NCBI GenBank assembly: GCA_903813345.2
Contig: CAIIXF020000008.1
Coordinates: forward strand, 12,677,278-12,741,277
Length of the DNA: 64,000 nucleotides
Source: Owenia fusiformis
Taxonomy: Eukaryota; Annelida; Polychaeta; Sabellida; Oweniidae
Direction: 5' to 3'
The notes below the pieces were generated by a model. It was not told the DNA's origin. It ran no database searches and saw only the letters and a program-made list of their open reading frames with translations. This document shows, one piece after another, positions 1 to 64,000 of this stretch. A program made the position numbers and the translations under genes. Every line of letters starts with the position of its first letter. Position 1 is the stretch's first letter.

Positions 1-3000
1 CTTCTGTGCTTCTGGAGCTATCAACGTGCGATATGTTAGAGTATTTCTCATAAGTGCTATATCCATCTTCAATACAATAACACACACAGGGAAATAATCC
101 ATGATTTTATATTCAGAAATAGAGATGACGGTAATTGGAGATTCAATAATGCTTGAAATAACTCCCACAGCATTTTAAAATTCCTTATTTAGTAAACATA
201 TCGGGTCCCCGATGCTAATTATTTGATATTCCACGTAGCATCGCGAAGAGATTGCGAGGAGGTAGATGGGACCATAGTGCATCCCGCTAGAACAACAGTG
301 GTCGTAATTGCTGAACGGGGCACAATTAAATCGACAGTGTAATTGCTTTAATCATATTAACTCTGCCTGATGTTTTCTTATGCTATGCTTCCTGAATTGT
401 AATGGTGAATGATAACATCAGAATGGGTCTCTGGGAGAATATTAGTTTTCCATAATCACAGGATTTGGACTTGAATTTGGTCAAGGTTGCTATTAAATAT
501 GATTATACAATATTAAGAGGACAAATATATAATTTTCATATTTTTATTTAATTATTCTGCTGTACCAATTTCACTTTTATGATTTAAGTATATATGTATG
601 GTACTTCTCAGTGTAATTATACTTGTCTTTTGTACTTTCAAAAAGCCATTCATCAGAAATAAGGTCATTATTCAAATGTTATAATTTTGAAATGAAATTC
701 TGATTTTTGTTACCCAAAGGCTCAATGGTACAGTATGGCATTTCATAGATACAACCACAATACCCCAAAGTCATTATCGCAAAGACCAAAAATGAACATC
801 CAAGAAAATGAGTTTTTAAGTCCTTTGAGAATATATGGGAGGGTTTACTCATTAGAATCTTACTAATTTGACAAGGTTTCTGCAGCTCTGTTTTTCTTGT
901 TCTTTGTTAGCTGAAATACCAATTTCACTTTTACGAAATGTATGTGAATTAAGTGGTTTAATGGTGTGTCACTTTAGGGCACAGTTTAGAGCAATCAGTC
1001 CTATAAGCACAATGGGCAATATATGAAAAACACATAACATCTACCTTTGATGCCTTTATGTCCTTATTTAGATCCTTTTTTCAATTTGATACACCTTTGT
1101 GTAAAAAAACCTTCAAGATCAGGATCAAGGATCTGAACATATTAAAATAATCATAAAAATCTTAAATTCCCACCATTTTTCATTTTTAGTTTTCAGTTTA
1201 ACCTGCTCAAACCACAATGGAGGAAGTACAAGCACATTTGGGCCTGCTTAAGAATTTTGTGGAACAAATCTGTCAAATTGTCCAAAAAATCATTTATCTT
1301 ACTTTGGGGGACTGGAATGCACTTTCCAAGTTATCATAACTGTGGTTGGTTTCTTTATAAAGGTGTGAACCATCAAACACTAAATTACTGAACTATGACA
1401 CTAACGGTCAGAAAGTGGCATATTTTATTAAAAACACCAAGTTAATTTCAATAAAATTCCCAGTATATGGATAAAAATGCCTTAGGGCTTTAGAAAATAA
1501 TTCAAATTTGTTATTTATGTTAGTGTTTGTTTGAAAATGATTATTTCAAAAAATCATAAATCTCCTAGGCAAATCATGTTCTATGTTTTCTTGTACGCAG
1601 TTTAGAAATCAGTATGGGTCTCAATAAATGATACAAATAATATTATCAATTTTCCATTTCTAGATACCCAGAGAAATTTAATGTGTGGGAAATGATGCAG
1701 GATATATATGCAAATGCTAAATAAATGTAATAAATGTTTGCCCATTTTTAATTTTGCATAGGAATGACAAGCTTAGAAAACAATTTGAAGCTACTGAACG
1801 TAATCCCCACATCTGGATAAAACCTTGTTGAAATAATTGTAGCGGATCAAAATAAAATGTACTTTCAATACTTCTCATTAGTGAGCGTTTACAGAGGATT
1901 CTTATTAAGGAAAATGTAAAAAAACGGAGAAATCAATAGTATAAAGCTTTTTGTTAGGATTGTTTTAGAAAAACTAATATTTGTATACCCAAGTTGGGTG
2001 AAGTGCTCGTTTTGTGTGAATGGATAGATTAAGTTCAGTTTCAAATAAAATAATTATTTTCTCAGGCATCTGAGAAAATATGTAGTGATACTTCAATCAG
2101 ATATTTATTAAAATATTTAATTAAAGTTACACAATCGATGGTAAGACTCTTGCTCAATGTTATTCAAAGCATTTACAACACTACTCAATACTATTTACAT
2201 TTGATCAGAAATGTATATTTCATTTTGAAAAATAACAAACCACTTCAATTGAAATGTATACCCCTAATATTATAATATTATCTTTACAGCACTTTTGCTA
2301 AAATTACACAAGAAATATTGCAATTTTATCTCCAATTATATAACATTTGAAATAGATATAATAGCATATCAGATTGATTCATTTCAACCTTTTGTGAAGG
2401 CCACCCTTGAACATGTATTCGAACAATAATTTGAATTCTATTCTGTATATATGTCCATGGAAATCTCTTTATAGATATTACACTCATTGACCAGTATCAT
2501 TAAAAAATCAATTTGATTTTAAAAGAGGAAGGTCTTGAGAAATAAGTTACAATGGCTCAGACAAAACATCTTGGGTTCATATTTCCAATTTTCTAATGTC
2601 ATATAAGTCAATGCACAAATCTAATGAAATTTGGTTCTTAGTGAATGACTTTGCCCAAAACCCTCGAAACAATACACAAAATCAGACATTCAGTATATGA
2701 AGAAAACAGTTGAAAAAACAAGAAAAAGAAGCTAAAAGTGTATATCAAAATTAGGGATAATTTACCCTAAAAAACAATGGTCAATCACCTTTAACATAAG
2801 TATAATTTTGTGAAAAAACAATAAATTAATTCAAGGGTTTTCATGAGGTCTATAGATAAAGAGATATGGGACATTATTGAAGATAGAGCAGATTGTATGC
2901 CTCTTCCAGTATACTTTGTATATAGCCTGACAGTTTGAGCATCTTCTAACATATATAAAGAATGTTGTGATTAAAATATGAATGACGTAATATAATTTAC

Positions 3001-4132
3001 GACTCAATAATTTCAGTTTTTCTGATAATTCAGCTTTCTCTAAGTATCAAACATAAGAATCAAACTTCACATCCAAATTTTAAAAATCAACTTTCATCAC
3101 ACTTCAACACAGCATTGTATACCACAATAGAAGCTGCTTGATATGTTATTGTATAATGATGGAAAATAATCATTACAATGACTGCAAGCCCTAGAGTTGT
3201 CTGGATTAGATATGATTGAAATGGACAGGGGATCCATAAACTTCTGTGTAACATTATGGTACTGTTATGACCCAGGGGCAGACATTTATTACAGATAGGA
3301 GACCCTGTATTGTTCAACTCAACATTCTTTGCCACTTCGCTATCATCATCCATCGATTCAACTGCTTCAAGGTTAATTACTACTCATGTTTTAAAGATCT
3401 CGTTTTTATATGATTTACATAATAAACTTAAATTTAACTTTTTCACTCAATTTATTTTTCATTATCTTAAAATATAAATTTTGAAAATTTCAATCAATAG
3501 ATTGAATTTATAGAGAACAATTTTCATCTATAAAGATGGAGCAAATTAAAAAAAGAAGAAATGGATACAAAATGAATTATATCAATCTGTGAAACATTCA
3601 AATGTCAATAAATCAGAGGAACTCATCTTTAATACATCACAATTCAGTTGATTGATACACCACTGATATCAAAAGGAAAATACAGTTGATTTGCTGTCTA
3701 ACCCAGCCAAGCACATCAAATATAATCTCAGCCCATGATAATACGACCACATAACAAAGCTGAGTTTTTTAATTAATAAAATCAATCAATTATACAGATG
3801 ATATGTTAACCATAGATTATTTAGCCATAAAATACCATCAACCAGAAGAAAATGAGGAATGATGTGAGATATTGCATTGTTTTGAACAACATCAATAAAC
3901 AGGGATAAATAACACGGTGACTTTATCATGACATATGACCAGATTTCATTCTCTTTAACAAATTGCAGCGACATATTTTCAACTTTTTTCCATATATCTT
4001 AGGAAACTTGTAATTATTTTATGGATATGATTTGTTTCCTGGTTGGCATAGTGATTAAATTAGATATTACACTACCACACCTGGCCCCTCCCACAATATT
4101 TAGTTGCAATTAATAATAGGCAATTCTGGGGA

Positions 4133-4362
4133 ATTAGTTGTGTTTTCTAATGTTGTCCTTTAGTGCTGTTTTTATCAGCAGGGACTAGCTCAAGACAGTT
4201 TTCAGTTCCTCTATTGCTGTCCTTTTTTATCAGCAGACTAATTAAAGAAAGTTAAGTTTTTCTTATGTTGTCCTTTGCTGTCTTTTCATCAGAAGAGACT
4301 AGCTCAAGAGTTTTTAAGTTTCTCAAATGTTGCCCTTAGCAGCAAAGACAAGTTCAAGAAAG
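4133..4362. repeat. Diverged tandem repeat, four copies of about 55-62 bp
   Basis: Copies beginning near 4138, 4201, 4255 and 4312 share the order ttgtcctt, tttatcagcag, gactagctcaaga and aagtt, with indels. Divergence suggests an old array. Confidence 0.75.
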
Positions 4363-7084
4363 TGGCACACATAGAGAATATTAGCTCAAGAATTGATCTT
4401 ATACTTGAAGAGACCAATAATACAACCAGAGTTCAGTTATCTATTATCCAAAGAGTAATTATAAAACACGACATTTGAAAGTTTAATGATGGCATGAAGA
4501 TGGAATCCATCACGACATCCAGTAATTCCCGACCCTTGCATGACAACAAGTATGCCTAATTGACCTATTATCCATTTTTACTGATTGCATTGTAGAAATC
4601 TCCAAACAGCTTTGTTAAGCACTAGGTTAAAGTTTAAGTAAAAATAATTTATCGAAGAATTTCTATACATTCTTTAAGCTGATTCCGGAGCATGCAACCA
4701 ACTAAGACCAATCCTCAATATCGACTAAGTGATGAGGAATGATTTCATTATTTAGTAATACGGACAGAAACACAATAGGGATAGACTTAGATTGTACGAC
4801 ACGTCGCGATAATTAAAAGCTTTTAAGACAAGTATGAAAAGGAGGATCCATTTGAGATCATCTAAATCATAAAAATTAGTAAAGTATGAAATATTCATCA
4901 ATGTAAACTGATTTTTGCTCAGGCTTAGTATGTTTATTCTGAAATATGATCATGATTGATCTAACAGAGAAAACTAGTCCAGTATTAGACTCAGGCACTA
5001 AATGAATATACATCCTTCATACCTGACCAAGTTTAAATTATCCACAGATCCGTGACAAAAAAGCATTACTTTTTTCTGAAAATAAGTCACATTTAAAGCC
5101 ATGAATGGGGGAGGGAGTCCTTAACTTGACATTAAACTAGTCTAAAATTATATTTTCACTGCCCAGATTTCCAGTGACCAGCTAGCTGAGAGAGCTTCTG
5201 TTTATTGTAATGTTATCTTTCTGGAACTGTATGGCTTATCTTGCATGTTTTCATTGTAATTTCCTTTATTGGAGAATTACATAACTGTTTTAGCAATCCT
5301 TAATCCAGTCTGAGCAAGGTCCAAGAATGTGCATTATCTTGGTAATATTTCCCTCTCTGATAAAGAGTTAGGTCATGATGACATAATAGCCAATATCGTT
5401 TAATTCTACAATTAGTTACAATGACACAATAGTGAAATAAGAAAAGAAAGAGCATGCTTATACTCAAGGATTTACTCAACAGATTTACTCAACACCTAAA
5501 CTTGTCTCAAAAAATGAAAAAAAAGTATTTTGGCAAGAACGATACAATAGATTACCCTACAATAGATAATACTTAAAATAGGTTGAATGTTTTGTGTATT
5601 CTGTTCAGGGGTCTTGTTATCTTTCCTTTTGCCTGAGCTTCCTTGTTGATTTGATTAGTGTAAAGCATATGCATGAGTGACCTTCCTAAATCGCTCGGTG
5701 GACACCATGAATTCTTTATCACAAGGACTGGAAGATGGAGGAGGTTGAAGACTAGACAAGACAATTTCTTTATCTGTTTATACACTTCGAATGGGTGAAA
5801 CCTGGTAATAAATATTCCCGGGTAAATATGGGATTCTTTGTCTGTATACAGTGCTGACTTGTGATGATGGGACATAATAGGAAATTATGGGATATAATGG
5901 GAGACAATAGGCTATGATTGGGGACATGAAGTAATAATACAAAGTTTGTAAAATGATGAGAAACAATAAAATACACTGCATTGAAACAATACCAAAAACT
6001 GAAAATTGAATTAACTGGTCATACTTGACTATGTTTCCAGATTTGGTAATGTTATGACTCCACACATGAAATATGCCAGCATTTTGGTAATTGAGGTATA
6101 GGGGGAATTTGGTTGATGTGGTAGACTTCAACCCATAGGGGAGACTGACATATACACAGTACATCCTTATTCCATTTTCCATTGTCTGCAGATTCTATGT
6201 TCCCTTATTCCATTATCAGTTCAATCCTAATATAATATAACAGACTGATTCAGGGTCTTTATTTCTGGATGGTTTCATCATTTACTTCAAGTGATTGCAA
6301 TAGATTATAATAATGATGTTGTGAATCTTACTTGGACCCAAGGGCATAGTGCCTTATCTCCACACCAGGGGATTACACTCTACTAAGCTCCCTTATCATT
6401 TTCCCCACTTTCTCAAACCATCCTAAGAATTGATTTTCAGACTAGCTCCCCATCTTAACTCCTGAAATCTTATCATTAGACCTACTCTGGTTACACTTTA
6501 ATGTTGTTTTCAATCCCTTATCAAATTTTTTAATTTGAGTTACTATGGCAACTGGTTATGTGTACATTGCCAGGCAGTTTGATTTATGTGCCCAAATCTC
6601 CAGCAGCTGAAACTAGTAATCAGCTCTGATCATCAAATTCCTTACTAGTTTTTTCCTCGGAGAGCTGGGCTAATATTGTGTATGATCATTTCTCATTAAG
6701 ACTGCATATTTTATCATATGTACAAATGTAAATGTTTATACTATAGCTTATGTCTTACTTAGCAGGAAGGAAACAAAAATATATATGGAATGTTATAATT
6801 AGTAAATTGTATCATTTTTAGATATACAAAAATATATAATTTAGTCTATTATTGCTTATATGTGCTAATTACAGACCTTATATGGAATACCAATGTACTT
6901 TTATTTCACCAGGAATTCTGTCTCCAAAAATTGAATGACAATACTGAACTGCCACCTAGTGAATAATAATGAAACCAATGCTTCAATATTTGATTTCATT
7001 GAAATCAAATCAAAATCAAATATCATTTTCAATAAAAAATATTATAAAACATTTTTATTTTTGTTTGATTAAACTGATGATAAG

Positions 7085-7147
7085 TACCACATCAAAGTAA
7101 AAATACCACATCAAAGTAAAGACTCATAATACTGTACCACATCAAAC
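7085..7147. repeat. Short direct repeat taccacatcaaagtaaa
   Basis: A 17-bp unit occurs at 7085-7101 and 7104-7120, with a partial third copy at 7135-7147. Confidence 0.8.
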
Positions 7148-9568
7148 AGGGGTGTGTATGCCAATGAACCACATGAAGGCTACAAGTGGACCAATGCAAC
7201 TTGAGCCCAAGAAGATTCCCAAACAGATAACACAGTGCCAGAATCAGTATTTATGGCATGGATTATCTGTTAATTGTGGCTTAATTACTCTGTTGACGTT
7301 TCACAGAGGGAGGGGGTATCTTGGGTCAACCAATGTCTTACATGTGTCTTATGTAAGTTTTAACAATAAATTAAACCTGATCTATACCTGCCAATTACAG
7401 GTATATTTCTTTGTTTTTTAATGTCATCTTGACTTTTTGGGATGAAATTACTTAATCATTTGAATTAATCATTTGAATTTAAACTGTAAGAACATGGCTG
7501 TAATCTGTAAACCAAACCTAGGGAGGTTTTAACCACTACCTCTTGTTCTTTATGCCATACTTATAATCATTACATTACAATAGAACAAATGTCTCAGTTC
7601 CCATATTTTCAACAGACTAAATAACTAAGCAACGTAAAACATTCACATTTGTGTTGGAATTCTCAATGCAATTAGCCTTTCTCCCCTCAATCTTCATCCT
7701 ACACTAATATAATTACAATATAATGACCCCACATTCAAAATGTAATTATAACAATGTCTCTAAATTTTTTATGACATTTTGAAGCAATGGGACATAGTTG
7801 AGTACACTGAGCCCAGTTATGACCTTTGACCTGGCCAGACCCCCTGACCCTGGGGTTAATTAAAAATCACCCATTCTATCTAATCATTTCCTCATTAATT
7901 CTCAGTTTGGAGGCCTGTTCTTACTTTAACCTCTCAAAAGCAAGTTTATGTGGATAACAACATCAATATGTGCTGGAATTTAAGTAAATATTTCTTATGG
8001 AAGTTTATTGTGAGTTTAGGGGTAACAGTGATTAGTAGAAAGTCAGTAGTTGAGAAATTCAAGGTTCTATCTCAGGAAATATAATATTACTGTTATATCA
8101 TACCCCTCAAGACATGTAAATGTCTAATATTATGACGGGATAAATCAGAATAACATCATTTTTATTTGAAGGACAGCTGAAATACTGGTGTCTTCATTCC
8201 AGTTCAAATCATAGAAAATCTCCATGCTAGAAAGCAAAATATCGCAATGAAAATCAATTCTGCGTTTTATATTTGAACTGAAAGAAAATGATGATGACCA
8301 TAAAATTTCATTTGTATGGTTTAAACTCATAAAATCTTTTTGGGCCTCCATTTATTGAAATTTTATTTTTATTTTACCGCTATGTGATCATTACTTGATG
8401 GTTGCTTTGATTGAATACTAACATGTTTTTTGCTTCTGTGTATTCACTCAAGAAAAACTAGTTTTCTCAGAGTAGTCCTATACCCAAGTCTTTAGCTATC
8501 ACATTTTTCACAGACTGTACTAAGAGAATGATTGAGGATCAAAACAGGGGTTTGATGCAAGACTAGTTTTCTCACTGAACATTTCATATGTGGAGCTGCC
8601 TCATAAATTTTTAATAAATCTATTTTATAAATTGAATTCATACTTTTATTCAGTCATTCCTTCAGATTCTCTGTAAAACATTAGAAAAAATAATGATCTG
8701 TAATGCAAATTTCCCCGATGGATTTTTTCATATTGTAGACTTGATAAGATCTACCTGGATGTTAATATCCTTGATGAGTCTTAATAGATAGAATACTAGG
8801 AGAGGGATAAAATCTCTCCTTCTATTGGGCACATAGGCAGATTATCGCTTGAGAGTGTTAGGCTAAAGTGGTATATTGTATAGGTTAGATTAGCACTTTA
8901 TTGCTAGTTATTAGTGGTATATTGCAATGGCAATTGATGCTAACTTTTACTGTGAAATAAATCAGTTCTGGTCTGGTCATTTTATGGAGAGTTTTATAGC
9001 TGCGAATAAACCTCTGATGTCTACAGACTAGGAATTTTTTGTGACTAGAAACTATACAGGAATATTGAATAAAGAGAAAATAAGATTTTTTTCAGCGATA
9101 TAATGGCCAGTATGTTGGTAGCCCAAGAAGCCCTTTATTCAGCATATTTCTACATGACAAAAATCATGAATCGCTATAAGACATCATTTCTGAAAAATCT
9201 AATTTCTGTAGAGTAATCGTGAATAAATCTGACCAGTTTCACGATGTCTGACATAGAAACTACCTCAGTAAACATTTGCAATAATCTTATTGTTTAAGTA
9301 CATGAATATTTCATCCTTAACGACCACAGCATATTGGTGAGTTTATTACACTGGCAAACAATGTTGATGTAAAAAATAAATTCTCTAAACAATGCAGATC
9401 AATTGTGAGCTAAGAAAGCATAATGACTCCACTCTAGGCAAGGATTCTTCATAAGGATTTCTAATAGGACACTGCTGTTGTAAGAGTAGACTATATTTTA
9501 AGATATTTTGAAATATTGGTGTGATGTCTTGACATTTTAGCAATAGCTAGCAGTCATTCTTCTAGACA

Positions 9569-9602
9569 AATCAATCAATCAATCAATCAATCTATCAATC
9601 AA
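9569..9602. repeat. (ATCA)n microsatellite
   Basis: About eight tetranucleotide units, with one interruption (tctatc) near the right end. Confidence 0.95.
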
Positions 9603-10097
9603 CTTATATACTAAAAACAAATGCGTCTTGTATGAGTCTAACTCTCTATTATGACACTTAAATTGATTTTTTAAGTTGTGCATTTCGCTTGAAGGTAAAA
9701 GCTATAAAATCTAGCCCCTATCCTAACTAAAGTCATAAATCAGTCATTCCCTTCAACCTATTTTACACACTGTATGCTAGGATAGGTTCCCTGTCTAACT
9801 ATCTGTATGTACTGTCATAAGGGATGGTAGAAGATGAGAAATGATCTGACCTGGATCACATGTTTCACCCACCTGTTTATGCTACAGTCAAGGAACATAG
9901 GGTAACATTAGAAAGCACGAGTCAGGATTTCATCATCTTGAATATACAGTATCTAAGAAAAAGCTATGGTAGAGTAAATATATATCTTGAATTTAATCTA
10001 TTTGATCAGATCAAAGTAAAGTAATCCCCGTGGTCAATGTCCCAGTAATCCCAGTGCCGTAATAAATATAAGATACGTTCAATATCCTTAATATTTG

Positions 10098-10372
10098 AAT
10101 GACCAGTCGCTTTTCATTCTCTTGATTTATTCTTGTCCCAATTTCATTAACTTACACTTGTCCGAATCAAAACAACCCATTGATCATTCAAATTGATATT
10201 GGTCAGTTTAATAATACTTGACATTAAAGGGTCACGTCAGATAAATAAATCACCGGTCAGCTTCTCATTCTCTAGATCTTAAAGGGTCACATCTGATATA
10301 AATCACAGATTAATTTCATCATAAGTTATATTAAAGGGTCACGTGTGATCTAAATTATTGGTCTAGCCGTTG
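10098..10372. repeat. Diverged 52-55-bp repeat carrying TTAAAGGGTCAC three times
   Basis: TTAAAGGGTCAC occurs at 10224, 10279 and 10331, each followed by gatataaat-like sequence. The companion phrase cttctcattctct at 10261 has a relative at about 10109. GGGTCA is close to the AGGTCA half-site of nuclear receptors, but this is a resemblance only. Confidence 0.7.
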
Positions 10373-11388
10373 ATGTGGACGGATATACATAAGTTTCTGT
10401 CAATTCAATCAAGCTCTAAATAAACAAGGTGTAAACATGCCATTGGCTGTCTATTAATAACCCCAGGCTTGATGAGCTTGGCTAATATCACTTTATGTTT
10501 CAACAATACATCAACCAAACTAGCTTGCTCTATATTTGTATGAGTAGAACGTCAACGTTAACAAATCACTTATATTTTCCAATTTGCTGATACATCAATC
10601 CCAGACACCCGTTCCCTTTAAATTTACAATAAACAATTAACAATGACTGAATCACACAATTATTTTCCTCAGATATATGAACAAATAGAATGTTTTTGAG
10701 TAACTTGAGTTTATTATTGAATTACTATTTCTCGTGATTTTTCACTTTTCCTGTCATTTTACACGATTAGACAAAATGGCCACCACTACCGCTACCTAGT
10801 TGTGGTACCTCAATTCATTCATGTGTCTAGAAGAGCCGAGCTTTGAAGATGGGAGAAACATGACAGAGCAAAACGTGGGAATAACACAGGTAGCGATCCA
10901 TAACACACATTTGCTTATCATACCTGAGTTAGCATCACAATGAGAAAACGAGGTTGAGTTTACGAAACAATCGTCGTGTCTATGTTCGATTGAATATTGG
11001 GTTAAGGGATGTGAATTCCCCATTAGGTGCATCATAAAGGACAACACCACAACCAGTCATTAAAATCTCATCAGTTGCTAATCAATGGGAAAAACAGCAG
11101 CAGTTGACTTGGTCTCCTTTACAGTCTCAGTAGATGAATCCTATGCATGGATAGATCATAATTGAGCCCTGGCGTAGGCTATATCTATACATAGAGGCAT
11201 ACATAGCCACTGTTCAGGGGAAATTGCTCTGAGACCTCATTGCTCATTGAAAAAGCCAATTTCACTTTAGTACAGAAAATCAAATTGACCAAAAGAACAT
11301 TAGAGAAATGAACAAACCAAGGAAAGAAACCATTAGTCACAGTTCATTTAGCCGTGTTATAATGTTCAATAATTAGCTGTGTATGTTC

Positions 11389-11701
11389 CGAGGATGAACA
11401 CAAAATCTGAACCTGACGTGGGAGCAGTGTAACAACTCAAAGACTGCATATCCTCCAGAACATTGACATGCTATCTGAGTTTGAAATCTGAGGACGAACA
11501 GAAAATCTGAACCTCACGTGGGAGCAGTGTAACAACTTCAAGACTACATATCCTTCAGAACATTGATATACTATCTGAGTTTGAAATCTGAGGACGAACA
11601 GAAAATCTGAATCTGAAGTGGGAGGAGTGTAACAACTGAAATAGTTTATACACCCCAAGACCTATTGCAAATCCTCCAGAACATTAACATGCTACTTAAG
11701 T
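11389..11701. repeat. 100-bp tandem repeat, three copies
   Basis: The phrase aaaatctgaacc/tctga + gtggga recurs at 11402, 11502 and 11602, an exact 100-bp period. Copies share gagca/gagtgtaacaac and the tail cctccagaacattgacatgc. The third copy carries an insertion of about 30 bp around 11640-11668. The open frame that crosses it on the minus strand is a product of the repeat. Confidence 0.9.
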
Positions 11702-12030
11702 TTCAGATGATCTGCTTGATCCTCTAAGATAATTGTTTCTTTCTAGTATTCAAATAGATAATTGTTTCAATCACTAATGAAAACTCAAGCAATTACGTTT
11801 AATTGTAGGCTGGTAGTTTGTAACGAGAATACGGATAAAGGTATAATGTGCTAGGAAAAGAAGTTGCATAGAAAACTAGCAGGATGAAAGGGCCATGAAA
11901 GCACTATCGCTGTCATTTACATCATTCAAGGAAATTAGAAAGGAGAGCGAAACAATCAACATGTAAATAGACTGAAATCAGTCATTGTGTAGAGTCTGAT
12001 TAATAAAGCTGGGTGCATTGTGAGAAGAAT

Positions 12031-12236
12031 TGTCATCAGAGGTGATCAGTCACTTAGGTAGCTCTCCACAACAGTTAGATGATGATGGTCTGTCAAACAT
12101 GAAGGAGCTCGTGAAAAATGCCTGTCAGATTATTGTACATCTTAATGGTGGATAGAATGAACAACGTCTGATTGGCTCTTATTGGTACTTCTGTCATACA
12201 ATGACGGTTTGTCAGATTTAATTGTCATCAATGACA
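12031..12236. promoter_or_regulatory. Cluster of seven TGTCA/TGACA motifs (Meis core half-site)
   Basis: TGTCA occurs at 12031, 12091, 12123, 12192, 12210 and 12223, and TGACA at 12232. By composition about 0.4 are expected in 206 bp. TGACA(G) is the core Meis/TALE recognition sequence, so this could be an autoregulatory element in the gene's own intron. Motif counting alone cannot prove it. Confidence 0.3.
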
Positions 12237-15200
12237 TACTGTAAACTACAAGAGCAAATCCCAGACCTTTATGGACATTTATAGCAACACTTCACTCAGT
12301 TTTACTGTATGATTTCTTTTAAAGGTGATGGCTCAAGATTATGGCCTTTTCACTTCATATCCACTCATTTGTTTTCAGTCATGTCAGTAACATATTCAAA
12401 GGTGTCTAATCGTTCATCAGTCATAGAGATATATGTTTCTTGATTTGAATAGTTAACTGAGTGTCTCTCATTTTATTCATACGAGGGTGTGAATTTCAAT
12501 GCCGTATACAATAACACATTCATTGTTACATCATATGTTGAACCTGTCTGTTTGATGCGACACACAATGACCTAATTGCACTAATGAGACAAAAAGTCAA
12601 GGCACCCCTATCCTCTCCCACTCAGTTCCACAAGCAATATGATGGATGATCAACATTATTGTTCTTTCTCTTTTAACTACAATAGGTATAGTAGTATAGT
12701 GTTTAAACTACGCTCATTCCATAATTGACTTTTTCCATGTGAATCCCATGGGCTTGAATGAAATAAAAACCTGGGCCGTTGAATTGAATTTATTGCAACA
12801 TCGGTCCCTCGTACCCTTGTCAATTCAATTAAAACTGAAATTTGGCTAAGAAAATCGAAGAAGTATAATCATTTTTGCTTGTAATTAGTAGAGTGGTACC
12901 CTGAGACCTCTTAGGCCTTTTAGATTGGCTTTTTATGGTATACTCCACTCTTTGTTCTCTCTGGCTACAGGGAATTCCATACGATCCTAGCATTAAACAC
13001 CATTTTAGCTCAATCATGATTGTTCCATTACTATACAGAGATTACAAAACATTCGCTTTCAGTACACTATAAGAGTCGCTCCTAATTTTTTCTAAAATGT
13101 AACAGGAGAATTGACGATGGAATATTTCCGTTTAAAATTGTTAGGTTTTTAATAAGAATTTAGGGTATCCCTTTTAAGATAATAGATATTTTATCCAGAG
13201 TTTTCTATGGCAATTAGACAGTTGATTAAGAATACTCCCGTTTAATACTAAGTGAAACGGAGATGCAGAAACCTGTTAGCCAAGATTAAAAAGCCATTTT
13301 AGGATAGCAAAATGAAATTAAAGTGTAGATGAGGCTTACTGTCCTATAATTGCTATTTCTTGACAATAGATTTAGCAGAGACGTGTCTAAAGTGGGAGGG
13401 ACTATATTCAATTGCTATCTATCTACACAAACTGTTACTGAGCCTAGATTTAATTCATCCATCTTCATAATGCATTTCTTCAGTTAATTTTGTTTTAATC
13501 ATAAAAAGAGGTGCAATTTGCTTAATAAAGCATAGCAGATTGCTATACTAATACAGAAAGAGAAGAAAACATCTAGATACAACATTAGGCAAAGATGATT
13601 GGGAACTGAGAAAAGGTCTAACTCGATGTCAGTAAGTATCAATAGGAACATAATTCAAAGCAGCCAGGCAGAAACCTAAGCGGACGTACCGCGATGATTC
13701 GGCCTCATTTCACACTCAGAAAAAATCGGGCTAAAACATCAATTAATTTTATCCCGATATCATAGACTATAAAACACATATGAAGGGCTGTGTAATATAG
13801 ATGATTTCAAGTATAATCATTGCATGATATTATACAACTTTGAACGGAGATTGCGAGCTTTTGCACTATTGTCTAACGGTGTCAATGCACTAACAATTAC
13901 ACCGTAATTAATAAAAACATTAGTGACTCCTGCGATATCAATAAATTCAACATAAAATACACGAAGCTTTGTGTATACTATACCTCTATCTAATGCACAC
14001 ACATTTATCCCCTAATCTGATATAACCCTAGATATAACCTATACATGCAACCATGTAATCAAAATTCTACAGCGTTTTTTATTTTAATGGCATTGAATCG
14101 GAGACCTCCACCTGGTTATTTGAAGTGACAAGTACCCCCTCCCCCTTAAGACAGCAACAATAGGAGAATAAGCTGATTATAACTCTAAATACCCTGTAAT
14201 GAAAGTCAAGTTTTCATTAAACAAATCAAGTGCATTTAAATGCATAGAATACCATTGATATTTCAATATGGGACTTGTTTATCTAAACCATAGGCTTGGA
14301 ACTAGAAACCACATCAGCAAAATTCGGCGCTTTTGATCTAAAATTTTCAAACATCTTATCGCAATTGACTTTTAAATTCTATATTAAAAAACTGAAATAG
14401 GGAGATGAGACATTAAGAAATTATACTGAGATTTTTTTGAGTTTTGTATGGGTTCTGTGAACCCTGATACATGGTCAAGTCATAACTTTTGATTTTTGAC
14501 AGTTGTTTCAATAGGAGAAGTTTTATTGAGTAAAATACATTGACTATATACTAAACACTTCTTCAGGCGTTAAGATGAAGAAAATGAATGTGCTTTTTGA
14601 AGCTATCAAACTTAAAAAGATAAATGGAAAAAATATGTAAAGTTTCAAATTTTCTATTAAATTACTTAATTGACAAAATGCCATGGAATGCTACAAAATA
14701 CCAATGATCTTTTCATTCCTAAAAGTTCATCCTGCGGAATGTAAACAGTTTTAAGTAAAAAATAAAACTGAAGACGTATGCAATTAAACTAGAAAAAGAT
14801 ATCTGTGTATGATGCACATCAAATATTATCAAAACCTGAGAATCTAAGTTAGAGAATATACATGTAATACAAACAAATAATACCACAGAGAATATGAGAT
14901 TTTAGAGAATTTGGACCACATTTAATTGCCTAATATAATTATGCACTGTTAACACTGTCCATAAGGGTTTCAAAAAAGAACTTAATACTAAAAGTGAATT
15001 TTTATACCCTGTAAGTACTTTTGACATTCATTTATATGCCGCCGAGGGAGTGAAATTAAAAACTAAACCCTGCTTTGGCCCGATCAACAGCAGTGTCAAG
15101 GGGTATTTATGGACCAGAAACACCAGAGATGAAAGGAATATGAGATTTGGCTAATGCCAAAGACTAATTTTGCCATTTCCAATTCCCAAAGTGGCATATT

Positions 15201-18200
15201 CAATGATAATTTCCAGCGAGTTCAGCTAAAAAATGCATAAAGTTTTCAGCAGTGATTTGTGTAAAACCTTGAATATGCCTTATAACTTGATGTTTAAATC
15301 ACGGAAGCTTTCCGCTAAGATCCACATATTAGTCAAAGTTGACTGGGTTACTTAATACCAGAGCAGTCAACCGAACACTATGAAACATGAAAGCAGGAAA
15401 GAGTTTTCCCAGGGAGGTCATAATATGAGATGACACACGCAATATATAGCCGTCCAAATGGTTCAGTGATAGGGGACCGTGAGGCCTAAAATAAGTCCTG
15501 ACAGCATGCCAAGTCGCTACTGTGATTTGTCACTATCGGAAGCTCTGCTTGTACCATTGAATTACCTCACACTGTCATATCACACCTTTACCTCCGAGAC
15601 GTTATTTCTGAAGAAATGGACTTTGACACTTTCTTACATTTTTCTTATCCCAATGGTTCAGTACCCTTCTACTTAGACAGTCTAGGCACCTCAAAGATAA
15701 TAGCCAAAAATTAAATTCCAACACTTAAGTTTCTTGATTCAAAGAATTACTCTAAAAATACAGCTATCTTTATCATGTTTCTTATTTCTGCTTTAGCTTA
15801 AAAGTATGATTTTGGGTGATAGGATTTATTCACTTTTTGTTTGTGCATTTGCAGCATCAACAAATTATCATGTGAATTAAAATATGCAATTCAAATATGA
15901 TACATTCTTTATGCTAATGCCCACAGGACAACACCCCCATATAACAGGGTTTCTCTCCACAAAAAAGCATCAGTCATCCCACCTAACCAAAGAGCCAGCT
16001 GTCTCAGGGTACACAAACTGAGGGTACGATCTCAGTAATGAATGCATGATTCACGATATCAAACATTATACTGATGATGCAGTTGCTATAGTACAAGTTC
16101 TTTGTTATTTTAAGCTGCTAATAGAACCTCCTTGATGATAAGACAGTGTTCAAACACTGGGCCCCAGGTTTGAATTAAAAGAAAGATGCAATTATACTGT
16201 GCAGTGGTCCAATCTCTTCTGATCAAATCCGTGAAAATTGCAAGGCAAAAGTTCAGAATCCTACATTCTGATTGGTCCATTTAATCCCCATGGGAGGTAA
16301 TTAGCCAATCAGGTTTTGTCAGAATGATGAATGAGGCAATATATGATTGCATAGCCACTAATTACGTATATCATTAAAACCAACATTTATATGTTGTTCA
16401 GAGAGATTCAATATTACCATCAAGCGATTGTTACTAATTCTAGTGCTCCAATATTAGGGCATTAAGTCTCACAGCATCTCGCTTGATATAAAAAGTCACT
16501 AGGCGTTCAGTCTTATTATCTCAACTTAATATAATGAGTTATTGTGCGGAGACGAACTTATAAAATATAATGTAGGAAGTGTAACGAAATAACAGAATGA
16601 GTATGTAATTCCATGTGACAGATGCATGATACTAAAGTTACAATTACATATAGGGAAAGAGTCCTAGAGATATATAACCCTTGAAATACACGCAAAAGCC
16701 AGATTAGGAAAACGCGAGTAATTATGTCGCCATAAATTCATAATTAGCCTGTGGTAATTGGCTTACACAGTATAAGCAGTCGCTGTTTGCATCTGGGCAC
16801 AGAACAGGGTCACAGTGACTACCTTATGATATACATGATTAATGGTTCAACATGTAAACGTGATTACGAATAACCATGATCTATATAGTTATGCATTTAT
16901 AATGAACAAATAGGATGATTCCAGTCTATCATACGATGACATATAGGTGAACGCATCACAACCACCAACCATAAAACCCTTCAATCACATACATCATTTA
17001 AAGCTATAACGTATCGTATCGTATCTCATTGGTTTAATATCAGTCTGAAACTTTAGGCCATTGATCCTTACATATAAATGTTTCATAACAGAGATGAACA
17101 GTCTGACATGGGACATAACGCAACAGAGAAAACAAATGACGGAAACACAAAGGGTGTTGAAAGAAGACAGGAATAACAGGAATCGACTATGGTAGTAATA
17201 TATCATGAGAACCAAGCATTAGCTTCAAAATGTGCATAATGATCTATTCAAATTTTCTCTCTTGTCAAACTGAATTCCATGAAGATCTCTCTAAATTTGT
17301 GAAAAAATGACTTGGTTTTCTTGTATTTTAAATACAATTCATAAGTGACGTCATGCTTGTTTGCCTAATTCCATGCTGATTGCATTCTCCGTTATTTTAT
17401 TTTACACATGACCAATGAGAGATTTTTCTCATGGGGGTATTCTTCCATTCTGTGCCAATGGCTCATTAATATGTCTAATCACTACCTTCAAACCTGTAAC
17501 CATTGTTCAGTCTGGTTTCCAGAAACTTGTTGGTGAATGTTACACTAACTAGACACGGAATAAGCTCATTCATTGGTTGAAAAGAAAATTCAAGACACGA
17601 TAACCAAAGATGCAAACATTCCAAATCAGCTGCATGAATCCCAAACAACAGTGAAATAACTCATAAAATTGTTGTATCATTAAAAACTTCTTGTCTAAGG
17701 AAAAATGTTTAAGACTACTTCGAGAAATCTTTCGAGTGCTCAAAAATGCCCAGTGTCCCTAACAAAACGAGGAAAAGGTATGCAATGGATCTTCTGCCTA
17801 CTATAAAGTTGACAGTGATAAAGGAGGGCATTCATAGAGAACGATCCCCTTAATCTAGCCCCTATAATTCCCTCCGTCAAATCTCTGACAGAATGGATTA
17901 GGCGATGGATCTAATCAGCTACAGTCGGCAAAATAATTAAATTAAATACAAATTAAACAGTATTTTTCTCCATTTGCTGATCATGATATTGCTTCATAAT
18001 GGTCCTAAAATTGAATCTCCATTTATTTCGAGTGTAAGAGGGTCACTCTGAAGATAAATCCTCATGTTAGAATGAGATCTGAACTATCTAGCTTGAAAAC
18101 AATGTTGGAGACACACTTATTTCCAAATATATTTCAGAATTGCAGATAGAATAATATGTATATATATTTCACACCAATCAACATTTTTAAACCAAACAAC

Positions 18201-18232
18201 GTTGTTATTTAAAGAGACCGCCAGATGCTAGT

Positions 18233-18286
18233 CCCTTACCCCTCCCTCTATGCTAACCCCTTCCTCCTTCCCCCTATCCTAACCCC
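18233..18286 (-). promoter_or_regulatory. G-run tract directly downstream of exon 9 donor
   Basis: On the transcript strand six runs of three to five G fall within 54 nt (at 18283-18286, 18270-18274, 18257-18260, 18244-18246, 18239-18242 and 18233-18235), 35-88 nt after the exon 9 donor. Such G-runs are known intronic splicing enhancers bound by hnRNP F/H, and the spacing could also form a G-quadruplex. Function here is inferred from position. Confidence 0.45.
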
Positions 18287-18320
18287 TAGTTCTCTTCTCG
18301 AGAGATGGAATTCAACTTAC

Positions 18321-18397
18321 CAATTGTTTACTTGTAAAATAGTGAGGCCTGTATCTTGTGCTAACTGTTTCTTCTGTTCTTCAGATGGGTAAGGATG
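18321..18397 (-). CDS. Meis/hth: Meis exon 9: TALE loop, helix 2 and start of recognition helix
   Basis: This 77-nt exon has acceptor tttgttattgtag and donor gtaagttg. It encodes HPYPSEEQKKQLAQDTGL then TILQVNN, and ends with the first two bases (TG) of the tryptophan codon of the WF.N motif in helix 3. These residues are, as far as I recall, identical to vertebrate Meis1 over the whole exon. PYP is the three-residue loop extension that defines TALE homeodomains, and SEEQKKQLAQDTGLTI separates Meis from Prep and PBC. It starts in phase 0, so it accepts either exon 8A or 8B. Intron retention would give a stop directly after VNNW. The DNA-contact residue N51 lies in the next exon, which I could not find in the 18.3 kb to the left. 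Confidence 0.97.
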
Positions 18398-20603
18398 CTA
18401 CAATAACAAAAGAAATAAAATATAGTTAACAATAATTACTCATTTAATTATCATTTAATATACTGATTTCACATTTCAGGTATAATTCGTAGAAGGCTAT
18501 TTTCACCAGTAGTTACTGTAGTATGCATCATGTGATCACCTAAAATTAAAATTAAATAATTATAGAAAATATGATCTTTATCAATGCCAGTGTCCAGAAG
18601 AATGGTTTCCAGAAGTAGTGTCTGGTATTAAGTACTGTATGTGTAAAGTGAAAATTTACAATATAAGAAATAGGCAATATGTATAATAAACAATTTACTG
18701 CTTATCTTGAAAAACAAGGCAAATATTACATTCATGCCTTAAACATTAGTTTTGATCTTACACAATGTATGTTTAATATCACATCTAGAATTAATTTGAA
18801 ATTCAAATTGCTTATCACATACAGGTAGAAAATACATTATATAAAATATAGCCAACTCCTGCATGTAGAAAGATCGAATTATCTCGAAGCAGAAGTCATA
18901 CAGAAGTTATTCACGCTGCTATTATTTTCATTCATCGTATTTGTGTATAATGCTGATGCACAAAAAGTAAGAAAAATACAAATTGGACAAATTCTATGTC
19001 AAGATGGATATGTTTCTTGCAACAGCAGATATGATATTATTTCAGAGGAAATAAATGTCACCACCAAAGGAACACAATAACACCATAAGAGATCTAAATG
19101 AACAACCAATAAAACACTTCCCTATAGTCAGGTGATCCTCAATGACAAATCACAAAATTATGAAAATGAGACAAATTATGAAAATTGTGTTATGCGTGGT
19201 AATTAAAAGAGACATTAACGATATGTTAATCTGGTAACATATTTCGACTTGATAGTCCACTTCCATGAACCTATATAGCTCCTAAGTGCAAACTTGTGTA
19301 AAAGCAATATTGAGGAAGTATTGAAAATGGTGGCCAAAACTCATAGGAAAAGTACATTGTTTATTCACTCATAATTATAAATTGATAATTAGTGACTATG
19401 AGAATGACATTATGATCTGTAAAATAAATCACATTCATTAAAAATGAAATATCACCAATGAAAAAGGGAGTTGATGCATAATGAATATTTTCTGAATTCT
19501 TAAACACTCCTACAGTACAATCATTTCCTTTTAGTCCAAGATGTCTATTAGCATTCTAACCAAATATCCAAATAAACAACAATTTCTTTATAAAGTAATC
19601 AATTAGATACATTTGAGATGCATTTAGTACTCTATCAAATGATGAATTATGTAAGCAAGGGTGCAATAAATTCATTTGCAATCAATAAATCATGGATAAA
19701 TATCCATTGTTGATAATATATCAACCGCAATGTTATCATACTGATATTTCTTTCAAACTTGAAGAATATTTGTCAAATTAATGTGTGGACGATGAATATA
19801 TTTCAGTAAGAGATGTGAAGGATACTTTCTATCTTAGAAGCTCACTGGGACCTTGGAATGGTGTTATGGTGTTCCCTACATCCATAGTATAGTAGTTCTT
19901 TATGACTTTAGATACATTGAGCCATCAAACAAATAATTTATAACTGTTGTGTTTTATTGTTACATTGGTTAGCTTATCATGCAGATCAAACTCAGCGTTA
20001 ATTCACGCAAAGTCGACATTTTCCAGAGCTTCAATATGACTAATTCATTATTCTAAGTGAGAGAGGGGTGATTAATAAAGCTCCCATAGTAGAGAGAATA
20101 CAGAGGTAATTTGTTAAACAGTCCTGTATCAGTGAATTATTATGAACGATGTATATTTGGTTGAACATCAATTATAATTCAAGCTCAACCTGGCCTCCAG
20201 CATACAAATACATGACAGGCCCAAATCTAATATGACATTTCACCATTTGTTTCTATCAATAAGAAAAATGACCGAGAAGATTATAAATATAGTAAATGTT
20301 GAATAATTGCTTGTCGTTTGTTCGGTTCAGAGGTGTAGAGAATAAAGCTGTTTTCAAGTGGAGCAATCAAGGGGCTTGTTGACATGCGGGCCACAGGTAG
20401 AAATTTATTTTCTCTCACCCGAAAATCAAAGTAGGTCACGTCATTTATCAATCTCCTTCTATGGAGTCCGTGCAAAATAAAATCAAATGTTTCGGTATAA
20501 TTTATCATTTCAAGCCTCATTAATCAAGAAGTTATGAATAATTGTGTCTACTGCAGTTTAAATTAGAAACTGTTTCAAGAATTGATAGGGTGCGTATTTT
20601 AAT

Positions 20604-20878
20604 TGTCAAAGCATAGACAAGAACCTTGACAACATGACAACAGTCCTATAATTACTCCACAACAACATGTAACAGAACCACCTCATTGTTATTCAATTCT
20701 AATTGTTAGTTACGTCTACCAAGTCAGCTCTCTGTCAACCCCTGATCATTCTGGCCTGCATGTACCATACAGTTCATGACAGTATAATAACACAGCTCAA
20801 ATCTGAGTATGCAAATTAATCACAAATTAGTGATCTTTTTATAAGTTACCACTGACAATTATAAGTGTGGGGTTGACA
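20604..20878. promoter_or_regulatory. Second group of seven TGTCA/TGACA motifs, including TGACAGTTG
   Basis: Motifs start at 20604, 20627, 20635, 20732, 20777, 20853 and 20874; two are the full TGACAG (20777 and 20874). About 0.6 are expected by chance in 275 bp. It is a possible TALE-responsive element, by inference only. Confidence 0.25.
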
Positions 20879-23800
20879 GTTGAGCTGTTGCACCAGTCAA
20901 ACCTGACTAATATACACTACGCACATTATAAATTCCATCCATACTAGACCAGTGAAAAATTACCCAACAAGTAGCCACAAGAACATCAGTCATATGTTTC
21001 CATGTAAACCACTAAAGGTATCAATAATGAAATTACCATGGAAACTAATCCACAACTTGAAGGTCAAGTGATCCATAAAGTTATTGGACCATATACATAT
21101 GACATGCCAATTGAGTAAATTATTAATACAATTGTTAAGGATATGATTGTAAGAAAGTAAAGTCATGTGGTAAACAGATACCCAGCTCTCTAACACAAAC
21201 AGATCATACAAGATAACACCAACAAGAATGGACAATGAAGCTAAACCATAAAGAATATAAAAATTCAAGTAAACAAGACATTTCTCATAAGCTTCAAAGA
21301 AAAAAATGCTGATATTACGTGACAAATTAGAAATCAAATGAAAGGGCTGTGCTTCTGTAGGGATGTTGACAGCATCCATTTGTCTTGTCCCCCTATCTTA
21401 TATGTCAGGCCTTCAAGCCCCTAACCAACATCATTATTAATATCAGCAATAAATTTCAATGAATAATCATTGCTTAAACTAGACAAGTGAATAATAGTGG
21501 TGAGAGAAGGTTTGGTAATCTAGGGGGAGAATTGACAGGGTAGTTGGAACAATGACATTTGCCATCAGTACACATCAGTTACCATCAGGAGGAATATTTA
21601 CTTTCAACTGTATGACAGCTTGGAAACAAATGGTACCTTTGAAGAGGTACATAGACACCTTATAGTATGGAAAATACTATAATGAGGGATTTGTGGTGAA
21701 GAATGTAATAGATGACATATTGGAACAACAAGCTATAACATCCACAGGATAGGGCAGCAAGGGCACTGACTGACTGGCCTTTTGTGCTACTACCTTCGAA
21801 GGGAATACAGAGGAGAATGTGGATAATGAAGATGAAACACATAAGATGGACAGATGATGCCTGTGATCTCCAAAGAGAATGTATGGTACACATAATAAGG
21901 AAAAGTATCTATTCAGGACAAATGAGAATGAGAATCAGTTAAAGGTACAACTGCAAAACGGGTAATGCTGCTCAAAGTCCTAACTAATTATGATAAATAA
22001 CTAATGTCCCTGAAGATGCTATTGAGTCCAAAGGTCCACATTTGTAGCCACATTTCAACAACATTGTATTTTGAACAATTCAGACTTGTGCTGAACAGAA
22101 CAGCAAGCATGACATATGATGTATGGCTACCTTTGATGTTTCTCTTGCAGTGATTAGTTTTTGCCATATCTTTTTAAAATTTGATTGAAGTTTCTGATTT
22201 TCTTGCATTTCCAGACAATTTAAAGTGTTGACTACATGTGTATGCACTTTATTTTTTGATTATGGCACTCTCTTATACTGTATTTTACATTTCAAAACAT
22301 AGCCGTCATGACGTTTGACGAATAGCCACACTGAGGTTGGAAGATAAGTGTTCTATTAGGCAGGTTACATGACAAGAAATGCTCTAGATGACAGGATACA
22401 ATTTGTTAACATCCATTCACCTTTCTCCTTTGTTGTACTACGTATAGTGGTGAGTGCACTAGTTCTGTTTATTACAAACTGTATAAGATGACCCTGATGT
22501 TTCATTTGGACATTTACCCCTGAGAGATGAACCATTTTGTACAAGATTTCATATAGAAAGATGTGATTAAGATATAAAGGAATCAGATAATGATATGGCT
22601 AAATTGATAATTCCTAAAATGATGCACCATATTTTTTTAGTTTAGTCTTCATCCTATGTTTGGTTTAGGTTTATTTTTTCTCCTCAGTTATTAGCATCTC
22701 TCTTAATCATTTTGCTGGAGGTCTAGTAAAGATTTTAATGTAGTAAGATGTGAAAGTTTTAGTGCTCATAATGTAGCCTAATGCTTGAAGGTTGTATTCG
22801 ACCTTATGTTACATGCCTTTATCTTTGCAAATGCAATGCTATTATCTATAAGCTTTTTTCAAGAGTGGCTAGCAACATTGCACTGATAACCACATAGATT
22901 GTTAGGGACCGTTATCTGAACACTATATACTCTTACGATAACATGGATAAGTCAGCAATTTTTTCAATGGCGGGTCTCCGTAGAAAAAACAAACTCTTTG
23001 TAAGGCATACGCAATTCTTTCTATCTGCAATACTTGCTTTCTTTGATAGAATCATGATAAATTCGGTTTTTAAAAGCCTACTTAAACATCATTGAAGGAA
23101 CAATTTTTGAAAAATATTTTAGCTCATATACATTTGAGTACAATTAATCTTATTGTTTAAGCCATGTTATCACAGTACAAAGATATCATTTGAAACGTTT
23201 CCTCATTGTGCCAATCTATATTTTGAAATTGAATTTTATCCAATTATGCAATTCAACGGCCGGGATATTTTTTAATTTGGCTCAGTTGAAAAATCACTTC
23301 TTAAAGGTCAAAAAGATTTCGCCTTTCATCTCCAAGTGACTTAATCACTGGGAACGTCCGGAAAAATGCAGACTATTGTAAGATTGGTCGGGAATGAAGT
23401 TGCAAACAGTAGTCTGTTAGTTAATGGACGATAGCCTATAAACAGTCAAATGAGATTGAAACGGCGATGCCAATTCGATATTCTCTCCGAATAATTCACT
23501 TTGTGTGTGATATATGTGACAGATTTACGTTAATATCAAAATATCCTAATTCATTTGGAAATTAAAAAAGAAAAGGCTTGGATTCAGGTCTATTAGAAGT
23601 AATAAGGCTGTGTATGGTTCTACATTGTATTTACTCAGACTGCGGCCAGTAAATCAGTCGCTGTGATTGAAAATCTTCACTTTAACATGCAACACTTTGA
23701 TATTGACACCCAGCTAGATTAGCTAAAATCTAATGTAATTAATGCTTCATAATTTCACAGTAATATAACCTTTTCTTAATAAGAGAGAAGGCGAAAGGAA

Positions 23801-25592
23801 CAGACTCTTTGATTTTGACACATGCAGATTTCATCTCTAAGGACATCTCCATATATTTCGATGCCTAATCTATAATTTTGGAGGAGTTATTTTAAAGAAT
23901 AATTGTCTAATATTTGATCTTTAAGTCAAGGAACAATTAAGAGTAGGCAGAGTCTATCAATCTCATTAATTTTAAAATGTCTTGCAAATTTAGAAAAAAT
24001 CAGATTTTCAATCATTCCATTTTTAATAATTGTAAGGACTGGAAAGGATATGATATGGAATTTATCTCATGAATACCACTTTATTTAATAATTCACCCAG
24101 TGGATAACTCGGGCGTTCTTTTAAATGATGTATTGTCATTTAACAAAATGTTTAAAACAGAATTTGACTTTTGTTCATTTATAAAAGAGGAGATACATTA
24201 GCTGACATAATTGTCGCTAAAGTCAAATATCTTTGGGCAAAGCCTGTCGCTTAGGGGGAGCATTAAATATGTCATAAAATGCCTGCATGTGAAAAGTAAC
24301 AAGTTTTAAGCAAGTTGGGGCAGTTAAGAGTCAATTTACGTCAATCTTATATTCTCTGGGGCTGAACAAGTTTACTAGAAAATACTTGAGACAGATTTCC
24401 AGATCTATATAACTGTTGTACACATGATACGTCTTAATTGCTGTAAAATACATATTTGTGGCATTGTTGTTTGGTTTTGAAATGCTCATATAATTTGTGA
24501 CTGACATTGTACAGCATGTTTTGATATGTGTCACAATGTTGTCAACATCTTCAGTGATATCTGGGGAATTTCTCACAAAAGTAAAAATTATTTAATAGGT
24601 CAAATGTCAAGTCATAAATTATTTTTCTCCATTACAATTATTCCTCACTTCCCGGATCAGGGATTTCAAGTTTCCATAATTCAAAATATAACATTATATT
24701 ATTTCTATGTTTTATATGGTTTCTGAGCAGAAATATAGATATTCATTTCAAAAGGGAGACCATCCACATATGCAATGTTAGAAAGGTATTGACAATTAGA
24801 ATGACTTAAATCATCAAGAAAATAAATATTCCTCACATTTTCTTCTGCATGAGTTACAGAGATTCTTACTTTAAAATGAGACTGTCCAATCTTGTGTCAT
24901 ATGTTACACCGCACGGACAATTGCAGCAGCGGATTACGCATATCAATTGCTGAGAATTGGAATATCTTTCACTTCATTGGCATTTTACAAAAAATGAAGA
25001 CTCGTAATTACAAACAAATGCAATCAGGCGGGAGTGAAGACAAGGGAATCACAATGTTACTGAGATGGGGGAAAACTAGAGGCATTTGTTAAATAGTCCT
25101 ATTCCAAACAATAAAATAAATTGAATCCTGGCTATCTGATTTAACTCAATATAACCTATATTCCAAATCTGTTATATGGAAAATTCTTACGCACCAAGAT
25201 AACAATTAATAACTGATAATATCAGTAATTTAGACTAATTTTTGGACAATGTACTGTCAATATACATCATTATATTGATGAATTATTTTATAATTGAGGC
25301 CCCTGTTTCCATGATTTCTGAAAATATGTGATAATCCACACAAGATCATTGCAAGTACTGCCTCCCTCTCTGATCAAATTATATTATTTGATTAAATTAT
25401 GAGGCATTTAAAAAATGTCTTAAAGTGCTTTAACCGTTGCCACAATTTTCTTAAGTGCTATATCTTACCTCTGTCTACCACGAGTAATGGCAAAATCTAA
25501 TTTATCCTATTTGTGAGATTTTTGCCATTTTACTTGAAATACATACTTAATTCCCAAATGAGATTATAGTCACAAAGAAATGGCAGTTCAGT

Positions 25593-25617
25593 GGGATTAG
25601 GGGGAAGGGGGGGGGGG
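25593..25617 (+). repeat. G-run with G-quadruplex-like pattern
   Basis: GGG, then a run of five G, then a run of eleven G, separated by ATTA and AA. On the Meis transcript strand this is C-rich. Confidence 0.85.
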
Positions 25618-27020
25618 CTGCAATTTGAACTTTCACAATGTTACATACAGCAAAATCATTGATTCTTTTTCAGGAATGTAGATTTCTCCTGCATTAGTAA
25701 GTTTAATAAAATTCAATTACATGTAAAGAAGTTGTTTATTTGTTTTCCATATTTGAAACATATATCTAAGTAATTGTTTCTTTGTGGGATAAATTAGACA
25801 AATTGGCCTTGGAAAATGGAACATATAACCATAAAACGCATAGAGGCCTGTGCTATTGCGGTTATTGTTGGTCGGTTGTGGTAGGGTCCTTGCATGGTAC
25901 TCTCCAATAAACGTAATAATGTCACCAACGTGTGACTTTATTAATAATCATAATGGGTATATACTGTACCATACATGAACTAATTGTTCCCATAATATGT
26001 ACTACTAATGGTGTAATCAAATTAGGGTCGGCAAGTCACTTCGAGACACTTGACACGTAAAAGCAATTAATGTTAATTCCATTTTTTATATATATTAGCA
26101 GTCCAATATTTTTTTTGCACATCTATATTTTCATGATATACTAATTTTGAGGAAAAATTTTCATTCTAAAAATGTCCAAAGTGAGAAATGACATCACAGT
26201 GTTCTAATCATTCTTGGAAAATACACCTTTCACTTTTAGGAGCTTTTTTAATCGTCATATCATGAATGCTCATTCTTTGACTAAATAACCCCAACAATGG
26301 GTTAATCTTTTCAGTCCACACTTGAGGCAGTTGAAATTAATGCTAATGATTGTATTTGTTCTGTTAATCTTTACAAAGCCAGTGTTCTTTGACACCGGAC
26401 TGTTGTTTGCCATCCAAATAGGCTCTTTCTGGTTTTTATTGAAACAAGGGTCGGGCGGAAATATAGAGCGTCTCACAGGCTCTTTATAATATTTGCAGGG
26501 AGTGAATGATATCTTTACTCAAAGTCTTATGGACAATGAGAGTAAACTTTAAGCTATGCACACTACATTTTTAGCCTTTTATCTTTCCTTTATGACCTCA
26601 GTCGTTTTTTACTTGAACAGGGTAATTCAATTAGTATCACCATTCCCCGTGAGGTACTAAGCGAAAAGTGCTTTAAGATATGATCCTGTTTAATTAATAT
26701 GAGAAAAACTTTAAAGAAAGTCATTAAGTTGAAAGGTGTATGCTAAATTCTCCAGTGATCTTTTTTCTACAGATGTTGTTTTATTAATCGGTAGAGTTTG
26801 TTTTCAACAACAATATGGTGAGAGGTTAATTTAAAGGTTTGATCCCAAAGCTAAACATAGACTATTGATGTGTATTTAACTCTCCGCAAAAAGGGTCAGA
26901 AAGTCAAAAGAATTAAATTATTAAACAAATTTTATAAATCATAGACAGATCTAGTTCTAAATCATGTTCAGATCTAGAAACTAAAATCTTCACTGAACCT
27001 CATTTAGTGAATAACATTAC

Positions 27021-27232
27021 ACAAATTAATCATATTTTGAAAAATTGTTATTTGTGCATTTATTTCTATAGAAACAAATTATCATTTTTGAAAAGTTGCT
27101 ATTTGTATATTTATTTCAATATATTTACAAATTATCATTTTTGAAAAGTTGCTATTTGTGTATTTATTTCAATATATTTACAAATTATCATTTTTGAAAA
27201 GTTGCTATTTGCACATTTATTTCAATATATCT
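27021..27232. repeat. 53-bp tandem repeat, about four copies
   Basis: Copies start at 27074, 27127 and 27180 with the phrase acaaattatcatttttgaaa and are nearly identical; a diverged copy precedes them from about 27021. The array is A+T-rich and lies inside the 16.5-kb intron. Confidence 0.88.
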
Positions 27233-30200
27233 AGTATTAGTGTTTTGATTGTGTGGATTCTGACATGTGCATGTCATCAAATTCTTGCATCATAGCTCAT
27301 CCCCTATCTCCAAACTTTAGTTTTTCTGTTTTTGTTACATTAAACAGAGATTGTGAAATCTCAGAGTTGGAGATAGTGTTTAGTTAAGCTTTGGTTAAGC
27401 CCACACTAATAGATAGACAGTACTAGAATTACACCTCTCATCATCATGGGCTGTGGTCTGTTTTATACAACTCATTACAGCCAAGAGAGGAGACCTTGGA
27501 TGATAAACAAAAGTTTGTATTGTCTGAATTTTGTATGTAACTGATTCATGGTCTGTAGCTTAAAAATTGATGACTCTGCAAAATGTTCAAAACTTTTAAA
27601 TGATGGCCATCAATGATTTTATCGCATATTATAAGGAATATTATGATTTATATGTTTGACCTCTTGGTTGAAAAAATGTCTTTAAAATAAGAACTTTTTA
27701 TATCTAAAATTAACATATAAGTCAGCAGACAGTCTTAATATTTTCAGCGCAGTTCAAAAATGTAGCCGAATCTTTCCGCTTCCATTGCAATTGTAAATGT
27801 TTTGATTGTGAGGATTCTAAGGTTTCTTGCTGGAGAACTTGTCAGTTATTTGACATTAAACCTGGTGTTTTTTAAATGATATCACAAGATAGCACTACAT
27901 TGGGGTAATCAGTCTGTTGATAGGCCCATGGATACAATGTATCACATGTTGCCCTGGGACTCATACTAGGTGGCCACAAATGGTATACTGAAGGTGATAT
28001 ATCAGATGAACTCTGTGTTTATTCAGGATTATGTTCCACTATAAACTATGTCAAAAAAAGATTTGTGGATTAAAAACAGTTTGGATTAAGTTTGAATGGT
28101 GCAAATGGCACACTTTGGAATTTAAAGGTGTATGGGTGTATCTGAATGTAAAGGTCTGGAATTAAAGGTGCAAAACAGAAACTGAAATTCTGGTTATCAG
28201 ACCATGGATTTCAAAGATGTGGAATCAAAACTCTGGACTTTATGCTTCAATCCAACCAACTTTTACTCAGTTAGTTAATGTGGTTACTACTACCCATGTC
28301 GCTGACCTTATACACTGAAGACGTACCAAAAAAGTAACCAGACTTTTTTTAGTTTTAGTATCATGATTTATGAATACATAAATATAGCCTAGATTCCTGG
28401 ATTTTTGCTCCTGCATACTCAAGCAGTCAGGAAAATAAATGTGTTTTTTCTGTAGAGCTGACTTTTAGGTTCACAAATGATGCTGGTGAACACCTTGTGA
28501 AAGAAGCCAGCATAGAAACTTTGCTCATCTGAATAAAATACAACACATAGCAATCCTATGAATCAATATATTGCATTTACCTGTATAATAAAACCTTATT
28601 CAGTTAACACTATAAATGCAAAATGTCACTACCTACCATTTGTTACAGACACAGAATGCCAAATACCACACCAATCTCCACCACAAAATGTGACTATGAC
28701 AATATTCACCAGTTGTGAAGGGACATGACAAACTAGAAATGTTCTCAATGAGAATTGTTCACATATCAGAGAGCCAATGTAGTAGGATATCCAAAAATCG
28801 AATTAAAAAGAGTTCTAAGAAAAGTGTTCAGCTTTAGAAAGGTGTTTCACAAGTACAAGTTTTACTGTACTATATTTATATATTCAGGTAAAATGTAATA
28901 ACCAAAATTAGTTTGATATACAGGATATTATTTTGAAATAGAAGGTAACTAAATTGATTCCATTATTTTACAAAACACTTTAATTGAAATAAATTCTTCT
29001 TCAAACCGATTCCTAGACAAGATACTTAGGGAGATATTTCACATCTAGAGATACACATTTCATTCCAATTAAAAGCACATTTCCTAGTCTGTGTTTATAG
29101 AGCAGAGAAAGTAAAACAGTTCTGTAAGCAACTTTGTTTATGTGATTTGCAAATACTGAGCTATGGTTACCACGATTTTTTCTCCTGATTTGGAACTTAT
29201 GGGATTCCTGGAGTTGATATCGACTTGTAGTTTCATGAACATAAACTCAGACAAGCTCAAGTTGAGCAGATCAATCCAACCTTTTATTCATCAACATTTT
29301 TTTAAATTCTAGTCTTGTAAATCCCTTCTGTTGTCCCACTCTCTTTCCTTTTAAAATACACTGGTTGGTAAGATAGATTACAGGTAGCAGACCACAAACT
29401 TGATGCACGAACATGTCACAATACCTGGGGAAATTTCCTTTATCATATTTTACAATTCAAATCATTTTGATTTTCATGTACATGATAAGAGGAGACATGA
29501 TACAAATGTGCATTAAATTCAAATTAATACCAACTATGAACCATCAAAAATATTCCTATCACTGAAATACCCTGATCGTTCTCATATCCCAAAATTTAGA
29601 ATTTAATTGTTGGACCCATAAAAGAGGGTTCACTGACATTCATCATCTCAACTAATACATCACCTTATGAAATAAAAACCAGCATATTTTGACTAGACCG
29701 TCAGTTTAATAACTCACCATGACCCAATTAAAGATGTATATATGACAATCAATGTAAACAGTACATATAAACAGTTGTAAACCTGATCTGATGCTGTCAT
29801 CACTAAATCGCACCAAGTGACATAGAAGATGATTTGAACATGAAAGATAAGGCTCAGAGAGTAGAAAATATCATCAAAACCTAATACGGTAGTCTATTTA
29901 GACACAAAATGTCAAAACCTTTCGGTATTAGACAAGACTTTACATCTAAATGTATTTCTGTATCTGATCGAAAGCCAAGTGCTGACATATTCTGTGTAAA
30001 CTCAATGAGAGTTTAAGAAGACAGGTCCATTGAATCCAGCTTAAACGTGCATGTTGTAAAATCAAAGACAGCGGTATTTTTTAAACATTCTTTTCGGATG
30101 TGTGTCAGAAGTCAAAACTTCTACATCAGGGATATGTTCTGAGGCTTGTGTTCAAAGTGAGGGCTTGTACAGTGTGATATACAATACCCCTTTTAGTTAC

Positions 30201-33200
30201 ATTGAAAATGAAGTGTAAAAACACTGGCAATGAGGCAGCCTGGACGAACCCACATGAAAAAAGCAGAAAACAGATGTGCTGTATACCCGATATACAGATG
30301 AACAGTACCTTAATAGAGCCACTCAAAACCTAAGAAAACTTCATGCTAATTCCACTCTTTCTCCATATATCCGAGAATTACATCCACACCAAAACAGAGC
30401 TAGAATATTCAATTCCTCTAAACATACGGAAATACACACATTTCCAGTAAAATATGGTATTGAAAAAAGGAGTCAGTTCCTTCCATAAAATCTATGGTAT
30501 TTCTACATTCAGGTTTTCTAATCAGTAGTATACTAAAGGTAGGGAGACCCCAGACTCTATAAAGAATATGTTATTCATATACCCAGCAGGTTTTCAGCTC
30601 ATTTATGAATCTTTTATTGAGATTATTTTTCTAGTAGAACCCAAGCATCAAAAATGATTTTACCATATGGCTAAGATCAAATCCCTGGTAGGTAAGTTTG
30701 AGAAAAAACCATGTCGACTTTGTGTGAGATCAGTAGATGCGCAAATGGAGTCAATATGTATGTTTACTACATCAGTTTAACACGAGCCATGCGAGGCGAA
30801 TAAGTCTGTTTTACACTCTCTAAAAGAGTTCCAACAACCATTCACAAGTGTTGAGTTTTTCCACTAACAGTTGGAAATATCCCCAACATGCTTGCCTACA
30901 AGAAAACCATCTTTGATGTAAGGTAGGTAACACACGCAGATCCCCGTATCCGGCAGAAAAACTTCACAATCTTGTCAGTTATACACATAATATACATGGA
31001 CAATAAGAGGTATTAGCAAGGAACATTGTTCCATATAAAAGGTCCAAGTTTGAATTTCATATAGATACAAAAATTGAGAAATCTTAAACAAGTTTCTAAA
31101 GAGAAAGCGATGAATTCTGAATAACTGGAGGGGATTCCTTGCGGGGTCACTTCAAAGGCCCTCAGAACCCAGACTGGCTATATGGGGCTTTAGTTAAACA
31201 CATATTACCCTCAGATTATTTTAGCAACAAAATATCCTAAACTTTGAAGTTTGTTTCATCGGTTTGATGTTCAGTCTGAAGTTCAGTTACGTATCTCGTT
31301 TCCATATGGTGGTTACCTAACACATAGATACATACTCAAGCACATCTTATACAATTGAAACCTTTTTTCAGATATCATCGAAATTTGTCATCTCAGAGAC
31401 GATGAAATGTTACTACAAGATTTGAAAAATGAATTCATTCCTCATACATGGACGTTCAGTGATACATTGCCGAGAGGAAAAAACAAGAGCAACAAGTATA
31501 GGGAAATCCAAAGTGCACAAACTGGAATAAAACTGCAAGAATGGAAGATAAATATTGGTGAATGATCTAGGAACAATATACTGGAAACATAGAAAAACAT
31601 ACAAGTTGACCAATAACAATACTGACTAGGATACAACTGTAAAAATAGTTTTTTTTCTCAGTAATTAAAAAGTTATCTTTGAGTCCAGCTGTATCAATCT
31701 GATATTTGTTGAACACTTTTTGTTGTTGAGAAAAACCCATTAAAATTATTTATCAAAGTTATTAGCATAGTATCGTGTACTATAATACACAATTAATTAA
31801 AATTGAGTAGTTATTCAATCAGAGATTGAATTCATGAAGGAAATAGTATCTATAGCAAATAGCCGAAACTCGACCCAGATCATGTATTTTATAACACTTT
31901 GTAGACTGAAGAAAATAATAACCATTCAGATTAGAAGGATAACATTCAGCATAAGTAAATAATGAATCAAATAAAAACAGAGATAAAGCTCCTATTTGCT
32001 CCTTGTTGCAAAATATTTAAATATATCTTGACTTTAGGGGACCACCTGTCTCATTCTCACCTTGAACATTCTGGATTCTCTAGAAAGAAGCTAGAAACGT
32101 GTATTCTGTTATTTAAGACTTGATGCCTGTACGATGTTAGCTTTTTATGAATTGAAAATTATACTTTGAAAAAATCATAACATATTAGATATAATGCCTC
32201 CCTCATTTATTACTTGAGAAACACTGAGTTTATGTTTTAATAAATTAGTATTTTCTCTGTATATTATGCTACTGAAACTTTAACATCTGGATTCATAAAG
32301 GATATTAAGCAAACAATATACTCTAAAAGAAACAACCATTACGCTAATGATAATTTTTATTGGTGCAATTTTTTTCTGGAAGATTGGACATTCATGAGGT
32401 ATACTGGGGTCAGTGATTTTTTTTAATTTCATACTTCTATTTTTAATAGTGATCACTTAAAAAGATTTATAGCTTATCAGAGAGATGAGCCTTTATTTAA
32501 TATTATTCATCTAAACATTTTTATTTGAGTTAATGATATTTTTATTCATTAAACTTTTTGTATGATTTGAAAAGATCAGTTTGAAACTCAGTTCTTTTAC
32601 CTCTTGAGACATCTGCCTTGGTTATCTTAAGACTCAACACGAAATCTTAAAAATTCGAATCTCAAAAATCATGAAGCACTTCATATTAATTTGTTTTTAA
32701 TTGTAATCACTTTAATCTGGATGGAAAAACACGGAGAGGAGCAAACAATGAAATCTATTGTTATTTCGTGACTTTATAACCAAAAGGCGTCCTCAACCTG
32801 CCATACTGGAGAAATGAGCAATCTCTTAGTGGTCAATTTGTGGATTGTTTGTATGAAACAATTGACCCCATCCTAGGGGTCTGAACTCCATTAAGAGGTT
32901 ATGGCCAACAACACAAAAGAAATCTCAACTGTTTTGTTCATTTCGACCATTGGTTACAATTGACAATCGCAAAACATGGGAATATATTTTGAGGGTGGGA
33001 TTATATATTAGACGATTTTCAAATATTTCCAGAGGAAAATTATAGTTGATTAATTATTTTTCCTTATAAGGGTTCTGAATTAGAATTGATTGATTGATAT
33101 AAATAAGACAGTTTCAATTATTATATTTGATCACTAATGTATAGTGATTTTGGTCTTAGGTATTCCATGACAGGAGCCTACCTCATTTAGCACATGCTAT

Positions 33201-34670
33201 CTATTTGCATATCAAATATAGAAACATTTGCAGACACTAACCAAAACGTAGCAAATTAGCGGAAATATTTTGAAGAATACTTCAGGAATATCATATTTTA
33301 CTCGGATAATCCAATTTCAAGATGTGTTTTAAAAGATATGAATGCAAGCGTTTATCTTTATTTTGCACGACTGCCAATAGTTTTAATATTTTATAATTAA
33401 CGCTATAAAAGTCACATCTTATCTTTTTTAACCAAACCCAAAAAACCTAGCTACATTTAAATTCCTTTTCATTAAAATCACTGACTTTTTACAATCATTT
33501 TTTGAAGTTCTGAATAGTGTAATGCCCCCGTATTGCGGTATAATGAAAGGGTGAGTGGGAATTGTCAATGAACGAAACTGAACTCTAATGATGTATTACA
33601 GTGCAAGGTATTATAAGTGAACATTTCTGTCTTAAAAGAAAGGCCTGTTTTTTTGCTGTCACAAGTCTGAAACTCCTTTCAATTGCATGGATCAATATAT
33701 GGTGATTTACTAGGGGCTCTTAAAGATAAGATTATAAAGAAATCGGATGATTTGTAACTTCGTTTCTGACCTCCACTCAAAGGTTACAGGCAATAAAACT
33801 AAGAATCATTGAAACTCAAAGTTGACTATAAGTTGAAATTATAACCTTATTTGTAAGTAGAATTTTTCATTTTTTTATTTCACAATTCTTAAAAACTTGA
33901 TATGGTGAGCTTAACATTTAAACCTTTTCTGCCTTAAAACATAATTGTTCTTGAATTGTATAATTTTCACTGAACACTTTAAAATGGCATGTCAACTCTG
34001 AAATTATTGTCAAATTATGACAACGCAAATTGTCCATTATGGTCCTATTATTCCAGTTGGTTTTCTCCTTAATTCAATCTTCCTAAAAAGTTGATAACAT
34101 TTCAAATAACAAAAATAACAGTTCTACTTACCTGTATCTGTAAGAAAAACTAAAAAAATAAACTAGAATAAGAAATGAATACATAGTAAAAAGAGTTATA
34201 TTATTTCAAAGTGTGAACTTTGTTATACACGTATCATACAGGTTCAAACATAATGTTTGATTCAACCCAAACTGAATTGTGAAAATACAACAATTTAAAA
34301 TCGTATTTGTTGATATCTTCACATTTCTCACAATAACATTCAAATGCATCTACACATACTAATAATTAAACAGTAATGTTATGTATTGAAAAACATGTAA
34401 AATCGTTACTAATCTCAACCCAGGGCTAGAAAGCCCACGGTCTCAACCAATAAGTCAAAGTGTGATTTTTAATTTCAACGAAAAGTGTGAAAAGCAGATA
34501 TGTGTCCCCTCTCCTTTCTAAGGTGATGTGATGTTACAAGAAGCGTGATGAAGACGGCATATGTCCATGGTAACCAACGGTAACCGACCACTACTACAGG
34601 TGCTAATAATAATGGCTATTCCAGTATACCCCCTGGATATAAGTCCTCTAGAAGGGTGATACTAATACAG

Positions 34671-34720
34671 CTCCCTGGGTAGAACAGAGTACCATGGGGT
34701 ATTTTGTACTACACAGGGAG
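34671..34720 (-). other. Imperfect hairpin in the intron just after exon 8B
   Basis: The arms ctccctgggtag (from 34671) and ctacacagggag (ending 34720) pair with one mismatch, and the flanking bases inside the loop (gagtacc against ggtatt) extend the pairing partly. It lies 171-220 nt after the exon 8B donor, in a locally G+C-richer stretch. Whether the RNA folds this way in cells is unknown. Confidence 0.4.
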
Positions 34721-34890
34721 TGAAAAATCCCTGTCCAAAATGGGATCTAGTGTGCCAAGTTTGGCCTAGAATCTAGCTAGTGCACATTTAAAGCGTGAAG
34801 AGACGGTTTCCAGTGCTCAAAAGTCTAAGACTATAGGTGCTTGGTTATAATACAGAGAAATAGGATGTTCCACTACAGTTTTTCACTCAC

Positions 34891-35042
34891 TGTTAAATGC
34901 TGGAATAACCATGACCTCATTATATTTGTAGCTGCTTTCGGAAATATGCCTCTTTTTCGCCGTGATTTTGATGTTTTTTCATCACCTTCTTCGAGATCTG
35001 TTGTACATTCGCCCGAACCTAGGCTGTTATCTAAGCCATCAC
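34891..35042 (-). CDS. Meis/hth: Meis exon 8B: second version of the homeodomain N-arm/helix 1 exon
   Basis: This 152-nt exon has a strong acceptor (ccccttttctgctttttaag) and donor gtgagtg. Its phases are identical to exon 8A: it completes the split glycine and ends in phase 0. The peptide runs [29 protein letters not shown], then [16 protein letters not shown] and LFQHLT. The opening GDGLDNS is the same as vertebrate Meis at this exon start. Compared with 8A, the 22 residues from KRGIF to the exon end differ at four places (V to A, L to M, A to S, S to T). Ten of the 18 shared residues use different codons, so both copies look old and under protein-level constraint rather than a fresh duplicate or decayed exon. 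It joins in frame to exon 9. Reading through its donor reaches a TAG after five codons. Confidence 0.94.
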
Positions 35043-35112
35043 CTTAAAAAGCAGAAAAGGGGCACAATTTTTACTTTCTGAAACGTGAAGGATTGCGTTA
35101 GTGGGGACTTAC
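35043..35112 (-). other. 70-nt intron separating alternative exons 8A and 8B
   Basis: The intron starts gtaagtcc and ends ctgctttttaag. Its best branch-point match (ccactaac) puts the branch adenosine at about intron position 15, some 55 nt before the acceptor, followed by a strong pyrimidine tract. Joining 8A to 8B across it would shift the reading frame, so this intron is probably not productively spliced. It acts instead as the 3' splice-site region of exon 8B. Confidence 0.8.
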
Positions 35113-35270
35113 TGAAAGATGTTGGAACAGCCACGCTCGGAGAATATTCGTAGCAACTTTCGGGAAGATCCCACGTTTCTTATTGCGCTTTGAACTTGTT
35201 GAATCGCCATCATCATCGTCGTCCCCTGTTAAGTCCCCCGAACCTATACTTTCTGTGCCTAGCATATCGC
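35113..35270 (-). CDS. Meis/hth: Meis exon 8A: acidic linker plus homeodomain N-arm and helix 1 (first alternative)
   Basis: This 158-nt exon has acceptor gtgtttcag and donor gtaagtcc. It begins with the last two bases of a split glycine codon and ends in phase 0. The peptide starts [16 protein letters not shown], continues through an acidic run (DDDDDGD) and a basic stretch (SSKRNKKR), then gives [14 protein letters not shown] and LFQHLS, which are the homeodomain N-arm and helix 1. The SIGSG plus acidic run and the ILRAW version of helix 1 match fly homothorax more closely than vertebrate Meis, as I recall those proteins. Its codons are more GC-rich than its surroundings. It joins in frame to exon 9 (HPYP...). 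The polypyrimidine tract directly before the acceptor is weak. It lies 70 bp before exon 8B in the transcript, and the two appear mutually exclusive. Confidence 0.95.
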
Positions 35271-35493
35271 CTGAAACACCACATATAAGTTTCTACCATG
35301 AACCACCACAAGAGAGATGTGCAGTATACAAGAAGGTGAGTGCATACAACTACATATTTCATCTGATCAATGGACATCCATACATACTTTTTAATTAATT
35401 TCTGATTTTGCAAGTTGAAATTATAGCTACATTGTGAGTTTTCAAGCAAGCATATGTTAGAGCTAGATTTCAATTACTATAAAAAGACAAATA

Positions 35494-35712
35494 CATGCAG
35501 TGTCTTATTTCGCTGAAAATTAAAACATGCAAATTTTATATGTAACAAAAGAAGTTAATTCTAACGAGCAAATTATCAATAGCAAGGATCTAGAAATACA
35601 ATTTTATGCATGCACACAATGAAGGAATATGCAAAAACAACATTGCTATCACGAAAGACATTATTTTGCATATTATAAAGCGCAACGATCTAGCAATACT
35701 TTAACACATGCA
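35494..35712 (-). promoter_or_regulatory. Cluster of four UGCAUG (Rbfox-type) motifs upstream of exon 8A
   Basis: On the transcript strand TGCATG occurs at 35707-35712, 35609-35614, 35526-35531 and 35494-35499, that is 224 to 442 nt before exon 8A. At this base composition about 0.04 copies are expected in such a span. UGCAUG is the Rbfox binding element; in animals, upstream intronic sites usually repress the following exon. The regulatory role here is inference. Confidence 0.55.
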
Positions 35713-36017
35713 GACTATATAAATTACATATGATTTAATTAAATAAGCTTATATAATCTATACTTAATATACTACAACGACTAAAACATATAAAAAGTAG
35801 GACTCTTTTATTCATTCCAATATACTTCTTGATATGATTCTGATTAATATATATGTATATAATATGGCATTGTGATCTCAAATATTGTGATCACAAATAT
35901 GTTTTCTTAATCTGATTTGACCAATGAGAAATTGCGGATGGATAATAAATCCCATTACTGTATGCTTATAATGTGGCAGCGGTATATAGCAAAAGCTGGT
36001 AGTCAAAATATGCTAAA

Positions 36018-36586
36018 GGCCACAATGGCTAATAGCAGTGGCTTACAGTAGCTTATAGCCACAATGGCTTATAGTAGCTAATATCCATGATGGCTTACAG
36101 TAGCTAATATCCATGATGGCTTACAGTAGCTAATAGCCATGATGGCTTATAGTGACTAATAATAGCCACAATGGCTTACAGTAGCTAATATCCATGATGG
36201 CTTACAGTAGCTAATAGCCATGATGGCTTATAGTGACTAATAATAGCCACAATGGCTTACAGTAGCTAACAGCCACTACGGCTTATAGTGACTAATAATA
36301 GCCACAATGGCTTACAGTAGCTAATATCCACGATGGCTTACAGTATCTAATAGCCATGATGGCTTATAGTGACTAATAATAGCCACAATGGCTTACAGTA
36401 GCTAATATCCATGATGGCTTACAGTAGCTAATAGCCACTATGGCTTATAGTGACTAATAATAGCCACAATGGCTTACAGTAGCTAATATCCACAGTGGCT
36501 TACAGTATCTAATATTGCCACTATGGCTTAGTGACTAATAATATCCACATTGGCTAACAGTATCTATATGCCCACAGTGGCTTATG
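36018..36586. repeat. Minisatellite array, 26- and 29-bp units in an 81-bp higher-order pattern
   Basis: Tandem units of the type gcttacagtagctaatatcc + atgatg (26 bp), alternating with a 29-bp variant containing agtgactaataatagcc, fill about 570 bp. The agtgac marker recurs every 81 bp (26+26+29), with one interval of 55 bp. Each unit has a small palindrome around gccatgatggc. The array is in the intron 0.75 kb upstream of exon 8A. Confidence 0.93.
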
Positions 36587-39500
36587 GGTTATATGACCTT
36601 GCCTGATAAAGCTACTAATACTAAAGCTGTTGATAGACATTGAGCAGAACCAAGAGAGATCCCAGCCATAACAGATGGAGAACTTTTACTAGCCATTAAT
36701 CTTCCTAGATTTACACCATCTAAACTGTATAGCCCTGCACAATGCACCCTAAGAATACCCTGAGAGAAAAGTCGAATATCTGTTATTAAACAATGACTGA
36801 AGAAAAATGTGCCATAAATTATGAGAAATTCAATTTTTTAATAGTAGAGTGTACATGTCGTATAGTGTAATATATAAGAGGCATGCCTAATCTGATATTT
36901 TAAATAAACATTTTTAGGAGTGTTTTTAAAAATGCCATGTCCATTTTCTAGTCCAAATTAACCATGCAGTATATATTTAAAATTTATGAGTCATTTATAA
37001 TAATCAACAGAAAACGCTATGACATTATAATAATAATAAAAAGCATCTTGTCAGAATGTTTCAAAGATGTTAAGACCCACATATATACCCATATAGTGTA
37101 CCCGTATCATCAGCATTATTTATAATGATAATATCAAATATACATGTATTCCTTCTAATTGAAAACAACATGCAAAAAATGGTATTTAGACTTAATCACA
37201 ATATGTTACATCCTGGTAACGTAATGATGAAATGATGATATGTACATCATAAAATATATGATTCGACAAGAAATCCTTTAATTCAAAGATGTATTTTTGT
37301 GACAAAAAGACATTCAATATTTTCTCAACTGAAATCACATTTATTGGTCCAATGGTATAAAACAGTCATATTAATGTCTGATTTATATGGAATATCTACT
37401 ATGAATCCCATTAATAGTAGCACACAATAAGGAGATAGACATGGATCAGTGAAATGTGGTCATGGTTTACTGAACACATACTATAACATGGTCTTCAACT
37501 GCACTTCAATAGAATCATCCAAATCCTGAGATGTTTTGAAGGTAAGATGTCCTAATCCCCCAGCACTTATCCTAATTCACACCCAGACCTTAGAACACTG
37601 AAGGTGATATGCTTGGCTGGCTACCATTACAACGTGTATAAACTTTTTTTTGAAAAATCTGATGAATATGCTTATTTTTCAAATTACTTTGATTTAGAAA
37701 GTTCTATAGATATATAGCATTGTTGGATTGAGCTATCCATATCTTATCTCATTTGGAGATATGCTACAGAAGAAAGTTTGACCATAATGTTCGATTTGCT
37801 TGGGTTATTTTGTTTTGTGAGCCAGAACAAGCCTTACATGGGAAATACCTTTAGAACAGCAGGTTTAGCTCCAGGGTTAAATGAAGGACCCTAATCCTAA
37901 GGAAATCTATAATCCAAGCTTCTTTTATCCTGCCACGGGTCATTAGATATGTCCATGGGTCACTGATCACCAACTTTAGGTTATCCATCCCATGGACCAT
38001 ATTCATCATTGTTATCAGTAGTGGTTGGAATGTCTTCCACAGCTAATGACCCATATATGTTTACCCTGACCTTCCAGAATATAACCAATTCTTGCTTTCC
38101 TGTGTGACTTTCATGAAACCTCATTCTTGGAAACCCAAGATGAATACAACCTGCTTGGCTTGTGACTTAACAACATCTAACATTGGAGTAGACATAATAA
38201 TTCTACCCAAATAACCAAACCCCAGTGTCATTTAACAAGACAAGGAAATATGACACACAGCATTGTTGCAAAACGGGCATAAGATCCTGTGTTGCATTCT
38301 CCCATGGTGCTTCAATATGTATGAATCTTAAATCCTTGTAAGCAAACTGAACTAAAGTTCGAAATTCAAATTAAAAATTCTATAATCAGTGGCCAGAATG
38401 TATAAAGGAGATCCCTGGATGTAAACCAGTGACCCAACATGTCCCTGTGGCCCCAAGGGGGCTCTTCCTGGCTACATGACTCCTGAACCCTGCCCTTAGG
38501 ATGTGCTTAATGGCCCAAAACCTCCAGACAGAATTAAATAGGACCAGAGGGTTGATCATGCTCCAGTGGGTTTTAACATGTGTGCTACTTTATTTCAACC
38601 TGGTAGCCACAGCTTGGAGATCTCAAGACACACAGGGGCACATTGTATTTGGAACTGATGTAATCATGGGTGGTTTTCGTTCATCAAATTGCTGTTATTA
38701 TTTTGCAACAATCATTACCATTTGCGATCACTTGAATGATTTCTAACTCTTCATTTGAGGAGACATTTGATTCACTTAAAGTACACAACTCCCATTTGAT
38801 AAGGTAGTGTTTCACCATAATGGTAGACTCTGATGTTAAACTATATTCACTAGAAGTAGTTAGCAACATGTTGCATAAATAGAGAGGGACATTAAAATGC
38901 AACCGTACCCCATGGTATGCGCATTATGGCTTGAGAACAACCCAGATACAGGTTTCAAGCTCTCTAAACTAACAACAATCATGATGATTTGCTAATACTG
39001 TGAATTCTTATCAAGGAAAACTGATTTTCAAACAGATGTATTTCAAATGAATGATTAAGATGGTGTTTATTTTATGAAATGTCATTATTGTAGAATGAAT
39101 ATCATCATTGTTCAATTTGTCATCATAGTTTGTACTTCTCTAGTGTGCATCACTCTACAGTACATTTATATACAAGGTTTTCTCAGTAGTAAATGATCTC
39201 ACAGGACTTACATCAAAATTCAAGGTTGACTGTTTTAAACAAAAGTTGAAATTATATTTCCTCCTAGATCAATCCATCATATTCTTTCATACTGGTACAT
39301 TTTCGAAAAAGGTGTTCATCATGTCCAAATTTGGAATTTTTCATTTTCGGCCTGAGTTAAAAAATGTTGTACATCTCTTCACCTTGAAAGAACACCAATA
39401 GGTAAATAGGCTACTCAAATATGATGAGCCCTGTAATCTGACAATATAATACATTAATATGACAATGTAATACTTTAAAATGACAAATGCTGTCTACAGT

Positions 39501-42500
39501 GACACAGCTATTCACTTTGTCATTGTTAACAATTTTCTACCAAGCATATACTTCGTGTTATCATTAAAACAAAACCTACTAACTGTAAAACCATATTCAG
39601 TATTCGAAAATATTTTCAGGAGATTTCTATTATCATGTTATGCGTATGTATTTGTTACCAAGAAGACGGAGATATCTGAAAGTTCGGTATAAGGTCTTGG
39701 TAATAAGTCATATATACATTATGAGGCCATGTTGACTATTCATATTCATAGCTTCTTTGATCTCTAATAAAAACATATAAAAGCAATATACCAATATATT
39801 GCATGCAACTATTGATTGTTTCATTATAGGCAGTACAAAAACAATACAACACTTGAATACAATGGATCTACATACAGTGAGAAGAATGCTATATAAACAC
39901 TCGAAATGTAAAATTAAATAAATATTTTTTTTAAATATTTTTTTTTTGATTTAATGGTGCTTTCAAAATGTCTCCTTCCTGCTAAATACTTTCTGAGTAT
40001 TTGTTATATATTAGAAAGTCAGCGCATGAAAATACATAGCATTATAGTATAAAAGGAATATCATGACAATTTTTCACTTGATTATTTTGTGAATTAGGCT
40101 AGGGAACTCACAATAAATTAGTGAGAGACCTAGTGGAAACGTCCCGGAGGTACTCCAATGTATCTCAACATTTTTCACGTCCTCTTTATAGGAACCCATA
40201 TAGTCTCAAGTCAACCATTAAATATGATATATATCAGACTCCATATAAATATCAAAAATGTATATGGTATAATTGCAATAATGTGTAATGATAACAGAGA
40301 ACTATCAAGTACTTGATATGTTTCTAATAAATGAAAAACAAAATTGAAACATGGTATCATCATATCCTATTCGATATTAGTTGATAACAAAATGAGGATA
40401 AAGGAGTTTTAAACCCATAGATAATGTATGAAAATAATTGCAAAAATTAAGCATAATGTAAAAATCAATTTTTCCCAAGTTTTTACTAAAGTCCATTTCC
40501 TTAAATTATCGTGAGACCTCTGAATGTCTAAAAATCAATGGCTGATCATCCATCATTCCCGTACACAGCTGTCTCGGCCTGATTGCCAGCCTATTTTTCC
40601 GGAAATAGCAAAAACACAAACAGCAAAAAGGCGTCGCTTTTGAACTATTTTAAATCCCTTATTAACTGTGAATGTTAACATTAACAAAAACATATTCTAA
40701 TATTTCTAAAGTTCTGCCATAAGCACTATAGTTAATTAAAAAAGTTTTTAAAAGTTCAAATAACACTTTATTTATTTGTACAAAATATGTAGAGACTCGA
40801 ATTTCCCTTTTACATTAGTTGATAAATATCCAGTTTGAGTTACACAATGATATCTTAAGTTGAATTTAAAATAGAACTAATTACTCTAAAAGAGACCAAA
40901 ACACATTAGAAAATTAAAAACAGATACATCTTCCGAATTATTCTACCTACGGGATCATATCTCCAGAAAATCTAATATTTTTGATTGAGAATAGAGTAGG
41001 CTCTAATCAAAGTGGAGTGAAACTGTATGAATTTTCAGAGGTATCACCTTTAGCTAAATTGTTATTGCTTGTAAATGAAGAAGTCTTATTTGCAATATAA
41101 TGCTGAATGTTAAGTAAAATATATCCTAAGGATGTATTATTTTCATCAACAGTATTGTCAATGGTGTACAAATTATCACCACATGTTTAAAAAATCTCCA
41201 GAATATTTTAGTCAATTAAATCACACAAATGTGATTTTGGATAAATCTTCAAGTTATTGTATCAATAGGCTTCATTCATTCATCATTGAAAAATTGTGTG
41301 AAATACAATAAAGTCATAAATAGTAGATATAAAATATTTAGAACAGTGCAGGTTTCTCAGTAATAAATAGCGATTTCTGACTAATAATTGTCTATATAAA
41401 TTACAATTAAATCACATCCCAGCACAACACAACACGTGATAAATAATGAAAATCTGCTTCTGTTTATATTTTTGACAGCCGGCTCTAGATTGTGAACTGA
41501 CCTTCAAATTTGTAACTCCTATTAATAAATGGTTCTAATTAATTTCATTACTGTACACCTCTAGTTGTATTTAATTTACTAGGTCATAAATAAAGCAGGT
41601 TCTTTCTGACCCGAAATCATCATAGAAACTAGTGAAGTATCATTACACTTGACAATTATACAATTTATAAATGTCAAAATTCTGACTAACTCAGTTTACC
41701 ATTGAATATAAATCAAATATGCTCACTTCGATATCAATTACGGAAACTTATAATTCTTAGAAGTAAACTTATAAAAATAATTTATTAATTGCATTTTTAT
41801 TTGATTGAGAGTATGATCATTATATATCATATAAGAATATTCCTCATTAATTTAAACATCAACACTTTACCTCATGGGTAAATCAAGACAGTGGTAATAA
41901 TTTACGAAACCTAAGTTCAGCCTCAGAGTCATTTATCAATCGAAATCATTTGATGGTCAGTGAAATGAGATTAAAAACATGACTTATGCATAAGAATATA
42001 AATGACTTCTTTCATTGAGGTGTTGAATCAAATGTCAAATTACACAAGTTCCTTGAGCACAGGTAATCCCCGTATATGTCAAAGTATGACCCTACAAGCA
42101 GGCTTCTACAGCCAAGATAAATGACACGCTACAGTTTATCCAAACAGATTAAATTTTACATAGTACTTGCATGCTTTACTAATTTAATTCAAAGAATTAT
42201 TAGAGTTAGGAAAGGAGGTCTGGTGTTTTAGTTCCATATGGATTAATAAATGTCATCGGTATCACTTTCTTATTTTCAGTTTACAGAATGTATGTAATAG
42301 TGATAGAAAGTGAAAGTTTGTTTTGGGTTCTACATGTTATAGTGATTGATTAAAAAGGTGAAGAAATGTACACAATTTGAACATGCCAAGCTTGTCATCC
42401 GGCCTCAAAAACTGTGGACAACTTTGGCATCTTACACTGTATTTGCCGAAATTGTTGAAACTTGCCATCAGTGCAATGTACATTTTCACAAATAATGCTA

Positions 42501-44941
42501 GAGTATAGCTAGAACCTTAAATTGCACATCACCTTTTAACCTTGCCAGGTTAAGTTTGGGAGAAAATGACAGTTGTCTATGATTAATGAGCTAGTGTGTT
42601 TGAGCAGAGAAGGTTTTTCAAAATGGCTGCCCTTGCTGGCCAGTCTGGTGCTGTCTAAAACAAAGACCTGGCATTGATGGATTACCACCATGGTTTACAG
42701 TAGCCATGGTGTGTAAACACACAGGAGAATATTTTTCTCTAAATTAAGAAATTCCAATCATTTTAGTTTCTTGCTTTATCTTTTTTCAATTTGGGTGTGA
42801 ATCTTTAAGATGTATACAATGCTCTTAAAATAGTTGATAACAATTTAGAGGCTCAAAAATGAAGTATATCTGTCTCTATCCAAATACATGTGAAGTATAA
42901 CAGTCACTAAACCATAAATTATTTCAACTTTGAATAAGCAATATACTGGTCTATGTATACACGAAAAGCACTGTATAATTAAGAAAATAAAATAAAATAC
43001 AAAAATCAAATTTTACAAAATGTTAACTTTTATTCAGAATAGAATTGCCGATAAATGTTTTATTAAAGCACATTGTAATAATTCTTCTTTCTGACATCTT
43101 GTCTTGTTCTCATAAACTTTTTCTTTACAAGGTACCACCAGGGGATCTAAGAAACAGTTGTTATAGCAACCACCAGTACTAATACATAAATATGAGAGCT
43201 TTTTAATCATAAGTTTTCAGTAGTTTTTGAGGTGCTATATCATCAGTCAAATGTGTAACTGTACAATATCTATAATTCCTATTTAATATCAAATAAAAAT
43301 AAATAATAATGTTTACGAAATAAACTGCATATTTTCTAAATCTTTAAGTATTCAAATAATTAAATCATTATCACTGATTTTATGAGTAGAAGCTTATCCT
43401 TTGAGAATTTGTGACTTTTAATAAACGAACATGTGATTATATCAGCTATAGACCTCCTCTGACATGACAAAATACATTCTTTGCCTCTTTGGGTGACTGT
43501 TTGGTCTTAATCTGTGCCTAATCTGTTCTTGAATAAGAATAGAGTCAGAGACTTGAGATTCCTAAATAACATTAGTCGCCTTGGCAGGCAGGATATAAGA
43601 GCACTCAAATTCAATTTTATTTCTATGTGTTTTGATTCAATTATACAACATCTGGGTTGGTTTAATATAATATAACTTCAAGCAAAGCATATTCTCAAAC
43701 ACTACATTCTTAAAATAGCCTTGTGACAATATTTAGATATTTCTCTAAAAAATGTACTATTTGCAAAAGTTTAATCGTTCATAATAAAAGTTCCGAGATT
43801 ATTATATCCTCGAATTCCACAATGGTTTCTACAGTCGACCATGCCAATAATAATTCCCCCATGATCTCAGTTTCAATATTTCTATAGGCTAAAGACTTGT
43901 AATTGGTAGTTGTAACACCCTGACAGGTGGGTGATAGAAAATCAAGGTATCAATATACAGAAATACAATCCTTAAGTTGGGAAATATAAACCATGTTCTA
44001 GTGACAGATTCCAGGAGGCCAGAATTTACCCTTTGGCAAGAAATATACCCCCAAATGTTGGTGAACCCCCAAATGTTGGAGATCTAGATATTATTAAACT
44101 CTAACAGTTAGTATTATAAAATTAGTTTCCGTTTTAAATATTCTTTATTATATAAGGAAAATATATGTATAATTTAAGCCAATAATACGTTAATTGCTGA
44201 ATTCTGAAATATCAAGATTCTTTGCTTTTAAAATAATAATTGGCATTTTAAAATGAATTTTGGCCTTTATTTTTTTATATACCTTGGTAGCCTTTCTTTA
44301 ATATATTGAGGCCTTGGATTGAAATTACAAATTATTTTATTATGACCTGGATTTTTATCAAACAGAACCACACTTATATTAATTCACTATCATTTTTTAA
44401 AATTCAATTATGCTAATGATAGGTATTGATATAAATTCATACTGTATAGAAATTTACATATGAACAAATGTAGATTTTAATGACAAAACTGGTCACAGAT
44501 ACGCATTTGTATGTATCACGTGAATTTTGTATTCGGCATTACACCTAGTACACGATTACATCTGGAAACGCATACACAAATGCAAATTGCCATTGTTTTT
44601 CAAAATAATTTGGATATCAGATTTTAATATTTGATATAATCAAACATATGATATTCCACCATCCTTGATTAAATGTTTATTACTAACCAGCCATGTAAAC
44701 AAATACACACATGCAGTGGTTTGACTTGACATTATCCACCCATGTGCAAACAATTCTTAAATTATTATTTCAACCATCACAAATAAATAATTTGTACATT
44801 TTAAATGATGTAAAATTTGACATAGCTATTTATCATTAACAATTCATTTTGAAATCGATCCTGGCAACTAGTTTTGAGTTCAGCCCTACAGTTAGATCCA
44901 CTAAAATATTTTTTTTCGAAACGGAAAAAATCTAAATATTT

Positions 44942-45477
44942 CACTGGTGATCCACTCGATTACGCTGGTTACCAAAACGGTTCGTTTTGGTAACAAAATG
45001 TCGGAACATCCGGAAGGTACGATTTTCTCGTTTCCTTATTTTACACGTTGTAGGCAGAATTACCACGACATTTTCTAACACAAACGTGTATCAGTATCAT
45101 ATGTTTAAGAAATTGTACATATTTGCGAACAAATAGTTCAGAAGACAACAGAATCGTCGATTTACTTCCTCACTTAAGTTACATAAACGGTTTGGGTTAA
45201 AAGTGCAGATCTTAACTGTTTTTCGAAAAACCGTTTATGTAACTTAAGTGAGGAAGTAAATCGACGATTCTGTTGTCCTCTGAGCTATTTTTTCGCAAAC
45301 ATGTACATTTTCTAAAACATATGATACTGCTGTACGTTGTGAGAAAAAACGTCGTGAGGATTCTGCCTACAACGCGTGAAATAAGGAAAAAAGAAAAATC
45401 GTGCCTTCGACGTTCCGACATTTTGTTACCAAAACGGTTCGTTTTGGTAACCAGCGTAATCGAGTGGATCACCAGTG
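44942..45477. mobile_element. 536-bp foldback / MITE-like transposon with 5-bp target duplication
   Basis: Two long arms, 44942-45193 and 45228-45477, are inverted copies of each other with mismatches, separated by a 34-bp loop. The ends are CACTGGTGATCCACTCG and its complement. Each arm carries near its end a small inner palindrome (gttaccaaaacg, spacer gtt, cgttttggtaac) at 44968-44994 and 45425-45451. The element is flanked by a direct repeat TATTT at 44937-44941 and 45478-45482, the target-site duplication. It has no transposase; the overlapping open frames on both strands around 45212-45563 are mirror images caused by the inverted arms. It is a nonautonomous DNA element of a family I cannot name. 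Confidence 0.88.
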
Positions 45478-48400
45478 TATTTGTGAGTTTTTTTATTAAC
45501 ACTATATATTGGTTTCACAATATATTTTTTAGAAAATGCAAAGTCCACATGGAAATTGGCTAAATACAGAACAGAACCAAAAGTTTCATATCACGCATAT
45601 GTCATTGTAATGTGATGAGGCCATCCGAACAATAGGGAGATACTCCATATGAAATCTGATAGGGAGTTTTCACAGTTGTGTTCAGTAGCAGATGGACTTA
45701 TAGAGCAATATAACAGTTAGATCTGATTTTAAAAACAGGAATCAAAATAATATTAATTTAATTGATACAGCTTGCATACAGGTTTAGCTTTTATAAATGG
45801 TTTAAAAAAATCAAATCCATCACAAAAAGTTTTTTAAATCTCTTTGACATCTTTAAGGTCTCATTTTGTGTATTTGACACAAGACAAATAGATTTTTGTC
45901 AACTTGGGAAATATGACATCAATATTAAAGTTGATGTGAAATAAAAACTAAAGGTTAATTTAAAAAACAATTAAATTTAATTGTAGATGGATATCATTAG
46001 AGGTTGTACATATGTCTAGTGCTAAAAAACTATAAAAGTTTCTGAAGCTCGTAAAGAAAAGATAATCTTCTCCAATAAAAATGTCAGATATGTGAACCTA
46101 GAAAAATCAGGAGAGTGGTTGCATCTATACATTTCAGGTCAACTCAACCTGTCTTTATATATAACATTTGAATTTTCTTCTGTACTACAGACAGTGTTTA
46201 TCGAGTTGTAATTCAAGAAATATTCAAAATATCAAATAAGTTTGAAACCATTATTTACAACTAAGAAAATATTATGATTTATTGTTTAATTATTTTTAAT
46301 GTGCTAATCTGAAAAATGTAATCAAGCCTGACCTTATATCAATTTTCACCTCTATTGTTTGGTAAGCTTTAATATGCTATTTTGATATTTATCAGTTCTA
46401 AACACATTTTTAAAATGTGAATATTATCAAAAAGCATTGGAATTACAGAATGCAAATATGATTTTAATTGTTCAATTGTTTAAATGTCATCAGGAATTGA
46501 TCTCAATTTAATTACATATCCCAACAATGATATAGCTAAATCAGCGACAACTGCGTTATATTAAGGTATTGAGAACAGAGATGACTTTTAATATTAAAAT
46601 AGTAGCTCGCACAATGTAATATTATAGAAAGTGTGATTGAGATATAACCAACACGATCATAGCACTCTGAGCCATATATAACAGAGAGACATTAGCCCTC
46701 TTGAAAAAATGATAACATACTTTTGTTAATCTGACTATACACATAGAAACCCAGAAGAGCGAGGCCAAAGTCCGATATTTGACGTGGTCCGACAAAAACG
46801 ACAAAACATTGAATTATAGGCTCTATAAGAGTAAGAGGTTATCGTGAAAATATAACAAAATGATTAGAAAAACCTTAGTTGAGAGTCAGTTATATATGCC
46901 ATAAATGTCATGATTGCACTACAATATCTCACAATATTCCCATCTGTGAAAAAGTTGTTAAATCAGAACACCGTAAATTGTAATCAATTAACTTGATAAT
47001 ATCAGATTAACAATAAAGAAAATTACAATTCAAAAAATTAAATGGCACTAAATTCAAAATAAAGTATAACACTAAAATTATAAAAAAGAAGAAAATAATA
47101 TGTCAGTTAAAGCAGTGGCAAATCTTTAGCTAGATCTTTCCCTTGTCGGTCCTGAGGACCATGAAAAATCTAGTAAGAATGAGAAAATCTAGTATACTGC
47201 CCAACAAATTAAGAAACATATGGCCTTAAATCAACATCATCTTTGCTGCCATTCAACAACAATGCAAAATTCCAATATTTGATACTTCAGTTAAATCTGC
47301 AATTTTTGTATCTTATGCTTCACAGATTATCTATTAAATACAAACATTGCCCAGAAAATAGTAATTTTGAGATTAATTTTCAAATTAAACCTAGTTGAGA
47401 AAAAATGGTCTTTATATGATTAAACCACTAGAAATAATGACAGCAAATCAAAGGATTATATGACATAGTGTCGATATTGTTGTATATAGTATGGCTATCC
47501 CGTTCAATATAAGAACCAGCGATTATCAGTATTTGAACAATGTCTGTGCTGAAACAGATAAAAAATTACGATCCGTCATTTGGTTAATCTGATGCATATA
47601 ATGTGTTTTATGAGTGTTAGTATGGCGTACTGGGTTAGACATTATACATTGATATCCAGGTTACCGTGTAGTACTCTTTATAAAGCACACTAGTAGCTAT
47701 TTCTAGAGCTTTGATGTCAGTCTTAACACCAAATACGCAACCTTACTTCTCGTTATTTCTTTGATTTCAATCACCTATAACTTTTGTTTTATGCCTTATA
47801 TCATTTACCCGACCTACTTTACTGTTGGAATAAAACCTCTATTACAAGCAATTAAGTATAAAGCGAGGGAGTTCATACTCTTAGACGCTTTTATTTCGCT
47901 TTTATATAAATTTAATTTCCCTATAATGCTTTTTTGACGTTAAGGTGCCAAAGTCCAGATTTATGAGTGATCGCCAATACGGACAAATAAATTCATTACT
48001 ACTCGTCGTTTAAACTCATTAGCCACATACCCAAGATGTGCTGAATACAAAATCAAGCAATTTAATTTCTTCTTAAATCAAACCACTCGTCTCCCTCAAA
48101 ACACTGTTCTAGAATGTTGCCATTTGTGAATTTTTCACAAAATTATATTTTTACGTGAAGCTTCTTTTCTCAGAGACTGGTACTGGTTGTTGGCGAAGCA
48201 ATCTAACAAAATCAAACATACTTCAGACCTCTACAAACGCAATAACCAAAGGTACATATACTTTTTACAATTATTATTTTATTGCTTGAACCAATCTCCT
48301 CCAATACAGCGACATAAAGTTGGAGATTCCGTAAAATAAACATCGCCAATTATAATTTGGAAAATTAATTATTACATAGATCATATAACCATCACATAGA

Positions 48401-51400
48401 TTCAACGTTAGATGAGTTGTGATTCAGATTAAAACCTGTCAGAGAATATCCCTGTATCTACAACTATAAAAATCAAGTTCTCGTTTGAAGGGGAGTCATC
48501 TTTCACATTCTAAATAGAACAATAGTTATTAGACTGTTGAAGCACTGGAATTGCCAATCAGTAATATAGACTGAGATTAGGACACTTTACTTAGTACACG
48601 ATGCGATTCTTATCCCGAAGAATTAATTTGGACTTGTTTGAGATTTTACTTTTAGAACTTAAACCTACGGGGGAATTCTTTCTCAGAAATCACAAGCAGA
48701 ATCAGTGCTATATATATCTGTATATATTTCTGATTTGTAGACTTATTTGCAGGTATAGATGATATGAGATATATTATTTATAATGATTACAAAACCGTGG
48801 TGCATCATCAGTTGTCTATATAGAGTATCAGATCTCTAAACACTTTCGGAGAATTGCTAATGAGTTATAGTATACTCAACTGTATAAGTTGTAATATTTC
48901 GAAATTAAGAACTAATATATTCTTGCCCAAAATTCAAGATGATTAAAATAAGTTTACCTAAATAACTAGACTATGTCCTTCACTTACTTTACAGAAATGC
49001 CATCGTACCATTCATTACTTTAAAGCCCTTTAAGGATAAAAACGTAAAATTTCTTTGGTAAACTAACTTCTTCTGCAGTATGTGGCATACTCACTGTACG
49101 CTACTCATATGTAAATCAAAAGGTACTAAGCAGATTTCTACAGACAATTTATCAAGCTTTGTTTTATTTTATTCTCCCAAATGTGTTTATTTTTTTAGCC
49201 ATAAATCAGAGGGATATATTGAAGGAAGATATCAAACCAGAAAAGCTTCTTGAAAGCCGCAATCTGCATATATTTGAGCAGGAGATGAGTACAGGGCTAA
49301 CTCATCAGATTCGTCATCAAAAATGACAACACGCTTTGATTTTAAATCCCTGTATAAAGCGATACGAAAAGATAGGGTGTTACTGCTTAAACCCTACAAC
49401 ACTTGTACACTCTAAATCATAAAAATCTAAAAATATCAGGAACTTTACAAAAAACTTTAAGAGTAATTGAAAGAAATAAAAGAGATCTTCGACAAATGTT
49501 TCTGTCGGGTTGGTATAGTATACATTCAGATTGCTTCCGCACATGACAAATGTTTTTTGTATGCAATGTAATATTAACCAAGTCCAAGCTACATAGAACA
49601 ATTTCAAACTGTCATACGACTTGAGCTATTACCTAGCAAATTTCATATCACACTCTCTCCCTTGGGACTAGGATCTCCAATGGAATTACTCAGCCAAGTG
49701 AAAAAATGATAGAAAATAACATATTTGTATGCAATAAATATTTCATAGCTGGGTCTATCTGGCTCAAATTGCTCATTATACAAGATTTGTATGGAAATGT
49801 GGCCAATAATTATAAGTGAGATAGGGAGAAAGTGTCAAATCCAATGTAGTATATGGTGATACAGACCGTTCACTCTAATATTCTTCCATATCAACATAAA
49901 GTCCCAATTGACCAATTAAAATAGCTTATTACTCCTCAATGGTCGCTGATATCAAAATCATTAAAAAAGTCATTAAAGTAAAGATTGATCTGCGATATTT
50001 GGACGCTATCAGTCTGACCCCTAGGACCTCTAAAAAGTAATTTCAAAAGTTATGTACCATACAAATTTGTGGTAAACTATTATCCTAAATACTTATCAGA
50101 AAGTGTTCCCTCCTCAAAAACATGTTATATGTTTTGAGTTTTTTCATGAGATAATTTGATTATTTTCCACATTATAAGCTTCCAGCATCCGTAAATATTC
50201 TCTAGGGCTCTAGGGGGTTTCGTATCTGAAAAGTTTTGAATCTCAACGTGCTGATAGGTGAAGATTTGCACAATATCACCTGTATTTTGTTTGACTGCTT
50301 CAAGTAATGGAAGAAATCTTGGTTCATCTGATTTCGACAAAAAAGATACTGAGATGAGAATATCTGATTACCCAGAGAAAATACTACATAATGTAAAACA
50401 TCTAGCAGCCTTTTAGGCTTCTATTAGTAAAGATGTTATTTAGTGGATGAGGATCATTTCTGGATGAATTTCAGGCTACTTTTACGGTGTTTTTTCTATT
50501 TGGTTTAGTCTTGTTTTGCTCAAATTGGCAAAATTAGCAGCAAATGGTACGCATACCATGAAGAGGTGTAAAAATACTGATGCTTAGTAAGAGTTTGTTG
50601 GTTTTACATTTACCTGTAAAAAGTTTAACTAGGAATGAACCACCTGAGAAAACACTACAAAGACATAGGAGCAACTATTTTGTAATTCAGGATCTCAAAA
50701 AACTTTCCATGAAAAATCCTGGTGATATTTATGTAATCTAGAATTTCCCTGATTGAAAGATATCAAAGGTCTTGTTCAATAAAATCCATTCTATATCTCT
50801 ATATTATTAATTTAAAGTGATTTATGGTTTTCCTTTGGAATTAATGAGTGAAGGACAAGAAGAAATATACATGTATAAAATTTCAGCATCTACAAAATTG
50901 ATGAATGACTCAACTGATCACTTAAAATATACATCTAGAGATGTGATGATCGTGTAAGAAAAAGTACAACTCAAAAACTACTATGGGTTCATAAATTATT
51001 AAAGGAAGAGTCATTATAGGGCAGTCCCCTAATGCACCCAGTTCGATTGTGATGTAAAAGCATAGAGGGTCTTAACATAAAGCCGAGCCATCAATGTTTT
51101 ATCAAACCATGTAGGTTAAAGTAATAATATAATAAAAACACGACTTGGATTAAATAATTTATAACTAAGATATTGAGAACTTTGCATTGATGATTCTCAT
51201 TCATTATTTCTTGCAGAGAGCAAAGTATTAAAATCTTAGATGAAAAAGGAAAGCTAATCCTTATAACCCATTTCCAATAGCATTTTTTAAACATTCTACA
51301 CCATAAAAATGTGTGTTCTTATTCACAAATGATTGACTGAAAATAAAGTTGGTACTAGAAATAAATAGAAACACATAACAGCCAGTTGAGGTTGTACGTG

Positions 51401-54400
51401 TCTCAATGCAATGTGGATGTAGGACAAAAAGCACATTAAAATCTAATTAGGCCTCAAGAAAACAAGCAAACATTTGGAAGTAATTCTGTTTACATGGCTA
51501 CTTGAAAGAATTGTGGATTTAGGCTGGTGAGGGATAGCTTCAGAATACCAAGATATCTCTGCAATGATTGCTACAAAAGATAAGCTGTCTTAAGTTTCAA
51601 CTTAATGACACTGTTTTCACTTTAGCATTTCCAACTTCGTTACTGTTCAAGATACAAAGATACCAGTTGTTGGTGTTGTTGGAACGCCTGGCAGAACAAA
51701 AATAAAATTGCAAACTTATGACATCCTTTCTGAATCTTGCATATCTACTTCCAACAAAACAAACTCCTCTATCAAGTTGAAAGCCCATGATACTATGAAT
51801 GAAAAAAAAATGTTGGATGAAAACAAATTATATGGAAACCTTATCCATGTATGATGTTAAATAGTTGCCAAAAATGAACATAACCGAAATATTGAAATAA
51901 GATAGTAATCCAAAACATTATCATGGTTGAATTATAAAGATTTAGGGAGCTACTGGAATGACAGAAGTCAAAAAGAAGTCAAGCCAAACTAATCTACCCT
52001 TGCTCAAATGATATACAATTTCAATAAATTAACTTCTTTAAAGTATTCAAAAATGGTCCATACTTACTATGAAATATCCAAAGAGTTAACTTAAAGAGTG
52101 TGATTTTTACAATATTAGTATAATCTGAGACGATAAAATGTTAGTCTCAGGTATAATATAAAGCAATGGAAGTAGAGAAAGTTTGTTAAAAAGTTAGGAA
52201 GGTTGGTCTCCCATTGTGTAATGTATAGGTAGAGAGAGTGACTCTATGGGACATGGATCTAACAATGCACAATCAGATTAATGCATTAACTTACCAGTAA
52301 GCTAAGTCAGCAAGCTGTAGCCATTTCAAGGTAAAAAGCCCCGTGTATGAAATATCTAGAGGATATACTTGTCTATCAAAAATCAAGTAAAAGGGTATGT
52401 GACAATTTGAGTTGGATAGTAAGAAAAAAGACTTGACTGTTGATCAATTAAAAGTTTTTATGATGGGATTTAGGATATGCCATCAATGTTTTGAATAAAT
52501 CACAAATATTTTTGTTTATTTTGAAATGTTTTGACTGATGGTATTCACTCTAGTTATGTGTTACATCTGATGTTATAAGCCCTCTAATGTTTTATGTAAC
52601 ACCATGGTAACACACAGTTAGGGATGTCAAATCAGATTGACACCATTGACACTTGTGAATCAGCCAAAACTACCATCCTTTATATTGAACAAACAGAGAC
52701 AAAATGTTTACTAGCCAAAGGAAGAATCAACAAGGTACAGTCAAAATGAGACTAAAATAAAACAAACAATTCCAAACTGTAATCATTATGGACCATTTTC
52801 TCTATTGCTGGGTTTAAGGGGTTCAAAATATTTACAGATGAAAAGTCATATTTATGAATGTTCAGATGGATGGCACTATTATTGGAGCTGTTGTTATTGG
52901 CAAATCTCCTTTTTAAATGTTCAGTGGAGGTACATATTTGTATATAAACATATGTATGATGCACAATTACTGATTGAAAAACGTATTGAAAGATACAATT
53001 TAGATATTGTGACTGGAAAATATGATTTTAATAACAGTATTCAAACTTCATAAAAATAAGTTGGATATTTTATATTATATTATTTTCACAATTGAAATAT
53101 ATAAGTTTGGTATTTTGACAAGCTGAATATGTTACTAGTGACAAAGATCATTAATACTATATTCAGAAAAATTCCAAACCAATCAGGAAAGTCAACAATT
53201 ATGTAAACAAGAAGTAACAATCATAATTTTTGTTGATCCAAATACAAATACATCTGACACCTTATCTCAAAAATATGTCATAAATATAATATAAGGAAAA
53301 AATATGATATCAATGACATTAAAAAATAACAAAAGAATGAAATTAAACTCCTAGAATTCAATTAGATTTACTGGATTCAAGTAAAGTCGCACAGAAGCTC
53401 GTTAAGAAGTTAGTTCCAACAAATCAGGAGAAGTATACCCCGGCAGCCACATATAATCTTGTATGTCTACGTCTTAAAGGCTCAGTCGGCTTACCAGTTT
53501 AGATATATTTACTTGGGATAAAGGCAACACAATGGGGGTTGGACTATACTAATGTATATTATACAACCAGCAGACCAAAAGTCGTGCGCCTATGAAAACG
53601 TTTCAAATGAAGTAGAAAAAGTCAGATTCAGCATGGCGGTCATTAACTAATCCCTGACTTTTAAAGCCTAATATATAGCAAGGCTCTGTAACACGCTTAA
53701 ATTCAAAGTAAAACATCAGCCATTTAGCTTTTTATTGGATTGTAGAAGTTAAGTCTAGACCGCGGCTAAATCTGGTGAAATCTTCTTGGCAATCGGTAGT
53801 TTGGTATTGTCCGTGGACGTCAATGGGACCTGATCCCGGTACTTCACTGGCTGTGACAGACATTGTCACGACACTTCAATACATGGAAAAATTTTCCCTG
53901 TCCAAACAATTCAAAAGATGCATCACTGAATTCTATTTCCAGAGTAAAATTTACATTTTCGTGAAACGCTTTGAGAAGTTAAGTTTTCCATCTTGAAATT
54001 CTCAGTTCATTAAATCATCTATTTTCAAAGATGTTATGCACTTGAGCATGACCATCAAGATATGTCTAACATGGGAGGTTTCTCCAGAACACTTCAATGG
54101 ACTAAAACACTCTAAGCTCTTACATTCCTTCATTTTATTTATGTTGTAAATCTTGTATGTTTTGAAACAGTCTTATGTGGCAATTTAATCATTCCCACAG
54201 AAATGTTTTCAACTGTCTTCCATTACAAAACATGGCTGACCAAACTTGTTTGATTTCTAATGATCGGATGCTCCTAAAATCTATCAACACAAAATTGAAC
54301 ATAAAAAATCGTAAATACCACTATATGGATTACATGTGTACAGTTAGCTGTCAGGTTAGGGTAAAAATCACTTGGATGTTTGCATATCATGAACACATCT

Positions 54401-57377
54401 CATTCAAGTTGTCATTTTCGGGAATTTAAAGTAACGTGAAAAAGTCCAGCGGCCTTTTCTGTTGAAGAGTGTTATTTTGATGCAATGTTTGACATTTCGG
54501 CAAACCAAAGATGACAATGTAGTAATCGATGCTCCCAAACCACTTTGACACATTGTTTCAATGCCAATCGCTAACAAAAACATTGTCAGATACATTAAGA
54601 TCGACTCCTTTAAATGATCATCTTCACTTACTTTCAGTACAATCTCTCAGACTCATAACCATCTTTGACAAGTGGGTAAATTGACAAGACAGTGCAATCA
54701 TTTGATATGATAGCAAAACATTCAATTTTGACACTTCTTAGCCCATATTCAAAAAGATCATCATCTATTAGTAAACCCAATGTGACAAGTAACCCCCTGG
54801 GTGTTTTTATAGTAAACCAAACCCAGAGAATCTCAAGGAGTCAAATGTAAATAAACACTCTGATCATTGCCAGAAAACCAAGAATTATATAGTACATACA
54901 GAACAATTCAAAACAAACCCAAGAGACTGGATTCCAGGGACTCAACTTCTACCATTGTAATTACACTGTCTGATGTTAAACAAGAAATTATCATTTTTAC
55001 TGGGATCAAAGTGAAAATAAATATTTAGCAAATGTTTGCCAAAATCTGAGCTTTCTTACAAAACATGAAGCAAATGAACAAAACATTGATTGTTCTGATA
55101 TTGTTAGAGAGTTTAAGATCTACTGTTGTTGATTCACTCCTTCATTGCGAATTCCACCCAGGTCTTTTCGCCTTTTATGGCCAACCAAGCAAAGATTCAT
55201 TTCTCTCTTTAGAGAATGGACCCTCAGATTCTTTTCACATATTAATTTAATGACATGGGTGCAATTGAACATTAGGGGTAATGATCGCTAAGCATTAGAC
55301 CAGATTTTATGACTCTGCAAGTCAAGTATGGTAGGGAATTGAAAGCAGGTAGTCTTAAAGCCACTTGCTATGTATCTATCATGATGATCTGAATTCATCC
55401 TTAAAGGCACTTGTTTATACCAAGTCGGGTATGACAAGTATGATATATACTAAGATAATCATTTCAATAAAGGTTATTAGAAATTCCTTTAATGAGAATA
55501 AAACATGTAACAATAATTTCCCTTATTATTATCATAATTTTCCTTGGTATTATCATCATTTTCCTTAAGCGATCACTGACCACTTTCTATGTCTGAACAG
55601 AATCCGGAATGACTTCAGTTAAATTGAAATAACTACGTTTGTTTTTATACCCTAATCTCTATATCTCTGTTTGTTATCGTATCAATTTCAAAGACTCTTT
55701 TCACAATTATCCATTCAACTCTGAAGGGCTCATGAATATTCGAATATTTTCTCTGATAAAAAAAGAAAAATAACAGTTTGCAGACAGATGCTACCTCTTG
55801 GACTATATGTGTATTAAAAATTTCAAATAAATGCTGTTGAAACCATATGCTGTTAATGCGGCGTTGTGCATTTCATCAATTAAGTCTCCAATACATTTCT
55901 TTGTGTTTATTCAACCATTCCGAAGATTTCTAAAACTGAAGAGACGAAGCTTGTTTTTTCCGGAAAAAATCTGCATGTCTTTTAAGTTGAGTGCCCAGTG
56001 AGATTATGTCTTCTTTGTGACGATACTCAGTCTTTGGTCATGGTAATCTCTTAATTGAAATCACTGGGAACAAACACATTATATCAATGAGGTAAAACCA
56101 AAGAACCTTTAACAAAATTATGAGTGCTTATTTCCTTTCTGTTATGAGGTATGAGGTAACCAACAAAGGTAGAAATGAATTAGTTGATGATTAAGATACG
56201 GCTAACCACAAAACAAGGAATTAGTCCAGTTAGATGATTATATTCACTAGACCTCTGATGATTACCATGTTATTAGAATTTCCCCGTCTTTCATGATATC
56301 TTCTTCAACATGCTCACTAATCCTAGGGTAAATATCTTGTCGTGTGACTATACCTCTAATGATCTTGTCAAAAAGGACAGGAAAATTTGCAGATTCCTCC
56401 AAAGAGTCAATCAAAACAATGAAAAGGTTAGATCCCGAGACTCTTCACATTTTTCCATAATCGGCTAATATTCTCGAGATTAGCTTGAAATAATTGCGGG
56501 GATTTCAAACAAGATGCAAATGTTCTGAGCATATTAGCATATTTACACAAAAACAAACTTAACAAGCTGCTCATTTCTTTATTCATTATCCTAGGAATTG
56601 CAATGATTGTTTCGTTCCTTTGATCGATAGATTGAATCCTATGGATTATAAAAACTGGATATTATGTGCTAATTCTATGCAAATTCGTTTTGACTGTCAA
56701 TCATATTTTTTTGAAGACGTAGCATCACTAATTAAGAACAATGGCCTTTTTGAAAAGTCATCGAGTATCGGTATCATTTTTATAGATTTATCCCAACAGT
56801 CCCAGGTTGCAAATTTTCCGCGTGATTAGTACGGAAATCACCCTGATTTAAAGCTCACAGAAACTAATGGCATAGATCTTATTCCATGAACATGCTGAAC
56901 TTCTAAATTCTCATACCTTAATTGTACTTGAATCACTTATCTATCATATATTGATTTTTACATTTGAATTTGAAAATGTTGCAATGGTTATTCCAGTTGT
57001 ATTTTCTCTTATTGCCATCTCCTGTTTTGATATTTTGTGTATTGGAATGAATATAAAAGTCCACAATGCATGCTTCTTAAAGCATCTTAGCTAAGGTATT
57101 ACATATGTCCCTCAAACAGAACCATGCACTATCCTGCAACAAGTACATCAATTTTTTTTTGATTAAGCTTTAAGAAAAATTATACTTAAAATAAAGTCTT
57201 AGATATTCCAAACCCAAATAACTACACAAACTTTGAACAAAAGTTTTGTTCAAAAAATTTGAACAAAAAACAATATGAACAAAAAATTTGACTTTTAAGT
57301 GAATGATCGTTTTAGCAGTTTTTGATTTGATGTATTTGCTGCAAAGATGGAGATTCAACTAAAGATGGGGTACTTAC

Positions 57378-57510
57378 CTGTTTCACTACCATTATCTATT
57401 ATTCCTGAATTTGATTGGCTGTGGGGACCCGGTGTGTTTTCACCTGAATGGTTAGACTGTGTTTCGTCCCGACCACCTTCTGTAGTTGGGAAGTTAAGAG
57501 ATGGAGGTCT
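57378..57510 (-). CDS. Meis/hth: Meis exon 7: linker between Meis domain and homeodomain
   Basis: This 133-nt internal exon starts in phase 0 and leaves one G of a split glycine codon. It is flanked by an acceptor (pyrimidine tract ending ttttccag) and a consensus donor (gtaagta). It encodes 44 residues beginning RPPSLNFPTTEGG, passing through NHSGENTPGPHSQSN and ending NGSETG. The linker is low in hydrophobic residues and contains the TPGP motif seen just before the homeodomain in vertebrate Meis; the RPPS start resembles fly homothorax as I remember it. The split glycine joins correctly to exon 8A (GC) or 8B (GT). Reading through the donor adds six residues and then a TGA, a possible truncated form without a homeodomain. 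The link to exons 8 rests on phase, strand and this similarity, because the linker itself is poorly conserved. Confidence 0.86.
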
Positions 57511-57975
57511 CTGGAAAAACAATAAAATTAAATAACTATTAATCAATAAATGATTGAATAACAGATAATAACCTTGATATTTTAAATTTAATTGCATATG
57601 CATGCATGCTTAAATCTAAAAAATTATTATATTTTAATTAATTATATATAAATATTATATTTAAGACTTTAAAGACAAAGGGTACAACAAACATTATAAT
57701 TAAATATATATTCAAGCAATGTAAACAACTGCGGATTATAATTGGTTTGGATAGTTATTAACAAAAGCAATTGAGAATTTTTTGTTGATTGAGTAATATT
57801 TAGATTGCCTTTGTATGTGTAGTTAAGCGAGTTGTTCTGTGTTGTGTATATCTTGGATGCAGTTTCAGGTGACCAGGTCAATTTTGGGGCCAAATATTGA
57901 CTTAATGTCATTTTAATTGTTTTAGCCTAATTATCTCATCTGGCAGGTAAAGGTCAGGTGACTTAACAAAACACA

Positions 57976-58163
57976 CCTTAATGACACAAGCACATATTTA
58001 GTTTTTACTCTCTGAGACTCATGAACTTTCACATTTTCTGAGGTAAGTAAAATTGGCAAAGTTCAAAATCCTTAATGACACAAGCACATATCTAATTTTT
58101 ACTCTCTGAGACTCATGAACTTTCACATTTTCTGAGGTAAGTAAAATTGGCAAAGTTCAAAAT
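57976..58163. repeat. 94-bp tandem duplication
   Basis: Copy one (57976-58069) and copy two (58070-58163) are identical apart from about three positions in the phrase cacatat(t/c)ta(g/a)tttt. This near-identity indicates a recent duplication. Confidence 0.93.
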
Positions 58164-58500
58164 GAAAGAAACATGTGATTTGTAATTAGTTACTGAACCA
58201 TGAGGATTAATTTAATATAGTCATTGTTTACTTCAAAAGTAAAGACCCTACCTTTCCTTAGTCTTTTGATCTTATTAGCAAATAAAAATTAACACTCAAG
58301 AGTTTGAGAAATGTTGGCGTCATCTGGCAAAAACAAGATTGCCAAAATTCAGGGAAAAGAATAAATGATTTGTAATCGGGAACTGAAGCCTAAAGGCCGA
58401 TTTAATACAATTATAGTTTGCTTTGAAAAAAAGACCATACCTTTCCTAAGTCTTATGATCCCATTAACGAATAAAAATTAACACCTACAGTTTGTGGTCA
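58149..58500. repeat. Older tandem duplication with period near 190 bp
   Basis: The stretch from 58149 (caaagttcaaaatgaaag, gatttgtaat, tttaata, acctttcct, agtctt, aataaaaattaacac) repeats in the same order from about 58340 with many substitutions. It directly abuts, and shares its start with, the younger 94-bp duplication. Confidence 0.8.
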
Positions 58501-61500
58501 AGAAATGTCTAGCAAACAGTGTGAAATTTCTATTGACCACAGAGACAAATATTTCTTGAGAAGGTATTACTTCTGAACATTTAATCCAATCGTCTTCAAG
58601 AAAGTACCTGCTCCAAGACGGTCAGAATCGATCTTGTCTAGAGATCAACAAAAGATGACATAAGATTCGTTCATGGTGGGCTGATTAGAGCCTTTATATA
58701 TAGAGGCCGTAACAAAGGCTACTAGAATCTCATAATGACAGTTAATGAACTTGGATTAAAGCTGTCAAAATAATACAGATTAGTAACATGACATGACCTA
58801 AGTCCCAAATTTAATCCCGATCATTAGTGGATTTGCATTGCTGGATTTGTAGGTCGATACTATTCATGCATTTTTATTTCGCCAACTGATCCATTGCTCT
58901 AAAACGCATAAGTTTCCCAAATGAACGGGAGATAAATAACATTAAAAACAACGACTAACCATAAGAAGGGATAACTTCCGAAGATTGGAAATCTGAATCT
59001 TACATAAATACGCCAACAAGCGAAACATGTTGACTTGGCTATAAATCCTCCAATGTAAACGATAACGAATGAGAATGAAAAAATCCGAGGCCAAAAATTA
59101 TAAATGTAAAAGTATATTATATTTGCGCTTATATACAGGTAAATCCACTGGTCAACATGGAAACAAACAAAAATGAAAATTATTTCAACATGTAGAAAAA
59201 GATAAAAATAATTCCAACCTGGACAAAATGTTATGAAGTCATATCTAATAGAAATACAGAGAAATAACGAGGAAATATCAGGAAATAAGTCAGATTGCAT
59301 GAAGTTTGTTTAATAACTATTATGAATGAAAGTCAAAAAGTATACATGTTCGTACATGTGCCAAAGCTACAAAAAAAATCTGAAATATTCACAACTTAAT
59401 TTGTAACGGCTAACAACAAGATTCATGGAAACCTGAATCAAAGCCGCTAATATTATTGTAGTTTTTACTCCTCAAATAAGATATTGACAGGTGAATAATG
59501 CTTACAGACACTGCGTCAATGTGTTATTGACCATCATCGATGAATATTCAAAAATCAACATTTTTATGTCAGGGATTATGGTAAACCTTCTTTGAGTTGA
59601 CAGTTGATGATCTGAACATTGATGAGCAAAGATACACCCATCATGTTGTTCGATGACAAACAATATTTCTCCTTCGAACAGACAGGAAAATCCAATAAAC
59701 AAACAATATAAACCACAACCAATATAAAAAAATAACCCATAAAAATTATTATTCAAAAACAAAGTTGGGATTTCGTACTATGTAATCCATAGATGGGAAA
59801 TTGTCTGGACACGCATCAATCAGATCAACTCCCATACATCATAGGTGATAGGTACATTTCAATAAATTATCCGTGCTATTGTTTTATGTTGTTCCCTAAC
59901 AGCTGCTATTGGGATGATCCCATATCCCAAACATGTATATACCCTGGCTTTGTCAACCCATCACGAACTTCATCAATCAGAGAACAATTGACTTTATTTT
60001 TTCAGATTGTAGTTTTTAACAATTGTTAGATACAATATAAAATGATAACATAAATTCCGGTATGACAGTTTTATTTAACTGATCAGTTTTCGGATGACAA
60101 TATAGTTTAGTTCATCCACGATTAATCACGCCAGATTGAAGAATGGGAAATCTGATTGTATGTATAGCATTGTAATAGCTGACAACATAAATTATTTTAA
60201 TGTTTAATTGCCACTGGTCTGATTTGATATAATGTTGTCTGTTGTTTTATTTGATTGTTTGTTCACTTGTTTGTTGTTTGAAGAGTCACGTGTTACCATG
60301 GTAGTCATATTGGCACAATCCATCTGTCTCCTAAAGGAGAAGTTATTTGAGAAAGTTTTGCTCCAGCTTATCCTGATAGTACAAGGATTAAAAGTAATTA
60401 CTGTATATGAAGTTCTCTTTTAAAACAGAAAAATCAAAATATTGAAAAGGTTAGCTCAAGCGCTTGGTGAAAAAAATAGAAATATTATAGAGAACGCCAT
60501 ACATCTTGATTCAATCTTTGACTCATCTAAAGAAAGTATGATGGTATATGATAATCAGATCAGTATAATACTGATACAAACCACCGCAAAGATCTTCCAA
60601 ATAATGGTGACTGTATTACCATAGAAAAAACAAAGGCCTACTGACGTTCTGTTGACATCCTGAGCGATGACCATTGAACAACCTTGGCTACTGATGCTAG
60701 AGATCTAGTAGAGATACATGATGTGGATAGCTGAGAAGGACGAGGCTTAGATCACCATGTTGAGCTTAATCAGGCAATTGCGAGATTTGTTACGTCTTAG
60801 AAAATCATCTATCTAGATCCAAGGAATCATAGCATCGTCATCTTTTGCAAGTTAAAACTACATTACCAGCTGTCAGTAGGGATGTATATATGATGATTTA
60901 TGAGGGGGTGAATAAGTCTTCATAATGGGGAACGGATGCTATGGAGAGATAAAAGCCAAACCAGCTTGCAATGGTGAAGATCCCACTAAACCCCTTATTG
61001 AAAAATGAATGGTTTCTGTCGATTTGGTGCAAAACAAATGAAAACTCAATGGAACTTTCGATGCTTTTGCTGTAATATCTGTATTTATGTGACATTAAAT
61101 CAGAACATTGTTCGAAAGAGGAAAATTTAGTATAAAAAGAAAATATGAACTAATTCCGATGAGTGAGATGATCCATGGCAAGGGTATATGGTATCCAATT
61201 TACACTGGAAATTACCAAAAGGCCAGTAGAGAATTCCTCAGATATTTCATTAGTTTTTTCATCTTCAAAATTCATTAAGATGTGAAATAATTTTGTGCTT
61301 GCAGCGGAGTAATAAATCACACTGTAATCCAGCTCGATCTCCATGTGTCACTTTTCGACCAGAGGGACGCTGCAATTTACATATATAATTTCATAAAAAT
61401 GAAATCACTATACCCAAGCATAAATGGCTAAGTGCTCGGAATCAGTTTCAAGCAAATTAGAATGGACGGACATTGAATATAATAACCATCAATATATTAT

Positions 61501-64000
61501 AATACACCTATATACTTATGAAGAAAATTTTAAACCAGGAAACATTTTATTTCTTAAGATTGATAGAAAAATATCTGAAATATCCTAAAGCAGAACTAAC
61601 CAGACTCCATTTTGAAATTGAAATTATACAACTCTCCCTAGATGTGAGAAGAGCAAATGTAAATGTCCAAGATTCGGTAATGGACGGTGAATGGATTTAA
61701 TCCATTATTTCATCATTTGCACTCCCTTGATTATGATAGCATGATAGCACTGCCTTTGGGTGATACATTGGGTCAAGGGAACTCAAATGGTGAAATTGAT
61801 AAAGCAATAGGCATTAAACACAAACTGGCTTCCATCACGACATTGTGGAAATATAAGTAAGGCACCCATGGCCTATACAATGAATATGTTTTTAGTGAAG
61901 TTTTAATTACTGTATGATTATCTGACTACTATAAAAATATCGATTTAGTTTAGTGTTACTGTTACAACAAGGTACTAACTAGGTAAGAGCCTACATTATA
62001 ATCATTATAACACATGTCAAGTGACACTTTACCAAGACCTTCAGAACACCTTTATACAAGCCACCAAAACCCAAACAATTCATGAAAGCAGAATGGAGTA
62101 ACATGAGTATCCAAAAAGACATCCCACACAACTATAAGGGTTACAAAAACTCAATACAAACACCTATTATCAGATACATCAATGAAACATATTGAAATAC
62201 ATGTCTAGAAACTTCAAACAATCGGTAAGAGTTTTTTTTGATATGCCGTTGTCTATAAAGTCATTGTCCTTAAGCTCTGATACTTACTACTCTATAGCAA
62301 TAATTTAAAATATACACCAAATAAGATAAAGATAAGGAAATCAAGTTTTATCATATAGATATAGCACAATCCATTGTAAAACAAGAAAGGTTGTATATAT
62401 CTCAACCACAAGTTCTTAAAGACTTTCTGCTTGAAACTCGGCTCTGAGAATAACATTTTCAATCAGCACAATGTTGATAGCTTCTTCAGCTGAATCTTCT
62501 CTTAACTCGACATTACCATTTGATAGAATACACAGAGCTGTAGACTCGCAATAGAAGACCATACTGGTAATGATTAAAGAACAATGGAATTAGTAGAGAA
62601 TATTCTGGTAATTGTAATTACTTTGGTTATGTTTTCAACCTAAGTATATTCCGCAATGGTGGTGTAGTGATAAAGCATTTCTATATGTTGACACAAGCAA
62701 CGTACTCAGTCTCTCCATTATGCCATGTTGACATAATTCCTGTAAGTAGCAAGTGTATTCATTAGACGCATCTAGGAGGAAATAACTAGGACAAATATCA
62801 CTTTTATCCCATGTTTACTCTGCCTAATTCGCCACCACAGATACGAATGTCAACTCTGCTTAAAAGCTTCTAGGTTTAAAACAAATGGTAATTTGGTTTG
62901 GGTTTCACACAATTGTTCTGGGATTGTTTAACCTTTTATACTTAACTAACGACCACTATCTCTCACTATTTATAGATGATTATATATGTAATTTTATAAT
63001 GATTTAAGTACTTGTGAACATATTTGACTGAATTATAATTCAATGGAGAAAGAGGTGCATAATACATATGTGTTCTAAATAGGCCAAAAGGAAGGGATGT
63101 ATATTTTAAAAAGAAAGTTGTTTTGAATAACAGTATGAAATATTAGCATTACAGAAATCGGAGATATTTGAGATAATATTATGTTAGCATTATAATTCTC
63201 CAAAAACCTATTTGACATTTAAAACCTGATCTCTTTATTCAGTTAAAACAGAAAAGTTAATAAGTGATCTTAAAGCATCACTATTTCTATGAGATATTGC
63301 TGTAATACTGTGTTTGACATTAGGAATGCTGTCAATTAAACAAAGCCAAGATTACCAAATGATGGTCACTTGCAACCTTTCATATGTCAGGTGTCTAGTG
63401 TGGTTTAAGTCGAGTAAATCAATGTGATTTTTCTTACTATGAAGTCAACAAGATTTGCTGCGTCCTATCCATCATTCTTTGTCTCCCTAAGACTACATAG
63501 AATTTACACTTGGATTCCTGTTACCTAGCAACCAGAAATCTTTGAAAAATGGCCATCCATCCCGAGATGAAAAATTTCTCTGATGATACATTACCGAAAA
63601 TAGCTGTAAATTTGTGATGAACATAATACCAGTTGTGTTTGGCCCAAGATTAATCCATCACCGCAATATCCAATACTTTACGTGAAAAATCACCACAGAA
63701 AATTAATAAAAATGTTATTGGCTTTCTTGCATAATTAAAACCGAAATCTTCATGATTGATATGGTCAGGGGCCAATATGGACAATGTTTTCAATATATTA
63801 ACTTCATTCAATAATTGACTGCAGAGACTTCTACCAAATATCGTCTTTGTCATTAAGCACTGAGAGTTAAGCTGACTGTTAAGTTCGGTGCAATATTTCA
63901 TTTTAACAGAGTCAGCAGTTTTGTTAATTTACCTGAATTTGACAGGAGACCACTCAATAGTGACTTTATTGACTGTTTATATAATTCTAATTCATCTCTA

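Follow-up and report, generated by a model that had tools for sequence, protein, structure and literature searches.

Tandem, probably mutually exclusive versions of a homeodomain exon in the single-copy Meis/hth gene of Owenia fusiformis

The window analyzed here is a stretch of 64,000 nucleotides (C8:12677278-12741277 of the 498-Mb genome) whose minus strand carries exons 7 to 9 of a Meis/hth gene, in the numbering of the first-pass annotation. The exon order of the gene comes from tblastn with an approximate human MEIS1 sequence. The exons for the Meis domain lie outside the window, where a profile search places PF16493 matches at C8:12764461 and 12753074, and exon 10 (FINARRRIVQPMIDQSNRA) is found at about C8:12667713, before the window start. 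The Meis N-terminal domain and the TALE homeodomain thus appear to belong to one gene, with their exons presumably joined in one transcript. Exon 9 begins at 18397 with HPYPSEEQ... and ends at 18321 within a Trp codon.

Between exons 7 and 9 lie two adjacent, homologous exons of equal phase, 8A and 8B (Table 1). Each is entered in phase 1, leaves in phase 0 toward exon 9 and is bounded by AG/GT splice sites, and the pair covers the N-terminal part of the TALE homeodomain, as do the alternative exons of unc-62 in Caenorhabditis elegans. The splice sites agree with the coordinates that the first-pass annotation had given (8A 35270-35113 and 8B 35042-34891) and with its observation that the G contributed by exon 7 is completed to a glycine codon by both versions, which then exit in the same phase. 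Our recount of the segment from KRGIF to the exon end returned its figures as well, with 18/22 residues identical and 10 of these 18 encoded by differing codons. In the 70-nt gap (35112-35043, minus strand), we also observe a CTAAC branch-like site followed by TTTCAG, a possible cryptic acceptor whose use would lengthen 8B by 35 nt and break the frame.

Table 1. Features of the Meis locus and of the other tandem exon clusters; coordinates with no contig prefix are positions in the window.
Feature	Coordinates	Strand	Basis or detail
Exon 7, common upstream exon, ends ...NGSET-G	57378..57510	-	splice signals; donor CAG/GTAAGT, last base 57378
UGCAUG, 442 nt upstream of 8A	35707..35712	-	sequence match to Rbfox-type site
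UGCAUG, 344 nt upstream of 8A	35609..35614	-	sequence match to Rbfox-type site
UGCAUG, 261 nt upstream of 8A	35526..35531	-	sequence match to Rbfox-type site
UGCAUG, 229 nt upstream of 8A	35494..35499	-	sequence match to Rbfox-type site
Exon 8A, 158 nt: acidic linker, homeodomain N-arm, helix 1	35113..35270	-	TTTCAG before, GTAAGT after
Intron between 8A and 8B, 70 nt	35043..35112	-	splice-site positions
Exon 8B, 152 nt: alternative version of the 8A segment	34891..35042	-	TTTAAG before, GTGAGT after
Exon 9, common downstream exon, helix 2 and start of helix 3	18321..18397	-	splice signals, tblastn
Pbx tandem homeodomain exons (L001), 33/45 residues identical	C6:27596064-27596199 and 27596415-27596550	+	TALE/homeodomain screen
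Pbx tandem PBC-domain exons (L010), 65/72 identical, gap 58 nt	C6:27585082-27585299 and 27585358-27585608	+	pS 0.94, pN 0.053
Pax2/5/8-like paired-box exon, three copies (L018)	C248:23559-23756, 23797-23994, 24033-24230	+	gaps 40 and 38 nt
TCF/LEF-like tandem HMG-box exons (L020), 30/38 identical, gap 52 nt	C9:24048956-24049172 and 24049225-24049414	+	family screen
Post2-like Hox gene, two homeobox terminal exons (L004), starts 351 nt apart, 50/60 identical	C1:17970454-17970975	+	homeodomain screen
Pou6-like gene, two alternative terminal exons (L005), POU homeodomain end, starts 366 nt apart, 31/40	C7:7976218-7976667	-	homeodomain screen

The homeodomains built with 8A and 8B differ at seven positions, in addition to the linker. 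In the usual homeodomain numbering, these are N-arm positions 1-3, positions 11 (V/A), 16 (L/M) and 18 (A/S), and one loop residue (S/T). Arg5 and the whole of exon 9 are common to both versions. The two Meis proteins would therefore share the Meis domain and the recognition helix, with only the linker and the seven homeodomain positions varying. Because Arg5 and exon 9 are shared, an altered core DNA site is unlikely, and the choice between 8A and 8B more likely tunes affinity or partner contacts than the core site.

Over their whole length, 8A and 8B are identical at 30 of 50 aligned residues (pS 0.80, pN 0.295), and the 22-residue homeodomain part gives a pS of 0.98 and a pN of 0.127. When one copy was left to drift freely in simulation, this part retained at least 18/22 identical residues in 0 of 20,000 runs (d=1.0) and 2 of 20,000 runs (d=0.5); over the first 50 codons of 8A, the observed identity was reached in 0 and 4 of 20,000 runs, respectively. 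Saturation of the silent sites dates the copies as old, and together with the constrained amino acids this makes both 8A and 8B look ancient and functional; the first reading of the locus had called both ancient and constrained. Against the human MEIS1 sequence, 8B scores 63.9 bits and 8A 61.6 bits. GDGLDNS of that sequence is kept in 8B, TGDDDD and VATNI.RAW are kept in 8A, and MRSW is common to 8B and the Pknox protein of this animal; neither exon is clearly the derived copy.

The gene that carries this pair is single-copy as far as the profile search sees, since PF16493 has four matches across the genome and only two of them come from Meis, the other two belonging to one Pknox gene on C10. 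When 8B joined to exon 9 was searched against the whole genome, the top three of 28 matches were 8B, 8A and exon 9, and the next ones (E 1.1e-8 or weaker) lie at other loci, including Pbx and Pknox. No third copy of exon 8 was found with the exon peptides in 89.7 kb, with the motif in ~110 kb of the gene region or in this whole-genome search. Pknox has one homeodomain N-terminal exon (reading frames of L003 1000-5000), and that segment has one match genome-wide. Among viral contigs, 33 pattern matches to homeodomain relatives yielded 0 confirmed cases, and a scan for bacterial promoters and terminators around exon 8, a type of scan unsuited to an animal gene, returned nothing.

To our knowledge, fly hth and vertebrate Meis genes have one exon at this segment; a study of Meis gene structures by Irimia and others in 2011 may describe exon 8 in other spiralians. 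The first-pass annotation had taken a single exon here to be the rule across Meis/hth genes, which is not general, given that unc-62, the C. elegans Meis/hth gene, has alternatively spliced exons, 7a and 7b, that encode this very segment of its homeodomain (PMC3585033). Exon 7a is described there in the intestine and 7b in neurons, hypodermis and vulval precursors (PMC3585033). The existence of 7a and 7b means that the original claim of novelty fails in part. What stands of the proposal that this animal makes two Meis proteins is the part drawn from the exons themselves, which are intact, constrained and interchangeable and vary the N-arm and helix 1 while leaving the remainder common; the contrast with a single-exon family does not. 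The exons of the two animals are alike as alternative Meis homeodomain N-terminal exons and differ in lineage. We consider it unlikely that they descend from one duplication in an early protostome instead of arising independently, and the single exon known for fly hth and vertebrate Meis speaks against such a shared origin. That the same gene is affected in the same domain segment, with alternative use in unc-62, would favor common descent (PMC3585033), yet tandem exon duplication is reported to arise independently in orthologous genes; substitutions of tandem exons are said to be rare and for the most part ancient, with independent origins in orthologues (PMC9741552).

Other reports come close to the arrangement seen here. 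Drosophila hth resembles it in its splicing diversity near the homeodomain, with a micro-exon 8 and homeodomain-less forms, but the exon that varies there sits between its two domains, and the accessible text of that source does not mention tandem homeodomain exons (PMC7392893). The 'Meis A' and 'Meis B' of Spirobranchus might be exon isoforms or paralogues (PMC6118893). Short donor-to-branch distance and a frame shift on joint inclusion are among the mechanisms listed for human clusters of mutually exclusive exons, and no Meis homeodomain case was met in the accessible part of that survey (PMC5740500). Besides unc-62, no case of tandem homeodomain exons in Meis or Pbx was met in the open-licence literature searched, as far as its text was accessible.

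The predicted products of joining the exons in other ways argue that 8A and 8B exclude one another. Inclusion of both runs into a stop at the fourth codon after 8A (...LFQHLSVMA-stop), and skipping of both gives ...NGSETASLPI-stop directly after exon 7; in silico, either event ends the protein before the recognition helix. These early stops, each reached within ten codons, lend the exclusive-use reading support beyond that offered in the first-pass annotation. The gap between the exons points the same way. Its consensus branch-like A residues are found just 15 and 27 nt past the 8A donor, and AG dinucleotides within the gap end at 35 and 39, so that the branch point for the 8B acceptor (at 70) probably lies just past 39, at a poorer match. 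A donor-to-branch distance below 50 nt is the criterion for steric exclusion used for human clusters (PMC5740500), and the 70-nt gap fits such exclusion. By eye, consecutive domain matches elsewhere in the genome are separated by roughly 110 nt or more (T-box, nuclear receptor and chaperonin lists), which makes 70 nt a rough sign of shortness only, as domain matches need not stop at exon ends. We saw no sign of an RNA structural switch in the exon 8 region, which folds less stably than 100 of 100 shuffles (z +1.85).

With the stop and the short gap together, joint inclusion is predicted to be blocked or non-productive: the gap would keep the spliceosome from joining 8A to 8B, and any 8A–8B or skipped transcript would either be non-productive or encode a Meis protein with an incomplete homeodomain. 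The same stops could instead mark a regulated off-switch, in which joint inclusion or double skipping yields a Meis protein that lacks a complete homeodomain or a decayed transcript and one exon is a mere decoy, and hth isoforms without a homeodomain do exist (PMC7392893). We judge this improbable, as neither copy, were it a decoy, would have kept its protein sequence while its silent sites became saturated, and joint inclusion should be hindered by the 70-nt gap. That either exon is a relic no longer spliced in is hardly credible given the intact frames, the AG/GT sites on both copies, a pN far below pS and the near absence of comparable identity in the 22-residue part under free drift. We therefore hold it very likely that 8A and 8B are functional, mutually exclusive exons that arose by an ancient tandem duplication within a single-copy Meis/hth gene.

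Tandem exons for DNA-binding domains are found elsewhere in the same genome (Table 1). Our screen used TALE and homeodomain models, with 38 and 139 matches; 133 of the 139 homeodomain matches fall on contigs C1-C12, 150 of 218 homeodomain candidates were scored, and pairs were picked by reading the lists. Tandem TALE matches that each occupy their own long reading frame, and are thus separate genes, were left out, as was a reading frame on C262 with several homeodomains. Tandem TALE genes together with a Post2-like gene point to a spiralian. The labels Post2-like, Pou6-like, Pax2/5/8-like and TCF/LEF-like are given by sequence likeness. In the six tandem clusters besides Meis, pS ranges from 0.70 to 1.05, saturated or nearly so, and pN from 0.05 to 0.22. 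For the Pbx homeodomain, Pbx PBC, Post2-like and Pou6-like clusters, none of the 20,000 free-drift runs at either d=0.5 or d=1.0 retained as much identity as is observed.

Two of these clusters lie in Pbx. In the homeodomain pair, the second copy is closer to a human PBX1 sequence (88% vs 69% identity). The PBC pair, whose first copy has a GC donor, spans positions 50-122 of the 181-position PBC profile, and PF03792 has four matches, with only one Pbx gene found. Meis binds the N-terminal PBC-A part of Pbx (PMC4901127). Joint inclusion would bring an early stop in the Pbx PBC, Pbx homeodomain and TCF pairs, as in Meis. The Pax copies share 45 to 53 of 65 residues and are 198 nt each, so the tiny gaps must do the excluding there. 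In the Post2-like gene, the first exon has Tyr for Phe after the Trp of helix 3. This locus appears to resemble an antennapedia-type/egl-5 case in Brugia malayi, where two homeodomain exons are alternatively joined to one 5' exon; the Brugia exons differ in belonging to two different Hox genes and not to a tandem copy (PMC11603191).

Reading the match lists revealed no tandem pairs among Ets (17 matches), T-box (24), nuclear receptor (66) or chaperonin (60) matches. We rejected two candidates: the nuclear receptor matches at C8:15137543-15139439 (plus strand), whose zinc fingers differ and probably fit a two-DBD receptor, and two homeodomains 3.6 kb apart (C6:27016407/27020030), whose sequences are quite different and look like separate genes. 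Two HMG-box matches (C1:59192898-59193083 and 59196323-59196508, minus strand, profile 6-69), 3.2 kb apart, could be a tandem pair or two genes. We also note same-strand second-finger matches of nuclear receptors 19 kb apart (C8:9515730/9535011) and several same-segment, same-strand homeodomain matches tens of kb apart. Exons as short as 8A and 8B are missed by family searches at E 0.001, so further pairs may exist.

A scan for six splicing motifs near 8A showed three UGCAUG, and the test of exon flanks was designed after these Meis sites had been noticed. The window holds 16 sense-strand UGCAUG, four of them within 442 nt upstream of 8A. Those at 35499, 35531 and 35614 form a triplet within 150 nt, and neither strand of the window has another; any such triplet arose in 4 of 200 simulated windows. 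Within 500-nt flanks, we count four sites upstream of the Meis pair, one upstream of the Pax exons (-182), one upstream (-43) and two downstream (+13, +233) of the Pbx PBC pair, one upstream of the Pbx homeodomain pair (-28) and three downstream of the TCF pair (+17, +196, +290), with none at the Post2-like and Pou6-like genes. The gaps between tandem copies contain no UGCAUG, and one lies inside the first Pax exon.

All seven clusters together have 12 UGCAUG in 7000 nt, where 2.6 would be expected (P 1.7e-5), and the five internal clusters have 12 in 5000 nt against 1.8 (P about 5e-7 to 6e-7, uncorrected). In the 500-nt flanks of these five, UGCAUG ranks first of 4096 hexamers, with P ~0.002 after multiplying by 4096. 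The Poisson P stays at or below 1.6e-4 when any one cluster is dropped, and without Meis there are 8 sites in 4000 nt (P 1.5e-4). For comparison, 16 single-copy control exons from Meis, Pbx and Pknox have 7 distinct sites among the 13,195 distinct nt of their flanks, giving Fisher P values of 0.0012 for the five clusters, 0.010 for all seven and 0.011 without Meis. UGCAUG is thus found near these exons beyond chance in a post hoc comparison that weakens with shorter flanks: in 250-nt upstream flanks, it ranks third (three clusters) or 14th (five clusters), and it comes first only when these flanks are extended to 500 nt. Meis supplies four of the 12 sites, which lie 229-442 nt from the exon compared with 28-43 nt in Pbx. 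The single-copy exon 7 is also flanked by UGCAUG, at 57606 and 57128 (minus strand), and may itself be alternatively spliced.

From downstream UGCAUG, Rbfox activates exons. An Rbfox-like RRM gene is present at C9:4004842-4007444, with 80% and 78% identity in two pieces. In C. elegans egl-15, RBFOX acts from the intron before exon 5B to repress that exon (PMC3585155), and FGFR2 exon 9 is repressed in the same way (PMC2880598), in each case to the benefit of the other exon of the pair. Upstream repression and downstream activation would both favor the last copy of a pair. In Meis, Rbfox may bind the UGCAUG cluster upstream of 8A and repress this exon, as happens to egl-15 exon 5B, and 8B would then be favored in Rbfox-expressing cells. 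The egl-15 5B/5A and FGFR2 8/9 pairs are alike in being exclusive exons with UGCAUG in the upstream intron; they encode parts of growth-factor receptors, whereas the exons here encode DNA-binding domains with sites known as sequence matches only (PMC3585155, PMC2880598). We regard an Rbfox bias on the 8A/8B choice as an even proposition. Only tentatively do we suggest that Rbfox switches Meis, Pbx (in two places), Pax2/5/8 and TCF/LEF together from a first-copy to a last-copy DNA- or cofactor-binding domain. Neither tandem Pbx PBC exons nor a shared Rbfox code were met in the accessible text of the open-licence literature searched.

Variation among Hox cofactors is usually ascribed to the number of gene copies and to their expression. 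In this genome, one Meis gene and one Pbx gene were found; both appear to encode alternative homeodomains, and Pbx an alternative PBC exon as well, so that single genes could yield as many as two Meis and four Pbx proteins. Should the UGCAUG code prove real, several DNA-binding domains could be retuned jointly by a single regulator, and differentiated Rbfox-expressing cells would run another version of the Hox cofactors without gene duplication.
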